NCBI GenBank assembly: GCA_027315165.1
Contig: DAHUYN010000001.1
Coordinates: forward strand, 186,001 to 250,000
Length of the DNA: 64,000 nucleotides
DNA from: Thermoplasmata archaeon
GTDB lineage: Archaea; Thermoplasmatota; Thermoplasmata; Lutacidiplasmatales; UBA184
Direction of reading: 5' to 3'
The notes under the pieces were generated by a model, which saw only the letters and a list, made by a program, of their open reading frames with translations, was not told where the DNA came from and ran no database searches. Position numbers and translations under genes: made by a program. Below are positions 1-64,000 of this stretch, piece by piece; the stretch's first letter is position 1; every line of letters begins with the position of its first letter.

Positions 1-170
1 GTGTAGTAGAAGACCGGGACCCGGGGCAGGCCGGCCTTGGCGAACTGCTTGGCGAGCAGCGGCGAGCCGCTCCCGGCCGGGCCCTCGAGGAGGGCGAGCC
101 AGCCGGGGGGCAGCGCGGGCCCGAGCTCGGCGTCGAGCTCGGCGATGCCGAAGACGGGCGTGGCCTTCAC
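1..170 (-). CDS. RecA/KaiC-like ATPase, C-terminus outside window
   Basis: Only the first 56 codons are present; the gene runs off the left edge. The GTG start shares its first G with the TAG stop of the upstream gene, so the two are translationally coupled. The visible N-terminus (VKATPVFGIAELDAELG) is the lead-in of RecA/KaiC-family ATPases. It is followed by GPAGSGSPLLAKQF, which sits where a Walker A loop should be but has SP in place of KT/KS. This copy may therefore not bind ATP in the usual way. It is the third RecA-fold gene in a row, which suggests a multi-subunit ATPase or signalling complex; the function is unknown. Confidence 0.6.
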   Translation of the reverse strand, partial: MKATPVFGIAELDAELGPALPPGWLALLEGPAGSGSPLLAKQFAKAGLPRVPVFYY

Positions 171-754
171 TAGGGGCCTCCCCGGCCGACGCGGATCGTC
201 TCGTCGACGACGAGCGAGAGCATCTGGTCGAGCTCGCTCGTCGCGTCCTCGCTGACGGAGAGGACGAGCGCGAGGACCTGGCGGCTCTTCAGGTTGTTCA
301 GCAGGATGTGGAAGAACTCGGAGAGGAGGTCCTTCGGATTGTGGATGGCGAGCGAGTTCACCGAGTCGATGACGACGATCGTCCTCGGGGACGGGTGGCG
401 CCGCAGGAGGTACTCGACCCGCAGCATGATGTCCTCGAGCATCCGCGGGCTCTCGATGTAGGAGGCGTTCGGGAGCGGGTCGCGGTAGTTCATCATGATG
501 TGACTGATCGCGTCGACGAACGACAGGCGCTCCGGCGCCACGTCGAGCGCCTGCGCGAGCGACCAGACGAGCGCCGCGGGGTTCGTCACCGAGACGTAGA
601 TCGTGTGCGTGTCGCCGCTCGAGCCGACGTCCCGGAGCGTCGCCGAGAGGACGGTGAAGTACTCGTCGGCGTAGGCCGCGGGGTCGAGGCGGACCGCGAC
701 GGCGGCGCCGCCCGTGAGGCCGCGCAGGCGGTCGCCGAGGTCCCCGATCGGCAT
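170..754 (-). CDS. Degenerate KaiC/RecA-fold protein without P-loop
   Basis: This 194-residue protein starts at an ATG directly after the stop of the upstream KaiC-like ATPase. It keeps a RecA-like core with a Walker B-like strand (TIVVIDSVNSL, about residues 124-134) and the following helix, but has no GxxGxGKT loop. Many archaea pair an active KaiC/RAD55-like ATPase with such an inactive partner, so a regulatory or scaffold subunit is likely. It overlaps the next gene by one base. No specific pathway can be named from sequence. Confidence 0.6.
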   Translation of the reverse strand: MPIGDLGDRLRGLTGGAAVAVRLDPAAYADEYFTVLSATLRDVGSSGDTHTIYVSVTNPAALVWSLAQALDVAPERLSFVDAISHIMMNYRDPLPNASYIESPRMLEDIMLRVEYLLRRHPSPRTIVVIDSVNSLAIHNPKDLLSEFFHILLNNLKSRQVLALVLSVSEDATSELDQMLSLVVDETIRVGRGGP

Positions 755-1540
755 CTAGACGCCCTCCGGCCGGCTGCCCTTGAGGTGGGGCGCCATCAGG
801 AGGCCGATCGGGGTGAGCTCGATCACGTACTGCGCGCGCGAGTGCGAGGTCCCGCGCATCTTCACGATCTGCAGGACCCGGATGATGTCGCCCTGCCGGC
901 GGGTGTTCCCCATCAGGATGACCCCGTCGACGATCGCCTCCTCGACGCCGTAGAGCGAGAGGCGTCCCGCGGGGTTGCCGACCTCGCTCACGAGGATCGT
1001 GGTGCAGTCGAGCTCCGAGAGCTCCTGGCTCAGCTTGAGCATGAAGTCGCGGATCCGCTCCTCCCGGCGGATGCGGTAGCAGACCGAGGTGAGGGAGTCG
1101 AGCACGACGCGCTTGGCGCCGAGTTCCTGCACGAGGTTCCGGAACGTGAGGACGAGGAGGTCGGTGTCCTCCGACGTGAACTCTTCCCGGTCGAGGCCGA
1201 GGCGCTCGTAGACGACCGGGACGTCGACGAAGACGAGCGAGCCGTTCTCGACGAGCTCGGGCCGGAAGAACTCGAAGGTGCGCAGGTTCTGGACGAGCTT
1301 CTTCGAGGCCTCGGTGACGGAGAGGAACAGCGAGCGCTCCCCCCGCTCGGCGCCCCGGACGAGGAACTCGAGCGAGAGCGTCGTCTTGCCGGTGCCGACG
1401 CTCCCCGAGACGAGGATCATGTTCCCCTTGGGGATCCCGCCGCCGAGGATGTCGTCGAGCCCCTCGATGCCGGTCGCGCACCGGTCCCGGACGAGGGAGT
1501 CGGCACCCGACGGCGAAGCGGACGGTACCTCAGGGACCAT
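755..1540 (-). CDS. KaiC/RAD55-family RecA-superfamily ATPase
   Basis: This 261-residue single-domain KaiC-like ATPase begins with the typical family lead-in (ATGIEGLDDILGGGIPKG) followed by Walker A GSVGTGKT at residues 46-53. A Walker B strand reads RVVLDSLTS. Archaeal members act in signalling, motility (FlaH) or recombination (RadB/RAD55). This one is neither in an archaellum cluster nor beside recombination genes, so its role is unassigned. It is the first of three consecutive RecA-fold genes and follows a HerA/VirB4-like ATPase with 25 bases between them, so all four are probably co-transcribed. Confidence 0.8.
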   Translation of the reverse strand: MVPEVPSASPSGADSLVRDRCATGIEGLDDILGGGIPKGNMILVSGSVGTGKTTLSLEFLVRGAERGERSLFLSVTEASKKLVQNLRTFEFFRPELVENGSLVFVDVPVVYERLGLDREEFTSEDTDLLVLTFRNLVQELGAKRVVLDSLTSVCYRIRREERIRDFMLKLSQELSELDCTTILVSEVGNPAGRLSLYGVEEAIVDGVILMGNTRRQGDIIRVLQIVKMRGTSHSRAQYVIELTPIGLLMAPHLKGSRPEGV

Positions 1541-1565
1541 CGTCGGAAGAACGGGCGGCCCCTCC

Positions 1566-4022
1566 CTATGAGTATTGTGTCGGCGCGGAACCCCCCCCGG
1601 CGTCGACGACCCGACGCCAGCGCTCGGCCGCGAGGGCGAGCTCGTCGGGGCCGACGCTCCCCCCGAGAAGCCGCTCGAACCCCTCCCTCGAGACCGTCCA
1701 CTCCGCTCCGTGGGCCGCCCGCTCGGAGGCGACGAGCAGCCCGGAGTCGCTCAGCCGCCGTCCGAGCGCGCGCACGAGGGCACCCGACGGGTCGGCGCAG
1801 CGGCGGAGCCCCTCGAGGGGGACCCGGAGCGTCGCCGCCCCGTGGCCCTCGAGGAACCCGGCCCACAGGACGAGCGCGACGTGACGCCACTCCGTCGTGG
1901 GACCGGCCCCGGCCGGGGCCGGCCCGGAGGTCATCGGGTCCTTCGAGACGGACCCCCGCGCCGGGACGACGGTCCCGGGCCCGTCGGACACACCCGAGAG
2001 GGACTCCGCCGCGTCGTCCCGCGGCCAGTAGGGCCGCGACGCCGCGGTCGCCGCCTCTTCGGCGGCCCGCCGGCGCGCCTCGCTCTCGCGGGGGGTGGGG
2101 GGGATCCGCACGAACCCGACCCGCTCCCCCTTGCCGAGAAGGAGCGCCGCCACGCCCCGGGGGAGCGCGGCGAGCGACTCGGGCGCGAGCGCGTGCGTGA
2201 GCCGCACGAGGTCCCGCGCGTCCTCGGGGGAGCCTCGAAAGACCGCGAGGTCGGCGGCGTTCGTGCGAAGCGCCTCTCGTACCCCCTCGGGCATCGACGC
2301 GAACGACTGCGTCGCGAGCCAGACGTGCACGTTGGCCCGGCGACCCAGGCGGAGCATCTCCGCGAGCGAGTCGTTCGCGTACCACTGCGCCTCGTCCAGG
2401 ACGAGGAAGGTCTTCGGGGGCGACGGGAGCCCGAGCCGGGCGCTCCAGAACAGGGCCAGGTGGATCGCGAGGAGGTAACGCGCGGCCGACTCGCCCACCG
2501 TGACCGCGTCGCCGGTGACGACGGTGATCCGACCCTCGGCGGAGAGGTCTCGAGGGCGGAGCCTCGCCTCCCGGGCCCCGAGAAGGGCCCGGAGCGCGGG
2601 CCGACCCGTGAGCTCTCGGACGAGACGGGCGCTTCCCTCGACCTCCTCCGGGCGCGCCCGGGCCCGGTCGACGAGCGCGTCGACGCGTTCCCGGGCCTCG
2701 GGCGGCACCGGGCCGATCCGTCCGGTCGAGGCGGAGAGGAGCCGCTCGACGTCCTCGAGGGTCGCCGACGGGATCGCCGCGGCCGCCGCGAAGGCGGCGC
2801 GCAGGGTCTCCTCGATCCGCGGACCCCAGAACGGCGTGTCGGCGTACCGCGCGGCCCGTACCCGCCGGAGCGCATCGACGAGGTCCCCGAGCGCCCGGTC
2901 CGCGACGGCGGAGCCGACGCCCCCCTCACGGAGGGCGTCGACGAGGTCGATCGCCGCGGGCGAGCTCGAGGGCGAGACCCAGACGATCCGGCGCAGGTCG
3001 ACGGGCGAGAGCCTCGTCAGGAACCGTCGGCCGGTGTCGCCGATCGGGTCGAAGAGGACGACCGAGCCCCTCGAGGCCGCCGCGACGGCGAGACGGAGCA
3101 GGAGGGAGCTCTTCCCCATGCCGGTCTCGCCGACGACGGCGAGGTGGCGCCCCTCACCGGGCTCGAGGGGAAGCGTCCAGGTGCGACCGTCACTGCCCGG
3201 ACCGATCGGGATCCCGGTGCCGGCCGCTTCGGCCTCGGGCGCGGCCGAGAACGGCGAGTCCGGGGCCGGCAGGATCCCGGCGACCTCGACCTCCGACAGC
3301 AGGAGGGAGCGCGGCCCTCGTCGCCAGAGGCCGTTCCGACGGCGGAAGGCCAGGTGGCCGTCGCCGTCCCGGCCCGAGCCGATCGTGAGCAGCCGGAGGA
3401 GCGGGTCCCTGTCGATCGGGTGCCCGAGCGCCGGGGCCACGCTCAGCTCGACGACCCAGAACGGGCTCCGCACACGACGCTCCCTCCGGTCCCGGTCGAG
3501 ACGCTCCGGCCCGGTGAGCGGACGGGCGCGGAAACCGGGTGGCACGCGCGTCGGCTCGAGCGCGGCGGCCGGCCGGCGGGTGACCGTGGCCCCGCCGCCG
3601 GCCCGGAGGTGCCAGCGGACCGTCCGGACCGCCGGGATCGTCGCGAGCGCGGCGAGGACCGTCTCGCACCAGGGCCTCGGCGCCTCCTGCGCGACGGAGC
3701 CGCCCTCGGGGAGCTCGAGCCGGCCGAAGACCTCGGGGCGGGCCCCGTTCCGGGCCCAGCCCGGGACCGGCACCGCGCGCCAGCAGTGGGGGCCGTAGGC
3801 GGGCAGGAGGAGCCGCTCGACCCATCTTTGGCTCGTTGCGTCGGCCGCGGTGAGCAGGACCGCCGCCGCGGGGCCGGTGTGCCAGAGGAGCTCGAGCTCG
3901 ACGCCGAACGCCGACGCGGCCCGCAGGGGATCGAGGATCGGCGACGTCTCGCGCTCCCGTCCCGGGGCGTCCGTCGTCACGGGCCCTCGGGAGAAGCGCC
4001 AGGCGGCCCGAGCGGCTCCCAC
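1566..4022 (-). CDS. HerA/VirB4/FtsK-type ATPase
   Basis: This 818-residue P-loop ATPase of the HerA/FtsK superfamily has Walker A GETGMGKS (298-305) followed by VVLFDPIGDTG, and Walker B TFLVLDEAQWY (about 538-548). Both resemble archaeal conjugation or DNA-translocation ATPases. The N-terminal ~290 residues are a family-specific region of no recognisable fold. The C-terminal ~120 residues look like a winged-helix domain. No NurA or Mre11/Rad50 gene is nearby, so it is not the classical HerA-NurA repair pair. The linked RecA/KaiC-like genes suggest a dedicated DNA- or secretion-related machine. The start codon is uncertain within the first ~35 residues. Confidence 0.7.
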   Translation of the reverse strand: MGAARAAWRFSRGPVTTDAPGRERETSPILDPLRAASAFGVELELLWHTGPAAAVLLTAADATSQRWVERLLLPAYGPHCWRAVPVPGWARNGARPEVFGRLELPEGGSVAQEAPRPWCETVLAALATIPAVRTVRWHLRAGGGATVTRRPAAALEPTRVPPGFRARPLTGPERLDRDRRERRVRSPFWVVELSVAPALGHPIDRDPLLRLLTIGSGRDGDGHLAFRRRNGLWRRGPRSLLLSEVEVAGILPAPDSPFSAAPEAEAAGTGIPIGPGSDGRTWTLPLEPGEGRHLAVVGETGMGKSSLLLRLAVAAASRGSVVLFDPIGDTGRRFLTRLSPVDLRRIVWVSPSSSPAAIDLVDALREGGVGSAVADRALGDLVDALRRVRAARYADTPFWGPRIEETLRAAFAAAAAIPSATLEDVERLLSASTGRIGPVPPEARERVDALVDRARARPEEVEGSARLVRELTGRPALRALLGAREARLRPRDLSAEGRITVVTGDAVTVGESAARYLLAIHLALFWSARLGLPSPPKTFLVLDEAQWYANDSLAEMLRLGRRANVHVWLATQSFASMPEGVREALRTNAADLAVFRGSPEDARDLVRLTHALAPESLAALPRGVAALLLGKGERVGFVRIPPTPRESEARRRAAEEAATAASRPYWPRDDAAESLSGVSDGPGTVVPARGSVSKDPMTSGPAPAGAGPTTEWRHVALVLWAGFLEGHGAATLRVPLEGLRRCADPSGALVRALGRRLSDSGLLVASERAAHGAEWTVSREGFERLLGGSVGPDELALAAERWRRVVDAGGGSAPTQYS

Positions 4023-4146
4023 ACGGGAGCGGGGGAAGGCTCGAGGCTCCTAGGCTCGGTCCCCGCCGGAGGATGAACGGTGCGCGACGGCGCGCTCGCT
4101 ACGCTCAAGTAGCGTCCCCTCTCCCTTGAGGGACCCACGGAACGAC

Positions 4147-5262
4147 ATGTCCTCGCTCGAGGAGCAGATCGCCTCTGTCGAGGAGGAGATCCGGACCACC
4201 CAGTACAACAAGGCGACCCAGCACCACATCGGGCGCCTCCGGGCCAAGCTGGCGTTTCTCCGTCTCGAGCGGGAGAAGCGCGCCTCGAGCAAGGGCGGCG
4301 GCACCGGCTACGCGGTCCGAAAGTCGGGGAACGCCACGGTCGGGCTCGTCGGCTACCCGTCCGTCGGGAAGTCGACGCTCCTCAACCGCATCACGGGGAC
4401 GCAGAGCGAGACGGGCGCCTACGACTTCACGACGCTCTCGATCATTCCGGGGATGCTCCGCTGGGGCGGCGCCTCGATCCAGGTCCTGGACATGCCGGGG
4501 CTCGTCCCCGGTGCGGCCCGCGGCCGCGGTCGTGGCCGCGAGGTACTGAGCGTCGTCCGGTCGACGGACATGGTCCTCTTCCTGATCGACCCCGAGCACT
4601 CCGACTTCCGGGCCCTGCTCAACGAGCTCGAGGGCGCGGGGGTCCGCATCAACACGCGACCGCCCCGGATCGTCCTCACGAGGGCCGACCGCGGCGGCCT
4701 CACGGTCTCGAGCACGGTCCGCCTCACGCACCTCGGGGGGGGCCTCGCGGTGCAGATCGCCCGAGAGTTCGGCATCCACAACGGCTCCCTGGTCCTGCGC
4801 GAGGACGCGACGACCGACCAGCTGATCGACGCCCTCGCCGGCAACCGCGTCTACCTCTACGCGATCCTGGGCGTCAACAAGAGCGAGCTCCTCACGAACG
4901 TCGAGCGCGAGCGCCTCCGCGCCCAGCTCCGGCCGTTCCACGCCCTCTTCTTCTCGGCCCGCACGGGCGAGGGGGTCCCCGAGCTGATCGACGCGATCGG
5001 CCGGACGCTCGCCTTCATCCGGATCTACGTCAAGCCCCCCGGTCGCGAGCCCGATCGCGACGAGCCGGTGATCCTCCGTCGTGGCCACAAGATCGGCGAC
5101 CTCCTCGAGCGCCTCCCCAACGACCTCTCGCGGAACTTCCGCGCGGCGATGGTCTGGGGGGCGAGCGCCCGGTTCCCGGGTCAGACCGTCGGCCGCGACC
5201 ACGTCCTCGCGGACGAGGACGTCGTCACCGTCGTCGTGCAGCGCGGCCGAGGCCCGGCGTAG
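4147..5262 (+). CDS. DRG-family (Rbg/Obg-like) GTPase
   Basis: This translation-associated GTPase of the developmentally regulated GTP-binding (DRG) family has 371 residues from the chosen ATG. It has an N-terminal coiled helix (SSLEEQIASVEEEIRTTQ), G1 GYPSVGKS at 69-76, G3 LDMPGLVPGA, an inserted S5-like region, and a C-terminal TGS domain ending in VVVQRGRGPA. The family length is about 365-370, which supports ATG 4147 over an upstream in-frame TTG at 4126. DRG proteins bind ribosomes and assist translation. The 3' end overlaps the convergent fibrillarin gene by 38 bases. Confidence 0.93.
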   Translation: MSSLEEQIASVEEEIRTTQYNKATQHHIGRLRAKLAFLRLEREKRASSKGGGTGYAVRKSGNATVGLVGYPSVGKSTLLNRITGTQSETGAYDFTTLSIIPGMLRWGGASIQVLDMPGLVPGAARGRGRGREVLSVVRSTDMVLFLIDPEHSDFRALLNELEGAGVRINTRPPRIVLTRADRGGLTVSSTVRLTHLGGGLAVQIAREFGIHNGSLVLREDATTDQLIDALAGNRVYLYAILGVNKSELLTNVERERLRAQLRPFHALFFSARTGEGVPELIDAIGRTLAFIRIYVKPPGREPDRDEPVILRRGHKIGDLLERLPNDLSRNFRAAMVWGASARFPGQTVGRDHVLADEDVVTVVVQRGRGPA

Positions 5263-6001
5263 CGCTCGCGGAGCCCCCGGCCGCGCCGCCGCCGAAGAGC
5301 CGCGCGGTCGCGGTGGCGCCGACGAGGAAGTGGCGCCGGTGGAACGGCTCGAGCGCCGTCGCCGAGTCGACCTCGAGGCCCCCCTCGGCGAGCGCCCGCG
5401 ACGCCGCCTCGAGGTAGGCCCGGGGCTCGGGCCCCCGGCCGAGGCTCGCCGTCTTCAGGGCGAGCACGACGGGTCTCGACGGGCCCAGGAACAGCCGCGC
5501 ATTCTCGAGCACGATCTCGACCTGGTCCGGCTGCGCCACGTCCGCGTACAGCCCGTCGGCGGTGGCGACGTCGCCCGCGTACTCCTCCGGGCGCCGTGCG
5601 TCCGCCAGGAGGGGGAGCACGTTCGGGTACCGCTCGGCGAGCGCGAGGAGGCGCGCGAACGGCCTCACGCTCCGCTCGACGGCGAGGACGGCCCCGCGCG
5701 GGCCGACGAGGTCGGCGACGTGCGAGACCGTCGTGCCGGTCGCGGCGCCGAGGTAGAGCCACGTCTCCCCGACCCCGGGGAGCGTCGGCTCGGCCTGCTT
5801 GGCGAGCGCTGCGCCGAGCTTGCTCCGGTGCGGCTCCCAGTGGCGGAGCAGGCGTCCGTCGCGCGCGAGGACGCGTTCGCCGTAGACGGGGCCGCCCTCG
5901 GGGTCGAGCCCCTCGGTGTAGAGGACGGGGTGCCGCTCCTCCGTGCGCAGGAGGAGGCGGCTCTGCCCCGCGTGCGCGCGGAACCGCTGGCGCTCCCTCA
6001 A
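5225..6001 (-). CDS. flpA: Fibrillarin-like rRNA/tRNA 2'-O-methyltransferase
   Basis: This is the catalytic subunit of C/D box RNPs. With Nop5, L7Ae and guide RNAs it 2'-O-methylates rRNA and tRNA using SAM. The protein has 258 residues. Diagnostic stretches are the N-terminal GPVYGE, the strand and glycine loop WLYLGAATGTTVSHVAD and the downstream VLAVERSVRPF, which form the SAM site, and DGLYADVAQPDQ. The gene overlaps the end of nop5 by four bases, and the two products form a stable complex. The C-terminal ~25 residues are Ala/Gly/Arg-rich and lie over the end of the convergent DRG gene. Confidence 0.95.
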   Translation of the reverse strand: MRERQRFRAHAGQSRLLLRTEERHPVLYTEGLDPEGGPVYGERVLARDGRLLRHWEPHRSKLGAALAKQAEPTLPGVGETWLYLGAATGTTVSHVADLVGPRGAVLAVERSVRPFARLLALAERYPNVLPLLADARRPEEYAGDVATADGLYADVAQPDQVEIVLENARLFLGPSRPVVLALKTASLGRGPEPRAYLEAASRALAEGGLEVDSATALEPFHRRHFLVGATATARLFGGGAAGGSASATPGLGRAARRR

Positions 6002-6894
6002 GGCCGCCTCTGGAGCTGGCGGATGCGACGGTCGCGCCTCGCGACGAGGGCCTCAGAGAGGTCTCTGTGCGTGAGCTCGTCGGCGCGTGCGGCGATGACG
6101 GCGAGCGCGGCGAGGCTCCGCGCGTAGCGGCCCTGGCGGTCCAAGGGAACGTCGACCATCCGGGCGGCCCGGAAGATGAGACCGAAGCGCGGTCCGTGGC
6201 CGCCCTGCGGGCGGCGTCGCGCCCCGAGGAGCTGGAGCCGCGAGGCGGAGATCCTCGAGAGGGTCCGTCGGTCCCCGACCGCGGCGACGAGGCGCGCGGC
6301 CACGCGGCTGCCGAGCAGCTCGGAGAGGTTCGGGACGACCTTGCGGGCCTCGCGGTCGAGCCGCTCGACGAGGCGCGCGTGGTGGCGGGCGAGCGCGTCC
6401 CGCTCGACCGCGAGCTCGTCCTTGTACTCCGCGAGCGCGCCGGTGGGACCGGCCAGGAACTGGGCGAGCGCGCCGCTCTCCCGGCCGAGCGCTCGTTCGA
6501 CGCGCTCCTCCTCGCGGGCGAGCGCGATCAGGGTCTCCTCCTCGGAGGCGAGGGCCCGCGCGAGGCGCGCGCGAGCCAGCGCGAGGGCCGCCGCCCGGCG
6601 CCTCGAGGCCGCGACCGGGGGTAGCCGCGCCAGCGCCCGACGCAGGTCGGCGCGGGGCGTGGGGCCGACCTCGAGCCCGGCCCGGCCGAACCGCTCGCGG
6701 AGGGCGGCGTCCGGGCTCGTCACGGCGCCGGGGGCGGCTCGGGCCCAACGCGCGGCCCGCTCGGCGACGGGGGACGCGTAGCCGGCGGCGACCTCGACCT
6801 CGGCGCCGTCGAGCGGCAGGGAGGCGACCGGCCCCTCGGGCAGCGAGACGCGGTAGAGCGTGAGGCCGCCCCGGAGGAGGACGGCCGCCGTCAC
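5998..6894 (-). CDS. nop5: Nop5/Nop56/58-like C/D box RNP scaffold
   Basis: The protein bridges fibrillarin to L7Ae-bound C/D box guide RNA. It has 298 residues: an N-terminal fibrillarin-binding domain, a long Ala/Arg-rich coiled-coil (about 85-170), and the Nop domain with signature VPNLSELLGSRVAARL and SRISASRLQLLGA. The GTG start overlaps the TGA of purF (GTGA) and the end overlaps flpA, giving a purF-nop5-flpA operon. At about 300 residues it is shorter than the ~370-400 typical of other archaea, mainly in the N-terminal domain. Confidence 0.93.
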   Translation of the reverse strand: MTAAVLLRGGLTLYRVSLPEGPVASLPLDGAEVEVAAGYASPVAERAARWARAAPGAVTSPDAALRERFGRAGLEVGPTPRADLRRALARLPPVAASRRRAAALALARARLARALASEEETLIALAREEERVERALGRESGALAQFLAGPTGALAEYKDELAVERDALARHHARLVERLDREARKVVPNLSELLGSRVAARLVAAVGDRRTLSRISASRLQLLGARRRPQGGHGPRFGLIFRAARMVDVPLDRQGRYARSLAALAVIAARADELTHRDLSEALVARRDRRIRQLQRRP

Positions 6895-8303
6895 CCGGGG
6901 AACTCCTCCAGGTGGCGCTGGAACCGCCGCTGCTCCTGCGGGACCTCGACCGGGTAGCGCCCCGTGAGACAGCCGAGGCAGAGCTGCTCTTCACGCATCC
7001 CGATCGCGTCGACGAGCCCGGCCATCGACAGGTAGTGGACCGAGTCGGCGCCGACGGCCGCGGCGACCTCCGCCTCCGTCCGACCGGCGGCGACGAGCTG
7101 CTTGCGCTCCTTCATGTCGACGCCGAAGTAGCACGGCGCGACGATCGGCGGGCAGCCGATGCGCACGTCGACGCGCGTCGCGCCGGCGGCGCGGACCATC
7201 ACGACGATCTCGCGAAGGGTCGTGCCCCGGACGATGGAGTCGTCGAGCAGGACGACGCGCCGTCCCTTGAGGAGTCCCGGGACCGGGTGGAGCTTGACGC
7301 GGACCTCCTCCTCGCGCCGCTTCTGGTCGGGGAGGATGAACGTCCGCTCGACGAAGCGGTTCTTGATGAGGCCCTCCGCATAGGGGATCTTCGAGACCTC
7401 GCTGAAGCCGAGCGCCTGAGGCCGCGACGAGTCCGGCACGGGCATCACGACGTCGGCCTCGACGGGGCTCTCCTGGGCGAGGCGACGCCCGATCCGGTGC
7501 CGCACGTCGTAGACGGCGCGTTCCTCGACCACCGAGTCCGGGCGGGAGAAGTAGACCCACTCGAACATGCAGTGGGCCCGCTCGCCGGTCGTGGCCATCC
7601 GGGAGGCGTGCGCGATCTGGCCCTTCTCGAGGACCAGGACCTCGCCGGGGGCGACGTCGCGGACGAGCCGGCCGCCCATCAGCTCGATCGCGACGGACTC
7701 GCTCGCGACGGCGACGCCGCCGTCCAGCGTGCCGAGGACGAGGGGGCGGATCCCGAGCGGGTCGCGGAAGGCGATCACCTTCGGGCCGACGACCATGACG
7801 ACGGCGTAGCCGCCGATGAGTTCGGCCGACGCGCGGCGGATGGCGGCCTCGAGGTCGCGCGTCCGCCCGAACTCGACGGCGATCATCTGCGCCATCGTCT
7901 CGGAGTCGGCGCTCCCGAGGAACTCGACCCCCTGCGCCTGGAGGCGGCGCCGGACGCGCTCGAAGTTGACGATGTCGCCGTTGTGCGCGAGGGCGGCGTC
8001 CTCCTGCTTGAGCTTGACGACGAGCGGCTGCGCGTTCTCGAGGTCGCTCGTCCCCGTCGTCGAGTAGCGGACGTGTCCGATGCCCGTCGGGCCCCGGAGC
8101 GACTCGAGGATCTCGTTGGAGAAGATCTCGTGGACGAGCCCCATCCCCTTGCGGTGGTGGAGGACGCCGTGGGAGGTCGTGGCGATGCCGGCCGACTCTT
8201 GGCCCCGGTGCTGCAGGGCGCGCAGGCCCCGGTAGAGATAGGGGGCCGCGCCACGGCCCGTGAGGGAGACGCCGACGACCCCGCAGAACTCGCGGTTCGT
8301 CAT
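6891..8303 (-). CDS. purF: Amidophosphoribosyltransferase
   Basis: This enzyme catalyses the first step of purine synthesis: PRPP plus glutamine to phosphoribosylamine. It has 470 residues. Cys7, after a six-residue leader, would be the N-terminal nucleophile of the glutaminase once the leader is removed. The PRPP-binding loop VLLDDSIVRGTT is at 351-362. Cys245, Cys392, Cys443 and Cys446 match the four Fe-S ligands of the Bacillus-type enzyme, so a structural [4Fe-4S] cluster and oxygen sensitivity are likely. It heads the operon with nop5 and flpA and has its own TATA box about 50 bases upstream. Confidence 0.96.
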   Translation of the reverse strand: MTNREFCGVVGVSLTGRGAAPYLYRGLRALQHRGQESAGIATTSHGVLHHRKGMGLVHEIFSNEILESLRGPTGIGHVRYSTTGTSDLENAQPLVVKLKQEDAALAHNGDIVNFERVRRRLQAQGVEFLGSADSETMAQMIAVEFGRTRDLEAAIRRASAELIGGYAVVMVVGPKVIAFRDPLGIRPLVLGTLDGGVAVASESVAIELMGGRLVRDVAPGEVLVLEKGQIAHASRMATTGERAHCMFEWVYFSRPDSVVEERAVYDVRHRIGRRLAQESPVEADVVMPVPDSSRPQALGFSEVSKIPYAEGLIKNRFVERTFILPDQKRREEEVRVKLHPVPGLLKGRRVVLLDDSIVRGTTLREIVVMVRAAGATRVDVRIGCPPIVAPCYFGVDMKERKQLVAAGRTEAEVAAAVGADSVHYLSMAGLVDAIGMREEQLCLGCLTGRYPVEVPQEQRRFQRHLEEFPG

Positions 8304-8350
8304 GGCTCGGGCGGAGACGCTCGCCTCCGGCCCGAGCCACCTTGTAATGG

Positions 8351-8359
8351 GTTTTAAGC
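8351..8359 (-). promoter_or_regulatory. TATA box for purF-nop5-flpA
   Basis: On the minus strand the AT-rich GCTTAAAAC lies in an otherwise very GC-rich gap between rpl12 and purF, about 50 bases before the purF ATG. This predicts a transcript with a short leader of roughly 20-25 bases. Confidence 0.5.
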
Positions 8360-8382
8360 GAAGCGGCCCCGGGGGTGCTCGC

Positions 8383-8700
8383 TCAACCGAAGAGGGCGGA
8401 GAGACCCTCGGCGGCCTCCTCCTCGGAGACGCCCTTCTCCTCTTTCTTCTCCTCTTCCTTCTTCTCGCCCTTGCCCTCCTTCTTCTCGGCGGGTGCGGCC
8501 GCGGGCGCGGCCGGGGCGGCGAAGGTCTCGGCCTTCGCGAGGACCTCGGTGAGGTTGACCCCCTCGAGCGACGCGAGGAGCGCCTTCACGCGGGCCGTGT
8601 CGGGGGTGATCCCCGCGGCCCCGAGAACGCTCGTCAGTCCCTTCTCATCGATCGGCTTTCCTGCGGCGTTGAGCAGCAGCGCACCGTACACGTACTCCAT
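8383..8700 (-). CDS. rpl12: Ribosomal protein L12/P1
   Basis: This is the archaeal/eukaryotic-type stalk protein (P1) of 105 residues. It has the N-terminal dimerisation domain ([17 protein letters not shown]), an Ala/Pro hinge (about 63-70), a highly charged Lys/Glu stretch, and the conserved C-terminal tail ending GLSALFG that recruits elongation factors. It is transcribed after rpl1 and rpl10, the standard archaeal order. Confidence 0.97.
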
Positions 8701-8734
8701 CGTTGTGCCTCCGTTGGTTCCGGGTGGACCTTGT

Positions 8735-9595
8735 CTATGCCTTCTCCAGGCTCTCGACGGCCTTCGCCTCGCGCAGAGCTCGGGCGAGCAGCGGGGCGAT
8801 CGTGGCCTTCGTCGGGTACCCCGCGGCGACGGCGAGCGTCAGCGCGCGGCGGTGCGCCTTCGAGAGGAGGAGAGGGATCGTCGCGGTCGTGGGATAGCTG
8901 ACCTCGACGGCGAGGCCGAGGGCGCGGCGGTGCGCGCGCACGAGCTCCGCGCGGCGGGAGTCGAGGTCGACGGCGAGGACGGACGGGGGGTAGAACGTGC
9001 CGCCCTCGACGACGGCGCGAAGGGTGAGCCCGACCTCGAGCGGGAAGATATCGAGCCGCGTGAGCATCGTCGCGACCTCGCGCGAGATCGTCTGGCCCGC
9101 CTTCACGATCGTGACGTCCTTCTTGAGGACGACCTTGCCCTTCTCGATCGCCGCGGGGAACCCGGCGTGCTGGAGCTCGCCGACGATCGGGCCCGGCTTG
9201 AAGCTCGTCGTCTGCGCCGGCACCGAGATGTCGTGCGGTGCCAGCTCGCCCCCACGGGCGGGGGTCGGCGAGCGGGTCCGGACGAGCTCTTGGAACAACG
9301 AGAACGGGTTCCCCTCGGCGGTGAGGATCGCCGTCTGGTCGCTCACGTGCTCGAGGAGCGGCGCGAGCGAGGGGGACTCCTTCGCGGCCTCCTCGAGCGC
9401 GTGGCGGATCGCCGCGTTCGGCGCGACGAGGATCGGATGGCCGCGGTCGTGAAGCCCCCGGCGCATCGTCTGGAGCGCGCTCGCCGGGACCCCGCGGAGG
9501 CCGACGAGGGCCGTCATCGGGTGGGCGAGCAGCTGCTGGCGGAGTCGGTCGACCCGTTCGACCTTCTCGGGTCTCACGCTCTCGCGACCGGGCAC
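8735..9595 (-). CDS. rpl10: Ribosomal protein L10 (P0)
   Basis: This is the stalk base protein that anchors P1/L12 dimers on 23S rRNA. The 286-residue product has the rRNA-binding N-terminal domain ([19 protein letters not shown]), the archaeal inserted domain, and a C-terminal spine with two near-identical helix units ([20 protein letters not shown] and [20 protein letters not shown]) that bind P1 dimers. It ends at SLEKA and lacks the acidic GLxALF tail seen on many archaeal P0 proteins. The start is GTG at 9595, 11 bases after rpl1. Confidence 0.95.
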
Positions 9596-9606
9596 GTTCG
9601 TTCCTC

Positions 9607-10245
9607 CTACCAGAGCCGGACCGACGGTCCCATCGAGGTCTTGACGTAGACGGACTCGATGTTCGACCGGCCCCGCTCGAGCTTGCCGACGACCCGCTGC
9701 AGCACGGCGTCGACGTTCTGCGCGAGCTGTTCCAAGGGCATCGTGCGCGTTCCGACGGCGGCGTGGAAGGTCCGGTTCCCCTTCGAGCGGACCCGGATCG
9801 ACCGCTTCAACGCGTTGATCAGGTTCGAGGGGTCGCTGCCGGGGGGGACGGGGCGGGGCATCTTGCCCCGGGGCCCGAGCACGACGCCGAGCCGCTTGCC
9901 GATCGTCGGCATCAGCGGCGCCTCGGCGAGGAAGAAGTCGATCTCGGCGACGAGCTTCTTCGCCGCCTTCTTGTCCTTGACGAGCTCCTCGAGCTCCGCG
10001 ACGGTGAACGCGCGATCGGCGAGGCTGCGGACCTTCTGGAGAAGCTCGGGGCTTCCGAAGATCGCCACCTGGACGGGGCGGCCGCGACCGTTCGGCAGCG
10101 GGACGTCGTCCTCGATCCGGTTCTTGGGCACGGAGAGGTCGAGTTCCTTGAGATTGATCGCGAGCTCGATGGTCTCGGCGAAGGCCCGCTCCGGGGCTTT
10201 CCCGACGACCTCCGTCACGACCTCTAGCGCCGACCGATCCGCCAT
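9607..10245 (-). CDS. rpl1: Ribosomal protein L1
   Basis: This 212-residue L1 protein forms the L1 stalk that handles E-site tRNA. It is recognised by KMPRPVPPGSDPSNLI and the C-terminal VYVKTSMGPSVRLW, the archaeal signature. It is the first gene of the rpl1-rpl10-rpl12 operon, which in many archaea is autoregulated by L1 binding its own mRNA. A GGAG lies about 10 bases before the ATG. Confidence 0.97.
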   Translation of the reverse strand: MADRSALEVVTEVVGKAPERAFAETIELAINLKELDLSVPKNRIEDDVPLPNGRGRPVQVAIFGSPELLQKVRSLADRAFTVAELEELVKDKKAAKKLVAEIDFFLAEAPLMPTIGKRLGVVLGPRGKMPRPVPPGSDPSNLINALKRSIRVRSKGNRTFHAAVGTRTMPLEQLAQNVDAVLQRVVGKLERGRSNIESVYVKTSMGPSVRLW

Positions 10246-10283
10246 CGTCCTGCTCCGATGTGGGGCCGCCGAGCAGGCCTCCC

Positions 10284-10293
10284 TACATAAAGG
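10284..10293 (-). promoter_or_regulatory. TATA box for rpl1-rpl10-rpl12
   Basis: CTTTATGTAG on the minus strand lies about 40 bases before the rpl1 ATG in the divergent gap shared with rpl44e. It predicts a leader of about 15 bases containing the GGAG ribosome-binding site. Confidence 0.5.
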
Positions 10294-10381
10294 TTGAGGA
10301 GGCGCTCTCGCGCAGGCGTGCCGGCCCCGCGCGCCGCCGGGCCCCCGGGCCCCGGCGACGCGGGCTCGCCGCCCCTAAGCC

Positions 10382-10387
10382 TATATA
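10382..10387 (+). promoter_or_regulatory. TATA box for rpl44e operon
   Basis: A perfect TATATA is centred 25 bases before the rpl44e ATG, the spacing expected for a leaderless archaeal transcript. No Shine-Dalgarno sequence precedes the start. Confidence 0.6.
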
Positions 10388-10409
10388 GCCCCCCCGGTTC
10401 CGCGCCCCA

Positions 10410-10694
10410 ATGCACTATCCGAAGGTCGTGTCGACCTACTGCCCGAAGTGCCGCACACACACGCAGCACGAGGTGGAGAAGGGAAAGAAGCGCCCGGCCT
10501 CCGAGCTCAAGTGGGGGCAGCGGCGGTTCCGACGGGCCACGAGCGGCTACGGGGGATTCCCGAGGCCGAAGCCCGAGGGGCGCGCCAAGGCCGTGCGCCG
10601 CGTCTATCTCAAGTACCGTTGCAAGAAGTGCAAGTACACCGTCCAGCCGGCGAGCTGGCGGGCGAGCCAGCTCGAGCTCGTCGAGCACCGGTAG
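10410..10694 (+). CDS. rpl44e: Ribosomal protein L44e
   Basis: This 94-residue large-subunit protein has a four-cysteine zinc site (Cys11, Cys14, Cys71, Cys74) and the central GYGGFPRPKP stretch diagnostic of L44e/L36a. It heads a translation operon (rpl44e-rps27e-aIF2a-nop10) conserved across archaea. A TATA box 25 bases upstream suggests a leaderless mRNA. Confidence 0.97.
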   Translation: MHYPKVVSTYCPKCRTHTQHEVEKGKKRPASELKWGQRRFRRATSGYGGFPRPKPEGRAKAVRRVYLKYRCKKCKYTVQPASWRASQLELVEHR

Positions 10695-10702
10695 GTAGGA
10701 AG

Positions 10703-10876
10703 ATGACGCCCGCACCGTTCTATGTCGTGAAATGCCCCGACTGCTCCGGTGAGCAGACCATCTTCAGCCGTCCGGTGACCCCCGTCAACTGCTCGGTCTG
10801 CGGCGCGACGCTGGCGACGCCGACGGGCGGCAAGGCGGCGCTGCGCGGCGAACTCCTGCGGACCGCCTCGGCGTAG
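10703..10876 (+). CDS. rps27e: Ribosomal protein S27e
   Basis: This 57-residue zinc-ribbon small-subunit protein has Cys11, Cys14, Cys30 and Cys33 in the order CPDC and CSVC, with FSRPVTPVNCSVCG typical of S27e. It starts at an ATG eight bases after the rpl44e stop, with GGTAGGAAG as the ribosome-binding site. Confidence 0.96.
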   Translation: MTPAPFYVVKCPDCSGEQTIFSRPVTPVNCSVCGATLATPTGGKAALRGELLRTASA

Positions 10877-10895
10877 CGGAGAAGGGGCGCGCGCG

Positions 10896-11672
10896 ATGGC
10901 GAATCGGGGCGAGCTCCCCGAGGAGGGCGAGCTCGTCGTCGGCACGGTGACCTCGATCCGGAACTTCGGGGCGTTCGTCACGCTCGACGAGTACGCGAGC
11001 CGCGAGGCGTTCATCCACCTCTCGGAAGTGGCGACGGGCTGGGTCAAGTACATCCGCGACCACATCCGCGAGGGCCAGAAGATCGTCGCTAGGGTGCTGC
11101 GCGTGGACCCGGCGAAGAACCAGGTCGACCTCTCCCTCAAGCGGATCAACGATCACCAGCGCCGCGAGAAGGTCCAGGCGTGGAAGAACGAGCAGCGGGC
11201 CCTCAAGCTGCTCGCGCTCGTGGCGCAGCCGCTGAAACTCGAGGTCGACGCCGCGCAGTCCGAGTTCGCCGACGCGCTCGTCGAGAAGCACGGCAGCCTC
11301 TTCGACGCCTTCGAGGCGGCGTCGGAGGACTCGAAGAAGTTCCAGAAGGAGCATGGGAAGGCCCCGTGGGTCGCCGCGTTCCTCAAGGTCGCGCAAGAGA
11401 ACCTCGTCCCGCCGCACGTCGAGATCACCGGCACGCTCGAGGTGAGCGACGCCTCCGCCGACGGGCTCGAGCACGTGCGCGCGGCGCTGCTCGAGGCCGA
11501 GGCGGTCGCCCCCGAGTCGGTGACGGTCCAGTACGTCGGCGCCCCGCGCTACCGCGTGACGGTCACGGGGGTCCAGTACAAGCAGGCCGAGGAGATCCTC
11601 AAGCACGCGACCGAGGCGGCGCTCGCGAAGATCAAGGTCGCGGGCGGCCAGGGGACGTTCGCCCGCGCATGA
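10896..11672 (+). CDS. Translation initiation factor aIF2 alpha subunit
   Basis: This is the alpha subunit of the heterotrimeric aIF2 that delivers initiator Met-tRNA. The 258-residue product has an N-terminal S1/OB domain (GELVVGTVTSIRNFGAFVTL, then VDLSLKRIND), a central helical domain (about 88-175), and a C-terminal alpha-beta domain that contacts aIF2 gamma. A GGAG-like ribosome-binding site precedes the ATG. The stop overlaps the nop10 start (ATGA). Confidence 0.96.
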   Translation: MANRGELPEEGELVVGTVTSIRNFGAFVTLDEYASREAFIHLSEVATGWVKYIRDHIREGQKIVARVLRVDPAKNQVDLSLKRINDHQRREKVQAWKNEQRALKLLALVAQPLKLEVDAAQSEFADALVEKHGSLFDAFEAASEDSKKFQKEHGKAPWVAAFLKVAQENLVPPHVEITGTLEVSDASADGLEHVRAALLEAEAVAPESVTVQYVGAPRYRVTVTGVQYKQAEEILKHATEAALAKIKVAGGQGTFARA

Positions 11673-11845
11673 GCGAAGCCCTGCTCCGCGTCTGTCGCGC
11701 CTGCGACCGCTACACGATGAAGCCCGCGTGCCCGACCTGCCAGGGACCGACCCGCTCCCCGCACCCCGCCCGTTTCTCCCCCCAGGACCGCTACGGAGCC
11801 TACCGCCGGCGCCTCTACGCGCAGGCGACGGCGCCGCCCTCGTGA
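11669..11845 (+). CDS. nop10: H/ACA RNP protein Nop10
   Basis: This 58-residue zinc-ribbon component of the H/ACA pseudouridylation RNP has Cys9, Cys12, Cys21 and Cys24, then GPTRSPHPARFSPQDRYGAY, the highly conserved Cbf5-binding segment. The ATG overlaps the aIF2-alpha stop by four bases. Confidence 0.95.
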   Translation: MSEALLRVCRACDRYTMKPACPTCQGPTRSPHPARFSPQDRYGAYRRRLYAQATAPPS

Positions 11846-11852
11846 ACCAGTC

Positions 11853-12383
11853 ATGTCGTCAGTACTCCACCGGATCAAGGTCGTCAACGACGTCAGCGAG
11901 CTCGTGCCGATCCTTCGGGCCGTCGACTCCCCGGTGAAGCTCAAGCTCGTCCAGCGGCTCGCCGACACCTGGCTCACGCGAGAGGACGTCGAGCACGAGT
12001 TCGGCCGCGAGGGCGTCAAGGCGCTCGCCTTCTTCGAGAAGCTGAAGCTCATCGACACGCGATGGGTGGCGCGAGAGGGCCGCCGGCAGCCCGAGAAGAG
12101 CTACCACTTCTACTACTCGACGATCAACATCAACACGACCGCGCCGCTCCAGGAGGTCTCGGAGATCCTCGCGATCGCCGCGATGCCGAACAAGGAGTAC
12201 GACAAGCTCGAGGAGCGGATCTACGCGGCCATCGGCGACACCGGACGCTTCTTCTCCGACGTCGCGGAGGAGCTCGGCATGACGCCGACGCGGCTCAAGG
12301 GGCTCGTCAAGCGCTCCGACAAGCTCGAGTACCGAGGCCACCGGGTGGAGCGGTTCCATGCCCAGCCGCCGCCGTCCGCGTAG
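11853..12383 (+). CDS. ArsR-like winged-helix protein
   Basis: This 176-residue protein appears to hold two winged-helix units. The first (about 20-70) contains SPVKLKLVQRLADTWLTREDVEHEFG. The second (about 125-170) contains FFSDVAEELGMTPTRLKGLVKR. Between them lies an aromatic beta segment (SYHFYYSTININ). It resembles archaeal ArsR-type regulators found within translation operons. No metal-binding cysteines are present. The gene sits seven bases after nop10 and overlaps trm56, so it is co-transcribed with RNA-modification genes. Its target is unknown. Confidence 0.65.
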   Translation: MSSVLHRIKVVNDVSELVPILRAVDSPVKLKLVQRLADTWLTREDVEHEFGREGVKALAFFEKLKLIDTRWVAREGRRQPEKSYHFYYSTININTTAPLQEVSEILAIAAMPNKEYDKLEERIYAAIGDTGRFFSDVAEELGMTPTRLKGLVKRSDKLEYRGHRVERFHAQPPPSA

Positions 12384-12921
12384 GCCGCGTCGCCCGGCGG
12401 TCTCGGTCCTCCGGCTCGGCCACCGGGCCGGTCGCGACCCCCGGCTGACGACCCATCTCGCCCTCGCCGCGCGCGCCTTCGGGGCCGAGCGGCTCTACCT
12501 CAACCCGCCGGACGCCGAGCTCGCCCAACGCGTCGCGAGCGTCGCGAGGAGCTGGGGCGGCACCTTCGAGGTCGTGCCGGCGCCGAACTGGCGCGAGCCG
12601 ATCTCGGCGTTCCCCGAGGCGGTCGTCCATCTCACGATGTACGGCGAGCCGCTCGCGCGACTCCTCCCCCGACTTCGCCGGCGCTCGCGGCTCCTCGTCG
12701 TCGTCGGCGGCGCAAAGGTCCCGGGCGAGGTCTACGAAAGGGCGACCTGGAACGTCGCCGTCGGGCACCAACCGCACAGCGAGGTCGCCGCGCTCGCGGT
12801 GTTGCTCGAGCGGCTGCTCGGCCTGCCCGGCCCGGGCGCGTGGCGGGGGGCCGCGCGCGCGATCGTCCCGACGGCCCGCGGCAAGCGCGTCCGCACGCTG
12901 TCGGGCGGGAGACGCGCGTGA
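12358..12921 (+). CDS. trm56: tRNA (cytidine-56-2'-O)-methyltransferase
   Basis: This archaea-specific SPOUT methyltransferase makes Cm56 in the T-loop of tRNAs. The 187-residue product has the N-terminal VLRLGHRAGRDPRLTTH and the knot region LLVVVGGAKVPGEVYERA followed by WNVAVGHQPHSEVAALAV, both diagnostic. The start ATG lies within the end of the preceding gene, and the stop overlaps the mevalonate kinase start. The tRNA-Glu gene later in this window seems to have its intron in the same T-loop region. Confidence 0.92.
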   Translation: MPSRRRPRRPRRPAVSVLRLGHRAGRDPRLTTHLALAARAFGAERLYLNPPDAELAQRVASVARSWGGTFEVVPAPNWREPISAFPEAVVHLTMYGEPLARLLPRLRRRSRLLVVVGGAKVPGEVYERATWNVAVGHQPHSEVAALAVLLERLLGLPGPGAWRGAARAIVPTARGKRVRTLSGGRRA

Positions 12922-13895
12922 GCGGCCCCCCGGTCCCGACGGCGCGCCCGCCGCTGTCGGCGCGCGCGCCGGGGAAGTGCATCCTGTTCGGCGAGCACGC
13001 CGTCGTCCACGGCCGCCCCGAGCTGTTGCTCGCCGTCGACCTCTACACGCAGGTCCTCGCCTCGCCCTCGACGGCGATGGCGCTCGACGACGATCCGGCG
13101 GCGCCTCGCGAGCATCCGTACCTGCGCCGGGCGCTCGAGGATCTCTGGCCTCCCGGCGCCCCGCCGCTCGACTGGCGCACGGTCTCGCAGCTGCCGAAGG
13201 CCGCCGGCCTCGGCTCGTCCGCGGCGTTCTGCGCCGCCGTCGTCACGGCCCTCCTCGCGGCCCGCGGCGGGGCCGAGCGCTCCGAGGTCGCCGAGCGGAG
13301 CTTTGAGGTCGAGCGCGGGGCCCAGGGGGTCGGGAGCCCGGGCGACACGTCGGCGAGCGTCGCCGGCGGGCTCGTGAGCGTCAACGGCCGCTCGGGCGCG
13401 CTCCTCTGGGAGCTCACCGACGGCGACCAGCGCTGGCGCGTGCGCCGGGTCCCGGACCCCGGCTGGGTCTGGGTCGTCGCCTACTCGGGCGTGCCGAGGA
13501 ACACGGCGGCGACGGTCCGCGCGGTCTCGCGCCGGCTCGCCGAGCCGGACGGACCGGGACTGCTCGCGAGGTTCGAGGAAGTGGCGCTCGCCGGTATCGA
13601 GGCGATCCTCGCGGAGGACCGGGACGGGGTCGGTCGGCGGATGTCGGAGAACCAGGCCCTCCTGCGCGAGGTCGGCGTCTCCAGCGCGCGGCTCGAAGAG
13701 CTCCTGGACGCCGTCGCCCCGGTCGCCACCGGGGCCAAGCTCACCGGTGCGGGGGCCGGCGGGTCGATCGTCGCGCTCCCGAGGCCCGGCCGGGAGGTCG
13801 AGGCGATGAAGCGGCTCCGTCGCGTCGGCGCCCAGGCGTTCGTCGTCCGCGCGGCCCCGTTCGGCGCGAGCCTCGTCCTGCCGAAGGCGCCCTAG
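12918..13895 (+). CDS. mvk: Mevalonate kinase (GHMP kinase)
   Basis: This enzyme phosphorylates mevalonate in archaeal isoprenoid lipid synthesis. From the GTG that overlaps the trm56 stop (GTGA) it has 325 residues. The GHMP motifs are APGKCILFGEHAVVHG near the N-terminus, the ATP loop PKAAGLGSSAAFCAAVV, the archaeal MVK substrate motif GSPGDTSASVAGG, and the C-terminal KLTGAGAGGSIVAL. The SPGDTS motif argues for mevalonate kinase rather than the mevalonate-3-kinase of Thermoplasma. Confidence 0.88.
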   Translation: MSGPPVPTARPPLSARAPGKCILFGEHAVVHGRPELLLAVDLYTQVLASPSTAMALDDDPAAPREHPYLRRALEDLWPPGAPPLDWRTVSQLPKAAGLGSSAAFCAAVVTALLAARGGAERSEVAERSFEVERGAQGVGSPGDTSASVAGGLVSVNGRSGALLWELTDGDQRWRVRRVPDPGWVWVVAYSGVPRNTAATVRAVSRRLAEPDGPGLLARFEEVALAGIEAILAEDRDGVGRRMSENQALLREVGVSSARLEELLDAVAPVATGAKLTGAGAGGSIVALPRPGREVEAMKRLRRVGAQAFVVRAAPFGASLVLPKAP

Positions 13896-13901
13896 CCGTC
13901 G

Positions 13902-15098
13902 CTACTTCCGCGAGACGATGCGGACGACCGCGCCCGGCTCGAGCGGGTGGTCGGCGCCGAGGGCGCGGTGCGTCCGGCCGTCGATGGCGCGGATGAAGTT
14001 CTCGCCGAGGTCGGAGTGGACCCGGTAGGCGACGGCGCGCGCGGGCGTGTGGAGCGGGAGCAAGAAGGCGTCCGGGAGCACCCGGCCGCGCGAGTCGGTC
14101 CAGCGTTGCTCGTCCTCGACCGGGAAGACGACCATCTGGCCGAGGCGCTCGAAGACCATGCGCTCGAGGGCCGCCTGCACGCCGGTGGTCCCCCAGCGCG
14201 CGAGGATCCCCCGCACCTCGTCGAGCGCCCGCAGCTGCGCGGCGTTGAGCCTCGACGGCTCGGCGACCTCGAACGCCGCGTCCCCCGGCCGGTACCGGAC
14301 GAGGCCGGCGCGGGCCGCGCGTCGCAGGGTGAGCTCCGCCTCGGCGCAGGTCGGGGCGACCGGCACCGGCGCGACCGCCCCTCGGAGCGCCTCGACGGCG
14401 TCGACGGTCGCCCGGTCGGCCTTGTTCGCCGCCACGAGACGGGGCTTTGCGGCCCGGAGCAGGTGCTTGGCGAGCTCGGTCCGCTCCGCTCGCGTCCACG
14501 CCGAGGGGTGGGCGCGGTCGAGCGAGGTCGACCGCAGCGCGGCGAGCACGGCCGCGGGCGGGATCGAGAGCCCGGTGACACGACCCTGGAGGAACTCCTC
14601 GACCTTCGCGCCCTCGAGCTCGACGGACCTCGCGTTGCGCTCGAAGTCCTTCGAGAGGATCCCGGTCACCCAGGAGATGAGCTCCTCCTCGAGCCAGCGG
14701 ACCTCCTCCGACGGGTCCTGGGTCCCGGGGTCGGCGAGGACCCCCTCGGCCGTCGTCCCGCCCGAGGCGTCGACGACCTGGAGGAACCCGTCGGCGGCGC
14801 GCAGGTCGTCCAGGAACTGGTGGCCGAGACCCTTGCCCTCGTGCGCCCCTGGAACGAGACCCGGGACGTCGACGAGGTTGACGGGGACCCAGCGGACGCC
14901 GTCGACGCATTTTGCGTTCCCGGGCGCGCAGCTCGTGCCCTTCTCGTGGTGCGGGCACGGGACGCGGACCGCCCCGACGCCGCGGTGCGGCGACGTCGTC
15001 GTGAACGGGAACGGCGCCATCGGCACGTCGAGGAGCGTCAGCGCGTTGAACAGGGTCGACTTCCCGACGTTCGGCTTGCCGACGACCCCGATCTCCAT
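13902..15098 (-). CDS. YchF/Obg-related GTP/ATPase with TGS domain
   Basis: This is a 398-residue translation-factor-class P-loop protein. G1 is GKPNVGKST at 7-15 and the switch region FPFTTTSPHRG follows. Next is a cysteine-bearing insert (VPCPHHEKGTSCAPGNAKC), then G3 LVDVPGLVPGAHEGKGLG. NKAD is the G4 motif and a TGS domain closes the protein. It matches the archaeal YchF-like subfamily rather than bacterial YchF. Convergent with mevalonate kinase, it is separated from it by six bases. An AT-rich CCTAACTAGG about 30-38 bases upstream may be its promoter. Confidence 0.88.
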   Translation of the reverse strand: MEIGVVGKPNVGKSTLFNALTLLDVPMAPFPFTTTSPHRGVGAVRVPCPHHEKGTSCAPGNAKCVDGVRWVPVNLVDVPGLVPGAHEGKGLGHQFLDDLRAADGFLQVVDASGGTTAEGVLADPGTQDPSEEVRWLEEELISWVTGILSKDFERNARSVELEGAKVEEFLQGRVTGLSIPPAAVLAALRSTSLDRAHPSAWTRAERTELAKHLLRAAKPRLVAANKADRATVDAVEALRGAVAPVPVAPTCAEAELTLRRAARAGLVRYRPGDAAFEVAEPSRLNAAQLRALDEVRGILARWGTTGVQAALERMVFERLGQMVVFPVEDEQRWTDSRGRVLPDAFLLPLHTPARAVAYRVHSDLGENFIRAIDGRTHRALGADHPLEPGAVVRIVSRK

Positions 15099-15222
15099 GC
15101 GTCGGCCCCGCCCCGAGAGAAGGCTCCCCTAGTTAGGCGTTCGCCGTCCCGTCGCGACGTCTCCGGGGGCTCGCGCCGCTTCACCGAGGGTATGATAGAC
15201 GGGGACGAACGTCTCTCGTGCC

Positions 15223-16362
15223 GTGGCCACTCCGACGGGAGCGCCCGGCTACCCGCCCGGGGCCGCCGGCCTCGCGGGACCCCTTTCGGCTCCGCCGGTG
15301 CTCCCGCCGAGCCCCGCCGCACCGCCCCCCCCGAAGCGGAGCGGCTTTTCCGACGCGCTCCGGCGGTGGCCGGTCGTCGTCGTGCTGCTGCTCTCGCCCG
15401 GCATCGTCGAGTACCTCTCCGGCTCGAGCCCCCTCAACGCGATCGTCCTGAACCCGGCGGGATTCCTGCTCCAGGTCGGGCTCAACGCGGGCCTCTACGG
15501 CCCCGGCGTCCTCCTCGTGCGCGAGGCGGTCCTCCGATGGAGGAAGGGGTGGGTCTCCCTCCTCGTGCTCGGCGCGGCCTACGGGATCGTCGAGGAGGGG
15601 ATCGCGCTCAGCACGATGTTCAACCCGACCTCGCCGGTCGTCCACTCGCTCGGCATCTACGGGCACTGGATGGGTGTGAACACCGTCTGGATCCCCGGGG
15701 TCCTCATCGTCCACATGCTCTACAGCATCGCGCTTCCGATCTACCTGCTCGGTCTCCTCCTCCCGGAGCTCCGGGGCCGCCCTCTTCTCGGGGGGCGCCG
15801 TCTCTCCCTGGCGGTCGCGTTCCTCCTGGCCGATGTCGTCGCGCTGATCGCGCTCGTCCGGTTCGGGCAGGGCTACTTCATGGGCTGGCCGCTGCTCGTC
15901 GGGAGCGTCGTCGTCGTCGCGCTGCTCGTCGTCGTCGCCTACCGACTCCCCGGGAACCTGCTCGAGGGCCCGACGGCCCGAGCCAGGGCTCCGAGCGCGT
16001 GGCTGAGCGGGCTCGCCGGTCTCGCCTTCTTCCCGGTGACGATCTTCGTCGAGGGGATCTGCGCGTCGAACCACGCCGCGCCGGCGGTGGCGATCGCGGC
16101 CATCGTCGGGGTCGGCCTCCTCGAGGGGCTGTTCGCCGTTCGCTATCTTCGCGGACCGGCGGCGTATTGGGCGCGTCTCGGCTTCCTGCTCGGCGCGCTG
16201 CTGCCGATCCTCACCCTCGGCGCCATCTCGCAGCTGCCCCTCGACTTCGTCCTCGGCGGTGACGCCGTCCTCGTGCTCGTCTTCGCCCGGCTCGCGCGGC
16301 GGAGCGCTCAGCCGGCGCTGCCCCGCCTCGACGGCCCCGGCGCGGCCCCGACGGGGCCCTAG
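15223..16362 (+). CDS. Polytopic membrane protein of unknown function
   Basis: This 379-residue protein starts at GTG 15223. A Pro/Ala-rich N-terminal ~45 residues is followed by about ten hydrophobic segments with short loops. A conserved-looking pair AAYGIVEEGIA and TSPVVHSLGIYGHWMGVN lies between membrane segments. The glutamates and histidine there could form a functional site resembling the CPBP/CAAX-protease-like arrangement, but no family can be assigned confidently. TATGATAG about 30 bases upstream (15192-15199) could be its TATA box, giving a near-leaderless mRNA. Confidence 0.75.
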   Translation: MATPTGAPGYPPGAAGLAGPLSAPPVLPPSPAAPPPPKRSGFSDALRRWPVVVVLLLSPGIVEYLSGSSPLNAIVLNPAGFLLQVGLNAGLYGPGVLLVREAVLRWRKGWVSLLVLGAAYGIVEEGIALSTMFNPTSPVVHSLGIYGHWMGVNTVWIPGVLIVHMLYSIALPIYLLGLLLPELRGRPLLGGRRLSLAVAFLLADVVALIALVRFGQGYFMGWPLLVGSVVVVALLVVVAYRLPGNLLEGPTARARAPSAWLSGLAGLAFFPVTIFVEGICASNHAAPAVAIAAIVGVGLLEGLFAVRYLRGPAAYWARLGFLLGALLPILTLGAISQLPLDFVLGGDAVLVLVFARLARRSAQPALPRLDGPGAAPTGP

Positions 16363-16919
16363 AGGGCGTAGTCGGGCGGAAGCTCGCGGACGCCGTGCGT
16401 CCGGTTCACGGTGAGTGCAAGGGCGAACAGGAGGCCGCTCAGCCGGTTCGCCCACTGCAGGAGGTCGGGCGCGAGCGGCTCGGCCTCGTCGAGCGTCCAG
16501 AGCTCACGTTCGGCGCGTCGCGCGACGGCGCGCGCTTGGTGGAGAGCGGCGGCGCCCCGCGTCCCCCTCGGGAGGACGAAGCTCTTGAGCGGACCGAGCG
16601 CCTCGGAGAGTCGGTCGGTGTCGGCCTCGAGGCGCCGTACGTGGCGCTCGCTGATCCGGTGCGCCGGCGGCTGCGACGCGGGCGGCGAGGCGAGCTCGCT
16701 CTGGGCTACGAAGACCTCGTGCTGGAGCCGGAGGAGCGTCTCGCCGACCTCGCGGTCCTCCTCGGAGAGCTCGGCCGACGCGCGTCCGAGCGCGGCGCCG
16801 AGCTCGTCGTAGCTACCGATGGCGCGGATCCTCGGAGAGTCCTTCCTTATGCGGGAGCCGCCCAGGAGACCGGTCTCGCCGCGGTCGCCGGTCCGGGTGT
16901 ATAGCCGCGTAGGATCCGT
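16359..16919 (-). CDS. pduO: ATP:cob(I)alamin adenosyltransferase, PduO type
   Basis: The translation shows an intact PduO-type adenosyltransferase that makes adenosylcobalamin. It has the N-terminal LYTRTGDRGETGLLGGSRI and the catalytic stretch SFVLPRGTRGAAALHQARAV, then RRAERELW and the C-terminal LLFALALTVNRT. The length fits the family. The oddity is the 5' end: between an upstream in-frame TGA (about 17000) and LYTRTG there is no ATG, GTG or TTG. The nearest options are ACG at 16917-16919, just after a GGAGG, or a CTG near 16974. A frameshift or a rare start must explain it. The 3' end overlaps the convergent membrane-protein gene by four bases. Confidence 0.85.
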   Translation of the reverse strand, partial: TDPTRLYTRTGDRGETGLLGGSRIRKDSPRIRAIGSYDELGAALGRASAELSEEDREVGETLLRLQHEVFVAQSELASPPASQPPAHRISERHVRRLEADTDRLSEALGPLKSFVLPRGTRGAAALHQARAVARRAERELWTLDEAEPLAPDLLQWANRLSGLLFALALTVNRTHGVRELPPDYAL

Positions 16920-17077
16920 GCCTCCGGCCGACCGGGGAGCGCATCGAGCGGGGAGCTCAGCCCGTGGACCGGGCAGAACGAGATGCCCAGCACCTCATTA
17001 TGCTTAGCGTCCTGACGGCACGATCGGCAGATGAACCCGCTTCGCTCGCTCCACGCTACGACCCCTAGTGTCTCCAT
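16847..17077 (-). CDS. Possible small zinc-ribbon protein
   Basis: This 76-codon frame encodes METLGVVAWSERSGFICRSC..., with Cys20/Cys23 as CRSC and a later FCPVHG, i.e. one knuckle plus a Cys/His pair that could bind zinc. It overlaps the first ~24 codons of pduO in another frame, so either its C-terminal ~25 residues are a run-on, or a frameshift joins it to pduO. It could also simply be a chance frame. The cysteine spacing and the unbroken frame starting with ATG are the only support. Confidence 0.35.
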   Translation of the reverse strand: METLGVVAWSERSGFICRSCRQDAKHNEVLGISFCPVHGLSSPLDALPGRPEARILRGYTPGPATAARPVSWAAPA

Positions 17078-17104
17078 TCCGCCACCCCAAATCTACCCGG
17101 GACG

Positions 17105-17512
17105 CTAGCGCTCGAGGAGGTCCCCGCCCTCGCGACCCGCCTTGCGTCGTTCCCGGGACCGCTCCGCGTGGCCTCGCGCCGTCTGTCGCAGCGCGGGAAG
17201 CCTCTCGGCGTGGAGCTTGTGCAGCTCCTGCAGTCCCAGCGTGAGGGCGAGGGTGAGCGCCCCGTCCTCACTCGACGCCCAGCCGTCCTCGACGATCTCC
17301 TGCAGCTTGGCCCGCAGCGAGACCGGCACCTCGATCGCGCCCGGCCCCGGGGCCCGACCGGGCGCTAGTAGCGCCCGCACCGCGTCGGACCGACTCAGGT
17401 TTCCGTGCGCGACCCGCCAGGCGTCGAGGCGCTCCGATTCCTCTTCCGTCAGTCGGACGCCGAGGAATCGGTCCGCCCTCGATTCAGACCGGGGGGTTCG
17501 CACGATGTTCAA
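17105..17512 (-). CDS. Ribbon-helix-helix (CopG-like) protein
   Basis: This is a 135-residue protein whose residues ~14-50 (DRFLGVRLTEEESERLDAWR, then NLSRSDAVRALL) fit a ribbon-helix-helix DNA-binding fold of the CopG/Arc type. The C-terminal ~70 residues are helical and strongly basic (RQTARGHAERSRERRKAGRE). The start is TTG at 17512 or possibly the GTG three codons later. Just upstream is an AT-rich promoter with two 9-base direct repeats, a typical layout for RHH autoregulation. No toxin partner is adjacent, so a plain transcription factor is more likely than an antitoxin. Confidence 0.7.
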   Translation of the reverse strand: MNIVRTPRSESRADRFLGVRLTEEESERLDAWRVAHGNLSRSDAVRALLAPGRAPGPGAIEVPVSLRAKLQEIVEDGWASSEDGALTLALTLGLQELHKLHAERLPALRQTARGHAERSRERRKAGREGGDLLER

Positions 17513-17516
17513 CAGA

Positions 17517-17536
17517 ATTTAACAAATATTTAACAA
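17517..17536 (-). promoter_or_regulatory. AT-rich promoter/operator of the RHH gene
   Basis: ATTTAACAA occurs twice on the plus strand, at 17517-17525 and 17528-17536, 11 bases apart, so on the same helix face. On the minus strand this reads TTGTTAAAT twice and contains a good TATA box just before the RHH start. RHH dimers typically bind such tandem half-sites, so autorepression is likely. Confidence 0.5.
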
Positions 17537-17544
17537 CTTCTGCA

Positions 17545-17566
17545 TTTCGTTAAACGACCGGGGGCA
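17545..17566 (+). repeat. 22-base direct repeat, copy 1
   Basis: TTTCGTTAAACGACCGGGGGCA is repeated with one mismatch (T/G at the seventh base) at 19088-19109. The two copies bracket the toroid gene and its flanking non-coding DNA. Weaker similarity continues for about 20 bases beyond the core. Confidence 0.6.
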
Positions 17567-17968
17567 AGGTGTCTCCAAACCCAGCCCGCCTGATCCGGGA
17601 CGCGGGGCGAGCGCCCGTGCAGTGCTGAGTCCACTCAGTGTCCAGCCGAGTAGCGGGCCCGCGAAGGGCAATGGAGCGTCCAGGCCCCCCGGGCCGAACG
17701 ACGGGGCCGTCCTGTCGCATGGTCTCCCCGCGATTCGACTGCAACATCGCCGTCGTCGCGAGGGGAGAGGCAGGTAGAATCCGGCAGGGTCGACTTTCGG
17801 AGGCACCCTCGGTGCACGTCCGTGTTTCGTCAGGGCGCCAGGGATCGATCGAAGGTGAGCGGTCGCTCAGGTTACCCGGCCGCTTCTCGCGCTCCGGAAC
17901 GCAGAATCGTGCGCGCCGAAATGCACGTGGGGATCCACCACGAGGACGATCCGACGGGGCCGGTCGTT
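17567..17968. other. Non-coding stretch, no gene recognised
   Basis: About 400 bases between the RHH promoter and the end of the toroid gene. Short frames exist on both strands but show no family resemblance, no start context and low-complexity Arg/Pro/Ser composition. No tRNA or clear RNA fold was recognised. Confidence 0.5.
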
Positions 17969-18952
17969 CTACCCGATCCGTGAGAGCACCGTGAGCGCGC
18001 GCAGGGTGATCATCTTGCTGGGACGCCCTTCCACCTCGAACGTCAGCGGCGCCGGCCGCTTCTCGGGATGTCTCGCGTACCACGCGGCGCTTTCCGGATC
18101 GGGGTCCGGTTGGGCCGCATCCAGGTTCCACGTTCCGTCCGGCCGCTGCTTCTTGCGCAGGAGGTCGAGCGCAAAGCCGAGTCGGCGGTCCTGGCCGTAT
18201 CCGAGCGCCGTTAGACAGTCCAGCCCGACCAGGAGGTCGTAGTAGTAGTGCACGGGCCAGTGGAACCGGTACCAGGGATCGTACCGTTCCCCCTGCACGT
18301 GGAGCTCGTGCTCGAGATAGTACTCCGCGCTCCGCTCGACGCACGCCTGCATCGACGCGGTCCACTTGGATCTCGGATAGGCGGCGAACGCGCCCAGCCC
18401 CTCCCACGCATCGAGCGTCCGGCTCGGGGCCGGCCCGGCGGTGGAGAATCGGCACGTCCAGCCGCCCTTCGGATGAGCGGTCTGGACGATCCATTCGAGC
18501 GTCTTTCGGACCCTTCGGTCGTCCTCGAACCCGAGGCGAATGAGCCCGCGCGCCATGTTCGCCGTGTAGCAGTGGTGGCCCTTGCCCTTGCCGAAGCCAC
18601 CGACACCGCCCCCTTCGAGGGGCGACTTTGCCATCCAGTACTCGCTCGATCGATCGACCTCGGGGATGGCGCGCGTCGCCCCGAGGTCCGCCAGCGCGAG
18701 CATGTTCCAGTGGGTCCCCACGAATCGCGGCTCCAGCCATCCTCGGTCCCGAGCCCACCACCCGAGGGGGTCCCGGCGGGCCAGCACTTCCGCTGCCCAC
18801 CCGAACTTCGGAATGCTGGCCTTCGCCTCGCGGACCTCGGAGTCGGTCTCCTTCCTCCTGAGCAGCTGGGTCAGGGCGAGGTACCGGATCGACGGTTGGT
18901 CCTTCTCGAGCAGCCAATCGATCGCCTTGCTACCGGGCAACAGAACCCCCAC
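17969..18952 (-). CDS. Squalene-cyclase/prenyltransferase-like alpha/alpha-toroid protein
   Basis: This 327-residue protein is built of repeated helix pairs with toroid-type motifs: KGGGWTCRFSTAG-like and QRPDGTWNLDAAQPDPDP, plus GLIRLGF...VRKTLEWIVQTAHPKGGW. These are the QW-like repeats of terpene cyclases and related protein families. It lacks a clear DXDD or DXXD catalytic acid and is half the length of squalene-hopene cyclase, so it is probably not a cyclase. The gene uses less extreme GC-ending codons than its neighbours and is bracketed by a 22-base direct repeat, both hints of transfer. Confidence 0.75.
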   Translation of the reverse strand: MGVLLPGSKAIDWLLEKDQPSIRYLALTQLLRRKETDSEVREAKASIPKFGWAAEVLARRDPLGWWARDRGWLEPRFVGTHWNMLALADLGATRAIPEVDRSSEYWMAKSPLEGGGVGGFGKGKGHHCYTANMARGLIRLGFEDDRRVRKTLEWIVQTAHPKGGWTCRFSTAGPAPSRTLDAWEGLGAFAAYPRSKWTASMQACVERSAEYYLEHELHVQGERYDPWYRFHWPVHYYYDLLVGLDCLTALGYGQDRRLGFALDLLRKKQRPDGTWNLDAAQPDPDPESAAWYARHPEKRPAPLTFEVEGRPSKMITLRALTVLSRIG

Positions 18953-19251
18953 GCGCGCGGCTCTTCAAGAACTCTGCGCGGGAGTTGCGGCCCGACGCGA
19001 GGTGAAGGCGCCCGACCGACGTCGCGGCGGCGTCGGTGTTCGTGGCGGATCACCAGGTACCGGGGTTGGAGACGCCGTGCCCCCCCCTTTCGTGAAACGA
19101 CCGGGGGCACCCCCGTCACCAACCCGAGACACCTCGCTCACGCCTCCCGTGCAGCGGCTCTTCTCGGAATCGACCCTCCCTCGGGGACTCCCAAGTGGAG
19201 ACCCCTCGTCTTGTACGCTCGGGTCATGAGAGGGCGAGGCGTGAGGCTTCG
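18953..19251. other. Intergenic stretch between toroid and membrane-protein genes
   Basis: About 300 bases upstream of two divergent genes. It contains the second copy of the 22-base direct repeat (19088-19109), and nothing else was recognised. No convincing TATA box was found. Confidence 0.4.
19088..19109 (+). repeat. 22-base direct repeat, copy 2
   Basis: TTTCGTGAAACGACCGGGGGCA matches 17545-17566 at 21 of 22 positions in direct orientation, 1543 bases apart. This copy lies 136 bases upstream of the toroid gene start, so it could be regulatory as well as a boundary. Confidence 0.6.
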
Positions 19252-20175
19252 ATGACTCCGGGCCGAGATGCCGCCCGACCCCACGGACCACGTCTCCTCG
19301 GGATCGGTGTCGCCGTCGAGGTGGTCGGCGTCGCCCTGCTCGTCTGGCAGGAGCAGAACATCTTCACCATCAATGGCGCGATCACGCTACCGGCGTGGGG
19401 CGCGATGCTCTTCGGCGTCGTGCTCGTGGCTCGTGGCTACGCCGATCTCCTTCGAAGCACCCGCCCCGACGCTCGGCGCCTCGCGGCGATCGCGGGGGCC
19501 GCGACCGGAGCGGTCGTACTCGCGGTCTCCCTGACCTGGCAGCTCGCCGCGGGCCTGACCCCGTCCGGTGACCTCAATCTCGAAGTGTACGCCGCCTTCG
19601 CCCTGTTCTTCGTCGGCGCCGCGGGCGTGACGACCGGAGTGGGCGCGCTCGCCCGGTGGGGAGCCGCCGGCGAGGCGGGGGTCGCGCCGAGCTCGCCCAA
19701 GCCTGCGGCCGCACGGACCGTCGGCCTGATTCCTTCGGTGTCGGTCCTGGCGGCGGGGGTCGCGTTTCTCTCGTACGCCGGACTCGCCGCCGGAGGGCTC
19801 GACGTTCGGGCCGCCGAGGTCAACTCGCTCTACCAGCTCGTCGCGCTCGAGCTGTGCGCGGGCGGGGCGTGGTTGCTCCTCTCGGGCGCGAGCGGCCTCT
19901 TCCTCCTCGTCCCCGACGCCCGCCTTCGGGAGGCCCGGCGCGTGGCAGACGTCGCCGGGGCGCTGCTCCTCGTCGCGGGGGCGGTCACGTGGTGGCGGAC
20001 CGCGCCCCTCGTCTATGCGCTCGGCGAGATCCTCCTCGGCGGATTCCTGCTTTCCGGCACCGGCCTCTTCCTGGCGACCCGGACGGGGCTCGCTCGGCAG
20101 GTGGGTCGAAGGAGCGCAGACCCTGACCTACCGCCCGGACCTCGAACGGGTTCCGACGGCCCCCGTGAATGGTGA
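19252..20175 (+). CDS. Multi-pass membrane protein, unknown
   Basis: This 307-residue protein has about eight hydrophobic segments; the first is LGIGVAVEVVGVALLVW and the last LVYALGEILLGGFLLSGTGL. It ends in a hydrophilic Pro/Gly-rich tail. The ATG at 19252 follows TGAGGCTTCG; an in-frame ATG at 19195 would add 19 polar residues and is less likely. No enzyme or transporter motif is recognised. It stands alone, with long non-coding DNA on both sides. Confidence 0.65.
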   Translation: MTPGRDAARPHGPRLLGIGVAVEVVGVALLVWQEQNIFTINGAITLPAWGAMLFGVVLVARGYADLLRSTRPDARRLAAIAGAATGAVVLAVSLTWQLAAGLTPSGDLNLEVYAAFALFFVGAAGVTTGVGALARWGAAGEAGVAPSSPKPAAARTVGLIPSVSVLAAGVAFLSYAGLAAGGLDVRAAEVNSLYQLVALELCAGGAWLLLSGASGLFLLVPDARLREARRVADVAGALLLVAGAVTWWRTAPLVYALGEILLGGFLLSGTGLFLATRTGLARQVGRRSADPDLPPGPRTGSDGPREW

Positions 20176-20648
20176 CCGGCCCGACGTTCCCGCCCCCCGC
20201 CCACCGAGAGCGGTTCCGTCGTTCGAGGTACCACGACCGCCGGGGCCGAGGCGGGCCGAACGATGGACGCCTCAAGAGCCGCGAAAGCGACGACGACGTT
20301 CCGGACGCGAGGACCCGAGGGCCAGGGCCGGACGGACGTCCGAGCCAGAGGGTCGCGACGGCGGCACGGACCGCGGCCTCCCGCATCTCCGAGGGCGGCG
20401 ACCGGGCGTTTCCCCGGGAGGTCCCCCCCGACGGTCACCCTCCGCGGGAGACCATCGGCTCCGCGTGTTGCCCGTTGCCGAACGCGGAGCCCGAGAGGTC
20501 GCGCCCGGACGGCGATCCTCGAGAGCGCCGAAACCGACCCTGCGAGACCACCGGCTCCTAGGCGACAAGCGCTCTCGGCGCCCGCTGTCCGACGACGTGT
20601 GCGGCTCGCCGATGGAGGCCGGCTCGGGCGTCTCGCTCTCCCGTGTGA
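20176..20648. other. Non-coding stretch upstream of the pst operon
   Basis: Nearly 480 bases with only Arg/Pro-rich chance frames on both strands and no recognisable protein or RNA gene. It leads into an abrupt AT-rich segment that carries the pst promoter. Confidence 0.5.
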
Positions 20649-20697
20649 GACTATGACTCTAGTACGAAACAATAGTCATATGGAAGTAACTATAGTC
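20649..20697 (+). promoter_or_regulatory. Operator-like cluster upstream of pstS
   Basis: A sharp AT-rich island carries repeated half-sites: GACTAT at 20649-20654 and ATAGTC at 20672-20677 and 20692-20697, the last two exactly 20 bases apart. TATGACT (20652-20658) and AGTCATA (20674-20680) form an inverted repeat, and ACTATAGT (20689-20696) is a perfect palindrome. It lies directly upstream of the pst TATA box, a natural place for a phosphate-responsive activator or repressor. Confidence 0.5.
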
Positions 20698-20710
20698 TAA
20701 AGCCAGACTC

Positions 20711-20717
20711 TATTTAT
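20711..20717 (+). promoter_or_regulatory. TATA box for pstSCAB-phoU
   Basis: TATTTAT lies just after the half-site cluster. Transcription from about 20740 would give a long leader of roughly 165 bases. A strong ribosome-binding site AAGGAGG (20889-20895) then precedes the pstS ATG by 11 bases, unlike the leaderless genes elsewhere in the window. Confidence 0.45.
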
Positions 20718-20906
20718 CCCTCGCCCGGCTCGCACCGCCGAGACGGATGATGCGGCGAGCCGAGCGACCCGGGCGTACCCGCGCAACACGGGCCGGACCG
20801 GGACCCTGGACCCGCTGCGATTCCGCCCTCGCCTCCGCGCGCCAGACGGCGTCGTCGGCGGCCCATCACGCGCCTTGAAACGAAACCGAAGGAGGAACGA
20901 AACGGA

Positions 20907-22151
20907 ATGAGTGCAAGTCCGAACACGACGAACGACAGCCTGAGCGCGCCCCGTGCGCGCTCCGCGCGACGCAGGAGCATGGGCCTCGTGGCCGCCATCG
21001 CCATCGCGGTCGTCCTGCTGCTCGTGGGGCTCGGCGGCGGCTACGCGCTGGGCAACTACCTCGGGTCGAGGTCGTCCAACTCGAGCAGCACGTCGGGATC
21101 GACGAGCTACACGATCTCGGAGACCGGGTCGAGCCTGATCTACCCGCTGATGCAGCTCTGGGGACCGAACTTCACGAAGCTCTACCCGAACGTCCAGGTC
21201 TCCCCGCAGTCGACGGGGAGCGGCACGGGGATCTCGAGCGCCGAGTCCGGGACCGTCGACATCGGCGGGACCGACGCCTACCTGCTCCCCTCGACCGCCG
21301 CCAACTACAGCCTGATCAACGTCCCGGTGGCGATCTCCTCGCAGTTGGTCTACTACAACCTCCCCGGGATCAGCGCGCACATCAACCTCAACGGGACGGT
21401 GCTCGCGATGATCTACTCCGGGAAGATCACGAACTGGAACGACCCGATGATCCAGGCGGCGAACCCGAGCGTCTCGCTCCCGAACCTCGCGATCGTCCCG
21501 ATCCACCGGCAGGACGGAAGCGGTGACACGTTCATGTTCACGTCGATGTGTTACATGTCGTGGTCCGGCTGGACCTACGGCTACGGGACCAGCGTGACGT
21601 GGCTCTCGAGCTCCCCCTCGGCGAGCGGGAACGCGGGCATGGTGACGACCCTCTCGCACACGACCGGTGGGATCGCCTACATCGGGATCAGCTACGAGTC
21701 CGAGGCCGCCTCGTCCGGACTCACCTACGCCGCGCTGGGCACGCAGGCCGCGAACCTGAACGGCACCAACCCCGCCAACTACGCGCTGCCGACCACCGCC
21801 AACATCAGCGCGGACGCCTCGCTCGGCCTCGCGAACCTGGCGCCGGGGAGCGTCGCGGTGAGCCTGATCCTCGGGGGCGTCCCGGGCGCGACCAACCTCC
21901 AGCTCGGCAAGGGCGGAACGATGCCCGCGGCCGGAACGACGCCGTACCCCGACACGAACCTCGAGTACACGCTGATCAAGACGAACCCCTCGGACGCCTC
22001 GAAGCAGAAGTGGGTCGTCGCGTTCCTCGAGTGGGCGCTGGCGTACGGGAACAGCGCGACGTACATGAACCAGGTACACTTCCTGCCCCTGACGCCGGCC
22101 GTGGTCGGCTATGACATGCAGGCGCTGCAGGCCGTGACGGTGAGCGCGTAG
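20907..22151 (+). CDS. pstS: Phosphate ABC transporter, substrate-binding protein
   Basis: This 414-residue extracytoplasmic phosphate-binding protein has a cytoplasmic basic N-terminus, a membrane anchor at about 25-50 (LVAAIAIAVVLLLVGLGGGYALG), a Ser-rich linker, and the PstS fold. Signatures are SETGSSLIYPLMQLWGPNF, SPQSTGSGTGISS, DIGGTDAYL and the phosphate loop HRQDGSGDTFMFT. Lacking a lipobox, it is held by the N-terminal transmembrane helix. It is the first gene of the operon, with a strong Shine-Dalgarno sequence. Confidence 0.95.
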   Translation: MSASPNTTNDSLSAPRARSARRRSMGLVAAIAIAVVLLLVGLGGGYALGNYLGSRSSNSSSTSGSTSYTISETGSSLIYPLMQLWGPNFTKLYPNVQVSPQSTGSGTGISSAESGTVDIGGTDAYLLPSTAANYSLINVPVAISSQLVYYNLPGISAHINLNGTVLAMIYSGKITNWNDPMIQAANPSVSLPNLAIVPIHRQDGSGDTFMFTSMCYMSWSGWTYGYGTSVTWLSSSPSASGNAGMVTTLSHTTGGIAYIGISYESEAASSGLTYAALGTQAANLNGTNPANYALPTTANISADASLGLANLAPGSVAVSLILGGVPGATNLQLGKGGTMPAAGTTPYPDTNLEYTLIKTNPSDASKQKWVVAFLEWALAYGNSATYMNQVHFLPLTPAVVGYDMQALQAVTVSA

Positions 22152-22202
22152 TCGAGAGGACAGAACGAGAGGACCAACCCACTCCGGGAAGCAGGGAATC
22201 GG

Positions 22203-23207
22203 ATGGCCACGGCTGACCCGGCGCTCGCCGCCTCCCCGCCTGCTTCCCCTACCCCGCCCGCCTGGGACCGGTACAAGCTCCTCACCTGGCTCGGCTCGCC
22301 GCTCGCCCTGATCCCCCTCCTGGCGCTCCTCGCCGTCGCGCTCGCCATCGTTTCCTCGGGCGACCTCACGCTGCTCCTGCGGGGCGACTTCTGGTCGTTG
22401 ACCTTCAACTGGAACCCGCTCTATCCGGACCAGGCCGCCTGGGCGTTCCCGCTGTACCTGCTCGGCACCGCGATCACCGCCGGCCTCGCGCTCCTCTTCG
22501 CGACCCTCCTGAGCCTCGCCCTCGCCATCTCGCTCACGGCCTACCTCCCCGGCTGGCTCGGCCGCTCCTTGGCGACCCTCACGAACCTGCTCGCCGGGAT
22601 CCCGAGCGTCGTCTACGGGATCTGGGGCTACGTCGTGCTGGCCCCCTACTTCGGGCTCACGCTGCAGCCGACCCTGCGCTCCTACCTCGCGTGGCTCCCG
22701 TTCTTCGGCGGCCCGGCCGCGGCGGCCGCGCCGGGCACCGGGGTCCTGCTCGCCGTCCTCATCCTCACGGTGATGATCGTCCCGTTGACGACGGCGATCA
22801 TCCGGGACTCCCTCGCGAACGTCCCCTCCGCCGTCCTCGAGGCGAGCCTCGCGCTCGGCGCCACACAGTGGGAGACGATGCGCCGGGTCCGCCTGCGGGT
22901 GGCGCGCCGTGGCGTCATGGGCGCGGTGTTCCTCGGCTTCGGTCGCGCGGTCGGGGAGAGCGTCGCCGTCGCGATGGTCGTCGGCGGTCAGACCCAGATC
23001 CCCCCGAGCATCTACTCGGGGACGACGACGGTCTCCGCCTTCCTTCTCTACCAGCAGGACTCGGCCTTCCAGTACGCGGCGCTGCTCCACGCGCTCGTCG
23101 ACTTCGCGCTCGTCCTCCTGCTGATCACGCTCTTTTTCAACTTCCTCGCCCAGCGCGCCACGGGCGAGCGCGGGGCCGTCGGCCAGACCAGCGCCGCGGG
23201 GCTCTGA
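22203..23207 (+). CDS. pstC: Phosphate ABC transporter permease PstC
   Basis: This 334-residue permease has about six membrane helices: [15 protein letters not shown], the EAA-type cytoplasmic loop [17 protein letters not shown], and [16 protein letters not shown]. These are typical of PstC. It lies 51 bases after pstS and its stop overlaps the pstA start (TGATG). Confidence 0.93.
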
Positions 23208-24115
23208 TGGCGGCGGCGACCCCCTCGAACCCCGCCTCCGACCTCTTGGGCCCGGCGGACGGACGCCTCCGCTACCGTCTCTGGGTCGACCGGGTCGTGC
23301 GATGGGGGCTGCCCCTCACCTTCCTGCTCGTGCTCGTCCCGCTGTTCGACCTGCTCTACTGGGTCTCGGCGAAGGCGCTCCCGACGTTCACGTGGGCGAC
23401 GATCTCGACGAACCCGGTCGGCTTCGGAGGAGGCCTGTGGGCGCCGATCACCGGGACCTTCCTCCTGATCACGATCGCGACGGCGATCTCGGGGGGCCTC
23501 GGGATCCTCGCCGGCATGTACACCGCGGAGTTCGCCCCGCCGCCCGTGGCCCGGCTCGCCCGGCTGGCCGGGAACCTGCTCGCGGGGGTCCCGGCGATCG
23601 TCGTCGGATACTTCGGCTACTTCCTCCTGGTCCTCTACACCCACTGGGGCTTCACGACGCTCGCCGGCGCGATCACGCTGAGCGTGTTCATGCTCCCCTA
23701 CGTCTACCGGGTCTGCGACCTCTCGTTCTCGAGCGTCCCCCGGGACCAGCGCGAGGCCGCGCTCGCCGCGGGCGCGACCCCACGCCAGTACCTTCTCCGG
23801 GTGGCGTTCCCCATCGCCTTCCCCTCGGTGCTCACCGGCGTCTTCCTCGCGATGGCGATCGGGCTCGGGGAGACGGCGCCGCTCGTCCTCACCGCGGGCT
23901 GGTCGAACTCGCCCTCGACGGGCCTGTTGAGCACCACGAGCTATCTCACGGGCGTCGTCTACCAGAACTATCAATTCCCCGACACGCTCGGGCACCTCGT
24001 GACGCTCGCCTTCCAGGCCGCGTTCCTGCTCGTCGTCATCGTCCTCGTGCTGAACATCCTCGTCCAGGTCATCGCGGGCCGGTACCGGCGCCGGCTGCAG
24101 GGGCTGTTCTCGTGA
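23207..24115 (+). CDS. pstA: Phosphate ABC transporter permease PstA
   Basis: This 302-residue permease paired with PstC starts at the ATG overlapping the pstC TGA. Family features are [19 protein letters not shown], the EAA loop [21 protein letters not shown] and [18 protein letters not shown]. The GTG start of pstB overlaps its stop. Confidence 0.93.
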
Positions 24116-24960
24116 GCGACGCGCCCGAGCCCCCTCCGACACCCACCCCGACCGACCCGGCCGCGGGCGCGCCGCCGTCGGCGACGCTCCGCGAGGCGCC
24201 GGTCCCGCACCCGGTGCTCCTCGCCGTGAGGCACCTCTTCGTCCGGGCGCCCAAGCGCGTCCTCCTCGACGACATCTCCCTCGAGCTCAACGACCGCGAG
24301 GTGACGGCGATCATCGGGCCGAGCGGCTGCGGCAAGACGACGTTCATCCGGACCCTGAACCGGATGGTCGAGGTCTCGCCCGGCCTCCGGGTCGAGGGCT
24401 CGGTCCGCTACAAGGGCCAGGAGATCTACGGCGCGGGGATCGACCCGGTCCAGGTCCGACGGCGGATCGGCATGGTCTTCCAGCGGCCCATCGTCTTCCC
24501 GATGTCGATCTACGAGAACGTCGCCTTCGGGCTCCGCCTCGAGGGGACCGACGAGGACGAGGTCGAGGCGACGGTCGAGCGCTCGCTCAAGCGCGCCGGC
24601 CTCTGGCGCGAGGTCGGCGACAGCCTCGAGGCGCCGGCGCTCCAGCTCTCGGGGGGCCAGCAGCAGCGCCTGTGCATCGCGCGGGCCCTCGCCACCGGTC
24701 CGCGGGTGCTCTTGATGGACGAGCCGACGGCGAGCCTGGACCCGGTCGGCACGCAGAAGATCGAGGACCTCCTCTTCGAGCTGAAGCACGAGTACTCCGT
24801 CGTGATCGTCACGCACAACATGCAGCAGGCGGCGCGCGTCGCCGACCGGACCGCGTTCTTCTACGGCGGGAAGCTCGTCGAGGTCGACGAGACGGCCCGA
24901 CTGTTCGAGACGCCCCGGGAGCGCCTGACCGAGCAGTACATCACGGGAAGGTTCGGATGA
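24112..24960 (+). CDS. pstB: Phosphate ABC transporter ATPase PstB
   Basis: This 282-residue ABC ATPase that powers PstCA starts with GTG at 24112 within the pstA stop. A Pro-rich ~35-residue N-terminal extension precedes the fold. It has Walker A GPSGCGKT, the Q-loop [11 protein letters not shown], signature [15 protein letters not shown], Walker [13 protein letters not shown] and the H-loop [16 protein letters not shown] and the ending QYITGRFG are PstB-specific. Confidence 0.96.
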
Positions 24961-25622
24961 CGCCACCGGAGCAGCGGAGGGACCTCGCGGAGAGCCTCGA
25001 GCGCCTCGCCGAGTCGATGGGCTCGATGTTCGAGCTGAGCCACCTCGCGCTCGAGGGCGCGCTCCGGGCGCTCGCGGGCGAGAACGGAGGCTCTGCGGAA
25101 GCGGTCCTCACGCTCGACCGGGAGCTCTACGGGCTCAAGGCCCAGGTCGTCATGGGGTGCGTCGAGCTCCTCGCGCTGCAGGCCCCGGTCGCGAGGGACC
25201 TGCGCGTCGTCACGGGGGACCTCGAGATCGCGAGCGACCTCGATCGCGTCGGGCGCTACTCGAAGGACATCGTCGAGGCCGTCCACGCGCTCCCCGCCGG
25301 CGAGCCGAACGCCTTCTCGGCGCTCCCCGCGCTGCGGGAGATGGGGACGCTCACCGAGCGGATGCTGACCACCGTCAGCGAGGCCTACCTCCACGGGGAC
25401 GCCGAGGCGGTCCGGCACATCGAGGAGGCGGACAACTCCGTCGACGCGCTCCACGAGCAGATCTTCCACGAGCTGGTCGCGCGGATCTCCGACAAGCGCC
25501 TCGCGGCGGGGACCGGCGCGTCGCTGATCCTCGTCAACCGCTACCTCGAGCGGCTCGCCGACCACGCGGTGAACATCGGCGGACACGTCGAGTACATGGT
25601 CACCGGCGTCCGGCCCCGGTAG
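24957..25622 (+). CDS. phoU: Phosphate uptake regulator PhoU
   Basis: This 221-residue all-helical protein has two PhoU three-helix repeats. The conserved metal-binding segments are [20 protein letters not shown] and [19 protein letters not shown]. PhoU couples Pst activity to phosphate signalling. ATGA overlap with pstB makes it the last gene of the operon. It overlaps the convergent HTH/ferritin-like gene by 23 bases. Confidence 0.94.
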
Positions 25623-26427
25623 TGACCGATCGCCCCCGGGGGAGCGCGCCCGCCGGCCCCGCCTCGTCCCGAAAGCCCGTGGCGAGCAGCGAGCGGAGCA
25701 GTTCGGCGTGCTTTCGCTCGTCGGCCTCCATGCTCGCGATGAGGATCGCCATCGTCCCCTGGAGAGGACGCGTCGCGGGCGTGTCGGCCTGGCTCTCGGC
25801 CCGTCGCTCGCTCTCGATGAGCCCCTCGATCTCCCGTCGCGTGACCCCCGAGGCGAACGCGTTCGCGACGCCGCGGTCGATGTAGGGCGCGAGGGACGCG
25901 ACGATCTCGGCGTGCCGCAGGCTGTCCGAGGCAATCTGCCGCAGGATCGAGCGGGTGAGCTCGTCGCGCGCCCGCTGCGCGAGGCGCATGCACTGGGCGA
26001 CGGCGACCTGCTCGGCCTTCACGCGGCGCCGCAGCCATCGCGCGAGGGCCCGGAGCTCGGCCGAGGGGACGCGGTCCCTCGTCCCGACCGGAAGGTCGGA
26101 CCGCGGGTCCCGCTCGACGGGGAGCTCGGCGAGCGACGCCGCGCCCTCGAGGACGACCCGGGTCGCCTCGTGGCCGTTCTCGACCGCCTCGATGAGCTGC
26201 TCGATGGTGCGGCGCGCGATCGCACGGGCCCGCTCGTTCGTCGCATAGGCGACGAACCCCTGCTCGACGCGCTGGCCCGAGAGGTACTGGGAGACCGCCG
26301 ACGGCGCGACGCCGAGGAGGCTCGCGACCCGCCGCGCCGAGAGGCCGAGGGCCTCGACGCCCTCGCGGGCCGCGAGCGCCTGCACGAGATGGACCCAGGC
26401 GACCGACCCCGTGCGGCGGCGCGTCAT
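25600..26427 (-). CDS. HTH regulator fused to a ferritin-like domain
   Basis: This 275-residue protein has a helix-turn-helix at about 29-52 (LSARRVASLLGVAPSAVSQY) and a C-terminal ~130-residue four-helix domain. Ferritin-like metal ligands are visible: Glu139 in helix 1, His172 in helix 2 with Ser169 where Glu is usual, acidic residues Glu199/Glu201/Glu205 in helix 3, and Glu237-x-x-His240 in helix 4. A metal- or oxygen-sensing repressor is the simplest reading. It is divergent from a ZIP metal transporter with a palindrome in the shared gap, and convergent with phoU. Regulation of pst is a weaker alternative. Confidence 0.7.
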   Translation of the reverse strand: MTRRRTGSVAWVHLVQALAAREGVEALGLSARRVASLLGVAPSAVSQYLSGQRVEQGFVAYATNERARAIARRTIEQLIEAVENGHEATRVVLEGAASLAELPVERDPRSDLPVGTRDRVPSAELRALARWLRRRVKAEQVAVAQCMRLAQRARDELTRSILRQIASDSLRHAEIVASLAPYIDRGVANAFASGVTRREIEGLIESERRAESQADTPATRPLQGTMAILIASMEADERKHAELLRSLLATGFRDEAGPAGALPRGRSVTTGAGRR

Positions 26428-26462
26428 GGACCGGCCGTGAAGCCCTCCCCGAGGCGCGTATA

Positions 26463-26475
26463 TTCACTCTGTGAA
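26463..26475. promoter_or_regulatory. Palindromic operator TTCAC-TCT-GTGAA
   Basis: A perfect 5-base inverted repeat with a 3-base spacer lies in the 120-base divergent gap. It abuts AATATAC on the minus strand, which has the right distance to be the TATA box of the HTH/ferritin-like gene. CTAAATAG at about 26504-26511 may serve the ZIP gene. The regulator probably binds here. Confidence 0.55.
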
Positions 26476-26547
26476 CTAAACCTTGCCGACGTCACGAGAG
26501 CATCGGCTAAATAGTCGGTCTCGGCTGCCCCGGGACCGGGCGTCCGC

Positions 26548-27381
26548 GTGTCGGGTCCGACGGAGGCGCAGGTCCTCGCGCTCGGGGCGTTCGCCGGATT
26601 CACGATCTTCCTGGGCCTCCTCTACGGGCTCCGTCGCACGGCCTCGCCGAAGGCCCGCGCCTTCCTCAGCGCTCTCGCCGCGGGGATCCTCCTGTTCCTC
26701 TTCTACGACGTCCTCAACAACGCGACCGGCCTCATCGACCCCCTCGTGCCCGCGCACGGCGGCGCGAACGGGACCCTCGCCCTCGTCTACGTGGGTCTCC
26801 TCCTCTTCGGCTGGAGCTTCGGCTTCCTCTCGCTCGGCGCCTTCGAGCGGGCCTACTTGCGCCGGCGGGCCGCGCGCGAGGGCGGCGTGCGCGTCCTCGA
26901 GGGTCCGAGCCGTCCGTTCCCGCTCGACCCGATGGCCGTCTCGACGCTGATCGCGCTCGGGATCGGTCTCCACAACTTCTCCGAGGGGCTCGCCATCGGC
27001 ACCGCCTACGCGGGCGGGGCCGTCGCGGTCGGCACCGTGCTCGTCGTCGGCTTCGCGGCGCACAACTCGACGGAGGGGTTCGGCATCCTGGGCCCGGGCC
27101 TCCTCGCGGACCGGCGCTACTCGGCCCGCCGGCTCGTGGCCCTCGGCCTCGTCGGCGGCGGACCGACGTTCCTGGGGACGCTCGTCGGGAGCGTCCTTTA
27201 CTCGGTGCCGCTCTCGATCCTGTTCTACGGGCTCGCGGCGGGCGCGATCGTCTACGTCGTCCTCGAGATGCTGAGACCCGTGATGGCGCGCGAGACGCGC
27301 GAGGTCGCGGGCCTCGGGATCGTCGTCGGGTTCGTCCTCGGGTTCGTCACGGACGTCGTCGTCACGTTCGGCGGCGCGTAG
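26548..27381 (+). CDS. ZIP-family divalent metal transporter
   Basis: This 277-residue membrane protein has about eight transmembrane segments and the two ZIP signature helices GLHNFSEGLAIG (His142, Glu146) and AAHNSTEGFGILG (His172, Glu176), which form the binuclear metal site. ZIP proteins import Zn, Fe or Mn. It starts at GTG 26548, near-leaderless by its TATA box, and is divergent from the HTH/ferritin-like gene. Confidence 0.88.
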   Translation: MSGPTEAQVLALGAFAGFTIFLGLLYGLRRTASPKARAFLSALAAGILLFLFYDVLNNATGLIDPLVPAHGGANGTLALVYVGLLLFGWSFGFLSLGAFERAYLRRRAAREGGVRVLEGPSRPFPLDPMAVSTLIALGIGLHNFSEGLAIGTAYAGGAVAVGTVLVVGFAAHNSTEGFGILGPGLLADRRYSARRLVALGLVGGGPTFLGTLVGSVLYSVPLSILFYGLAAGAIVYVVLEMLRPVMARETREVAGLGIVVGFVLGFVTDVVVTFGGA

Positions 27382-27471
27382 CGGCGCCGAGCGGGCCCGC
27401 CCGAGAGCCGGGCCGGGCGCGGTGGCCGTTTTGTAGAGGGCCGCGGCTCCCGCGGGCGGCGGATCGTCAGG

Positions 27472-28776
27472 ATGTACGGAGCGGCGACCCTGGTCCTCGC
27501 GGCGACGCTCGCGGCCGTGATCGTGCGGCAGCTCGCCTTCCGAGGTCCGCCGGTGTGGCTCCTCTTCGTCCTCGGGGCCGTCGCGATGGTCGCGACGGGG
27601 GCGCTCCCGCCCTCGGGGGCCCTCGAGGCGGTCGTCGCGAACGCGCCCGTACCGTTGTTCCTCCTCGCGCTGTTCGTCCTCGCGGGCGGCCTCGAGGAGG
27701 CCGGGGCGCTCGAGCGGCTCGCCTCGTGGGTCGTCGCGAGGGCGCGCGCGCCCCGCGACGTGCCGTTCCTGCTGTTCCTCACCTTCGGGGCGCTCTCGGC
27801 GTTCGTCGTGAACGACGCGGTCGTCCTCGTCGGGGTCCCCGTCGCCCTCGCGGTGGCGCGGCGGCTCGGGCGCTCGCCGCGGTCGTTGCTGCTGACCCTG
27901 ATGATGGCCGTCACGGTCGGGAGCGTGGCGACGCCGTTCGGCAACCCCCAGAACCTTCTCGTCTCGCTCGAGAGCGGGGTCGTCTCGCCCGTGGCGACGT
28001 TCGCGCGGTTCCTGGCGATCCCGACGGGCCTCTCGCTCCTCGCGGGGGCGCTCTACGTGCGGCGACGCTTCGCCCGCGAGACGCCGCTCGACCCCCACGC
28101 GGCTCCGGGGGCCCCGTCCGGGCCCGCCGCGCTCGCGTCGACCCCGCTCTCGGTCCGCCTCCGTCTCCACCCGACCCTCGTGATCTTCCCGGTGACGATC
28201 GCCGCGATCGTCGCGAGTGACCTCGCGGGCGGCTTCGGCGTCGGGCCCCGGGTGCCGCTCTATGCGATCGCGCTCGTCGGCGCCTCCGCGTCGCTCCTGC
28301 TGACGCCGGCCCGGGCCCGGCTCGTCGCGCGCGTGGACGTTCCGATCCTCGTGCTCTTCGTGGCGCTGTTCGTGGTCGTCGCCGGGGCGGTCGCGGGGGG
28401 CGTCCTCGTGCCTCTCGGTCGCGCGCTCGCGGTGCCCGGCCCCGGGGACGCGTTGCCGGGGGTCGCCGCGATCGTGCTCCAGAGCCTCGTCGGCTCCCAG
28501 CTCGTCAGCAACGTACCGTGGGTCGCGCTGCAGCTCCCGCTGCTGCGGGGTCTCGGCTATGGGGGCGGGACCCCGCTGGCCTGGATGGCGCTCGCGGGCG
28601 GGAGCACGCTCGCGGGGAACCTCACGCTCCTCGGGGCGGCGAGCAACCTCATCGTCGTCGAGCGGGCGGAGCGGGCCGGCCACCGGCTGGGACTCGGCGA
28701 GTTCGTCCGCACCGCGCTGCCGGTGGCCGCGATCTCGGTGTCGATCCTGCTCGCGTGTCTATGGGCCGGGCTCTGA
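27472..28776 (+). CDS. ArsB/SLC13-type anion permease
   Basis: This 434-residue polytopic protein of the ion transporter superfamily has two inverted halves, with VNDAVVLVGVP and TVGSVATPFGNPQNLLVS in the first and LVSNVPWVALQLP and AGNLTLLGAASNLIVVERA in the second. These SxxxNPQN/AASN pairs match ArsB and related arsenite, sulfate or carboxylate permeases. Substrate cannot be told from sequence. TTTTGTAGAGGG about 40 bases upstream may be its promoter. The 3' end overlaps the convergent IleRS-like gene by 18 bases. Confidence 0.8.
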   Translation: MYGAATLVLAATLAAVIVRQLAFRGPPVWLLFVLGAVAMVATGALPPSGALEAVVANAPVPLFLLALFVLAGGLEEAGALERLASWVVARARAPRDVPFLLFLTFGALSAFVVNDAVVLVGVPVALAVARRLGRSPRSLLLTLMMAVTVGSVATPFGNPQNLLVSLESGVVSPVATFARFLAIPTGLSLLAGALYVRRRFARETPLDPHAAPGAPSGPAALASTPLSVRLRLHPTLVIFPVTIAAIVASDLAGGFGVGPRVPLYAIALVGASASLLLTPARARLVARVDVPILVLFVALFVVVAGAVAGGVLVPLGRALAVPGPGDALPGVAAIVLQSLVGSQLVSNVPWVALQLPLLRGLGYGGGTPLAWMALAGGSTLAGNLTLLGAASNLIVVERAERAGHRLGLGEFVRTALPVAAISVSILLACLWAGL

Positions 28777-31700
28777 GGCGCCGGCCGCGCGGGGCCGAGG
28801 CTCTCGCCGGAACGAGCTCTCGAGCTCCGTCGAGCTCGCCGGGTCCAGCAGGGTCGGGTTGAGGGGGAGCCAGGCGCGCGCGTCGCGGACCCGGAGCTCG
28901 GCCTCGAGCTCCTCGAGGAAGCGCCGGGTCTTGGCGAGCCCGTGGATGCGCACGAGGTACTCGACCCCCTCGAGGTAGACGGCGGTCACGTTCCGCTCCT
29001 TGAGCACGCGGCGGAGCAGCGCGAGGAGCCCGTCGAGGTCGGAGGGCCGCACCGAGCCGTCCCGGCCCGCGTTCGAGAGCCAGTACACGTCCACGTCGCG
29101 CGCCCCGAGGTAGGCCCGGAGCCGATCGGGGAACTCCCGGCTGATGCAGAGCCCCCGGTGGCCCGCGCCCGTGGTCTCGAGGAACGAGCTCCAGGCGTCG
29201 TCCGCACTGGCCCCCGGGCAGACCTCGAGGCCCGGGGCCGGCCCGGAGGCGGTCGCGAGGACGGTCGCCGCGGTCGGGGGCGGCACCGGCCCGGGCGCGT
29301 CGGCCGACGCCGGCGGGGCGATCCTGGGCTCGGGGACGAGGGTCGGCGCCGGGCGCTCGACGGTCACGACCGACGGGGGCGTCACGGCCGGCGGGCTCGG
29401 GATCGTCGGAGCCACCAACGCCGCGAGAGCGATCGTCGGAGCCACCGGCGCCGCGAGAGCGATCGGCGGGGCCGGCGCCCTCGGGGGATCCGCCGGTCCG
29501 GGGGTCGGCGCGACGGCCACCGCGGGGACCGACGCCGGGGGACCTTGGGAGGGGCGAGGGGCCGGTGCGGGGGGTGGCGCGAGCGGGCGCTCGGGCACGT
29601 CCCCTCCGAAATGCCGCACGATCTCCGCGGCCACGGCGCCGCCGAAGCCGGGGATCGCGGAGAGCTGCTCGTAGGGCGCGCTCGCGATCTCCTCGAAGGA
29701 CCGGAGGCCGGCCTCCCACGCGGCCCCCGCCTTGGCGGGACCGAGCAGGGGGCGTCCGAGCTCCCGATCGAACCGCTCCACCGTCCGCCGCACGGACTCG
29801 GAGCGGAGCTGTCGCGACTGGTCCTCGAGGGCCATCGCGTCGATCTCCGAGCTCAGCGCCGCGAGCGGTCGGAGCCGGGGCGCTCGGGTCCGGCGCCGGG
29901 TCGTCTTGGCTCGGGCGCGCACGGCGAGCCCGGGGGCCCAGACGTGCCAGCGCTCCCCTCGCCCGCTCCGTCCCGTGAGCGTCTCGTCGTCGGGGAAGCT
30001 CGCCTCGGGCCCGGCGAGCTCGACCTCACGCCCCCCGAGCCACTCCGAGAGGGCGGGAGCGCCACGCGCGAGGTCCGCCGCGAGAGCCCCCTTCGCGACG
30101 ACGACGACGCGGTCGACCGCGGACGGGGCCGCGGAGCCCTCGAGTCGTCGACGCAGCTCCCGGGAGAACCGAAGGCCGTCCGGCGTCGTCAGGGGCGCAC
30201 GCAGGGTCGCGGACGCACCGTGGTCCTGCGGGAGCCGGAGGAGAAGCTCCCCGAGCGGCCAGCCCACCGGGACGACGTCGTCGGGGAGCTCCTCGGTGAC
30301 CTCGACCATCGACGGGAGGATCGGAAGCGTGTGGCCCTCGAGGGCGACCCGGAGCGTGCCGGCCGCGAGCGCCTCGCGGACCTTGCGGCCGTTCATCCCC
30401 TCGAGGAGGTGGACGATGCGCCGGGGCTGCGCGGGGTAGGCGCGCTGGATCTCCTCGGGAACGGGCCGGACCGAGACGACGCGTCCGTCCCAGGGCCGCG
30501 AAGGACTCGAGATCGTGACCTCGGCGACGCCCGAGATCCTCGCGACGACCTCGGCGCTCGTCCGCAGCGTCTCCGCCGCCGCCTCGTCGCGCGGCGCCAA
30601 GACGATCGACAAGAGTCCCACGTCGTCGGCGAGCCCGAGCTCGCGACGGGCGGGTCCGAGGGCTTTGGGGACGGTTCGCCAGAGCGCGAACGCCGCGTCG
30701 AGATGAGCGTCGGGCGCCGGGATCGCGGGCTCGGCGGGGCTTCCCTCGAAGAGGCTCGTCCCCTCGACGCCCAGCGCCTGGTGCAGCGCCTCCATCGTGA
30801 ACGGTCCGATCGGCGCGTAGAGGCGGGTCCAGCGCTCGAGGAGATAGCCGAGCAGCCGCAGGACGACGCGTCGCGCCTCCGGTGGCGAGGCGGGCCCGAG
30901 GCGATCGCGGACCCAGGGGAGGTAGGCCCCCCTCAGGTCGTTCTCCAGGAACGCCCAGAGCCGCGCGTGCACCGAGGGGATGTCCGAGCGCGCCCACGAG
31001 TCCCGGACCTCGGCTTCGACCCCGTCGAACCGCGAGAGGAGCGCACGATCCTCGACGGCGAGCTCCGCGAGCGCCGGGCGGTCCGTCCCGGACGGGCGCA
31101 CCGTCGCCTCGCCCGCCGCGGCCGCGAGGACCTCACGACAGACCTCCCAGAGCTTGTGGAGCCGACGCTCCTCCTCCCGCCGCCGGGCGAGCAGGCCGGC
31201 CGGCCCGCCCCGGGGGCTCTGCGCGATCCGGAGCAGCGTGGCCCTCAGGCCGTCCTGGGCGCCTTCGAGCAGCGCGGAAAGCTCCTCGCCCCCGGCGACC
31301 GTCGGGAGCGGCGTGAGCCGCGCTTCTCCGGGGGCGGCTCCGACCGCGGCCATCGCGACGACCTGGTGGACGAGCGCCGGGCCGAGGCTGCGTTCGGGCA
31401 GGTAGAGGTGGACCTCGGTTCCCGGGGGAAGGGGCGCGAGCGCGACCCACTGGCTGACCGCTTCGACGAAGGCGGGGAGGAGCCGGTGTCGCTCCGGTCG
31501 AGGAGTACCCCCGCAGGGGCAGCTCGCCGGGCCGGGAGGCGCCGCGAGACGGCCACAGTCGGGGCACTCGCTCAGCTCGACGGCGTGGTCGGCCGGCGCC
31601 CGCTCGTCGACGTCGGACGCCGGCCAGGGGATCGACGGGTGGAACGGCGAGGGGACGCCGGGCGGCCGGAGCCGCTCGAGGAGCCCGCCGAGGGCGCCGG

Positions 31701-32859
31701 GAAGCCGGGTGGGGTCGAGGCACCAGGCCCGTCCGGGAGCCCACAGGAGCGCCCCGCCGCAGAGCGTGCACACCGGTAGCCCGTGCTCTCCCTCGGTCTG
31801 GCGGAAGAGCGCGCCCGACTCCCCGAGGTCCCGCAGCAGGAACGCCTCGGCCATGTCGACGGGCAGGCCGACGTACTTGTGGGTGAGCCCGCCAACGAGC
31901 TCGCCCTTCGTGTTGACGACGGGCCCGGCGGAGACCCGTGCGGCCTCGGCGACGGTGAAGTCTCGAGGGCCGTGGCTGGGGGCGATCGCGACCGCCCCCG
32001 AGCCCTCCTCGACGATCTCCTCGGAGGCGACGATCGTGCCGCCGGGCGCGGGGAGCTCGGCGAGGGCGGGGAACTCGGTCTCGAGAGGATGGCGGTAGCG
32101 GCGTCCGGCGAGGTCGCTTCCCGGCCGTTCTTCGAGGACCTCGGGGGCGGGCCGGACCGGCCCCCCCCAGAGCCGGCTCAGCGCCGATCGCTCGACCCAG
32201 AGGAGCTCCTCGGCGTCGCGATCGCGAACGCGGACGGCGACGTACGGCCGGCCCGGGTGCACCGCGACGACGGGCGAGCCGAGGAGCTTCCACAACGCGT
32301 CGGTCCAGACGAGCAGCGAGGCCCCGGCGGGCTCTCCCTCGAGGCGATAGCGGACGAGGTAGGAGGGGGCCGAGCGCGTCTCGTAGAGGACCGTCTGGGG
32401 GGTCCGGGGCGTGCGGCACGTCGGGCAGCAGAGCATCGGGCCCTCGCGCGCCCCGAGCACGCCGAGCTCGGCGAGCGTCGCCATCGCTCGAGCGAGGCGG
32501 GCCGTGGGAGCGAGCGACTCGGCGGATCTCGCTTCGCCGCCTCCGACCCACAGACCGAGCTTGGCGAGGAGCGGGCCGAGGTCCTCGGGGCTCCGCTCAC
32601 CGGCGCGGAGGACGAGCGGCGAGAGGATCCGACGTCCCTCCGAGAGGGAGCGACGAGCCCCGGCGTCGGCGCGCACCGCGCGCAGGAGGGCCGCGAGGAC
32701 CCCCTCGCTCGTCGACAGTGCGGCGGCGAGATGCACGGCGGCGCCGCCCGGCGCCGGGCTCGTCGGAGCCTCCGGCGGGGGAAGATGGAGACCGGCCCAG
32801 AGCTGTCGGGTCTCGGCCTCGACGCTCTCGGACACGAAGCGGGCAGGGAAGGTCCGCAT
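28759..32859 (-). CDS. Catalytically degenerate IleRS-like protein fused to HhH and DUF835
   Basis: This 1366-residue protein follows the isoleucyl-tRNA synthetase layout. It has a CP1 editing-like domain (about 155-345), with SLLVWTDALWKLLGSPVVAV for the usual WTTTPWTLPSN and GSGAVAIAPSHGPRDF for GTGAVHIAPAHGEDD. Next are KYVGLPV and Cys pairs 364/367 and 432/435, then an anticodon-binding-like helical region (about 565-700) and an IleRS-type C-terminal region ending near 870. The HIGH motif is absent: the N-terminus begins a shortened, scrambled Rossmann region. KMSKS is also absent; TVAGGEEL stands in its place. Downstream are an HhH motif (SAIPGFGGAVAAEIVRHFGG, about 1067-1086), an Ala/Pro linker with 10-residue repeats, and a DUF835 domain (about 1222-1350). 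It cannot aminoacylate by the known mechanism; an editing, tRNA-binding or regulatory role is inferred. Confidence 0.8.
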   Translation of the reverse strand: MRTFPARFVSESVEAETRQLWAGLHLPPPEAPTSPAPGGAAVHLAAALSTSEGVLAALLRAVRADAGARRSLSEGRRILSPLVLRAGERSPEDLGPLLAKLGLWVGGGEARSAESLAPTARLARAMATLAELGVLGAREGPMLCCPTCRTPRTPQTVLYETRSAPSYLVRYRLEGEPAGASLLVWTDALWKLLGSPVVAVHPGRPYVAVRVRDRDAEELLWVERSALSRLWGGPVRPAPEVLEERPGSDLAGRRYRHPLETEFPALAELPAPGGTIVASEEIVEEGSGAVAIAPSHGPRDFTVAEAARVSAGPVVNTKGELVGGLTHKYVGLPVDMAEAFLLRDLGESGALFRQTEGEHGLPVCTLCGGALLWAPGRAWCLDPTRLPGALGGLLERLRPPGVPSPFHPSIPWPASDVDERAPADHAVELSECPDCGRLAAPPGPASCPCGGTPRPERHRLLPAFVEAVSQWVALAPLPPGTEVHLYLPERSLGPALVHQVVAMAAVGAAPGEARLTPLPTVAGGEELSALLEGAQDGLRATLLRIAQSPRGGPAGLLARRREEERRLHKLWEVCREVLAAAAGEATVRPSGTDRPALAELAVEDRALLSRFDGVEAEVRDSWARSDIPSVHARLWAFLENDLRGAYLPWVRDRLGPASPPEARRVVLRLLGYLLERWTRLYAPIGPFTMEALHQALGVEGTSLFEGSPAEPAIPAPDAHLDAAFALWRTVPKALGPARRELGLADDVGLLSIVLAPRDEAAAETLRTSAEVVARISGVAEVTISSPSRPWDGRVVSVRPVPEEIQRAYPAQPRRIVHLLEGMNGRKVREALAAGTLRVALEGHTLPILPSMVEVTEELPDDVVPVGWPLGELLLRLPQDHGASATLRAPLTTPDGLRFSRELRRRLEGSAAPSAVDRVVVVAKGALAADLARGAPALSEWLGGREVELAGPEASFPDDETLTGRSGRGERWHVWAPGLAVRARAKTTRRRTRAPRLRPLAALSSEIDAMALEDQSRQLRSESVRRTVERFDRELGRPLLGPAKAGAAWEAGLRSFEEIASAPYEQLSAIPGFGGAVAAEIVRHFGGDVPERPLAPPPAPAPRPSQGPPASVPAVAVAPTPGPADPPRAPAPPIALAAPVAPTIALAALVAPTIPSPPAVTPPSVVTVERPAPTLVPEPRIAPPASADAPGPVPPPTAATVLATASGPAPGLEVCPGASADDAWSSFLETTGAGHRGLCISREFPDRLRAYLGARDVDVYWLSNAGRDGSVRPSDLDGLLALLRRVLKERNVTAVYLEGVEYLVRIHGLAKTRRFLEELEAELRVRDARAWLPLNPTLLDPASSTELESSFRREPRPRAAGASEPGP
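29401..29470. repeat. 30-base tandem repeat in the linker of the IleRS-like gene
   Basis: Units 29401-29430 and 29431-29460 differ at two positions and a third partial unit begins at 29461. They encode the ten-residue repeat AIALAA(P/L)VAPT of the flexible linker. Slippage could vary the linker length between strains. Confidence 0.7.
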
Positions 32860-32940
32860 CAGCGCCTGGGTCCGGGAGCGACCGTGTGCGCACGATGGCC
32901 GAGCGCCACGATAAACCCTTGCGGGCCCGACCCTCTGTCG

Positions 32941-33201
32941 CTACGTGGCTCCGCCGGGCCGGCTCCGCCGGACCCGCGCGAGCTCCTGGCCGATCCGGTC
33001 CAGCTCAAGGAGCACCGGATCGCTCGAGGCGTCGGAGTCCTCACTCGGCCTCGCCACCGCCAAAGGCGGCTCGGGCGCAGGCCGCGGCGTCGGCGCCGGC
33101 GTCGTCGAGCGCGCGCCCTTCGCCGGGGCGGCCCGAGCGGCCCGAGCGGCCCGCCGACCCCGTTCCGGCGCGGGCCGGCTCCGACGCTTTCCCGTCCGCA
33201 T
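32941..33201 (-). CDS. Possible small basic protein
   Basis: This 86-residue frame encodes an Arg/Ala-rich N-terminus (MRTGKRRSRPAPERGRRAAR), a Pro-rich middle and a non-random-looking amphipathic helix near the end (SDPVLLELDRIGQELARVRR). A TATA-like TTATTATAC about 75-80 bases upstream on the minus strand and a palindrome next to it support expression. No homologous family is recognised. It sits just upstream of the IleRS-like gene and could be co-transcribed with it. Confidence 0.4.
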   Translation of the reverse strand: MRTGKRRSRPAPERGRRAARAARAAPAKGARSTTPAPTPRPAPEPPLAVARPSEDSDASSDPVLLELDRIGQELARVRRSRPGGAT

Positions 33202-33263
33202 CCCGTTCGCTCAGTCTCAAGGGCCCGGCCCTCACCCCGAGGGCGCGGGTCCTAGGCGCTGAC

Positions 33264-33285
33264 ACGCATTTATGCGTATAATAAC
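33264..33285. promoter_or_regulatory. Palindrome beside an AT-rich promoter
   Basis: ACGCATTTATGCGT (33264-33277) is a perfect 14-base palindrome, followed directly by GTATAATAAC, which works as a TATA box on either strand. A hairpin CCTTCG-GAAG-CGAAGG follows at 33285-33300. It could control the small minus-strand gene, the aIF5A gene, or both. Confidence 0.45.
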
Positions 33286-33416
33286 CTTCGGAAGCGAAGG
33301 ATTCGTGCTCGGGACGCGCCCTGCCGCGCGCACCGCCGGAACGAGGGCTCTCCTCGAGGAGCGAGGACAACGGTTAAGAAGGGGGTCCGGTCCTCGGGCG
33401 GTCGAGGCGGTCATCC

Positions 33417-33803
33417 ATGGCGTGGACGCAGGCCGAGGTCCGCGAGCTGAAGGAAGGGCGGTACATGCTCATCGAAGAGGAGCCGTGCCGCATCCTCAGC
33501 ATCCAGACCTCCAAACCGGGCAAGCATGGAGAGGCCAAGGCCCGGATCGACGCCGTCGGCCTGTTCGACGGCTCGAAGCGCAGCGTCGTCTACCCGGTGA
33601 AGCACAAGGTCCAGGTCCCGATGATCGGGAAGCGGCGCGGCCAGGTGCTTTCGCTCACCGACACCGAGGTCCAGCTGATGGACCTCGAGAACTACGAGAC
33701 GTTCTCCCTTCCCCTGGACGCGGAGCTCAAGGGGCAGCTCTCGCCCGGCGGCGAGGTCGACTACCTCGACGCGATGGGGAAGCGCCGGATCACGAAGGCC
33801 TAG
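33417..33803 (+). CDS. Translation factor aIF5A
   Basis: This 128-residue factor relieves ribosome stalling at polyproline and similar sites. Hypusine-site loop [14 protein letters not shown] places the modified lysine at Lys36. The C-terminal OB domain ([17 protein letters not shown]) completes the protein. Pro-rich linkers are common in this genome, which fits a need for the factor. The ATG is about 14 bases after the predicted transcription start from GGTTAAGAAG at 33372-33381. Confidence 0.97.
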
Positions 33804-33946
33804 GCGGAATCGGTCCCGATACGGAGCCGCCACGCCCGCCCCACCTATTATATCGTGGTTTCGGCATGATTTGAGCCGAGGGCCCCGTCCGGCCACGCGT
33901 CGGCCCCCAACTTAGGGAGGCGAACGCCACGACAGGCTCGGGCGGT

Positions 33947-36900
33947 ATGGGCGGTCTCCCCTCCTCTCGGCTCACGCGAATCCTCCAGGAGAAGGCGGAG
34001 CTCCTCAAGCGCCAGCGTCACTCCTCCGAGCAGGTGCTGCACGCCGTCGAGGAGCAGGCCGAGCGTCTCAACGAGGTCGGCGTCACGATCCCCGAGCTCA
34101 AGGAGCGTCTGAGCGCCCTCGAGGCCCTCGCGCGTCGCGCGGACTGGGAACTCCTCGAGACCCAGGCGAACGCGCTCGTCGAGCTCATCGAGAAGTCGGG
34201 CCAGGCCCCCTTCGAGGAGAGAGTCCAGGAGACGCTGCGACGCCTCGACCGGCTCTCGCGCACGGGGCTCACGCTCCCCGCGCCGCACCGCGCCTTCGCC
34301 GAGGCGCTCCGCTCGCCGGCGGCGGGCGAGCCGTGGACCGCCTCCCTCGCCGCGCTCGTCGACCTCGAGAAGATCGTCCGTGCCTCCGAGTCCGAGTACT
34401 CCTCGACGCTCCGGGCGCGCGTCCGCGCGCTCGCGGAGTGGGCGGGGGACGAGCGGGAGCGCGCCACGGCGCTCGACGGCCGGCTCCGGGCGACCCTCGA
34501 GTCGATGCGGGAGGCCGAGGAGCCGAAGGTCCTCGAGAAGGTCACCGAGCTCGCGACCTCGGACCTCCCCAAGGCCGTCGCACGCCGCGCACGGGCCCGC
34601 GAGGGAGCGACCGCGCTGCGCGCCGCCGCGCAGGACCTCGGCGTCACGACCGAGCCGATCGACAGTGCGCTCGTCGCCGACGGCGAGGCGCTCGCCCTGG
34701 ACTGGCCGACCTCCGTCGAGCGCGTCGAGGCGACGAGCGGGCAGCTCGCCGAGAGCCTGCGCGAGAAGGTCGCCTCGACGATCGACTCGCTCCGCAGCAC
34801 GCTCGAGTCGCTCCGCGAGTACGGGGTCGACCCCGCCGAGCCGCTCGTCATCCTCGGAGAGGTCCAGGGGTCGGTCCCGAGCGCCGGGCCCACCGAGATC
34901 CCGAAGCTCCTCGAGCGCGCGCGGAGCGCGACCGAGGAGCCCGTCGTCTCGATCGTCGCCGGCCTGCTCGACGTCGTCCGGCCGAAGCTCGTCGAGGCCC
35001 GTCGCCTGGGCCGGGATGCGAGCGAGGTCTTCGCCGCGATGAACCGGGCCCGGGAAGCCCTCCGCCTCCGCATCTACAGCGAGGCGCTCGCCGCCAGCCA
35101 GGAGGCGATCGACCGCGTCGGCGGGCTGACGCAGGACCTCGACGCGGCCCGCCAGGAGGCCGACTCCCTCGGCGAGCTCCTCGAGCGGCTCAAGGGGACG
35201 CGGTTCGACACGACGCCGTTCGAAGAGCGGCTCGACCGGGTCCGCGGGCTCTTGGCCCGCCTCGAGCTCGAGCCGGCGCGTCGCCTCCTCACCGAGACGC
35301 TGCAGTCCCTCGGGAGCCAGGCGGCGACGGCGTTCACCGAGCGGATCGCCTCGCTCGAGCGGCTGCTGCCGATGGCTCGAGAGCGGGGCTTCCTCCCCGA
35401 CGGGGCCGAGGAGCAGCTTAGGGGCGTGGCCGCTGCGCTCGAGGACGGGGAGATCGCCGACGCGAGGGAGCGCCTCGCGAGCGTCGAGACCCGCCTACGG
35501 ACCGCCGCGAGCCCGTACGTCTCCCGCCGGGTCGAGGAGCTCGAGCGGGGCTTCGAGGACATTCCGGACGAGTCGCTCGTGACGCCCGTGCGCCGGCTGC
35601 TCGCCGAGGCCGACGTGAACCTCCGCGTCAAGGCCGACCTTCCGGCCTCTCTCGAGACGCTGAAGCGCGCCGAGAAGGAGTTCACGGCGGTGTTCGCCGC
35701 GCACGCCTCCTCGCTCGTCGAGATGCTCGAGGAGGAGCGCCGGACCCTCGAGGCGATGGGCGGGGCCGGGGACGAGATCCAGCGGCAGATCGACGAGGTC
35801 CAGCAGATCTTCAACATGGGGGACTTCGTCAAGGCGTCGAAGGCCTCTCAAGAGATCCGGAGCCGCGCGCACCAGCAGCAGCTCCTTCGGAGCGAGGAGG
35901 CCGTCTCGCATGCGAAGCTCGCCCTCGTCGAGCTCGGGAAGATGGGCGTCGACGCGCAGAGCGTCCGCACGACCCTCGACCAGGCCGCGGACGCGTCGCG
36001 GGCGCACCGCTACGCGGAGGCCTATCGGCTCGCCGTCGCGACCCAGGAGTCGGCGCTCCGGCTCAAGGGGAAGGCGCAGGCGATCCTGGACGAGCTCCAG
36101 TCGGCGAACCTCCTGATCGGCGAGCTCGCGAAGGGGGGCGTCGTCGTCGAGGCGTACCGCGAGAAGGCCCGTCTCGCGCAGGCCGCCTACCAGGCGCTCG
36201 ACCTCGAGGGGGCCAAGGACGGTCTCGACATCCTTCGAGCGCTGCTCCGGGCCGAGCAGGCGAACGCCGAGGCCCGCCGGCTGCTCGAGGAGTCCGCGCT
36301 CCTCTTCGAGGATGCCGGGCGGATGTCGCTCCCCGTCGAGGCGTTCGCGACGCGCCTCGCCGACGGCCGCACCGCGCTCGGGGAGGGCCGCTCCGTCGAG
36401 GCCCTGCAGGGGGCCCGGGCCCTCCATCTCGACCTCGTCGAGCTCGTCAAGCCCGTCCTCTTCGAGCACCTGCGGAACGTCGAGCGCGACCTCGACGTCG
36501 CGCGCGCGGTGAACCTCGAGATCTCTCCGATCGCCGAGCTGCTCGGCGAGGCGCGGCGACGGCTCGCGCTCCCCGTCCCCGCCGGCGTGACCGAGCTGCT
36601 GGACACCGCCCGTTCCCGTCTCGTCGAGGTGCGGGGCCTGCACGAGCACGCCGAGCGGTCCGTCCGCCGAAGCTCCGAGGCCCTCGCCGAGGCCGAGCTC
36701 CTCCACGCCGCGCCGCCGGCGGCCCGCGAGCGGCTCGCGGAGGTCGAGCGCGCCCTCAAGGCGCACGAGTACGCGAAGGTCATCGAGGGGGCCGCCGCGG
36801 TCGAGCGCGAGACGCTCCAGGCGACCTACCAGCACGTCTCCAAGAGCCTCGCGGGCTTCCAGGGCCTCGTCGTCCGCGCGCGGCGCGACGGGAGCGACGC

Positions 36901-38416
36901 CTCCGTCGCCGAGAACCTGCTCCAGCAGGCGCGACAGGCGCTCGAGGAGGGACGCCCGATGGAGGCGCTCCAGCTCGCGGGCCGCAGCGAGAGCGAGGTC
37001 GAGCGGGTCGGCCTCCAGCTGGAGATCGCGCAGGGGTCGCTGCGCACCGTCGAGGAGAAGCTCCGCGAGAGCGAGGAGGCGGGCGTCCGCGCCCCGGTCG
37101 CGCGCGAGAAGGTCGACGAGGCGCGCGCGGCGTTCGGCGACCGGCTCTACCCGATCGTCCTCGAGCTCGCGATCGACGCCTCGGACTCGCTCGCGCTCGC
37201 TCGAGAGAACCACCGGCGCTCGCGCGAGGCGCTCGACTCGGCCGACCGTCAGGTCAAGGAGGGGATGGTCCTCGGCGCGGACATGACGGAGGTCGTGACG
37301 CTCCTCGACGCCGCCCGCGCCTCCCATCAGGGGGGCGAGTACCCCGACGCGGTCCGCAAGGCGCGCGACACGGCGGAGCGGGCCCGATGGGCCGTCGAGC
37401 GTCTCTACGCCGGCGCCCTGACCGACGTCCGCCGGCTCTTCGACTCCGCGCGCTCGGCCGGGATCGAGGACGAGGCGGTCGGCGGGGGCCGGACGGTCGA
37501 AGAGATCGAAGAGGCCCTCAAGGTCAGCGACTGGAAGCGGGCCGCCGAGCTCCTCCAACGCGCCCGCGACGGCGCCACGAGCGGGCTCAACGCGCGCTAC
37601 GACGCGCGCCTCGCCGAGCTCGAGGCGCTCTACCGCGACGACCCGTCACCGCCGAGCTCGAGCGAGGCCACGTTCCGCACGGACGCGAGGTCGCGCGCGA
37701 GCGTCGAGCGCGAGCAGGGGAACTTCGGCGTGGCCCTCGAGCTCCTCGGCGGTGAGGCCGCCCGCCTCCGGGAGGTGCGCCGGTCCGCGCTCGCCGCGCG
37801 GCTTGTCGCGTTCAAGGACCGGCTCTGGATCGGCGAGAAGCTCGGGCTCGACACGACCCCCGTGATGGAGGTGTTCAGCGAGGCGCAGCTCGCGCTCGAC
37901 TCGGGCCAGCTCGAGCGGGTCCCCGGCCTCGTCGTCGATGCGGAGCAGCGCCTCGTCAAGCTCGTCGCGCCCCGGCTCGAGGAGAGGGCGCGGGAGACGC
38001 AGACGGAGCTCGTCTTCGCGAAGGACGGCCTCCACGTCGCGGTCGACGACGTCGCCGAGCAGCTCCGCGCGGCGACCGAGCGCTCCCGTTCGGGCGCCGT
38101 CATCGAGGCCGCTCGCGTGGTCCTCGAGGCCGGCGAGGAGCTGAACCGGCGGAAGGCGCTCCACCGCGAGCTGATGAACCTGCACTATCTGATCGACGCC
38201 GCGCTCGGCCGGGCCTCGGAGCGGCACCTCGATACGACGGAGGCGCGCAAGCTGCTCGACGAGTCGATCCGCGCTCGCGCGACCGACTACAACTCCGCGC
38301 TCGAGAAGGCCCGCGCGGCCCTCAAGCTGCTACAGGGCAGCCTCGCGGGGACCGAGCCGTCGTCGCCGACGGCGTTCTGGCCGTTCCGGCGCCCGCCGTC
38401 GGGCGGCGGTCCCTAG
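33947..38416 (+). CDS. Giant helical-repeat (TPR/coiled-coil-like) protein
   Basis: This 1489-residue, almost wholly helical, highly charged protein has no membrane segment or signal peptide. It consists of at least a dozen degenerate ~80-100-residue units. Each has a pattern like LLxxARxALxxGRxxEALxLA followed by a G-V/D-D loop (GMGVDAQSV, GKGGVVVEAY, RDGSDASVA, GMVLGADMTEV, KLGLDTTPVME). The C-terminus ends in a short Pro/Ser tail. A scaffold or structural-maintenance role is possible; no catalytic motif is seen. CTATTATAT at 33845-33853 is the likely promoter, with a leader of about 70 bases. Confidence 0.75.
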   Translation: MGGLPSSRLTRILQEKAELLKRQRHSSEQVLHAVEEQAERLNEVGVTIPELKERLSALEALARRADWELLETQANALVELIEKSGQAPFEERVQETLRRLDRLSRTGLTLPAPHRAFAEALRSPAAGEPWTASLAALVDLEKIVRASESEYSSTLRARVRALAEWAGDERERATALDGRLRATLESMREAEEPKVLEKVTELATSDLPKAVARRARAREGATALRAAAQDLGVTTEPIDSALVADGEALALDWPTSVERVEATSGQLAESLREKVASTIDSLRSTLESLREYGVDPAEPLVILGEVQGSVPSAGPTEIPKLLERARSATEEPVVSIVAGLLDVVRPKLVEARRLGRDASEVFAAMNRAREALRLRIYSEALAASQEAIDRVGGLTQDLDAARQEADSLGELLERLKGTRFDTTPFEERLDRVRGLLARLELEPARRLLTETLQSLGSQAATAFTERIASLERLLPMARERGFLPDGAEEQLRGVAAALEDGEIADARERLASVETRLRTAASPYVSRRVEELERGFEDIPDESLVTPVRRLLAEADVNLRVKADLPASLETLKRAEKEFTAVFAAHASSLVEMLEEERRTLEAMGGAGDEIQRQIDEVQQIFNMGDFVKASKASQEIRSRAHQQQLLRSEEAVSHAKLALVELGKMGVDAQSVRTTLDQAADASRAHRYAEAYRLAVATQESALRLKGKAQAILDELQSANLLIGELAKGGVVVEAYREKARLAQAAYQALDLEGAKDGLDILRALLRAEQANAEARRLLEESALLFEDAGRMSLPVEAFATRLADGRTALGEGRSVEALQGARALHLDLVELVKPVLFEHLRNVERDLDVARAVNLEISPIAELLGEARRRLALPVPAGVTELLDTARSRLVEVRGLHEHAERSVRRSSEALAEAELLHAAPPAARERLAEVERALKAHEYAKVIEGAAAVERETLQATYQHVSKSLAGFQGLVVRARRDGSDASVAENLLQQARQALEEGRPMEALQLAGRSESEVERVGLQLEIAQGSLRTVEEKLRESEEAGVRAPVAREKVDEARAAFGDRLYPIVLELAIDASDSLALARENHRRSREALDSADRQVKEGMVLGADMTEVVTLLDAARASHQGGEYPDAVRKARDTAERARWAVERLYAGALTDVRRLFDSARSAGIEDEAVGGGRTVEEIEEALKVSDWKRAAELLQRARDGATSGLNARYDARLAELEALYRDDPSPPSSSEATFRTDARSRASVEREQGNFGVALELLGGEAARLREVRRSALAARLVAFKDRLWIGEKLGLDTTPVMEVFSEAQLALDSGQLERVPGLVVDAEQRLVKLVAPRLEERARETQTELVFAKDGLHVAVDDVAEQLRAATERSRSGAVIEAARVVLEAGEELNRRKALHRELMNLHYLIDAALGRASERHLDTTEARKLLDESIRARATDYNSALEKARAALKLLQGSLAGTEPSSPTAFWPFRRPPSGGGP

Positions 38417-38871
38417 CCGGTGAGCCCGGCGCCGGTGCCGGCGCCCATCGGGGGCATGCCGGGGATCCCCCGGGGCGGCCCGAGGGGGAGGCGGTCGTAC
38501 TCGACCGAGTGCTTGATCCCGCGGCGCCGCAGGAGCTGGCTCACCTGCTCGGTGATCTGGACGATCTCCTGGCAGCGCAAGGGCTTGGAGAAGTAGAACT
38601 CGGGGTGCCTCGGCTCGCTCAGCGGGAAGATGAGGCGCATCCCGAACGGCTCGGAGCGGTTGTAGCCCGCCGGCTTGCGGTCGGAGCGGAGGTCCCGGAG
38701 GTTCTCCTCGAGGAGGACGTCGGGCAGGAGCGGCTCGGTCTCCTTGACGAACGGCCGGTTCGCCTCGAGGACCTTCTTGTGGATCTCGGGGTAGACGCGG
38801 ACGAGGTCCTTGAAGGTGCGTCGGCCCTCGAGCAGGATGTGGCCGCTGCGGGCCTTTACGGGGGGTGTCAC
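38413..38871 (-). CDS. Conserved-looking hypothetical protein
   Basis: This 152-residue protein starts MTPPVKARSGHILLEGRRTF. The body (about 15-130) has balanced composition with likely alpha/beta character, including FGMRLIFPLSEPRHPEFYFS and QEIVQITEQVSQLLRRRGIK. It ends in a Gly/Pro/Met-rich tail (GIPGMPPMGAGTGAGLTG). Good codon bias supports a real gene, but I do not recognise the family. It overlaps the convergent repeat-protein gene by four bases. Confidence 0.6.
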   Translation of the reverse strand: MTPPVKARSGHILLEGRRTFKDLVRVYPEIHKKVLEANRPFVKETEPLLPDVLLEENLRDLRSDRKPAGYNRSEPFGMRLIFPLSEPRHPEFYFSKPLRCQEIVQITEQVSQLLRRRGIKHSVEYDRLPLGPPRGIPGMPPMGAGTGAGLTG

Positions 38872-39030
38872 GGGGGCGCCAGCCTCTAGGCGTATTTGGC
38901 CGTTGGCGCGCGCGCGCCGGTCCGGATCGGGCGGGGTCTCTCGGCGAGCCCCCCCCTCCCCTCCGGAGCGACCCGTCGGGCGGGCCCGGAGGACTCCTTA
39001 CCGCCTCGAGGCCTCCGTATTTGCGCGCCG

Positions 39031-39037
39031 GGCTTAA
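39031..39037 (+). promoter_or_regulatory. TATA box deciding the RnfD-like start
   Basis: CTTAAGT is centred about 28 bases before GTG 39062, the spacing of a leaderless transcript. This makes the GTG a better start than the in-frame ATG at 39038, which would lie upstream of the predicted transcription start. Confidence 0.5.
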
Positions 39038-39061
39038 GTGCGGTGCCGTTCTGGCAAATTC

Positions 39062-40342
39062 GTGTCGGAGCCCGCCAGCCCCCCGGCCCTCCCTGGGGGA
39101 CGCATTTCTCGGTCCTTGGCCGCCGCGCGCCGTCGCCTGCCCCCCGTGCGGCTCCTCTGGCTCCTCCTCACGGCCCTCGCGGGGTACGGGATCGCGTTCC
39201 TGGGGACGGGGATCGGGATCTCGAGCGTGCTCGTGCTGCCGATCGTCGCGGTCGCGACGGACCTCGGGCTTCAGCGGATCCGCTTCGAGAGGCTCCGCTT
39301 CCCGGACGCGGCGCTGGCGATCGGGCTGTTCCTGGCCCTCCTCTTCCCCCCGGTGGTGCCGCTCCTGGCCGCCGGCGCCTCGGTCGTCCTCGCGATCACG
39401 GTCCGGCACACGCTCCGGTTCAAGGGTCGCCCCTGGTTCAACCCGGCCGTCGCCGGCGTGACGCTCGGCGCGCTGCTCTTCGGCATCCTGCCCGCCTGGT
39501 GGGGGTCGATCTCCGAGGTCCTCGTCCTCTCGTTCGGCGTCGTCCTCGCGCTCTGGCAGCGCTCGACCTGGCGGCTCCCCGCGGTGTTCCTCACGGCCTA
39601 CGCCGGGCTCGCCGTGCTCATGCGCGTCGTCGTCTCGCTCTCCTCGGGGCTCGTCCTCGTCCCGCGGGTCCTCCTGCTCACCGCCGTCGACCCGACGGTG
39701 CTCTTCTTCGGGCTGTTCATGGTCGCCGAGCCCCGGACCTCCCCCGCCGACGTGCCGACGCAGGTGGTCTTCGCGATCGTCGTCGCGACGATGGCGGCGC
39801 TCCTCCCGCTCGCGCTGCCGAGCCTCGCGCTGCTCCTCGCGCTCCTCGTGGGCAACCTCCTCGCCGTGGTCCTGCGCCTCCGGTCGGCGCGCGCCGCGGA
39901 GCGGCCCGCGTCGGCCCGCGAGCGCGTCAAGAGCCCGCGGGTCCGCCCGACGGGGGCCCCGAGGTGGTCCGTGGGCCGCCGCGTCGGCGTCGGTCTCTCC
40001 GTCTTCCTGCTCGTCGGCCTGATCGCACTCGCCACGACCTCGCCCGCGACCTCGCCGGCGACGGTCCTCTCCAACCACGGCGCGGCGGGCGGGGGCGGCA
40101 GCGTCACGTCGGTGAGCCAGTGCTCGGCGAACAACGCCTCGATCCCCGCGTCGACGCTCTCCTCGCTCCACAAGGCGCTCGGCCCCTCGGTGATCCTCTC
40201 CTACTCGCCGACGACGAACGTGGTCGTCTTCTACGACCCGGTCAACGGCGTCACCGTCACCGAGACGGACCTCTACGAGGACTTCGGCTACGCCGAGTTC
40301 AACGGCGACGACTTCACCTCGGCCGGCTGCGTGCCGCCGTAG
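39062..40342 (+). CDS. RnfD/NqrB-like membrane protein with extracytoplasmic C-terminal domain
   Basis: This 426-residue protein has about nine membrane helices carrying RnfD/NqrB features: the RHTLRFKGRPWFNPAVAGVT stretch corresponding to the NPA flavin-proximal region, and DPTVLFFGLFMVAEPRTSPA. The usual flavinylation threonine motif (S/DGAT) is not obvious. The other Rnf/Nqr subunits are absent from the window. A further helix at about 312-335 leads to an ~85-residue outside domain with two cysteines (VSQCSANN and SAGCVPP) that could form a disulfide. It may accept electrons or translocate ions in a simplified complex. Confidence 0.7.
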   Translation: MSEPASPPALPGGRISRSLAAARRRLPPVRLLWLLLTALAGYGIAFLGTGIGISSVLVLPIVAVATDLGLQRIRFERLRFPDAALAIGLFLALLFPPVVPLLAAGASVVLAITVRHTLRFKGRPWFNPAVAGVTLGALLFGILPAWWGSISEVLVLSFGVVLALWQRSTWRLPAVFLTAYAGLAVLMRVVVSLSSGLVLVPRVLLLTAVDPTVLFFGLFMVAEPRTSPADVPTQVVFAIVVATMAALLPLALPSLALLLALLVGNLLAVVLRLRSARAAERPASARERVKSPRVRPTGAPRWSVGRRVGVGLSVFLLVGLIALATTSPATSPATVLSNHGAAGGGGSVTSVSQCSANNASIPASTLSSLHKALGPSVILSYSPTTNVVVFYDPVNGVTVTETDLYEDFGYAEFNGDDFTSAGCVPP

Positions 40343-40403
40343 GCCGGCGCGCCGCTCCGTGTCGCGAAAGGCTCAAAGAGGGGACCGACTAACCGCGGGT
40401 GGC

Positions 40404-40510
40404 GCTCCCGTAGTCTAGTGGTCAAGGATAGAGGCCTCTCGAGCCTCTGACGCGGGTTCAAATCGGCCGGGGGGACCGACCCGGCCGGGAAACTCCCGCC
40501 GGGAGCACCA
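40404..40510 (+). tRNA. tRNA-Glu (CTC) with probable T-loop intron
   Basis: Acceptor strands GCTCCCG (40404-40410) and CGGGAGC (40500-40506) pair fully, followed by discriminator A and an encoded CCA (40508-40510). The anticodon stem is GAGGC/GCCTC with loop CTCTCGA, giving anticodon CTC. The T-stem GCGGG (40452-40456) pairs with CCCGC (40495-40499), but 31 extra bases separate TTCAAAT from CCCGC. Removing them leaves a normal 76-base tRNA. The gene lies between the RnfD-like and FixC genes. Confidence 0.85.
40463..40493 (+). other. Predicted 31-base tRNA intron at about position 59/60
   Basis: The insert contains the strong 8-bp hairpin CGGCCGGG / CCCGGCCG (40464-40471 and 40480-40487). Exact splice points may shift by one base (40464-40494), because T precedes C at both ends. 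T-loop introns are known in archaeal tRNAs and are removed by the splicing endonuclease at bulge-helix-bulge structures. The flanking bulges here are relaxed rather than canonical. Confidence 0.6.
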
Positions 40511-40571
40511 CCTTCCTCTCCGAGCGTTCGGGCGAAAGCCAGATGAGAGCTTCGAGGTTCTCGAGGCCGCC

Positions 40572-41861
40572 GTGGAGAAGGTCGACGTCGTCGTCATCGG
40601 CGGGGGGATCGCCGGCGCCACCGCCGCCTACACCGCCGCGAAGGCCGGCGCGCAGGTCGTCGTCGCCGAGCGTGCGAGCCGTTCGGGCGCGAAGAGCGTC
40701 TCGGGGGGCCTTCTCTACACGCACGGCCTCTCCAAGCTGTTCCCCGAGTTCTGGAAGGCGGAGCCGTCCCCCGTCGAGCGGGCGATCTCCCGCAACGTCC
40801 TCGCGCTCCTCACGCCGACCCAATCGACGAGCCTCGACTTCTACGACCAGGGGTTCGCCCAACCGCCGTTCAACTCGTTCAGCGTCCTCCGCGCGCGCCT
40901 CGACGCCTGGCTCTTGAGCCAGGCCGAGGCGGCCGGCGCGACGGTGGTCCCCGGCTCGAACGTCGACGCGCTCGTGCGCGAGGGACCCAGGGTCGTCGGG
41001 GTCCGCCTCGGCGAGGAGGAGCTGCGGGCCGACGTCGTCGTCGTCGCCGAGGGGTTCAACGCGACGGCCTCGCGCGCGACCGGCCTCGAGCCCGAGCTCG
41101 ACCCCGACACCGTTGGCATCGGCGTGAAGCAGGTGATCGGCCTCCCCGAGGGGGAGATCGAGCGCCGGTTCCAGCTCCACGGGCTCGAGGGGTTCCAGCT
41201 CACCGCGACGGGCCTGCCCGCCGGTGTCGAGGGGGGCGGGTTCCTCTACACGAACCGAGAGTCGCTCTCGGTCGGGATGATCCTCAACCTCGGTTCCGTG
41301 GTCCGGCACCGGGTGGCGATGTACGAGGTCCTCGAGGCGTTCAAGGAGCACCCGCTGCTGTCGAGATACCTGGACGGGGGCACGCTCCTCGAGTACAGCG
41401 GCTGCGTCGTCAACGAGGGCGGCCTCGGCGCGGTGCCCGAGCTCTCGGGCGACGGCTACCTGCTCGCGGGCTCGGCGGGCCAGTTGTTCCTCAACACCGG
41501 GCTCACCCTCCGGGGCATGGACCTCGCCCTCGAATCCGGCCGCCTGGCCGGCGAGGTCGCGGCCGAAGCGAGCCGCGCGCACGACGGCTCGGCGGCGTTC
41601 CTCGCGCGGTACCCCGAGCGGCTCCGCGAGAGCTTCGTCACGCGCGACCTCAAGGCGCACGCGGGCTACCCCGAGGTCTTCTCGAACCCGCGGCTCTACG
41701 GACTCTATCCTCAGATGACGGCGGCGCTGCTCCACCGGGCCTACTTCGTCGACGGGGGCGAGCGCGGCTCGCTGCCGTCGCTGCTCCGGTCCGTCGCCCG
41801 GGACCGGGTCTCACCGGTGACGCTCGGCCGGGACCTCCTCAAGGCGATGCGCACCCTCTGA
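40572..41861 (+). CDS. fixC: FixC-like ETF:quinone oxidoreductase
   Basis: This 429-residue flavoprotein moves electrons from ETF to membrane quinone. It has the N-terminal FAD motif DVVVIGGGIAGATAAYTAAK, the SGAKSVSGGLLY flavin contact, and a C-terminal quinone/ETF-interaction segment (TGLTLRGMDLALESGRLAGE) as in FixC and ETF-QO. The Fe-S domain of ETF-QO is supplied separately by the FixX-like protein at 48483-48776. It starts at GTG 40572. EtfA/EtfB follow convergently 35 bases away. Confidence 0.9.
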   Translation: MEKVDVVVIGGGIAGATAAYTAAKAGAQVVVAERASRSGAKSVSGGLLYTHGLSKLFPEFWKAEPSPVERAISRNVLALLTPTQSTSLDFYDQGFAQPPFNSFSVLRARLDAWLLSQAEAAGATVVPGSNVDALVREGPRVVGVRLGEEELRADVVVVAEGFNATASRATGLEPELDPDTVGIGVKQVIGLPEGEIERRFQLHGLEGFQLTATGLPAGVEGGGFLYTNRESLSVGMILNLGSVVRHRVAMYEVLEAFKEHPLLSRYLDGGTLLEYSGCVVNEGGLGAVPELSGDGYLLAGSAGQLFLNTGLTLRGMDLALESGRLAGEVAAEASRAHDGSAAFLARYPERLRESFVTRDLKAHAGYPEVFSNPRLYGLYPQMTAALLHRAYFVDGGERGSLPSLLRSVARDRVSPVTLGRDLLKAMRTL

Positions 41862-41896
41862 GGCCCCGCGCGGGCGACGCGACCCCTCGCCGAGGC

Positions 41897-42847
41897 TCAG
41901 CCGCCGAGCGCCTTCGTGAGCGCGGGAACGATCTGGTAGAGGTCCCCGACGAGCGCGTAGTCGGACTGGGCGAAGATCGGCGCCTTCGGGTCCTTGTTCA
42001 CCGCGACGACGACCTTGGCCGCCCGCATCCCGACGAGGTGCTGCACCGCCCCCGAGACCCCGACGGCGAGGTACAGCTTGGGATGCACCCGATGGCCGGT
42101 GAGGCCGATCCAGTGGTCGTCGCTGAGCCAGCCGGCCTCGGCGGCGAGGGGGCGCGTGCAGCCGACCTCCGCGTGGAGGGCGCGCGCGAGCGCCTCGATG
42201 AGGACGAGGTCCTCCTTCCGCTTGAGCCCGCGGCCGATCGTGACGATCCGCTCGGCCTTCTCGACGTCGACCTCCCCGCCGGGTTTCGGCCGGCGCTCCC
42301 GCACCTCGACCAGCGCGGCCACGACTGGCGCGGGGTGTTCGGCCCTTGTGACGCTCGCGGCGGGCGCCGCCCGCGGCGCGTCGAAGCCTGGCAGCATCGC
42401 GACGAGCGCCGGGCGTCGCTCGACCCGCTCGGTGGCGATGGCGTTGCCGCTGAGGGTCTCGCGCTCGACGGTGAGGCGGTCCGCCGCGAGCGTGATCGAG
42501 GTCGCTCCGGTGACGACCGCGAGGTCGAGGCGACCGGCGAGGCGGCCGGCGAGCTCCCGGCCGCGCTTGGTCGAGCCGGTGAGGAGGAGCGTCGGGGTGA
42601 GGCTCTCGACGACGCTCGCGACCGCGGCGGCGACGACCTGAGGGTCTCCGCTCTCGGCCCCCGAGACCGTCGTCACGCCGTCGGCTCCGGCCCCGGCGAG
42701 CCGGTCGGCGGCGCCGGGCGGTGCGCCGGCGAGCACGAGGGCCTCGACGCGCCCTTGGGCCCCGAGGGGGAGCGACCGCGCGAGCCGGACGAGCGACTCC
42801 GCGATCCCCGCCTCCTCCGAGAGGCAGAGGACCCGCTCGTCGCTCAC
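41897..42847 (-). CDS. etfA: Electron transfer flavoprotein alpha subunit
   Basis: This 316-residue ETF alpha/FixB protein has the C-terminal FAD domain with VTIGRGLKRKED, WIGLTGHRVHPKLYLAVGVS, GAVQHLVGM and VVAVNKDPKAPIFAQSDYAL, which is diagnostic. It overlaps etfB by four bases. With FixC and FixX it forms a FixABCX-like electron route. The context implies use in sulfur-compound oxidation rather than nitrogen fixation. Confidence 0.95.
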   Translation of the reverse strand: MSDERVLCLSEEAGIAESLVRLARSLPLGAQGRVEALVLAGAPPGAADRLAGAGADGVTTVSGAESGDPQVVAAAVASVVESLTPTLLLTGSTKRGRELAGRLAGRLDLAVVTGATSITLAADRLTVERETLSGNAIATERVERRPALVAMLPGFDAPRAAPAASVTRAEHPAPVVAALVEVRERRPKPGGEVDVEKAERIVTIGRGLKRKEDLVLIEALARALHAEVGCTRPLAAEAGWLSDDHWIGLTGHRVHPKLYLAVGVSGAVQHLVGMRAAKVVVAVNKDPKAPIFAQSDYALVGDLYQIVPALTKALGG

Positions 42848-43635
42848 GGGAGCACCCCCTCCGAGGCGAGCGCCTCTCGCAGCCGTTGCGCGAGCTCCTC
42901 GGGCGTCGCGCCCGTGAGCGTGGTGAGCTTGCGCGGGACCTCGGGGACGCGGACCCGCTCGGCGACGACGCTCGGCCGGAGCGTCGCCGCGTCGACCCCG
43001 AGCGCCTCGGGGGCGAGGACCCGGACCTCCTTCTTCGACGCCTTCAGGTTCTGCAGGAACGTCGGAAGGCGCGGCGTGTTGATCTCCTGGCCGACCGAGA
43101 CGACGGCGGGCAGGTGCGCCGCGACGACCTCGACCTCCCGCTCGAGGTCCTTCTCGACGAGGAGGAGGTCGTTCTCGAGCGTGATCTTGCGCGCGTAGGC
43201 GACGCTCGCGACCCCGAGCTCGCCCGCGACGCGCGGGCCGAGGATCCCCGAGAAGTGGTCGGTGCTCCCCTCGCCGAGCACCAGGAGGTCGAAGCCCCCG
43301 AGGGTCCTCGAGGCGGCGGCGAGCAGGCGCCCGACCGCGCGCGTGTCCCAGTCGGCCCAGCCGTCGTGCGTCACGAGCACGGCCTCGTCGGCGCCGATCG
43401 CGACCGCCTCGCGGAGCGCCTCCTTCGCGTTCGGCCCGCCGACGGAGATCGCCGTGACGACGCCGCCGTGCTTGTCACGGAGGCGGACGGCCTCCTCGAC
43501 GGCGTTCTTGTCGAAGTCGCTCGTCTTCCGCGGCGCCCCGGCGAGCGCGATGAGCCCGGTGGCCTTGTCGGCCCTCGTCAGGACGACGTCGACCCCGTGC
43601 TTGACCGCGACCCCGATCCTCAGCTTTCCTGCCAT
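42844..43635 (-). CDS. etfB: Electron transfer flavoprotein beta subunit
   Basis: This 263-residue ETF beta/FixA protein has the N-terminal RIGVAVKHGVDVVLTRADKA, the DKNAVEEAVRLRDKHGG nucleotide-binding segment, and VDAATLRPSVVAERVRVPEV near the end. A Fix-type or bifurcating ETF would carry a second FAD in place of AMP, which cannot be settled here. It is the first gene of the etfBA pair. Confidence 0.94.
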   Translation of the reverse strand: MAGKLRIGVAVKHGVDVVLTRADKATGLIALAGAPRKTSDFDKNAVEEAVRLRDKHGGVVTAISVGGPNAKEALREAVAIGADEAVLVTHDGWADWDTRAVGRLLAAASRTLGGFDLLVLGEGSTDHFSGILGPRVAGELGVASVAYARKITLENDLLLVEKDLEREVEVVAAHLPAVVSVGQEINTPRLPTFLQNLKASKKEVRVLAPEALGVDAATLRPSVVAERVRVPEVPRKLTTLTGATPEELAQRLREALASEGVLP

Positions 43636-43672
43636 CGTTCCTCCGAATCCCGTGCCGGTCGACCTGCTCCCA

Positions 43673-44095
43673 CTATCGTACGAACGGGGCGACGACGAGG
43701 AGGCCGAGGAGGAGGAGCGCGACGACGATCGCCGAGACCGTCGCGAGCACGCGCTCCCCGCCCCGGTAGAAGTCGACGGTCGCGTAGACGACGCGCCCGA
43801 CGGTCACGGCGACCATCACCGCGATGCCGACGAGCACGATCGTGCTCGGGTCGAGCGCGGCGAGCCGGCCCACGAACGCGGAGAACGAGCCGGTCGTGTC
43901 GCCCGGCTTCGAGGCGAGGAGCGTCGCGACGGACTCGCCCGGGTTCTTGACGAGGTCGAGGAAGAGTCCGAGGCAGGCGAGGATCAAAAAGCCCACCACC
44001 CCGAACCGGAGCAGGCGGGCGGTCCGCTCGTAGGCCTCGGGCGGGAACGTCGGGTCGAGGGGGAGCGCGCCCACGTCGGCGGGCCCCGCGCTCAC
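43673..44095 (-). CDS. DUF1634-family membrane protein
   Basis: This 140-residue protein starts at GTG 44095 within the TGA of the TSUP gene. It has three hydrophobic helices (FGVVGFLILACLGLFLDLV, TIVLVGIAVMVAVTVGRVV and VSAIVVALLLLGLLVVAPFV). The TSUP-DUF1634 gene pair is a recurring combination in archaea and bacteria, suggesting that the small protein assists the exporter. Confidence 0.75.
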   Translation of the reverse strand: MSAGPADVGALPLDPTFPPEAYERTARLLRFGVVGFLILACLGLFLDLVKNPGESVATLLASKPGDTTGSFSAFVGRLAALDPSTIVLVGIAVMVAVTVGRVVYATVDFYRGGERVLATVSAIVVALLLLGLLVVAPFVR

Positions 44096-44946
44096 AGCGC
44101 CACCGCCCCGCGCACGACGGTCTCCGTCGCGAGCACGACGAGGATGACCACGAAGACGTACCGGATGAGCCGGTTCCCCAGCTGCGGGAGGAGCCGGCTC
44201 CCCAGGAAGGCGCCGACCGTCGTCCCGATCGCGACCGGCGCCGCGAGGACGGGCAGCACGAGGTTCCCGGCGAAGAGGACCCCGACGCCCGCCGTCGCCG
44301 TGACGCCGATCATGAAGTTGCTCGTCGCCGTCGAGACCTTCATGGGGAGCCGCATCGCCCCGTCGAGGGCGAGGACCTTGAGGACCCCGCTGCCGATCCC
44401 GAAGAGGCCGGCGACGATACCGGCCCCGAACATGATGCCGAGGGCGCTGCGCGAGTCCTGGGCCTCGTAGTGCACGACCCGCTGCCGGAACCGGTCGAAG
44501 TAGTTGCCGCGAAGCTTGAGCCGGCGCGACAGGTCGTCCCCGGGGGTCGTCGGGGTCTGCTCGACCGTCCGGTGGTGCAGGCTGCTCGGGACCGTGAGGA
44601 GGAGCACCGCCCCGAGGGCGATCAGGAGCACCGGGACGAGGCTGGTCCTCGCCAGAAAGACCGTCGCGGTCGCGCCGAGGAGCGCCCCGGGGACCGTGGC
44701 GATCTGCAGAAAGTTGCCGATCCGCAGGTCCGTGAGCCGGTCGTGGACGAAGGCGGCCCCCGAGGTCGTCGAGGTCGCGAGGATGCTCACGGCGCTCGCG
44801 CCGACCGCGTCGCCGAACGGGACCCCGAAGAAGAGGACGAGCACGGGCGTGAGGATGACGCCGCCCCCGAGGCCCGCGAGGCTCCCGAGGAAGCCCGCGC
44901 CGGCCGCGACCGCCAGGAGCGCGACGACGAGAACGAGGACGAGCAT
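44092..44946 (-). CDS. TauE/SafE (TSUP) sulfite/sulfonate exporter family
   Basis: This 284-residue protein has about eight membrane helices and the duplicated TSUP motifs GAGFLGSLAGLGGGVILTPVL and GAGIVAGLFGIGSGVLKVLAL. Family members export sulfite, sulfoacetate or other sulfur anions. Next to AprBA and the sHdr locus, sulfite is the likely cargo, protecting the cell from the toxic product of persulfide oxidation. The start ATG is three bases after the phosphatase stop. Confidence 0.88.
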   Translation of the reverse strand: MLVLVLVVALLAVAAGAGFLGSLAGLGGGVILTPVLVLFFGVPFGDAVGASAVSILATSTTSGAAFVHDRLTDLRIGNFLQIATVPGALLGATATVFLARTSLVPVLLIALGAVLLLTVPSSLHHRTVEQTPTTPGDDLSRRLKLRGNYFDRFRQRVVHYEAQDSRSALGIMFGAGIVAGLFGIGSGVLKVLALDGAMRLPMKVSTATSNFMIGVTATAGVGVLFAGNLVLPVLAAPVAIGTTVGAFLGSRLLPQLGNRLIRYVFVVILVVLATETVVRGAVAL

Positions 44947-44949
44947 CGC

Positions 44950-45966
44950 CTACCCCTCCCGCGACGCGGCGACCGGGCTCGGCGCCCCGGGCCCGGCCGC
45001 GCGGGGTCGTCGAGGCTCCTCCGCCCCGACCACGACGATCTCCCTCGGCTGCCACGCGTGGCCGTCCCAGGCGCGGAGGCGGAGGTCCGTCGCCGCCGTC
45101 ACCGACGCGATCGCGGGGATCTCCGCGAGCAGGCGGCCCCCCTCGCCAAAGTCGGCGAACAGGTCGCTCGTGTGGACCGTGAGGACGCGCGCGCCGTAGA
45201 TCGCGCGGCCGGAGTGGCCCGGCGCGTGGCCCTTGACCATCACACGGCAGCCGACCGTCTCGAGGAACGCCGAGAGCTCGCGGGGGCCGTACGGCCGGCC
45301 GATGGAGCGGTCCTCGTACTCGAACGCCGGGTCGCTCCAGAGGAGGCCCTCGAGCAACCGAAGGTCGTCCGCGCGCCAGGACGTGGGGTCGAAAAGGTCC
45401 TCCGGAGGGATCCCCCCGTGGGCGAGGAAGACACCGTTGCGGGTGCGGGCCGCGAGCGGCAGCCGCTCAAGCAGGCCGACCAGGCGCTCCCACAGGGGGA
45501 GGGCCTCGGCGACGGGGAAGCTCCGGCGCAGCTCCCGAAGGAGGGTCGGGCCCGGCACGGGCAGCTGTCGCGTCGCCTCGTGGTTCCCTCGGAGGAGGAC
45601 GACGTGCTCGGGATCCCTCGCGGCCCATGCGAGGAGGTAGGCGGCGTTCCACACCGAGCCGCCGGGGAGCGAGGCGGGGTCGGGCTGGGAGCGCGTGGCC
45701 CGGTGGATGTAGTCGCCGAGCGCGACGAACCGTTGCGTCGGCCGGGCGCGTTGGGCGTAGCCGAGCGCCGCGGAGACCGCCGGCCAGTCGCCGTGGGAGT
45801 CCCCGATCACCTGGACGGGGACGTCGGAGGGGACCTCGGCGAGGAGCGGCCAGGGACGCTGCAAGAACGCGGTCTCGACCTCGTCGAGGACCTCATGGAG
45901 CGCCGCGGCCGGTTGCCCGACGAGCGCCGTCGGGTCGGACCTGAGCCGCTCCGTCGGGCTCGCCAA
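44950..45966 (-). CDS. PPP-type metallophosphatase
   Basis: This 338-residue calcineurin-like phosphoesterase has GDSHGDW, GDYIHR (in place of GDxVDRG), LLRGNHEATR and LAHGGIPP, with the second-half histidines in VMVKGHAP and VHTSD. The set matches PPP Ser/Thr phosphatases such as archaeal PP1-arch. It starts at TTG 45966. It lies between AprA and the TSUP exporter on the same strand, so it might act on a regulator of sulfur metabolism. Confidence 0.82.
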   Translation of the reverse strand: MASPTERLRSDPTALVGQPAAALHEVLDEVETAFLQRPWPLLAEVPSDVPVQVIGDSHGDWPAVSAALGYAQRARPTQRFVALGDYIHRATRSQPDPASLPGGSVWNAAYLLAWAARDPEHVVLLRGNHEATRQLPVPGPTLLRELRRSFPVAEALPLWERLVGLLERLPLAARTRNGVFLAHGGIPPEDLFDPTSWRADDLRLLEGLLWSDPAFEYEDRSIGRPYGPRELSAFLETVGCRVMVKGHAPGHSGRAIYGARVLTVHTSDLFADFGEGGRLLAEIPAIASVTAATDLRLRAWDGHAWQPREIVVVGAEEPRRPRAAGPGAPSPVAASREG

Positions 45967-46006
45967 GCCGCTTCCACTCCTCCTCAGGACGCGAGAGCCC
46001 GCCGCC

Positions 46007-47860
46007 CTAGAAGAGGGGCCGGTACGGTCGTGTGAAGAGACGCCACTCTCCGGTCGTGGGCTCGTAGACGGAGTTGACGAAGCACTTCCAGTGGTCGTCG
46101 TCGACGTGGGGGAAGTCGGCCCGGTAGTAGTAGCCGGGCCATCGGGTCTCCTCGCGGAACATCGTGTGCCGCAGGACGGCCTCCGCCGTCCAGAGCCGGT
46201 GGTCGAGCTCCCAGGCGCGCTGGAGCTGGTGGAGGTCCCGGGCCCCGAGGTGCTCGAGGTCGGTGCGGAGCGCCTTGAGATGGCCGAGCCCGCGCTCGAG
46301 CAGGGTGCGGTTCGTCGTGTAGTTCGCGCTCACACCCCCGCCGTACTCGTCCATGATCTTCTCGAGGCGGTTGAGCCCCTGGTCGGGGAAGAGGACGTCG
46401 GGGTGGACCGTGCCGGCCGTCACCGAGCCCCGGTTCGCCGCCCAGGTCTCGAGGGGCGCGAAGAGTTTCGTGCGGAGCGCCGCGACGTCGGCGTCGGAGA
46501 CCTTCGGGGGCTCGGGGTGGTCGCGAAGGAAGGCGACGGCCGCCTTCGCCGCGAGCCGGCCCTCGGAGTAGGAGCCGCTCGAGAACTTGTGCGCCGAGCC
46601 GCCGACGGTGTCGCCCGCGCCGAAAAGGCCGGCGACGGTCGTCATCCGGTTGTAGCCCCAGCGGTACTCCTCCGGGGCGACGTCGCCGGGCCCGCTCGTC
46701 CAGGCCCCCGCGCAGACCGCGTGCGAGCCCATCACGTACGGCTCGGAGAGGATCAGCTCGGACGGGTCCCGCTTCGGCTCGATCCCCTGGGAGGCCCAGG
46801 TGACCGCCTGGCCGATGGTCATGTTGAGGAAGTCCTCCCAGCCGATCGCCTCCTTCTCGGGCGTGTCGAGGACCCGTTCGGTGTGGAGCAGGATCGGTCC
46901 GCGGCCCGCGAGGATCTCCTGCAGCATCAGGTGGTTCCGAAGGCACGTCGGCATCGGTTTGGCGTCGGCGTACGGGCCGACGCGCTCGCGCAGCTCGGGG
47001 AGCCGCGAGGTCTCGTAGCTCTCGCCCGCCGCGTTCGTCGCGACCGCCTTGAGGAGCAGGAACCAGGCGCCGACCGGACCGTAGCCGTCCTTGAAGCGGG
47101 TGACGACGAGACGGTTCTCCATCTGCGTCATCTCGGCGCCGAGCTGGATCAGGAGGGCGTAGGCCGACCCGCTCGCCCACGGCGGGTACCACGTGCGCCC
47201 CGACCCCTCGCCGGCGGACCGGGGACGGTAGATGTGGGAGGCGCCCGCCGCGGCGACGATGACGGCCTTGGCGCGGAAGACGTAGAACGAGCCGTCGCGG
47301 ACGTTAAAGCCGACGGCGCCGGCGGCCCGCTTGGGGTCGTTCGCGTCGTGCAGGAGGTGCGTGACCATGATCCGCTCGTGGACCTCGGAGGCGGACTTGC
47401 GCGTCGCTTCGGCGATGATCGGCTTGTACGACTCGCCGTGGATCATCACCTGCCAGCGGCCCTCGCGCACGTAGCGGCCCGTCTGCGGGTCGGTGAAGAT
47501 CGGCAGCCCCCACTCCTCGAAGAGGTGGACCGTCGAGTCGACGTGGCGCGCGACGTCGTAGACGAGGTCCTCTCTCGAGAGCCCCATGAGGTCGTTGCGG
47601 ACGTACCGGACGAAGTCCTCGGGCTGGTTCTCGTTCCAGCGCATCCCCATGTAGCAGTTGATCGCGCTCAGCCCCTGCGCGACCGCCCCGCTCCGCTCGA
47701 TCGCCGCCTTCTCGGCGACGACGATCTTCAGGTCGCGGCCCCAGTAGCGGGCCTCGAAGGCGGCGCCGCAGCCGGCGAACCCCCCTCCGACGATCAGGAT
47801 GTCGCAGTCGACCTCGTGCGTCTCGGGCGTGGCGCTGGGCGTCGGGACGGTCTCGGCCAT
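46007..47860 (-). CDS. aprA: Adenylylsulfate reductase alpha subunit
   Basis: This 617-residue flavoprotein interconverts APS and sulfite plus AMP. It has the FAD motif CDILIVGGGFAGCGAAFEAR, the AprA-specific RSGAVAQGLSAINCYMGMRW and NQPEDFVRYVRNDLMGL, the substrate-loop GRYVREGRWQVMIHGESYKP, and the C-terminal YYRADFPHVDDDHW. The start ATG 47860 gives the normal N-terminus; a longer in-frame extension is low complexity. It follows aprB by 13 bases. AprA-type rather than SdhA/FrdA is shown by pairing with AprB. Confidence 0.95.
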   Translation of the reverse strand: MAETVPTPSATPETHEVDCDILIVGGGFAGCGAAFEARYWGRDLKIVVAEKAAIERSGAVAQGLSAINCYMGMRWNENQPEDFVRYVRNDLMGLSREDLVYDVARHVDSTVHLFEEWGLPIFTDPQTGRYVREGRWQVMIHGESYKPIIAEATRKSASEVHERIMVTHLLHDANDPKRAAGAVGFNVRDGSFYVFRAKAVIVAAAGASHIYRPRSAGEGSGRTWYPPWASGSAYALLIQLGAEMTQMENRLVVTRFKDGYGPVGAWFLLLKAVATNAAGESYETSRLPELRERVGPYADAKPMPTCLRNHLMLQEILAGRGPILLHTERVLDTPEKEAIGWEDFLNMTIGQAVTWASQGIEPKRDPSELILSEPYVMGSHAVCAGAWTSGPGDVAPEEYRWGYNRMTTVAGLFGAGDTVGGSAHKFSSGSYSEGRLAAKAAVAFLRDHPEPPKVSDADVAALRTKLFAPLETWAANRGSVTAGTVHPDVLFPDQGLNRLEKIMDEYGGGVSANYTTNRTLLERGLGHLKALRTDLEHLGARDLHQLQRAWELDHRLWTAEAVLRHTMFREETRWPGYYYRADFPHVDDDHWKCFVNSVYEPTTGEWRLFTRPYRPLF

Positions 47861-47873
47861 CGCGCCCGCTCCC

Positions 47874-48323
47874 TCAGGCCCCCGGCGCCTCGCGCCTCGG
47901 CAGTGTCGGCAGGGCCTCGATGGCCAGGTAGTCCGGCTCGTAGGCCAGGAGCTCGCTCGCCACCGCCTCGTCGGTCGGGAGCGGCGCGTCCTGCGGAGGT
48001 CGGATCGAGTCCCAGGGGGTCGTGCGGATCGGGAAGGTGAACTCCTTGAGCTCCCCACCGCGCATGCGGATCTTCCACTCGATCCGATCCGCGGTCCGGG
48101 TCGGCTGCACCGAGTGGTTCAGCGGCGCGAAGTCGGCGTAGCCTCGGACCTCGATGGCGGCCTCGGGGCACGACTTGACGCAGGCGTAGCACTCCCAGCA
48201 CATCGCGGGCTCGATGTTGTAGGCCCGACCCTGCGAGGGGTCGATGTGCATGATGTCGCTCGGGCAGATCCTGACGCACTCCATGCAGCCCTGGCACTTG
48301 TCGGTCCGAACGTAGGTGGGCAT
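47874..48323 (-). CDS. aprB: Adenylylsulfate reductase beta subunit (ferredoxin-type)
   Basis: This 149-residue protein has two [4Fe-4S] motifs, CQGCMECVRICPSDIM and CWECYACVKSCPEAAI, and the long C-terminal tail that wraps AprA (TFPIRTTPWDSIRPPQ). Both length and tail are typical of AprB. It is transcribed first, then aprA. In oxidisers AprBA works from sulfite towards APS. The direction here is inferred from the sHdr locus. Confidence 0.95.
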   Translation of the reverse strand: MPTYVRTDKCQGCMECVRICPSDIMHIDPSQGRAYNIEPAMCWECYACVKSCPEAAIEVRGYADFAPLNHSVQPTRTADRIEWKIRMRGGELKEFTFPIRTTPWDSIRPPQDAPLPTDEAVASELLAYEPDYLAIEALPTLPRREAPGA

Positions 48324-48482
48324 CCGTCCTCCACGCGGACCGAGCGGCCTCGAGCGCCGTCGGGGGCACGCGAGGCCGGACTACCGCAGGAACGGGGCTC
48401 CCAAGGCCGAGCGAAGGAAAACCCTTTCGACAACTGTCCAAATTACGCACCCCTTCGCGGGGGCCCCTCGGAGACCCCTCGG

Positions 48483-48776
48483 CTACCCGAACCGGTACTG
48501 GACGCCGTGACCGGAGCGCGGGTAGGTCCAGAGGAGCGCCCGGTTGCCGAGCGTCTGGCAGGCGACCCGGCACGCGCCGGTCTCGAGACAGCTCTCGTAG
48601 CTGATGCGGAGCCGCTCCCCCTCCCAGTGGTAGACCTCCGCCGGGCAGACGGGGATGCACGGTCGCAAGGCGCAGGTGGCGCAGAGTTTCGCGTCGGACA
48701 GCGTCAGATGAGGGGTCGCGTCCGTGTCGAAGGCGTCGGCGCCGAGGCGCTCGGCCACGGACGGGCGGCCGGACAT
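48483..48776 (-). CDS. fixX: FixX-like ferredoxin
   Basis: This 97-residue ferredoxin has Cys32, Cys35, Cys40 and Cys44 (CATCALRPCIPVCPAEVYHW) and further cysteines 63, 69 and 73 in SYESCLETGACRVACQTLG. That is the FixX arrangement of the Fe-S domain which completes ETF-QO. ATG 48776 removes a low-complexity upstream run. The gene follows the DUF1059 gene by 16 bases and is 8 kb from fixC, so the Fix set is split. Confidence 0.88.
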   Translation of the reverse strand: MSGRPSVAERLGADAFDTDATPHLTLSDAKLCATCALRPCIPVCPAEVYHWEGERLRISYESCLETGACRVACQTLGNRALLWTYPRSGHGVQYRFG

Positions 48777-48792
48777 CCGGGTCGGGGCCCCC

Positions 48793-49014
48793 TCAGGCGA
48801 TGTGGATCGCCGCGTCGACGCGCCGGGCCACGTCGGCCGGGAGATCCGGCAGATTGTGCGCGCAGCGGGCGTGCACACGGATCCGCTCGACGATCTCCTC
48901 GCGGGTCGGGGTCCTCAGCGCCCACTCGCACGGATTCCCAAGAGAGCGGCACTCGAAGGCGAACTGCGTCAATCGGACCCCCCCGTTCCGGACGCCGATG
49001 GGCCCGTTCGACAT
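48793..49014 (-). CDS. DUF1059-family small protein
   Basis: This 73-residue protein has FAFECRSLGNPCEWALRTPT and a helix IVERIRVHARCAHNLPDLPA ending RRVDAAIHIA. The CxxxGxxCxW/F and H-x-x-x-x-H-like spacing is that of DUF1059 proteins, small archaeal/bacterial proteins of unknown role. The ATG is about 30 bases from the shared TATA element at 49043-49049, so it is near-leaderless and divergent from the Mrp ATPase. Confidence 0.75.
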   Translation of the reverse strand: MSNGPIGVRNGGVRLTQFAFECRSLGNPCEWALRTPTREEIVERIRVHARCAHNLPDLPADVARRVDAAIHIA

Positions 49015-49042
49015 AAGGCCTTGCGCTCCCCGGCGCGCAGAG

Positions 49043-49049
49043 GTATTAG
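49043..49049. promoter_or_regulatory. Shared divergent TATA element
   Basis: GTATTAG is the only AT-rich patch in the gap. It sits about 29 bases before the Mrp ATPase ATG on the plus strand and about 30 bases before the DUF1059 ATG on the minus strand (CTAATAC). It could drive both. Confidence 0.45.
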
Positions 49050-49074
49050 GCGGTCCGGCCCTGCACCGGTTCGG

Positions 49075-49995
49075 ATGGGACCGTCGGCCGACCCGGAGAC
49101 ACCGACCCCGCTCCCGATGGTCAACCGCCGCACCGCCGCGCCGCCGCCCCCGGACGCCGGGTTCGGGATCGGCCGCCTCGACCGCACGCGCGTCGGCGCC
49201 GTCCTGATGGTCCTGTCGGGAAAGGGGGGCGTCGGCAAGACGTTCGTCTCGGCGCTCCTCGCCGCCGAGCTCCACCGCGCGGGGGCTCGCGTCGGCGTGC
49301 TCGACGCGGACATCACGGGGCCTTCGCTCGCGCGCGTCTTCGGCCTCCGCCGGGTCCCGAAGCTCACCGCCGACGGCTCGCGGATCGAGCCCCTCGTCTC
49401 GGTGGGGGGCGTTCACGTGATGTCGATGGCCTCCGTCACCGCCGCCACCGAGATCCCGCTCGTCTGGCGGGGGCCGATGATCAACAGCGCGATCCGCGGG
49501 CTGTACAAGGACACCGCCTGGCCCGAGCTCGACTACCTGGTCGTCGACCTCCCTCCGGGCACGAGCGACGCCCCGATGACGGTCTTCCAGTCGCTCGACC
49601 CCGACGGGGTCGTCCTCGTCACCGCGCCGACGGAGCTCTCGGCGGACGTCGTCGGCAAGGCCTCGACGATGGCGAAGACGTTCGAGGCCCCCGTGCTCGG
49701 GCTCATCGAGAACATGGCCTACTACACCTGCCCCCATGGGGAGCGCGTGGAACTGTTCGGCCCGTCCCGGGGCCCTGAGTACGCGAGCCGGATGGGGATC
49801 CCGTTCCTGGGCAGCCTCCCCCTCTTTCCGGGGCTCCCCGCGCTCGCCGACGCCGGCCGCGTCGAGGAGCTCTCGAGCCCGGAGACGCGGGTCCTCGCCG
49901 GGCGGGTCCGGATGCTTCTCGACCGTCTTCGGCAGGCGCGTCGGGCCGGGCCGTCGAACTCCGGGAGCTCGGCCGTGCCGGGAGCCCGCGCGTGA
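49075..49995 (+). CDS. Mrp/NBP35-type Fe-S cluster carrier ATPase
   Basis: This 306-residue deviant-Walker P-loop ATPase has VLSGKGGVGKTFVSALLAAE, VGVLDADITGPSLARVFG, LDYLVVDLPPGTSDAPMT and the C-terminal GLIENMAYYTCPHGE. These are typical of ApbC/Mrp, which inserts [4Fe-4S] clusters. The usual second cysteine of the CxxC pair appears replaced (CPHGE), as in several archaeal members. At the head of the DsrE/TusA operon, it probably matures the many Fe-S proteins encoded here. Confidence 0.88.
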   Translation: MGPSADPETPTPLPMVNRRTAAPPPPDAGFGIGRLDRTRVGAVLMVLSGKGGVGKTFVSALLAAELHRAGARVGVLDADITGPSLARVFGLRRVPKLTADGSRIEPLVSVGGVHVMSMASVTAATEIPLVWRGPMINSAIRGLYKDTAWPELDYLVVDLPPGTSDAPMTVFQSLDPDGVVLVTAPTELSADVVGKASTMAKTFEAPVLGLIENMAYYTCPHGERVELFGPSRGPEYASRMGIPFLGSLPLFPGLPALADAGRVEELSSPETRVLAGRVRMLLDRLRQARRAGPSNSGSSAVPGARA

Positions 49996-50231
49996 GCTCC
50001 GGGCCGAGAGCGCCCACGACGGTCCAGGTGCTCCGACGCGACGGGGACCCGTTCGCCGCCGAGGCGTTCGAGGAGGCCCCGCCTCCCGTCGTCGAGGAGC
50101 ACGTGGCGGTCCTCAACCACTTGTTCTACGACAGCACGGTCGACCTCGGCGGGGTCGTTCGGGTCGACCGGGTCCTCTACGTCTGCACGAGGGCCGGCTG
50201 GCGCCAGGTGCCGGCCGGCCGGGAGCCCTGA
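49992..50231 (+). CDS. Small hypothetical protein in the Dsr/Tus operon
   Basis: This 79-residue protein starts at a GTG overlapping the Mrp stop (GTGA). Its own stop overlaps the next ATG (TGATG), so it is embedded in the operon. The C-terminal half (LGGVVRVDRVLYVCTRAGWR) looks like beta strands with a single Cys. I do not recognise the family. Confidence 0.55.
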   Translation: MSSGPRAPTTVQVLRRDGDPFAAEAFEEAPPPVVEEHVAVLNHLFYDSTVDLGGVVRVDRVLYVCTRAGWRQVPAGREP

Positions 50232-50587
50232 TGGGAACGCTCGCGCTCCTCCTCTTCAGCTCCCCCATCCAGCACCGCGGCCCGGAGACCGCCGTCACGA
50301 TCGCCGAGGCGGCGGCGGCCGAGGGCCACTCGGTCTCCGTCTACCTGCTCGCGGACGGGGTCTACTGCACGAGCCGGGCGCTGCTCGACGCGCCCGAACC
50401 GACGGTCGTGCACCGCTTCCGCGCGCTGCCGCGCTCCGTCGAGCTCGTCAACTGCGTCACCTGCGCGCGCTTCCGGGGCCTCGGGGACGGGGCGCTCTTG
50501 GAGAACGCGCGCAACGGGACGCTCGAGGAGCTCGTCGAGCGGATCACGAGCGCCGATGCGTTCCTCGCGTTCACGGGGGAGTCGTGA
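50231..50587 (+). CDS. DsrE/TusD-like sulfur-carrier protein
   Basis: This 118-residue DsrE-fold protein has the N-terminal LALLLFSSPIQHRG and DGVYCTSRALLDAP. The active-site-like segment VNCVTCARFRGL has Cys75 and Cys78, matching the conserved persulfide-carrying cysteine of DsrE/TusD. It forms, with the next two genes, a DsrE-F-H-like set. Overlap of four bases with the following gene. Confidence 0.75.
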   Translation: MGTLALLLFSSPIQHRGPETAVTIAEAAAAEGHSVSVYLLADGVYCTSRALLDAPEPTVVHRFRALPRSVELVNCVTCARFRGLGDGALLENARNGTLEELVERITSADAFLAFTGES

Positions 50588-50952
50588 CGGAGCCGGGCGC
50601 GCCGCTCTTGCTGTGGCTGCGGCACGCCCCCCACTCGACGGTCCACCTGTCGGAGGCGCTCCGGATGGCGGCGATGGCCTCCGCGCTCGGCACGCCGGTC
50701 CGGCTTCTGTTCCTCTCGGACGGGGTCCGCGCCCTCGTCCGCGGGCAGGAGGCGCACCGGCTCTCGCCCCCGATCGCGCGAAGCCTCCTCGGGGTCGTCA
50801 CCGAGGCGTCGCCGGCCCTCGTGCACGCGCCCTCGCTCGCCCGTCGCGGGCTCGCGCCCGACGAGCTCGTCGAGGGCGTCGCGGTCGAGCTCGTCGACGA
50901 CGCCGGCGCGGCCGACTGGCTGCTGCGGGCCGGGCGGGTGGTGCCGTTCTGA
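50584..50952 (+). CDS. DsrF/TusC-like protein
   Basis: This 122-residue DsrE-fold protein has no cysteine (LLLWLRHAPHSTVHLSEALR at the start and VRLLFLSDGVRALV in the middle). In the DsrEFH/TusDCB heterotrimer the F/C subunit lacks the carrier cysteine, so position and composition both suggest this role. It starts at a GTG within the upstream stop. Confidence 0.6.
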   Translation: MTEPGAPLLLWLRHAPHSTVHLSEALRMAAMASALGTPVRLLFLSDGVRALVRGQEAHRLSPPIARSLLGVVTEASPALVHAPSLARRGLAPDELVEGVAVELVDDAGAADWLLRAGRVVPF

Positions 50953-51269
50953 CCGCGGCGTCGCGGTCCCTGCCCCGCTGGCTCCTCGTCCGCTCGACCC
51001 CGGCGACCCCGGAGGAGCGGGCGATCCTCGACGCGTTCGCCCAGAGGGCCGCGGGGCTCGGCGTCGAGCTCGTGACCGTACGCCTCGGATCGGCCAGCTA
51101 CGAGGCCGACGGGACGGGCTCGAGCGGAAACGGTGAGACCTGGCTCCTCGACACCGACCTCCGCGGCCGGGGCCTGCGGCCGGCCCCCGGGCCGGCCCCA
51201 CGCATCGTGACGTCGACCGAGCTCGCCCGCGCGCTCCTGGAGGCCGAGCGCGTCATCTCGATGCCATGA
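50949..51269 (+). CDS. DsrH/TusB-like protein with non-standard start
   Basis: The frame from about 50949 encodes roughly 100 residues with PRWLLVRSTPATPEERAILD, then a beta strand-rich core and TSTELARALLEAERVISMP at the end. This is consistent with a small DsrH/TusB subunit. No ATG, GTG or TTG lies at the expected N-terminus; CTG 50949-50951, overlapping the upstream TGA, is the best-placed start. It overlaps the next gene by four bases. Confidence 0.5.
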   Translation: MTAASRSLPRWLLVRSTPATPEERAILDAFAQRAAGLGVELVTVRLGSASYEADGTGSSGNGETWLLDTDLRGRGLRPAPGPAPRIVTSTELARALLEAERVISMP

Positions 51270-51694
51270 CCGAGGAAGGGGAGGCCCCCGACGTGTTCGT
51301 CCCCCTGCCGATGGCCGCGACGACGGCGCGAGGGGGGCCCGAGCCCGCGGTGGGGCCCCCGCCCGTCCTCACGGTCGTCTACGTGCGTTATCGCGATCCC
51401 AAGCCGCTCGAGTTCCCCGACCGGCCCGAGAAGCTCGGGGGCCCGATCTTCCACGCGGCGGGCGTGCGGTTGCGTGAGGACGAGACCTTCCTCGCGCTCG
51501 GTGAGGTCGCCTTCGCCGAGGAGAACGAGCCGCTCGTCCGACGGTACGGGCGCGATTTGTTCCCCGCCTACCGGAACATCCTCACGATCCCGAAGGCCGC
51601 GCTCGTCGAGCGCATCGACCTCGAGCTGCCCGCGCGACCGGGGGTGGCCCGAGGGGTCGGCGACGCGGGTACGGGTTCAAATGGACAATCGTAA
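51266..51694 (+). CDS. Hypothetical protein in the Dsr/Tus operon
   Basis: This 142-residue soluble protein has a Pro-rich N-terminus, then VLTVVYVRYRDPKPLEFPDR, GGPIFHAAGVRLREDETF and RNILTIPKAALVERIDLEL. It has a beta-rich, ordered appearance with no cysteines. The family is not recognised. ATGA overlap with the DsrH-like gene shows co-translation. It may be a partner of the DsrEFH-like complex. Confidence 0.5.
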   Translation: MTEEGEAPDVFVPLPMAATTARGGPEPAVGPPPVLTVVYVRYRDPKPLEFPDRPEKLGGPIFHAAGVRLREDETFLALGEVAFAEENEPLVRRYGRDLFPAYRNILTIPKAALVERIDLELPARPGVARGVGDAGTGSNGQS

Positions 51695-51739
51695 AGTCAA
51701 AATAGCGACGCGGCGTGGGCCGTGCGAGGGCTTCTCACA

Positions 51740-51976
51740 GTGACCGCTCCCGCGCCCCATGCCCGTCTCGACGCCCGTGGCCTGTTCTGCCCGATGCCGA
51801 TCCTCAAGGCGAGCGCCCTGATCGAGACGCTCCACGGGGGCGAGCTCTTGGAGGTCCTCGCCGACGACCCGGCCGCGCCGTCGGACTTCGTCGCCTTCTC
51901 CAAGCGCACCGGCCACACGCTCCGCGAGAACACGGAGTCGGGCGGCACCTACCGATTCGTCCTCGAGCACAAGTAG
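51740..51976 (+). CDS. tusA: TusA-family sulfur carrier
   Basis: This 78-residue TusA has the canonical LDARGLFCPMPILK motif; Cys17 carries persulfide. GTG 51740 is chosen because GAGGG lies ten bases upstream and a TATA-like AAAATAG lies at 51699-51705. A GTG at 51722 would add six residues. TusA feeds sulfur to DsrE-type proteins and to the sHdr complex. Confidence 0.9.
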   Translation: MTAPAPHARLDARGLFCPMPILKASALIETLHGGELLEVLADDPAAPSDFVAFSKRTGHTLRENTESGGTYRFVLEHK

Positions 51977-52002
51977 AACCAACGGAGGAAGTGGAAGGAA
52001 CC

Positions 52003-52458
52003 ATGACGGCGGGATCATCGGCGACGAGGGCCACGGAGACGATCGAGCACGCGAAGCAAGAGGGGAAGAAGTCGCTGATCCTCGTGGTCTCGAAAGGGGG
52101 CGCCGACATGGCCTACCCCTCGCTCATCCTCGCGACGACGGCCCGCGCCCTCGGCATGGACTCGCACATGTACTTCACCTTCTGGGGGATGCAGCTCCTC
52201 ACGCCCGAGGGCCGAAAGAAGTCGATGGACGTCTTCCCGCCCGAGATGCGCCAGGCGATCGCCGCGAAGTTCCCGACCATCGAGCAGTTCATGGCGCAGG
52301 CCAAGCAGGCCGGGGTCCACATCCACGCCTGCTCGCCGACGATGGACATGTTCGGCCTCACGAAGGCCAGCCTCGTCAACGAGGTCGACGACATCATCGG
52401 GGCGAGCACCTACCTCGAGCTCGCGTCGCGGCCGGACGCGCTGACCCTCTTCATCTAG
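52003..52458 (+). CDS. DsrE3-like protein (A type)
   Basis: This 151-residue DsrE-superfamily protein has SLILVVSKGGADMAYPSLIL, MDSHMYFTFWGMQLLTP and the cysteine loop VHIHACSPTMDMFGL (Cys110). Proteins of this kind sit beside tusA in sHdr-containing sulfur oxidisers and exchange thiosulfate or persulfide sulfur with TusA. GGAAGTGGAAGG lies before the ATG. Confidence 0.8.
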   Translation: MTAGSSATRATETIEHAKQEGKKSLILVVSKGGADMAYPSLILATTARALGMDSHMYFTFWGMQLLTPEGRKKSMDVFPPEMRQAIAAKFPTIEQFMAQAKQAGVHIHACSPTMDMFGLTKASLVNEVDDIIGASTYLELASRPDALTLFI

Positions 52459-52479
52459 CGAGGCGAGGGGGGAGCGCTC

Positions 52480-52917
52480 GTGACGACGGGCGAGGCCCCC
52501 CGCGCGGCGCAGATGGCGGTCGTCCTCACGGAGAGCGCGTCGGACAAGCTCCTGCCGGTGGCGACGCTCGTCAGCGGCGCCGTCGCGATGGGGATGCGCG
52601 TCGACATCTTCGCGAGCTACTGGGGCCTCACGGCGTTCCTCCGGGCGAACGCGACCGCGCCCGCGACGGTGAGCCCGGGCCACGGGCCCGAGGGCCTCGA
52701 GCTCGAGGAGAGGCTGCGCGCGAAGAAGGCGCCCTCCTGGCGCGCCCTCCTCGAGATGGCGCGGTCGATCGGGGAGGTCCACATCTACGCCTGCTCCCAG
52801 TCGATGGACCTCCTCGGACTCACCAAGGAGCAGCTCGACCCGATGGTCGAGAGCGTGAGCGGCGTCGCCACGTTCGTCGACCGGACCCGGGACGCGTCGG
52901 TGAGCTACTTCGTATGA
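52480..52917 (+). CDS. DsrE3-like protein (B type)
   Basis: This 145-residue paralogue of the preceding gene has MGMRVDIFASYWGLTAF and VHIYACSQSMDLLGL with the matching cysteine. It probably forms a heteromer with its neighbour, as DsrE3 A/B pairs do. It starts at GTG 52480 after GAGGGGGGA. Its stop overlaps the second tusA-like gene by four bases. Confidence 0.75.
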   Translation: MTTGEAPRAAQMAVVLTESASDKLLPVATLVSGAVAMGMRVDIFASYWGLTAFLRANATAPATVSPGHGPEGLELEERLRAKKAPSWRALLEMARSIGEVHIYACSQSMDLLGLTKEQLDPMVESVSGVATFVDRTRDASVSYFV

Positions 52918-53186
52918 CCGAGAGCGAGCTGGCGCCGGCCGAGGGCCGCGCCGCGCAAAAGCGGCTCGTCGTCGACGCTCGAGGGAGCTGGTGTCCGGGC
53001 CCGCTCATGGAGCTCGTACGCGTGATCCAGGAGGAGCCGGCGGGGACCGAGTTCGAGCTCCTGTCGAGCGACGAGGGCTCCCGCAAGGACATCCCGATGT
53101 GGCTCGAGAAGGCGGGTCACCAGCTCGTCGAGATGACGCCGGAGAGCGGGTTCGACCGTTACGTAGTGCGGAAGACGCACGACTGA
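52914..53186 (+). CDS. TusA-like sulfur carrier, second copy
   Basis: This 90-residue protein has VVDARGSWCPGPLMELVRVI, with the catalytic Cys27 in CPGP instead of the usual CPxP with Met, and the typical SDEGSRKDIPMWLEKAGH. The CPGP form is common in archaeal TusA/YedF-type proteins beside SQR. It overlaps the DsrE3 B-type gene and precedes SQR by 19 bases. Confidence 0.85.
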   Translation: MTESELAPAEGRAAQKRLVVDARGSWCPGPLMELVRVIQEEPAGTEFELLSSDEGSRKDIPMWLEKAGHQLVEMTPESGFDRYVVRKTHD

Positions 53187-53205
53187 TAGGTACCGAGGGG
53201 CAACG

Positions 53206-54354
53206 ATGTCAAAGCAGGTAGTGATCGTGGGCGGCGGGATCGGCGGAACGACGGTGGCGAACCGGATTCGCAGGGCGCTCGAGCCGGAGGTGGCGAGCGG
53301 GCAGGTGCAGATCCAGCTCGTGGACCGCGACGGCGTGCACGCCTACCAGCCGGGCTACCTCATGGTGGTCTTCGAGAAGATGCGCCCCGAGGAGACCCGA
53401 CGCGACGAGCGCGACCTCCTCCACAAGTCGATCCAGCTCGTCAAGGCCGAGGTCGAGAAGGTCGACACGGGCGCGAACAAGGTCGTGCTCAAGGGCGGGC
53501 GCGAGCTCGCCTACGACGTCTTGGTCCTCGCGAGCGGCTCGGTGATCCACCCCGAGCTCACGCCGGGGTTCGTCGAGGGAGCCCACAGCTTCTACGACCT
53601 CGCCAACGCGCAGAAGCTGCGGTCCGCGCTGCATGCCTTCAACGGCGGCAAGATCGTCGTCTCCGTCGCGGGGATGCCGTACAAGTGCCCCGTCGCGCCG
53701 CTCGAGGTGACGTTCATGCTTGACGACTACCTCAGGGGCCGCGGGCTCCGCGACAAGACCGAGCTCCACTACACCTATCCGATCCCGAAGGTCTTCGGGA
53801 TCGACACCGTCGCACAGCCGATGCAGCGGTTGATGGGGGAGCGGGGCGTGACCGTCCACGTCCCCTTCAACGTCGACAAGATCGACCCCGCGACCAAGAC
53901 CGTCAAGGGCGTCGAAGGCGAGACGATCCCCTTTGACCTCCTCATCGCGATCCCGCCCCACCGGGGCGCGGACTTCCTCGCGGCCTCGGGCCTCGGGGAC
54001 AAGGGCAACTGGATCCCGACGGACCGCTACTCGCTCAAGGCGGAGGGGAAGGAGAACGTCTTCGTCGTCGGCGACGCGACGAACATCCCGATCTCGAAGG
54101 CGGGGTCGACGGCCGACTACGAGGCGGAGGTCGTGACGCAGAACGTCGCCGCGCTGGTCCGCGGCGAGGCGCCGACCGCCCGGTACGAGGGTCGCGTCTA
54201 CTGCTGGATCATGACGGGGCTCTCCCAGGCGACGTACATCAAGTTCGACTACCTGCACCCGCCGCACCCGCCGACGCCGTCGTTCGCGCACTACTGGAAC
54301 AAGGTCGTCTACAACCGGACCTACTGGGACCTCACGGCGCGGGCGCTCTTCTGA
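53206..54354 (+). CDS. sqr: Sulfide:quinone oxidoreductase-like flavoprotein
   Basis: This 382-residue flavoprotein has the N-terminal FAD loop VVIVGGGIGGTTVANRI, HAYQPGYLMVVFEK, Cys161 in GMPYKCPVAPLE and Cys333 in RVYCWIM, the likely redox pair, and KENVFVVGDATNIPISKAGS. It matches the SQR family that oxidises sulfide to polysulfide or persulfide and reduces membrane quinone. Its neighbours, TusA-like and DUF1641, support the call. A strong GGTACCGAGGGGCAACG context precedes the ATG. Confidence 0.87.
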   Translation: MSKQVVIVGGGIGGTTVANRIRRALEPEVASGQVQIQLVDRDGVHAYQPGYLMVVFEKMRPEETRRDERDLLHKSIQLVKAEVEKVDTGANKVVLKGGRELAYDVLVLASGSVIHPELTPGFVEGAHSFYDLANAQKLRSALHAFNGGKIVVSVAGMPYKCPVAPLEVTFMLDDYLRGRGLRDKTELHYTYPIPKVFGIDTVAQPMQRLMGERGVTVHVPFNVDKIDPATKTVKGVEGETIPFDLLIAIPPHRGADFLAASGLGDKGNWIPTDRYSLKAEGKENVFVVGDATNIPISKAGSTADYEAEVVTQNVAALVRGEAPTARYEGRVYCWIMTGLSQATYIKFDYLHPPHPPTPSFAHYWNKVVYNRTYWDLTARALF

Positions 54355-54363
54355 GGGTCGAGG

Positions 54364-55065
54364 ATGTCGGCCACCTCGACCCCGCCCACCGCGCCGTCGG
54401 CCCCCGCGACCCCGACGCCCCCCCCGGACCCGGCCGCCGCGATGCAGCAGTTCTCCGAGCACCTCGCCCGATGGCAGGCTGACGGGACCCTCGACAAGCT
54501 CTACGGCCTCGCCGAGGGGGTCGTCGGCATCTCGGACGCCGTCACCGACCGGATGCTCGCCTCGGCCGGCTCGACGCTGCTCGGGGCGCTCTCGCTCCTG
54601 GACTGGGTCGCGCAGGACGAGCGGCGACGCGATGCGCTCCTGTTCGTCGTCGACCGCCTCGCCGAGTGGAAGGAGACGGGCGCCCTCGAGACGCTCGCGA
54701 ACCTCGCCGAGGGGCTCGTCGGGGTCACGCAGGCGAGCACCGACCACATGGTCGCGCACGCCGGCGCCTCCGCGATCGGCTGGATGCAGTTCGTCGAGTC
54801 GCTTCCCCCGCGCCACGAGATCGAGACCGTCGTCCACGCCGCGGTGAAGGCCGGCCCGTCGATCGAGCTGCTCTCCGACTCCTCGGCGGTGCTCTCGGAC
54901 CCGGCGCTCCGCGAGAAGGCGCTCAAGGAGATTCCGGACGTCTCGGGCGTCTTCGCCGTCGGCCGCGCGCTGCGCGACCCGGAGACGCAGCAGGGGCTCA
55001 AGATGCTCCTCGCGCTGATGAAGCAGCTCGGACGCCGCGCGGGCGCGCCGTCGACGACGCGGTAG
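54364..55065 (+). CDS. DUF1641 protein partner of SQR
   Basis: This 233-residue helical protein has a Pro-rich head, two similar halves (GTLDKLYGLAEGVVGISDAV and GALETLANLAEGLVGVTQAS) and the family signature DPETQQGLKMLLALMKQLG. DUF1641 genes are commonly next to SQR-type flavoproteins and may anchor or regulate them. It follows sqr by nine bases. Confidence 0.82.
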   Translation: MSATSTPPTAPSAPATPTPPPDPAAAMQQFSEHLARWQADGTLDKLYGLAEGVVGISDAVTDRMLASAGSTLLGALSLLDWVAQDERRRDALLFVVDRLAEWKETGALETLANLAEGLVGVTQASTDHMVAHAGASAIGWMQFVESLPPRHEIETVVHAAVKAGPSIELLSDSSAVLSDPALREKALKEIPDVSGVFAVGRALRDPETQQGLKMLLALMKQLGRRAGAPSTTR

Positions 55066-55072
55066 CCCCGGC

Positions 55073-55465
55073 ATGACCGGCGCTCCACAAGACCCCGCCG
55101 ACGCCGAGGCGTGTCCGGTCGCCCCGACGCTGTGGCTGAGGCTCGAGGCCGACGGGACGTACCGGGTCGGGCTCACGACGACCGCGGCCCGCCGCGCCGG
55201 CGCGATCGTCCACTACCGGGGTCCCGTCGCCGGTCGGGCCTACGCGGCGCGGGAGCCGGCGGCCTCGCTCGAGTCCGAGAAGTGGGTCGAGCACCTCGCG
55301 CTCCCGCTGCCCGGTACGGTCGTCGAGGTGAACCCGCTCCCCACGGCCGACCCGGGGCTCCTCAACCGCGACCCCGAGGGCGCCGGCTGGCTCTGCCGCG
55401 TCCTCGCGGGCCCGACCGACGGGCGCGCCGCGCCCCCGAGCGTCCCGACGGGGGCGCCCGAGTGA
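55073..55465 (+). CDS. GcvH-like lipoate-binding protein, plus-strand copy
   Basis: This 130-residue lipoyl-domain protein has the lipoylation loop SLESEKWVEHLALPLPGTVV with Lys70, then VEVNPLPTADPGLLNRDPEG as in GcvH. No glycine-cleavage genes are present, and lipoate ligases and sHdr are adjacent. It is therefore probably an LbpA-type protein for sulfur oxidation. It is more divergent than the copy at 58040. Confidence 0.78.
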   Translation: MTGAPQDPADAEACPVAPTLWLRLEADGTYRVGLTTTAARRAGAIVHYRGPVAGRAYAAREPAASLESEKWVEHLALPLPGTVVEVNPLPTADPGLLNRDPEGAGWLCRVLAGPTDGRAAPPSVPTGAPE

Positions 55466-56493
55466 GCCTCGAGCCGAGTGACGAGGCCCGCCCCGGGCGG
55501 CTCCCCTCGTGGCGCCTTCTCGACCTCGGCCGGTGCGCGCCGGCGCGGGCCCAGGCGTTCGTCGAGGCCGTCGCGGTCTCCGTCGGCGAGGGCCGCGTGC
55601 CGAACACGCTCGTCCTCGCCCAGCCGTCGGCCCCGTACCTCTCCCTCGGCTTCCACCAGTCGTTCCACGAGGAGCTCGACCCCGGGTTCCTCGAGCGTCG
55701 CCGGATCCCCGTCCTTCGCCGCGTCGAGGGCGGCGGGACGACCTACCTCGATCCGGATCAGTGGTTCTTCCAGCTCGCCTACCGCGACGAGGGCGGAGGT
55801 CGCGGGGGCCCGGAGGACCTCAAACGCTTCCTGCGGGGGCCCGTCGCGGCCGCGCGCTCGCTCGGCCTGTCGGCGGAGCTCCGGGCCCCGAGCGACCTCG
55901 TCGTCGGCGGCCGCAAGGTCTCGGGCAACGCGGGCGGCGACTGGGAGGGGGCGCACCTCGTCGTCGGGGGGTTCCTGCTCGGGGCCGACGTGCGCGCGAT
56001 GGCCGACGCGCTCCGACTGCCGCATCCCGCGCTCCGCCCCCTGCTCCGGGGTCTCGTGGCCCGCGAGGTGACGTCGTGGGAGGAGGCGGTCGGCGTGCGG
56101 CCGCCATGGGAGCGCTTCCGGCAGGCGCTCGCGAGCGCCATCGCGACGGAAGGCCGTTTTGAGGCGCGGACGGGAGCGCCGACCCCCGCCGAAGAGGCGC
56201 GTTTCCTCGAGGAGACGCTCCCGAGGCACTCCGATCCGGCCTGGCGGGAGCTCCCGCCCGCGCCGCGACGCGCGGGGTCCCTCGTCCGGCGACTGCGGAT
56301 CGCCGGACCTCACGGGCTCCTCGTCTTTCGCGGGAGCGGCGAGCACCTCGCCGCGATCGTCGACGGCGACCGCCTCGTCGAGGCGTACCGCGTCGGCGAC
56401 GGGCCGACGGACGCGCTCGAGGAGCTCGGCGAGGACGGCGACGGGCGCGCCGCCGTCGCCGAGCTCGTCGCGTCGACGCCGTCGTTCGCCTAG
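55462..56493 (+). CDS. Lipoate-protein ligase-like enzyme 1
   Basis: This 343-residue protein of the LplA/BirA fold has PSAPYLSLGFHQSFHEE, RRVEGGGTTYLDPDQWFFQL and SDLVVGGRKVSGNAGGDW. The last carries the catalytic-type lysine (GRKVSGN). A C-terminal ~100-residue accessory domain follows. It starts at GTG overlapping the lipoate-binding protein stop, so carrier and ligase are paired. It converges with and overlaps ligase 2 by four bases. Confidence 0.82.
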   Translation: MSLEPSDEARPGRLPSWRLLDLGRCAPARAQAFVEAVAVSVGEGRVPNTLVLAQPSAPYLSLGFHQSFHEELDPGFLERRRIPVLRRVEGGGTTYLDPDQWFFQLAYRDEGGGRGGPEDLKRFLRGPVAAARSLGLSAELRAPSDLVVGGRKVSGNAGGDWEGAHLVVGGFLLGADVRAMADALRLPHPALRPLLRGLVAREVTSWEEAVGVRPPWERFRQALASAIATEGRFEARTGAPTPAEEARFLEETLPRHSDPAWRELPPAPRRAGSLVRRLRIAGPHGLLVFRGSGEHLAAIVDGDRLVEAYRVGDGPTDALEELGEDGDGRAAVAELVASTPSFA

Positions 56494-57614
56494 CTCGAGC
56501 TCGGCCGGAGCGCCGAGGCGGCGAGGATCGCCTCGACGAGGTCGTCTCGAGAGGCGCCGAGGAGGTGGACGCGAGCCTGCCCGAACCACGCGTCGACGGC
56601 GCGCCCGAGCGCGGCGGCCTCGAGGGGCGTCCCGACGAGCGCACCCTCGAGCTCGGGGAGCCGTCCGTCGAACGGCTGGCTGAAGAAATCCCCCGACAGC
56701 TGGAGCTCGGCGATCGTGTCCCCGCGCCGCAGGAGCGTCACGCGGAGGAGCTTGGCGCCCTTTCTGTCCACGCGCGAGAGGACGGCCTCGTGCGAGATCT
56801 TGACGGCGCGGCCCTCGACGGGCGCGCCGGCGAGCCCGGGGTGGGCCCGGTCCTTGAGGAACGTCCAGTCGTCGCGCGTGCGCTCTTGGCGCAACCTCGC
56901 GAGGGCCGCCGCCTCCTCCTCGGTCAGCCCGGCGTCGGCCCAGAGGACGCCGAGGTCCCTTCCGAACGCCTCCTTCAGGAGCCGACCGACCTCGGCCCGG
57001 TCCGGGAGCCGGCCGGTCTCTCGGCGCACCGAGGTGACCCACTCGGCCATCCCTTGCGCGAGCTTCCCGCGGAACTTCTCGTCGGGCACCTTGAGGACGC
57101 GGCTCATCTCCTCGACGTCGAGGTCGAGGAGGATGTCGCCGACGAAGACGTGGCTCCCGTCGAGCGTCATCGCGCCGTTCGCGCTGACCTTCCTCCCGCC
57201 GACGGCGAGGTCGTTGACGCCGGAGCGCTCCGCCGCGACGCCGAGCCGGGCGAGGACCGCGCGGACCGGCTCGAGATAGCGCGCGTAGAGCTCCTGGATC
57301 CCCTTCGTCGTCCCGGGGGCGCCGTCGGGGACGACGGCCATGTAGTCCTGCTCCCAGGGTCCGTCCAAGATCGCGCCGCCGCCCACGACCCGGCGCACGA
57401 GCGGGATGCCGCGAGCGCGGCAGTAGGCGACGTCGACCTCCCGCTCCGCCTCCTGGTGGAACCCGACGTTCGCGAACGGGGCGCTGGGATGCAGCAGGAT
57501 CACCGTCGGGGGGGACCGACCGGCGCCGACGGGGCCGGCGAGCGCGACGAAGACGTTGACCATCGTCGGGCCGTCGACACCGCCCAGGTCGAGCCAGCGC
57601 CAGGGGGTCGGCAT
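56490..57614 (-). CDS. Lipoate-protein ligase-like enzyme 2
   Basis: This 374-residue LplA-type protein has PSAPFANVGFHQEAEREVDV, RRVVGGGAILDGPWEQDY and NDLAVGGRKVSANGAMTLDG (catalytic Lys in GRKVSAN). A long C-terminal domain (about 250-374) resembles the LplB-type accessory part and includes GKLLRVTLLRRGD-like strands. It is last in the sHdr operon and probably attaches lipoate or its octanoyl precursor to LbpA. Confidence 0.82.
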   Translation of the reverse strand: MPTPWRWLDLGGVDGPTMVNVFVALAGPVGAGRSPPTVILLHPSAPFANVGFHQEAEREVDVAYCRARGIPLVRRVVGGGAILDGPWEQDYMAVVPDGAPGTTKGIQELYARYLEPVRAVLARLGVAAERSGVNDLAVGGRKVSANGAMTLDGSHVFVGDILLDLDVEEMSRVLKVPDEKFRGKLAQGMAEWVTSVRRETGRLPDRAEVGRLLKEAFGRDLGVLWADAGLTEEEAAALARLRQERTRDDWTFLKDRAHPGLAGAPVEGRAVKISHEAVLSRVDRKGAKLLRVTLLRRGDTIAELQLSGDFFSQPFDGRLPELEGALVGTPLEAAALGRAVDAWFGQARVHLLGASRDDLVEAILAASALRPSSS

Positions 57615-57632
57615 GGCGAGGACCGCCGCTCC

Positions 57633-58028
57633 CTAGAAGGAGATCACGGAGTCGGCGTCGAGCGCGAGGTCGGCGAGCGTCGCCGACCCGACGAGCTTCA
57701 CGCCGTCGATCATCTCGTCCGCCGGTATCTCGCACAGGTCGCGGCAGCTCTCGGCGCACGCGAGGAACTTCACGCCGTTCTCGAGCGCCATGTCGACGAA
57801 CTGCTTGAGATTCCCGCCCTTCTTGAGCGGGACCTTCTCCGCGGCCCCCTTCCGGAGGAGCTCGGGGCCGTGCATGAGGAAGTACATCGTCGTGTCGATC
57901 TCCATCGCCGCCATCAGGGCGGCCGTGTAGAACGGCGCGTAGGTCTTGTCCGGGTCCTCGGGCCCGGTCGTCATCACGAGAAGGATCTTCTTCCCCTCGG
58001 GGTCGCTCGGTGCGGTCGTGTCGGACAT
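57633..58028 (-). CDS. DsrE-like protein in the sHdr operon
   Basis: This 131-residue DsrE-fold protein has KKILLVMTTGPEDPDKTYAP, FYTAALMAAMEIDTTMYFLM and a cysteine cluster VKFLACAESCRDLCEI that could carry persulfide. ATG 58028 gives the family N-terminus. It lies 11 bases after lbpA. Confidence 0.8.
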   Translation of the reverse strand: MSDTTAPSDPEGKKILLVMTTGPEDPDKTYAPFYTAALMAAMEIDTTMYFLMHGPELLRKGAAEKVPLKKGGNLKQFVDMALENGVKFLACAESCRDLCEIPADEMIDGVKLVGSATLADLALDADSVISF

Positions 58029-58039
58029 CGCCCTCTCCC

Positions 58040-58489
58040 TCAGCCCTGGCACCGCATGCAGCGGATGTGGTCGCGTTCGAGGATCTCCTTGAACTTGGCG
58101 AGCGCCGCCTCGCCGCGCAGGAGCGTCGTGACCTCAACGGGGTTCGTCGCCGTCATGACGACGATCCAGCCGCGGCCGTAGGGGTCCGTGTTCAGGAGCG
58201 AGGGGTCCTTCTCGACCTCGGCGTTCGACTCGACGACCGTCCCGGTGACCGGCGCCATGACGGGGCCGGCCCATTTTCCGCTCTCGACGGTCGCGATCGG
58301 CTTGCCGCGCTCGCGGCTCGTGCCCGCCGCCTTGATGCGGACGTGGAGGACCTTCCCCGCGCGCGTCTGGGCCGGGTCGGTGAGGCCGACCGTGAGGCGG
58401 TCGCCCTCGACCCGGACCCAGGTCATCTGGGTCCGCTCGATGAAGTAGGCCCGGTCGTCGGGGAACTCGCAGCCGTTCAGGATCGCCAT
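58040..58489 (-). CDS. lbpA: Lipoate-binding protein LbpA of the sHdr system
   Basis: This 149-residue GcvH-related protein has the lipoyl loop ATVESGKWAGPVMAPVTGTV with Lys72, and SLLNTDPYGRGWIVVM. The start MAILNGCEFPDDRAYFIERT resembles LbpA rather than GcvH. It ends with HIRCMRCQG, a CxxC tail (Cys144, Cys147) not expected in GcvH. LbpA is an essential partner of sHdr in sulfur oxidation. The ATG follows the hdrB2 stop by 11 bases. Confidence 0.88.
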   Translation of the reverse strand: MAILNGCEFPDDRAYFIERTQMTWVRVEGDRLTVGLTDPAQTRAGKVLHVRIKAAGTSRERGKPIATVESGKWAGPVMAPVTGTVVESNAEVEKDPSLLNTDPYGRGWIVVMTATNPVEVTTLLRGEAALAKFKEILERDHIRCMRCQG

Positions 58490-58500
58490 TGTGGTTGCTC

Positions 58501-59436
58501 CTAGGAGAACCCCTTCGCGCGGAGGAAGAGGTCCGGACGAGAAAAGTTGTTCGCGAGCCGCGCGGCGCGCAGGCTCGAGCCGAAGGCGAGGCTCATCAGC
58601 TGCGTGAAGTAGGCGACGGGACGGAGGACCTCGGGCCCGAACTGGGTCCGGATCCGGTCGAGGTGGTTCTCGATGTTGATCTGCCCGAGCGGGCAGATCG
58701 TCGCGACCAGGTCGGCGCCCGCGCGCTGGGCCTCGTTGAGGATCGAGGCGCTGAAGGCGACGGAGACCTCGAGGTCGCTGATCGCGTGCCCGCCGCCGCA
58801 GCAGATCGTCTTCGCCGCGTAGTCCTTGACGACGCGCGCCCCGCACGCCTCGAGAAGCTCGTCGAGGAAGTGCGGGTGCTCCGGGTCGTCGGTGCCCGGG
58901 ACCTTGCCGACGCCCGTGTAGCGCTTCGGTCTCGTGTAGAGGCAGCCGTAGTACGGCGCGATCGTGAGACCCTCGAGGGGCCGACGGACGCGGGCCCGGA
59001 CCTTTTCGGCCCCGGCGCGCTGGTAGATGAACTCGAGGACGTGCTGGACCGAGGCGGTGCCGTCGTACGCCGGCGCCCCGCCCCGCTCGAGCGTCGTGTT
59101 GATCCGCGTGCGCGTCGCGGGCTCGCTCACCGCATCGTTCGCGCGCGTGAGCGAGTAGACGCACCCGTTGCAGGCGGCGACGACCTGGTGCCGGCCCATC
59201 GACCGCGCCAGCGCGAGGTTCCGCGCGGGGAGCGCGACGGAGACGTCCTGGCTCAGGTTCTTCACCTCGGTCGCGCCGCAGCAGTTGTAGTCGACGATCC
59301 GGTCGAGGGAGAGCCCGAGGGCCCGGAGCACCTGCTGGCTCGAGACCTCGTAGGCCTTGCCGAGCCCGTCCAGCGAGCAGCCCGGGTAGTAGGCCGGGAC
59401 CGCGTCGGTGGGCCCGCGCGACGGCGCCGCGCTCAT
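58501..59436 (-). CDS. hdrB2: HdrB2 subunit of the sHdr complex
   Basis: This 311-residue protein has two CCG domains. The first is complete: Cys20, Cys52-Cys53, Cys89 and Cys92 (CNGC). The second has Cys165, Cys212-Cys213 and Cys248, but Gly251 stands where the last cysteine should be (CPLGQ). Noncubane [4Fe-4S] clusters at CCG sites perform thiol or disulfide chemistry. Its GTG/ATG overlaps the hdrC2 stop. Confidence 0.92.
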   Translation of the reverse strand: MSAAPSRGPTDAVPAYYPGCSLDGLGKAYEVSSQQVLRALGLSLDRIVDYNCCGATEVKNLSQDVSVALPARNLALARSMGRHQVVAACNGCVYSLTRANDAVSEPATRTRINTTLERGGAPAYDGTASVQHVLEFIYQRAGAEKVRARVRRPLEGLTIAPYYGCLYTRPKRYTGVGKVPGTDDPEHPHFLDELLEACGARVVKDYAAKTICCGGGHAISDLEVSVAFSASILNEAQRAGADLVATICPLGQINIENHLDRIRTQFGPEVLRPVAYFTQLMSLAFGSSLRAARLANNFSRPDLFLRAKGFS

Positions 59437-60164
59437 GGGGGGCCTCCAGGCGGCGGAGGGGAGGGGGCGAGCCCCTCACGCCGACGCCGCTCGTCCTCGG
59501 TGAGGGCCTCGCGCAGGACGGCACCCATCCGGCGCCAGCCCCGCGTGCGATGCGCGAGCGGGCCCGTGTGGAGGCGACCGGAGCCCAGGAGCTTGAGACC
59601 CATGCGCAAGAGCTCGCCCGCCGGCGTGCGCCGGCCCTCGAGCCGCTCGTAGGTGCGGAACAGGTCCGGCTCGTCCAGGACGCCTCGTCGGAGCAGGTTC
59701 TCGGTGTAGGCGCGGTCGAACCGGTCCGCCGGGCTCTCGGGCGCGGCCCCCGTGAGCGTGAGGTAGCTTCCGATCGTGTGGATGACCTCCTCGACCTTGA
59801 CGCCCTTGGGGCAGCGCTCGACGCACTTGTTGCACGAGACGCAGCGCCAGACCGTCTGGGCGTAGCGGCGAAGCTCCTCCTCGTAGCCGATCTGGGCGAG
59901 ATAGATGAAGTAGCGCGGGTTGAACTCCTCGAGCCCGAAGTCCGTGTGCAGGCAGCAGCCGGCCGTGCACGTCCCGCACTGCCAGCAGCGCGAGATCGTC
60001 TCGCCCTGGGGCTGGCCCTTGACCCAGTCGGCGACCTTCAGATCGAGGTCCTGGACGACACGGGAGCGGAGGAAGGTGTTCCAGTCCCCCGAGACGTCGA
60101 TCCCCTCGAGCTCGAGGGCCTCCGTTCGGTCGACCTCGACGAGGGAGCGCTCAACGATCGGCAT
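59433..60164 (-). CDS. hdrC2: HdrC2 subunit of the sHdr complex
   Basis: This 243-residue iron-sulfur protein has two [4Fe-4S] motifs: CWQCGTCTAGC (Cys60, 63, 66, 70) and CVSCNKCVERCPKG (Cys108, 111, 114, 118). These flank HdrC-type helices. It passes electrons between HdrA and HdrB2. The ATG is inside the end of the hyp gene (14-base overlap). Confidence 0.92.
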   Translation of the reverse strand: MPIVERSLVEVDRTEALELEGIDVSGDWNTFLRSRVVQDLDLKVADWVKGQPQGETISRCWQCGTCTAGCCLHTDFGLEEFNPRYFIYLAQIGYEEELRRYAQTVWRCVSCNKCVERCPKGVKVEEVIHTIGSYLTLTGAAPESPADRFDRAYTENLLRRGVLDEPDLFRTYERLEGRRTPAGELLRMGLKLLGSGRLHTGPLAHRTRGWRRMGAVLREALTEDERRRREGLAPSPPPPGGPP

Positions 60165-60888
60165 CGGTGAGGCGCCTCCGGACGCCGAGGACCATCGAGG
60201 CGAGCGGATAGGCGCCCGGGAGGAGGCGCTCGAGGCCGCCGCCCTGGAAGCTGCGGTCGACCGCCTCGTCGAGGCGGCCCGCGTAGGTCAGGGCCAAGAG
60301 CACGTCGACGGCCGCGAACGTCGTCGAGGGGAACCCGAGCGCATCGAGCTCGAGCCGCAGCTCGCCCAGCCGCGCCTGCGTCGACGCGTGGTCGTGCGGC
60401 GGGGGCCCGCCGAACTCGCCGAGGATCCCCGTGCCCCGCGCGGGGTTCCACACCCACCTCGTGAGAAGTCCGAGCCGGTCCGGGGCCGCCGCGTGGAAGA
60501 GCTCCGCGGCGACGTCGAGGCGGACGTCGTGAGGCGCGCCGTCGAGCCGGTCCGCGGCGCGCGGGAGGTCGGCCGGGCCGAGTCGGGCGGCGCCGGCCCC
60601 CTCGAGGAGCGCCACGACCGACTCGCGCGTCGTCGCCGCCGCGAGCGTGGCGCGGTGCGGGTGCGCCGCGACGATCCCGTCGAGGACGCTCGCAAAGCCG
60701 TCGGCGAACTCATCGAGGCCGAGCCCGACGAGCGCGTGGACGCGAGCGTGCTTCTCGGCGACCGCCGTCTCGAGCCGGTTCACGTTGTCGACGCCGCACG
60801 GCAGCACGCGGTCGCGGAACGCCCGCGCGACGCGTTGGCGCTCGATGCCTCGCGCCGAGGGCGCCGCCCTCAGCTCAGCGCCGTGCAT
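60151..60888 (-). CDS. Conserved sHdr-locus protein (hyp)
   Basis: This 245-residue protein sits between hdrA and hdrC2, the place of the unnamed 'hyp' gene in known shdr loci (hdrC1-B1-A-hyp-C2-B2). The body is helical, with DRLGLLTRWVWNPARGTGIL and STTFAAVDVLLALTYAGRLD. It has a single Cys near the start and no cofactor motif. It overlaps hdrA by 14 bases. Its role in the complex is unknown. Confidence 0.75.
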   Translation of the reverse strand: MHGAELRAAPSARGIERQRVARAFRDRVLPCGVDNVNRLETAVAEKHARVHALVGLGLDEFADGFASVLDGIVAAHPHRATLAAATTRESVVALLEGAGAARLGPADLPRAADRLDGAPHDVRLDVAAELFHAAAPDRLGLLTRWVWNPARGTGILGEFGGPPPHDHASTQARLGELRLELDALGFPSTTFAAVDVLLALTYAGRLDEAVDRSFQGGGLERLLPGAYPLASMVLGVRRRLTDADR

Positions 60889-61912
60889 ACTGGTAGGCTC
60901 GGAGCGCCGCCCCCATCCCCTCGGTCACCGCGTCCGGGATCGCCTTGGGGCCGGTCGCCGCCCCCGCGTAGAAGAGCCCGGGGATGCCGGAGTCGACCGG
61001 GTTCAGGTCGGAGAGACTCGGGGAGAGGAACCCCTCGGGCCCGACCGGCGCGGCGAAGAGCGCGGCGGCCTCCTTCGTGCCGACGCCCGGCTCCATGCCG
61101 CTCGCCAGGACGATCATGTCGAACGGGACCTCCGTCGGCCGGCTCAGGATCGTGTCCTCACCGGTCGCGAGGAGCCGCGAGCCGCCCTCGGCCATCGTGA
61201 TCTGGCCGATGCGACCGCGGATGAACTTCACCCCGTACTCCTGCATCGACTTCCAGTAGAGGTCCTCCCAGAGGCCGTAGGTCCGGATGTCCATGTAGTA
61301 GACGTAGGCGTCGATCTCCGGGTGCTTCTGGCGCACCTCGACGGCCTGCTTGATGCTCACGGCGCAGCCGAGCCGGCAGCACCAGGGATTGCCGACCTGG
61401 ATGTCGCGCGACCCCACGCAGAGGATCCAGGCGATCCGCCGGGGCGGCTTGCCGTCCGAGGGCCGGACCACCCGGTCGTCGTGGATCATCGCCTCGAGCT
61501 CCTTGAAGTCGAGGACGTCGGGGAAGCGGCCGTAGCCGTACTCGAACTTTCGGCGCGAGTCGAAGTGGTCGAAGCCGGTCGCGAGGACGACCGCCGAGAC
61601 GGCCCGGGTCTCGACGGCGTCCGCGGACTTGAGCGTCACGAGGTAGCCCGACTCGCTCCTCTCGGCCTTGGAGAGCGTCGTCGAGAGCCGCAGGTCGACC
61701 TTGGGGTTCCCCTCGACCTTGCTCAGCAGCGCGCCGAGGATCTCCTCGGCCGGCTTCAGATCGGGGGCGAGGAGCGAGTAGTGCCATCGCTTCGGGTTCC
61801 CGCCGAGGTAGTTCTCCCGCTCGACCAGGAGGGCGGGGGCGCCGAGGGCCGCGAGCTCGGCCGCGGCGCTCAGCCCCGCGGGGCCGCCCCCGAGCACGAG
61901 GATCGGGTTCAC
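60875..61912 (-). CDS. hdrA: HdrA subunit of the sHdr complex
   Basis: This is the short HdrA of 345 residues: FAD motif ILVLGGGPAGLSAAAELAAL, and an Fe-S site with Cys165, Cys178-Cys179 and Cys183 in ILCVGSRD and NPWCCRLGCAVSIKQ. It lacks the ferredoxin and thioredoxin-reductase-like extensions of methanogen HdrA, which is characteristic of sHdrA. The GTG overlaps the hdrB1 TGA (GTGA). Confidence 0.94.
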   Translation of the reverse strand: MNPILVLGGGPAGLSAAAELAALGAPALLVERENYLGGNPKRWHYSLLAPDLKPAEEILGALLSKVEGNPKVDLRLSTTLSKAERSESGYLVTLKSADAVETRAVSAVVLATGFDHFDSRRKFEYGYGRFPDVLDFKELEAMIHDDRVVRPSDGKPPRRIAWILCVGSRDIQVGNPWCCRLGCAVSIKQAVEVRQKHPEIDAYVYYMDIRTYGLWEDLYWKSMQEYGVKFIRGRIGQITMAEGGSRLLATGEDTILSRPTEVPFDMIVLASGMEPGVGTKEAAALFAAPVGPEGFLSPSLSDLNPVDSGIPGLFYAGAATGPKAIPDAVTEGMGAALRAYQYARR

Positions 61913-63216
61913 TTCGCGGAGCCTCCCGAACTCACGTGCGCCACGGGAGCCGTGAGCGCGGAGGTCCCGGCCTCGTCGGGCAGGACCTGGCCCTTGTTGA
62001 CCGCGAAGAACTTCTCGATCTCCCCGTGCGCGGGGTGCAGCAGCTCGGGCGCGGCGCCGTTCTTGAGCGCCCGCAGGTACTCCTGGAAGTCCGCCTTGGC
62101 GGTCTTCCAGTCGACCCCCATCTTCGTGAGAAGGGCTTCGGTCGAGGAGGAGTGCCAGTGGACCTGGGCGATCTTGTAGGGGTGGGCCCCGAGGGCGAGC
62201 GCCGCGAACTGCACGTCCGACAGGACCGGGAGCAGGTACGGCTGGCCGTGGGCCTTCCCGATCCACTGGCTCTTGTCGAGGGTCGTGACGCAGCCGGTGT
62301 CGCTCGTGATGGCCACGTCGGAGTGCGCCTCCTCGACCATCGGACGGATCTTGCGCAGGTTCGCGAACGAGCGGCTGAACTCCCGCTCGCTCAGGATGTG
62401 GCGGAACCCGAAGCCGCAGCAATCGTACCAGGTCGAGTAGTCGGCGACCTGGGCCCCGAGGGAGAGCAGGATCCCGGTCGGGACCGCCGGGCGCTGTCCC
62501 GCGTAGACGCGGTCGTCGTAGACGGCGTCCTCGGGGACCATCTTGTAGTAGTGGCACGGCTCGTGGACCGTCGCGACGATCCCCGCGAGGTCGTGGCGCT
62601 GGCGCGGCAGGATCTCGGGGGTCATCGCGTGGACCCACTCGGAGTAGTGGACGATCTCCTCGGGCACGACGAGGTCCCGCCCCATCTTGCGGAGGACCTC
62701 CCGGACCTTGTGCCGGACGTCGGGGTTCTCGACGAGGAGCTTTCGCATCTCCTTGTAGTCGCCGAAGCTCGTCCCGCAGTGGATGAGCGGGAAGTGGTCG
62801 GTCTCGTAGGCGCGGTGGAAGTTGCGCGCCGCCACGGCCGCGAGCGCGACGGGGTTCGAGGTCGCCGTCCCGTGGTAGTTCCAGGCGGTGCAGGAGGTCT
62901 GGTGAGGCTCGTTGAGGTAGGTGCGGCCGGTCTCGTTCATCAGCCACAGGAGCGAGGAGGGGTAGCCCGGAATGTTCCCGCACTGGCCGCACGACTTGTG
63001 GTGCCAGAGCCGGTCCGTGGGGATCCGCTTGGTCCAGCCGAAGAGGGTCTGCGCGTCGACGGGCCGGTTCCTCGCGGAGATCCGGTGGACGATGAGCTCC
63101 CCCTTCTCCTCGAGCCGGTCGAGCTCCTCGCGCACGTCGTGGACCTTCTTGCCCGTCCCCCGCTGGTGCTCGGTCCTCTCGGCCACGACCTTTCGGATCT
63201 CGTTCGCGCTCAGCAT
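61909..63216 (-). CDS. hdrB1: HdrB1 subunit of the sHdr complex
   Basis: This 435-residue CCG-domain protein has Cys76/Cys79 (SCGQCGNIPGYPSS), Cys109, Cys147 (IHCGTSFGDY), then Cys221 (HEPCHYYKM), Cys266-Cys267 (YDCCGFGFRH) and Cys309 (TDTGCVTTLD). The cysteine pattern is less canonical than in HdrB2, as in other sHdrB1 proteins. It follows hdrC1 by 16 bases. Confidence 0.9.
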   Translation of the reverse strand: MLSANEIRKVVAERTEHQRGTGKKVHDVREELDRLEEKGELIVHRISARNRPVDAQTLFGWTKRIPTDRLWHHKSCGQCGNIPGYPSSLLWLMNETGRTYLNEPHQTSCTAWNYHGTATSNPVALAAVAARNFHRAYETDHFPLIHCGTSFGDYKEMRKLLVENPDVRHKVREVLRKMGRDLVVPEEIVHYSEWVHAMTPEILPRQRHDLAGIVATVHEPCHYYKMVPEDAVYDDRVYAGQRPAVPTGILLSLGAQVADYSTWYDCCGFGFRHILSEREFSRSFANLRKIRPMVEEAHSDVAITSDTGCVTTLDKSQWIGKAHGQPYLLPVLSDVQFAALALGAHPYKIAQVHWHSSSTEALLTKMGVDWKTAKADFQEYLRALKNGAAPELLHPAHGEIEKFFAVNKGQVLPDEAGTSALTAPVAHVSSGGSAK

Positions 63217-63232
63217 CGCCGACTCCTCCGCC

Positions 63233-63997
63233 TCATCCCGTGAACGTCGCCACGGGCCCTTTCATTCCCTCGAGCTCGGCCCGGAACCTCTCGCGGGCCT
63301 CGCCGAACTCCTCGCGCCGCTCCTCGATGATGTCGACGAGCATCTCGGTGAGGTCCGGGTCGAGGCCCCGGAGCATGTCGAGCACGCCGGTCTCCTCGTA
63401 GATGCGGAACAGCTCGAGCGACGTCTGCACCGAGACCTCCCAGGCCGAGCGCGTCGTCTGCAGGACGTCGAGCGGGATCGCCTTGCGCATCACCTCGGCG
63501 CTCACGCCCCAGACCTTGTCCGAGCCGGTCGCGAACGGGCCCCAGTCGCGGAAGAAGTCGGGCTGGATCATGTCGGAGGAGACCTGGGTCCCGACGGTCA
63601 TGAGCAACGTGAGCGAGCGCCCGAACGGCGCGAGGGTCTTGCGCGTCGACTCGAGGCCGTGCGAGACCGAGAGCTCGCGCATCACGCTGATGATCCCCGC
63701 GATGTCGTTGCCGAAGCGGCAGCGCATGTTGCAGGTGTAGCACTGGCAGCAGGCCCAGATCTTCTCCTGCATCGCGTCCCAGAGCGTCGTCGCATCGCCG
63801 TTCTCGGCGATCTGGAGCATCTCGCGCGGGGAGAAGTCGTAGAAGCGGGCCGCCGGGCAGCCGGTCGTGCACTCGCCGCAGTTGAGGCAGCCGAGGACGA
63901 AGTCGTGGTGGCGCGGGTCGGCGCGGAACTCCTCGAAGATCGTCGACGCGGCGGCGCGCTCCTCCGAGGTCATCCGGCGGCGACCCGTGAGCTGCAT
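63233..63997 (-). CDS. hdrC1: HdrC1 subunit of the sHdr complex
   Basis: This Fe-S protein has two [4Fe-4S] motifs: CLNCGECTTGC (Cys37, 40, 43, 47) and CCQCYTCNMRC (Cys83, 86, 89, 93, plus an extra Cys84). It then has a long helical region, a total of 254 residues from the ATG at 63997. An ATG at 63973 (MTSEER) is equally possible, and the edge of the window hides any earlier start and the promoter. It is the first gene in view of the sHdr operon. Confidence 0.88.
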   Translation of the reverse strand: MQLTGRRRMTSEERAAASTIFEEFRADPRHHDFVLGCLNCGECTTGCPAARFYDFSPREMLQIAENGDATTLWDAMQEKIWACCQCYTCNMRCRFGNDIAGIISVMRELSVSHGLESTRKTLAPFGRSLTLLMTVGTQVSSDMIQPDFFRDWGPFATGSDKVWGVSAEVMRKAIPLDVLQTTRSAWEVSVQTSLELFRIYEETGVLDMLRGLDPDLTEMLVDIIEERREEFGEARERFRAELEGMKGPVATFTG

Positions 63998-64000
63998 CGC

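Follow-up and report, generated by a model that had tools for sequence, protein, structure and literature searches.

A retained IleRS-derived protein without HIGH and KMSKS, fused to HhH and DUF835 domains, in a Thermoplasmata archaeon

In the 64,000-nucleotide stretch of DNA analysed here (the window), a single open reading frame encodes an IleRS-derived protein that has lost the motifs of both its active sites and is fused to HhH and DUF835 domains. We consider it probable that this is a replaced IleRS retained as a non-catalytic regulator, likely one that binds tRNA or other RNA and carries a KaiC-like domain, as a strongly selected, apparently dead copy with an unusual signalling-type domain suggests a new, probably regulatory, job. 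The gene and its parts are laid out as follows:

28759-32859, minus strand: full pseudo-IleRS-HhH-DUF835 gene, 1366 aa plus stop
32500-32859, minus strand: remnant of the first half of the Rossmann (synthetic) domain, residues 1-120, without HIGH
31705-32370, minus strand: CP1 (editing) domain, residues 164-385, the most conserved part of the protein within the genus
32299-32301, minus strand: Asp187, at the presumed editing-triad Thr229 site, 52 of 52 readable rows
31960-31962, minus strand: Asp300, presumed counterpart of IleRS Asp328, 52 of 52 readable rows
31180-31704, minus strand: second half of the Rossmann domain, residues 386-560, without KMSKS, with newly fixed R458, R491 and P494
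30625-31050, minus strand: anticodon-binding domain Anticodon_1 (PF08264), residues 604-745, Pfam 47.2 bits against 25.1
29890-30624, minus strand: C-terminal junction region, residues 746-990, no Pfam call in the window protein
29614-29745, minus strand: helix-hairpin-helix HHH_5 (PF14520), residues 1039-1082, 31.3 bits against a gathering score of 27
29185-29589, minus strand: Pro/Ala-rich linker, residues 1091-1225 (about), weakly constrained
28819-29166, minus strand: DUF835 (PF05763), residues 1232-1347, 54.2 bits against a gathering score of 33.1

Anticodon_1, HHH_5 and DUF835 each score over their curated Pfam cut-offs, the synthetase core PF00133 gave no Pfam match in the window protein at E values up to 10, and the NCBIfam profile TIGR00392 (ileS) matches it with E 6.9e-28 and 97.3 bits, below the cut-off of 621.4. 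The junction region is called DUF5915 by Pfam in an active relative (L055). In a sequence search against solved structures the best 19 matches were IleRS, and the AlphaFold2 model (pLDDT 85.5, pTM 0.76) has the IleRS fold, its best 20 Foldseek matches being IleRS or ValRS with IleRS2 8c9d at the top (E 7.6e-44). The modelled fold is IleRS-derived, with a class I core, CP1 and an anticodon domain, and neither the profile match nor the fold search leads to any other. A first-pass annotation, which gave no strand for the gene, had described an IleRS-derived protein lacking HIGH and KMSKS and fused to HhH and DUF835, a description borne out by Pfam, AlphaFold2 and the family rows; its "repeat linker" is the Pro/Ala-rich stretch, which holds a 30-bp tandem repeat in 2.4 copies (29401-29473).

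Neither HIGH nor KMSKS is present in the window protein, and no hidden copy was found. Family f1, to which the window protein belongs, has 19 rows of the fused gene; HIGH is lost in all 18 that are readable and KMSKS in all 19, so the loss is not a sequencing fault of this genome; a frame error is likewise excluded, as the frame is open and the relatives agree. Judged by its sequence, the protein has presumably lost synthetic activity. The counterparts of WTTTPW, GTGAVHIAPAHG and KYKGL proposed in the first-pass annotation are real but altered, reading WTDALW (185-190), GSGAVAIAPSHG (286-297) and KYVGL (328-332). None of the 52 readable rows has the catalytic editing His, its place being taken by Ala in the window protein, and the Thr triad is broken: Asp187, at what we take to be triad Thr229 (T. 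thermophilus numbering), is Asp in all 52, and the Thr230 site is mostly Ala (35). Asp300, which we take to be IleRS Asp328, a residue of amino-group recognition, is kept together with His296 in 52 of 52 readable rows; among 20 dead copies from other families, only 10 retain the Asp328 equivalent.

The dead copy is held under purifying selection. Its dN/dS is 0.075-0.232 across ten pairs; by region, values are 0.056-0.139 in CP1, 0.025-0.073 in DUF835 (three pairs) and 0.225-0.526 in the linker (five pairs), with CP1 lowest among the regions given for 6 of the 10 pairs and 38 of its 222 positions at ≥97% within the genus. In the dead genus family, 35 positions reach ≥97% that in active relatives stand at ≤10% (29) or are gapped (6), a set that depends on alignment through strongly diverged regions. 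Among these are D187 (T in active relatives), R458 (D), R491 (T) and R60 (N), and residue 64 is fixed as Ala in the dead family versus Lys in active fused relatives.

The host is a soil archaeon with a genome of the Lutacidiplasmatales kind in the class Thermoplasmata. The normal IleRS that the first-pass annotation had suggested looking for is present elsewhere in this genome (G000:C3), as an IleRS2-like open frame of 1004 aa (763.6 bits) with HIGH, KMSKS, WTTTPW and the editing His all intact. Elsewhere in the class, in many families, this fused gene encodes a complete IleRS, which in 32 cases is the sole IleRS found. Among the fused genes examined, a DUF835-like tail is carried by 43 of the 47 with synthetic motifs and by 33 of the 38 dead ones, several of the missing tails belonging to genes cut by contig or locus ends. 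By sequence comparison, the IleRS-HhH-DUF835 fusion appears older than the decay and not peculiar to the pseudoenzyme, a point that the first-pass annotation had not foreseen. Both copies were obtained from 37 genomes, and in each of the 33 clear cases, which are related and not independent events, HIGH and KMSKS are kept in one copy and no more; the copy with lost synthetic motifs is the fused one in 28 and the other one in 5. Left out of this count were G053, with masked stretches and a "second" copy of the fused type, and G184, G199 and G217 (f45), in which the second copy has GVHHAW for HIGH, a variant that also occurs in other working IleRS; the script's rule would score these three as fused intact and other lost. 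The stand-alone KISKS copy of G025, lost by the strict pattern, was counted intact, and the borderline KIEKS copy of G216, also scored lost by that pattern, was kept as lost, since it lacks the editing His and the triad as well. One genome (G207, assembly 94% complete) has a dead copy and no IleRS found at E 1e-30, perhaps owing to a gap. The genome search at E 1e-90 undercounts the fused gene, four examples (G129, G229, G238, G269) having been recovered later. Five genes (G037, G039, G049, G060, G198) are intermediates that have lost KMSKS and kept HIGH. A tree placed 66 fused-type rows (two of them unfused, from f8) apart from five stand-alone-type rows (SH-aLRT 99), a separation also seen in another analysis; for the dead label the best form of this quick tree with long branches needs two changes, and its starred branches force only one.

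The DUF835 of the window protein has a RecA-like, KaiC/FlaH-like fold (best match FlaH 4yds, E 2.8e-5, then KaiC), and no Walker A pattern GxxxxGK[ST] occurs anywhere in the protein. DUF835 has no known function, and the present finding hints at a role for it that has yet to be studied. No second copy was found in the host genome (94% complete), so no DUF835 signalling network is apparent there and the idea that it is one of many such signalling proteins is unsupported. Nor is the domain always retained: in G042 (family f6) the dead fused gene, a complete frame of 1344 aa, is without a DUF835-like tail.

Two plus-strand genes stand upstream of the pseudo-IleRS:

33417-33803, plus strand: eIF5A gene, divergent neighbour, an arrangement repeated in other loci of the genus
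33947-38416, plus strand: gene of a 1489-aa protein adjoining eIF5A, no family match above cut-off

Of the 47 in-genus loci that extend at least 1.5 kb upstream, 45 have the eIF5A gene divergent from the pseudo-IleRS. None of 18 loci outside the genus, some on short contigs, shows this arrangement, which leaves the synteny unsupported as an old family feature. The 1489-aa gene is present at 51 of 57 in-genus loci.

In the reading that we favour, a vertically inherited archaeal-type IleRS of Thermoplasmata, often with C-terminal HhH and DUF835, would have been the starting point; a stand-alone IleRS2-like enzyme would next have assumed tRNA-Ile charging, and the old enzyme would then have lost its synthetic motifs and editing-site catalytic residues, yet stayed. 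Here tRNA-Ile or other RNA may be gripped by the anticodon domain, C-terminal junction and HhH of the IleRS body, and an aminoacyl group or a free amino acid may sit unhydrolysed in the remodelled CP1 pocket, where Asp187 is new and Asp300 and His296 are kept; the KaiC-like DUF835 could relay the bound state to a partner. Points against this reading are the absence of the gene from some genomes of the genus, the solitary DUF835 of the host, the tail-less gene of G042, the partial retention of Asp328 in other families, the missing IleRS of G207, the eIF5A arrangement being unseen outside the genus, and the diverged alignment behind the newly fixed residues. A more specific form, possible though on balance unlikely, is a ligand-gated translation sensor. 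In it, this CP1 pocket would capture the aminoacyl end or a free amino acid without hydrolysing it, an anionic ligand or RNA would occupy the former adenylate pocket with its Arg60, Arg458 and Arg491, and DUF835 would report to the eIF5A/translation machinery. In that event a replaced essential enzyme would have become a regulator, and this may have happened repeatedly within a single archaeal class. The class Thermoplasmata offers a natural series from active fused IleRS through KMSKS-less, HIGH-keeping copies to the fully remodelled protein and, with a working replacement in every clearly readable two-copy genome, this makes the fate of an essential synthetase after replacement directly testable.

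That the gene is a decaying relic heading for loss is extremely unlikely. The inner branch of the dead family is long (2.16), the gene is dispensable, 6 of the 20 genomes sampled from the genus being without it, and five C-terminal matches (G012, G015, G024, G030, G033) each span one stop codon, maybe the gene's end; however, the dN/dS values and 35 newly fixed positions argue that it is not a relic, and no stop occurs in any of 13 same-genus stretches (model of residues 600-1090). The first-pass annotation had also proposed a free-standing editing factor, in which CP1 would still hydrolyse mischarged tRNA for the second IleRS. CP1 is indeed the most conserved region, with Asp300 and His296 always kept, but the loss of the editing His and the invariant Asp at one triad Thr speak against a classical editing factor, as does the largely Ala Thr230 site, and the stand-alone IleRS of the same genome carries its own intact editing motifs; we regard trans-editing as very improbable.

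New chemistry in the old synthetic or editing pocket (Asp187 with Asp300; Arg60, Arg458, Arg491) would account for newly fixed positions in both the former synthetic region and CP1, and for the low dN/dS of the latter, but the protein has no recognisable catalytic motif and such a remodelled enzyme seems to us quite doubtful. There is a modest chance that the protein instead serves the active IleRS or the ribosome/eIF5A machinery as a scaffold or partner subunit and has no small-molecule ligand. This would suit the divergent eIF5A gene and the six sampled genus genomes without pseudo-IleRS, all of which also lack the 1489-aa gene; against this, the synteny may stem from a shared promoter region, the six genomes may reflect few losses, and four genomes from other genera of the family (G203, G221, G088, G140) keep the 1489-aa gene with no pseudo-IleRS found. 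Of the roles first proposed, that of a possible sensor or scaffold survives best.

Pseudoenzymes derived from aaRS are already known, and the window protein belongs among them. HisRS and SerRS are class II, and the HisRS- and SerRS-derived HisZ and SLIMP differ from the window protein in origin and partners. Close relatives are active IleRS-HhH-DUF835 members such as L055, L056 and L057, which share its gene family, domain order and tree group and have their own HIGH, KMSKS and intact editing site, whereas the window protein has none of these. HisZ and SLIMP are described as synthetase-derived regulatory partners, HisZ being without adenylation activity (PMC9437257). The same paper covers LeuRS-I of Sulfolobaceae, like our case an archaeal synthetase paralogue retained beside a working enzyme, which reportedly binds tRNA-Leu, cannot aminoacylate and is critical for optimal growth; it differs in reportedly still making leucyl-adenylate and in its amino acid, and no DUF835 is mentioned for it (PMC9437257). 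Bacterial IleRS1/IleRS2 pairs also place two IleRS types in one genome, the second copy being described as a mupirocin-resistant enzyme (PMC4861432; PMC9437257), but in the archaeal case the synthetic motifs are missing from one member of the pair. DUF835, labelled iKaiC in work on REC-DUF835 and REC-PAS-PAS-DUF835 proteins, is C-terminal there as in the window protein, with the difference that it is fused to response-regulator receivers rather than to a synthetase (PMC5847659).

The window protein is encoded by a single open frame:

28759-32859, minus strand: pseudo-IleRS gene, 1366 aa, one open frame

In profile searches the protein scored 97.3 bits against the ileS profile (cut-off 621.4) and had no match to PF00133; Anticodon_1, HHH_5 and DUF835 all scored over their cut-offs. 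A sequence search of solved structures returned IleRS for each of its best 19 matches. We modelled residues 1-1090 in AlphaFold2 using the window protein and 41 relatives (pTM 0.76, pLDDT 85.5), and the best 20 Foldseek matches to this model were IleRS or ValRS, the top match being 8c9d, the IleRS2 of Priestia megaterium (E 7.6e-44). The first-pass annotation had described the body of the protein as IleRS-derived, and both the predicted fold and the structure matches bear this out. A separate model of the C-terminus gave confident HhH and DUF835 domains joined by a linker of low confidence, and its best structural matches were FlaH (E 2.8e-5) and KaiC, in agreement with the label iKaiC carried by DUF835 in PMC5847659. 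A pattern search of the window protein found no Walker A pattern.

The normal IleRS gene that was to be sought elsewhere in the genome is present: contig C3 of the window genome (G000; 61 contigs, 2.04 Mb, 94% complete) encodes a separate IleRS of 1004 aa with every motif intact, for which the nearest solved structure is the Priestia IleRS2. Two-copy genomes were compared (37 with both copies fetched, reduced to 33 by leaving out G053 and three f45 genomes), and in all 33 HIGH and KMSKS were found on exactly one copy. The fused copy had lost KMSKS and the stand-alone copy was intact in 28, with HIGH lost too in 23 of these; the other five, which all belong to f5, have an intact fused copy beside a stand-alone copy that keeps HIGH but lacks KMSKS and the editing His, the KMSKS loss being borderline in G216 (f5). 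This reverse case, in which motifs are gone from the IleRS2-like stand-alone gene and not from the fused one, was seen at f5 loci L088, L089, L253, L254 and L255.

For a further 55 genomes the fused gene alone was fetched: 37 genes carried both motifs, two had FSKS for MSKS (G194, G224), ten were dead and six partial. The fused IleRS was the only one found in 32 of the 37 motif-bearing genomes (30 without a second IleRS over E 1e-150, plus G043 and G059 from another search), a degenerate second copy below E 1e-150 being possible, and the remaining five (G185, G200, G205, G220, G223) belong to f5 and have a second copy or piece. Seven of the ten dead-gene genomes had a second IleRS over E 1e-150 (G211, G225, G244, G254, G266, G272, G275), G188 and G201 had one in pieces, and G207 (94% complete) showed no other IleRS at E 1e-30, probably owing to an assembly gap. 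The dead fused gene is present twice in G266 (L242 and L245). In the f45 genomes G184 (L201/L258), G199 (L203/L257) and G217 (L200/L256), the fused IleRS has its synthetic motifs (with LSKS) and an altered Thr triad (WTSTPW, WASMPW and WTSRPW), and in the second IleRS HIGH has become GVHHAW and KMSKS AMHRSKGN, with the editing site intact; these pairs could reflect early decay, or charging and editing split between the copies.

The fused genes form a wider family, and one of 57 related loci is from Candidatus Lutacidiplasma silvani. When 60 relatives were searched, 26 of the 36 other genomes in the genus gave a long match (34-42% identity); across the class, weaker matches in three parts lay inside long frames, which are IleRS bearing a C-terminal extension. 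For example, L055 contains by Pfam tRNA-synt_1, Anticodon_1, DUF5915, two stretches of HHH_5 and DUF835, and scores 968 bits against ileS. A small profile built on six members detected a DUF835-like tail in 43 of the 47 fused genes with motifs and in 33 of the 38 dead ones; the dead genes missing it include cut loci as well as the complete gene of G042 (L049, 6061-10095), which ends in more HhH-like repeats by eye. Among IleRS matches in 127 sampled phylum genomes, frames over 1300 aa occurred only within the class, length alone not being proof of fusion; the fused region at E 1e-90 was present in at least 81 of 151 class genomes (85% complete or more), an undercount. The stand-alone IleRS of G044 and G056 (L072, L067; ~1050 aa) fall inside the fused clade, so these two genes have apparently lost the extension. 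Two changes of the dead label are needed on the best tree (71 rows; anticodon region and junction), with only one forced by starred branches, and the inner branch that carries the window's family is, at 2.16 changes per column, the longest in the tree. Once the f5 stand-alone copies are counted there were at least two inactivations overall, affecting different genes, and the order of events would be a second IleRS first and decay later.

A reading of the window gene as a relic has against it the dN/dS, the conservation of the CP1 editing domain (residues 164-385) and the newly fixed residues. Across ten within-genus pairs (NG86) pseudo-IleRS dN/dS was 0.075-0.232, rough values because dS exceeded 0.9 in seven pairs, and that of CP1 was 0.056-0.139, the lowest among the regions shown in six pairs. 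CP1 is also where conservation is highest: over 53 rows including the window it averages 0.70 and has 38 of its 222 positions at 97% or more, with Trp185, Asp187, Trp190, His296 and Asp300 in every one of the 52 readable rows. The residues which we take to bind the amino group and to catalyse editing in IleRS, with their numbering (e.g. Asp328), are background assignments, and a literature search for these residue names turned up no paper. On this assignment the catalytic His position in dead genus rows holds P (30), T (11), A (7), I (2), G (1) or L (1); amongst 20 dead copies from other families the third Thr position is acidic in 12 and the Asp328 equivalent is retained in 10, and motif-bearing fused copies have no acid at the triad Thr positions in 48 readable rows. 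Comparing 54 dead rows, among which L011 duplicates L099, with 37 active rows, 35 positions fixed in the dead family were rare (29) or gapped (6) in active rows, and 56 fixed positions were common to both. Residues new in the dead family (active residue in brackets) include R60 (N), A64 (K), D187 (T), P362 (G), P399 (W), R458 (D), R491 (T), P494 (W) and A606 (W), and eight Cys are common to dead and active rows: C145, C148, C364, C367, C432 (98%), C435, C447 and C449. The sequences thus point to changed function under selection and not free decay; alignment of the synthetic regions is difficult, so this reading calls for caution.

The window protein may bind RNA, since the anticodon domain, junction and HhH are kept, and may recognise a ligand, since two pockets are remodelled; a putative output via DUF835 is suggested by its fold and its place in archaeal signalling proteins (PMC5847659). 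The nearest precedents are described in PMC9437257: LeuRS-I of Sulfolobaceae, HisZ and SLIMP. In a search of mostly open-access papers, a single one mentioned DUF835, isoleucyl-tRNA synthetase and Thermoplasmatota were nowhere found together, and no title or abstract opening described an IleRS-HhH-DUF835 fusion; the main text of PMC9287336, on Lutacidiplasmatales genomes, contains none of tRNA synthetase, isoleucyl, aminoacyl or DUF.

Among the 47 in-genus loci that extend 1.5 kb or more upstream, pseudo-IleRS and eIF5A are divergent in 45 (eIF5A lying more than 2 kb away at two of these), whereas in the 18 out-of-genus loci eIF5A was never within reach of the fused gene. A further gene accompanies eIF5A:

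33947-38416: 1489-aa protein beside eIF5A, conserved in the genus; no Pfam match over cut-off and no NCBIfam match

Among 20 genomes sampled from the genus, 14 have pseudo-IleRS (12 from the E 1e-90 search, with G238 and G269 added by a later one), and the six that lack it also lack the 1489-aa gene, a pattern which may stem from few losses. Four genomes from other genera of the family (G203, G221, G088, G140) keep the 1489-aa gene with no pseudo-IleRS found, so the link between the two is loose. Elsewhere in the window, 38413-38871 encodes a 152-aa protein with no Pfam match over cut-off and with 73-76% identity to its counterparts in six related loci, a tRNA-Glu (CTC) at 40404-40477 is the sole tRNA detected, and 20907-25622 holds a phosphate-uptake-like operon, with a binding protein and permease (Pfam) and an ATPase and PhoU-like protein (by eye).
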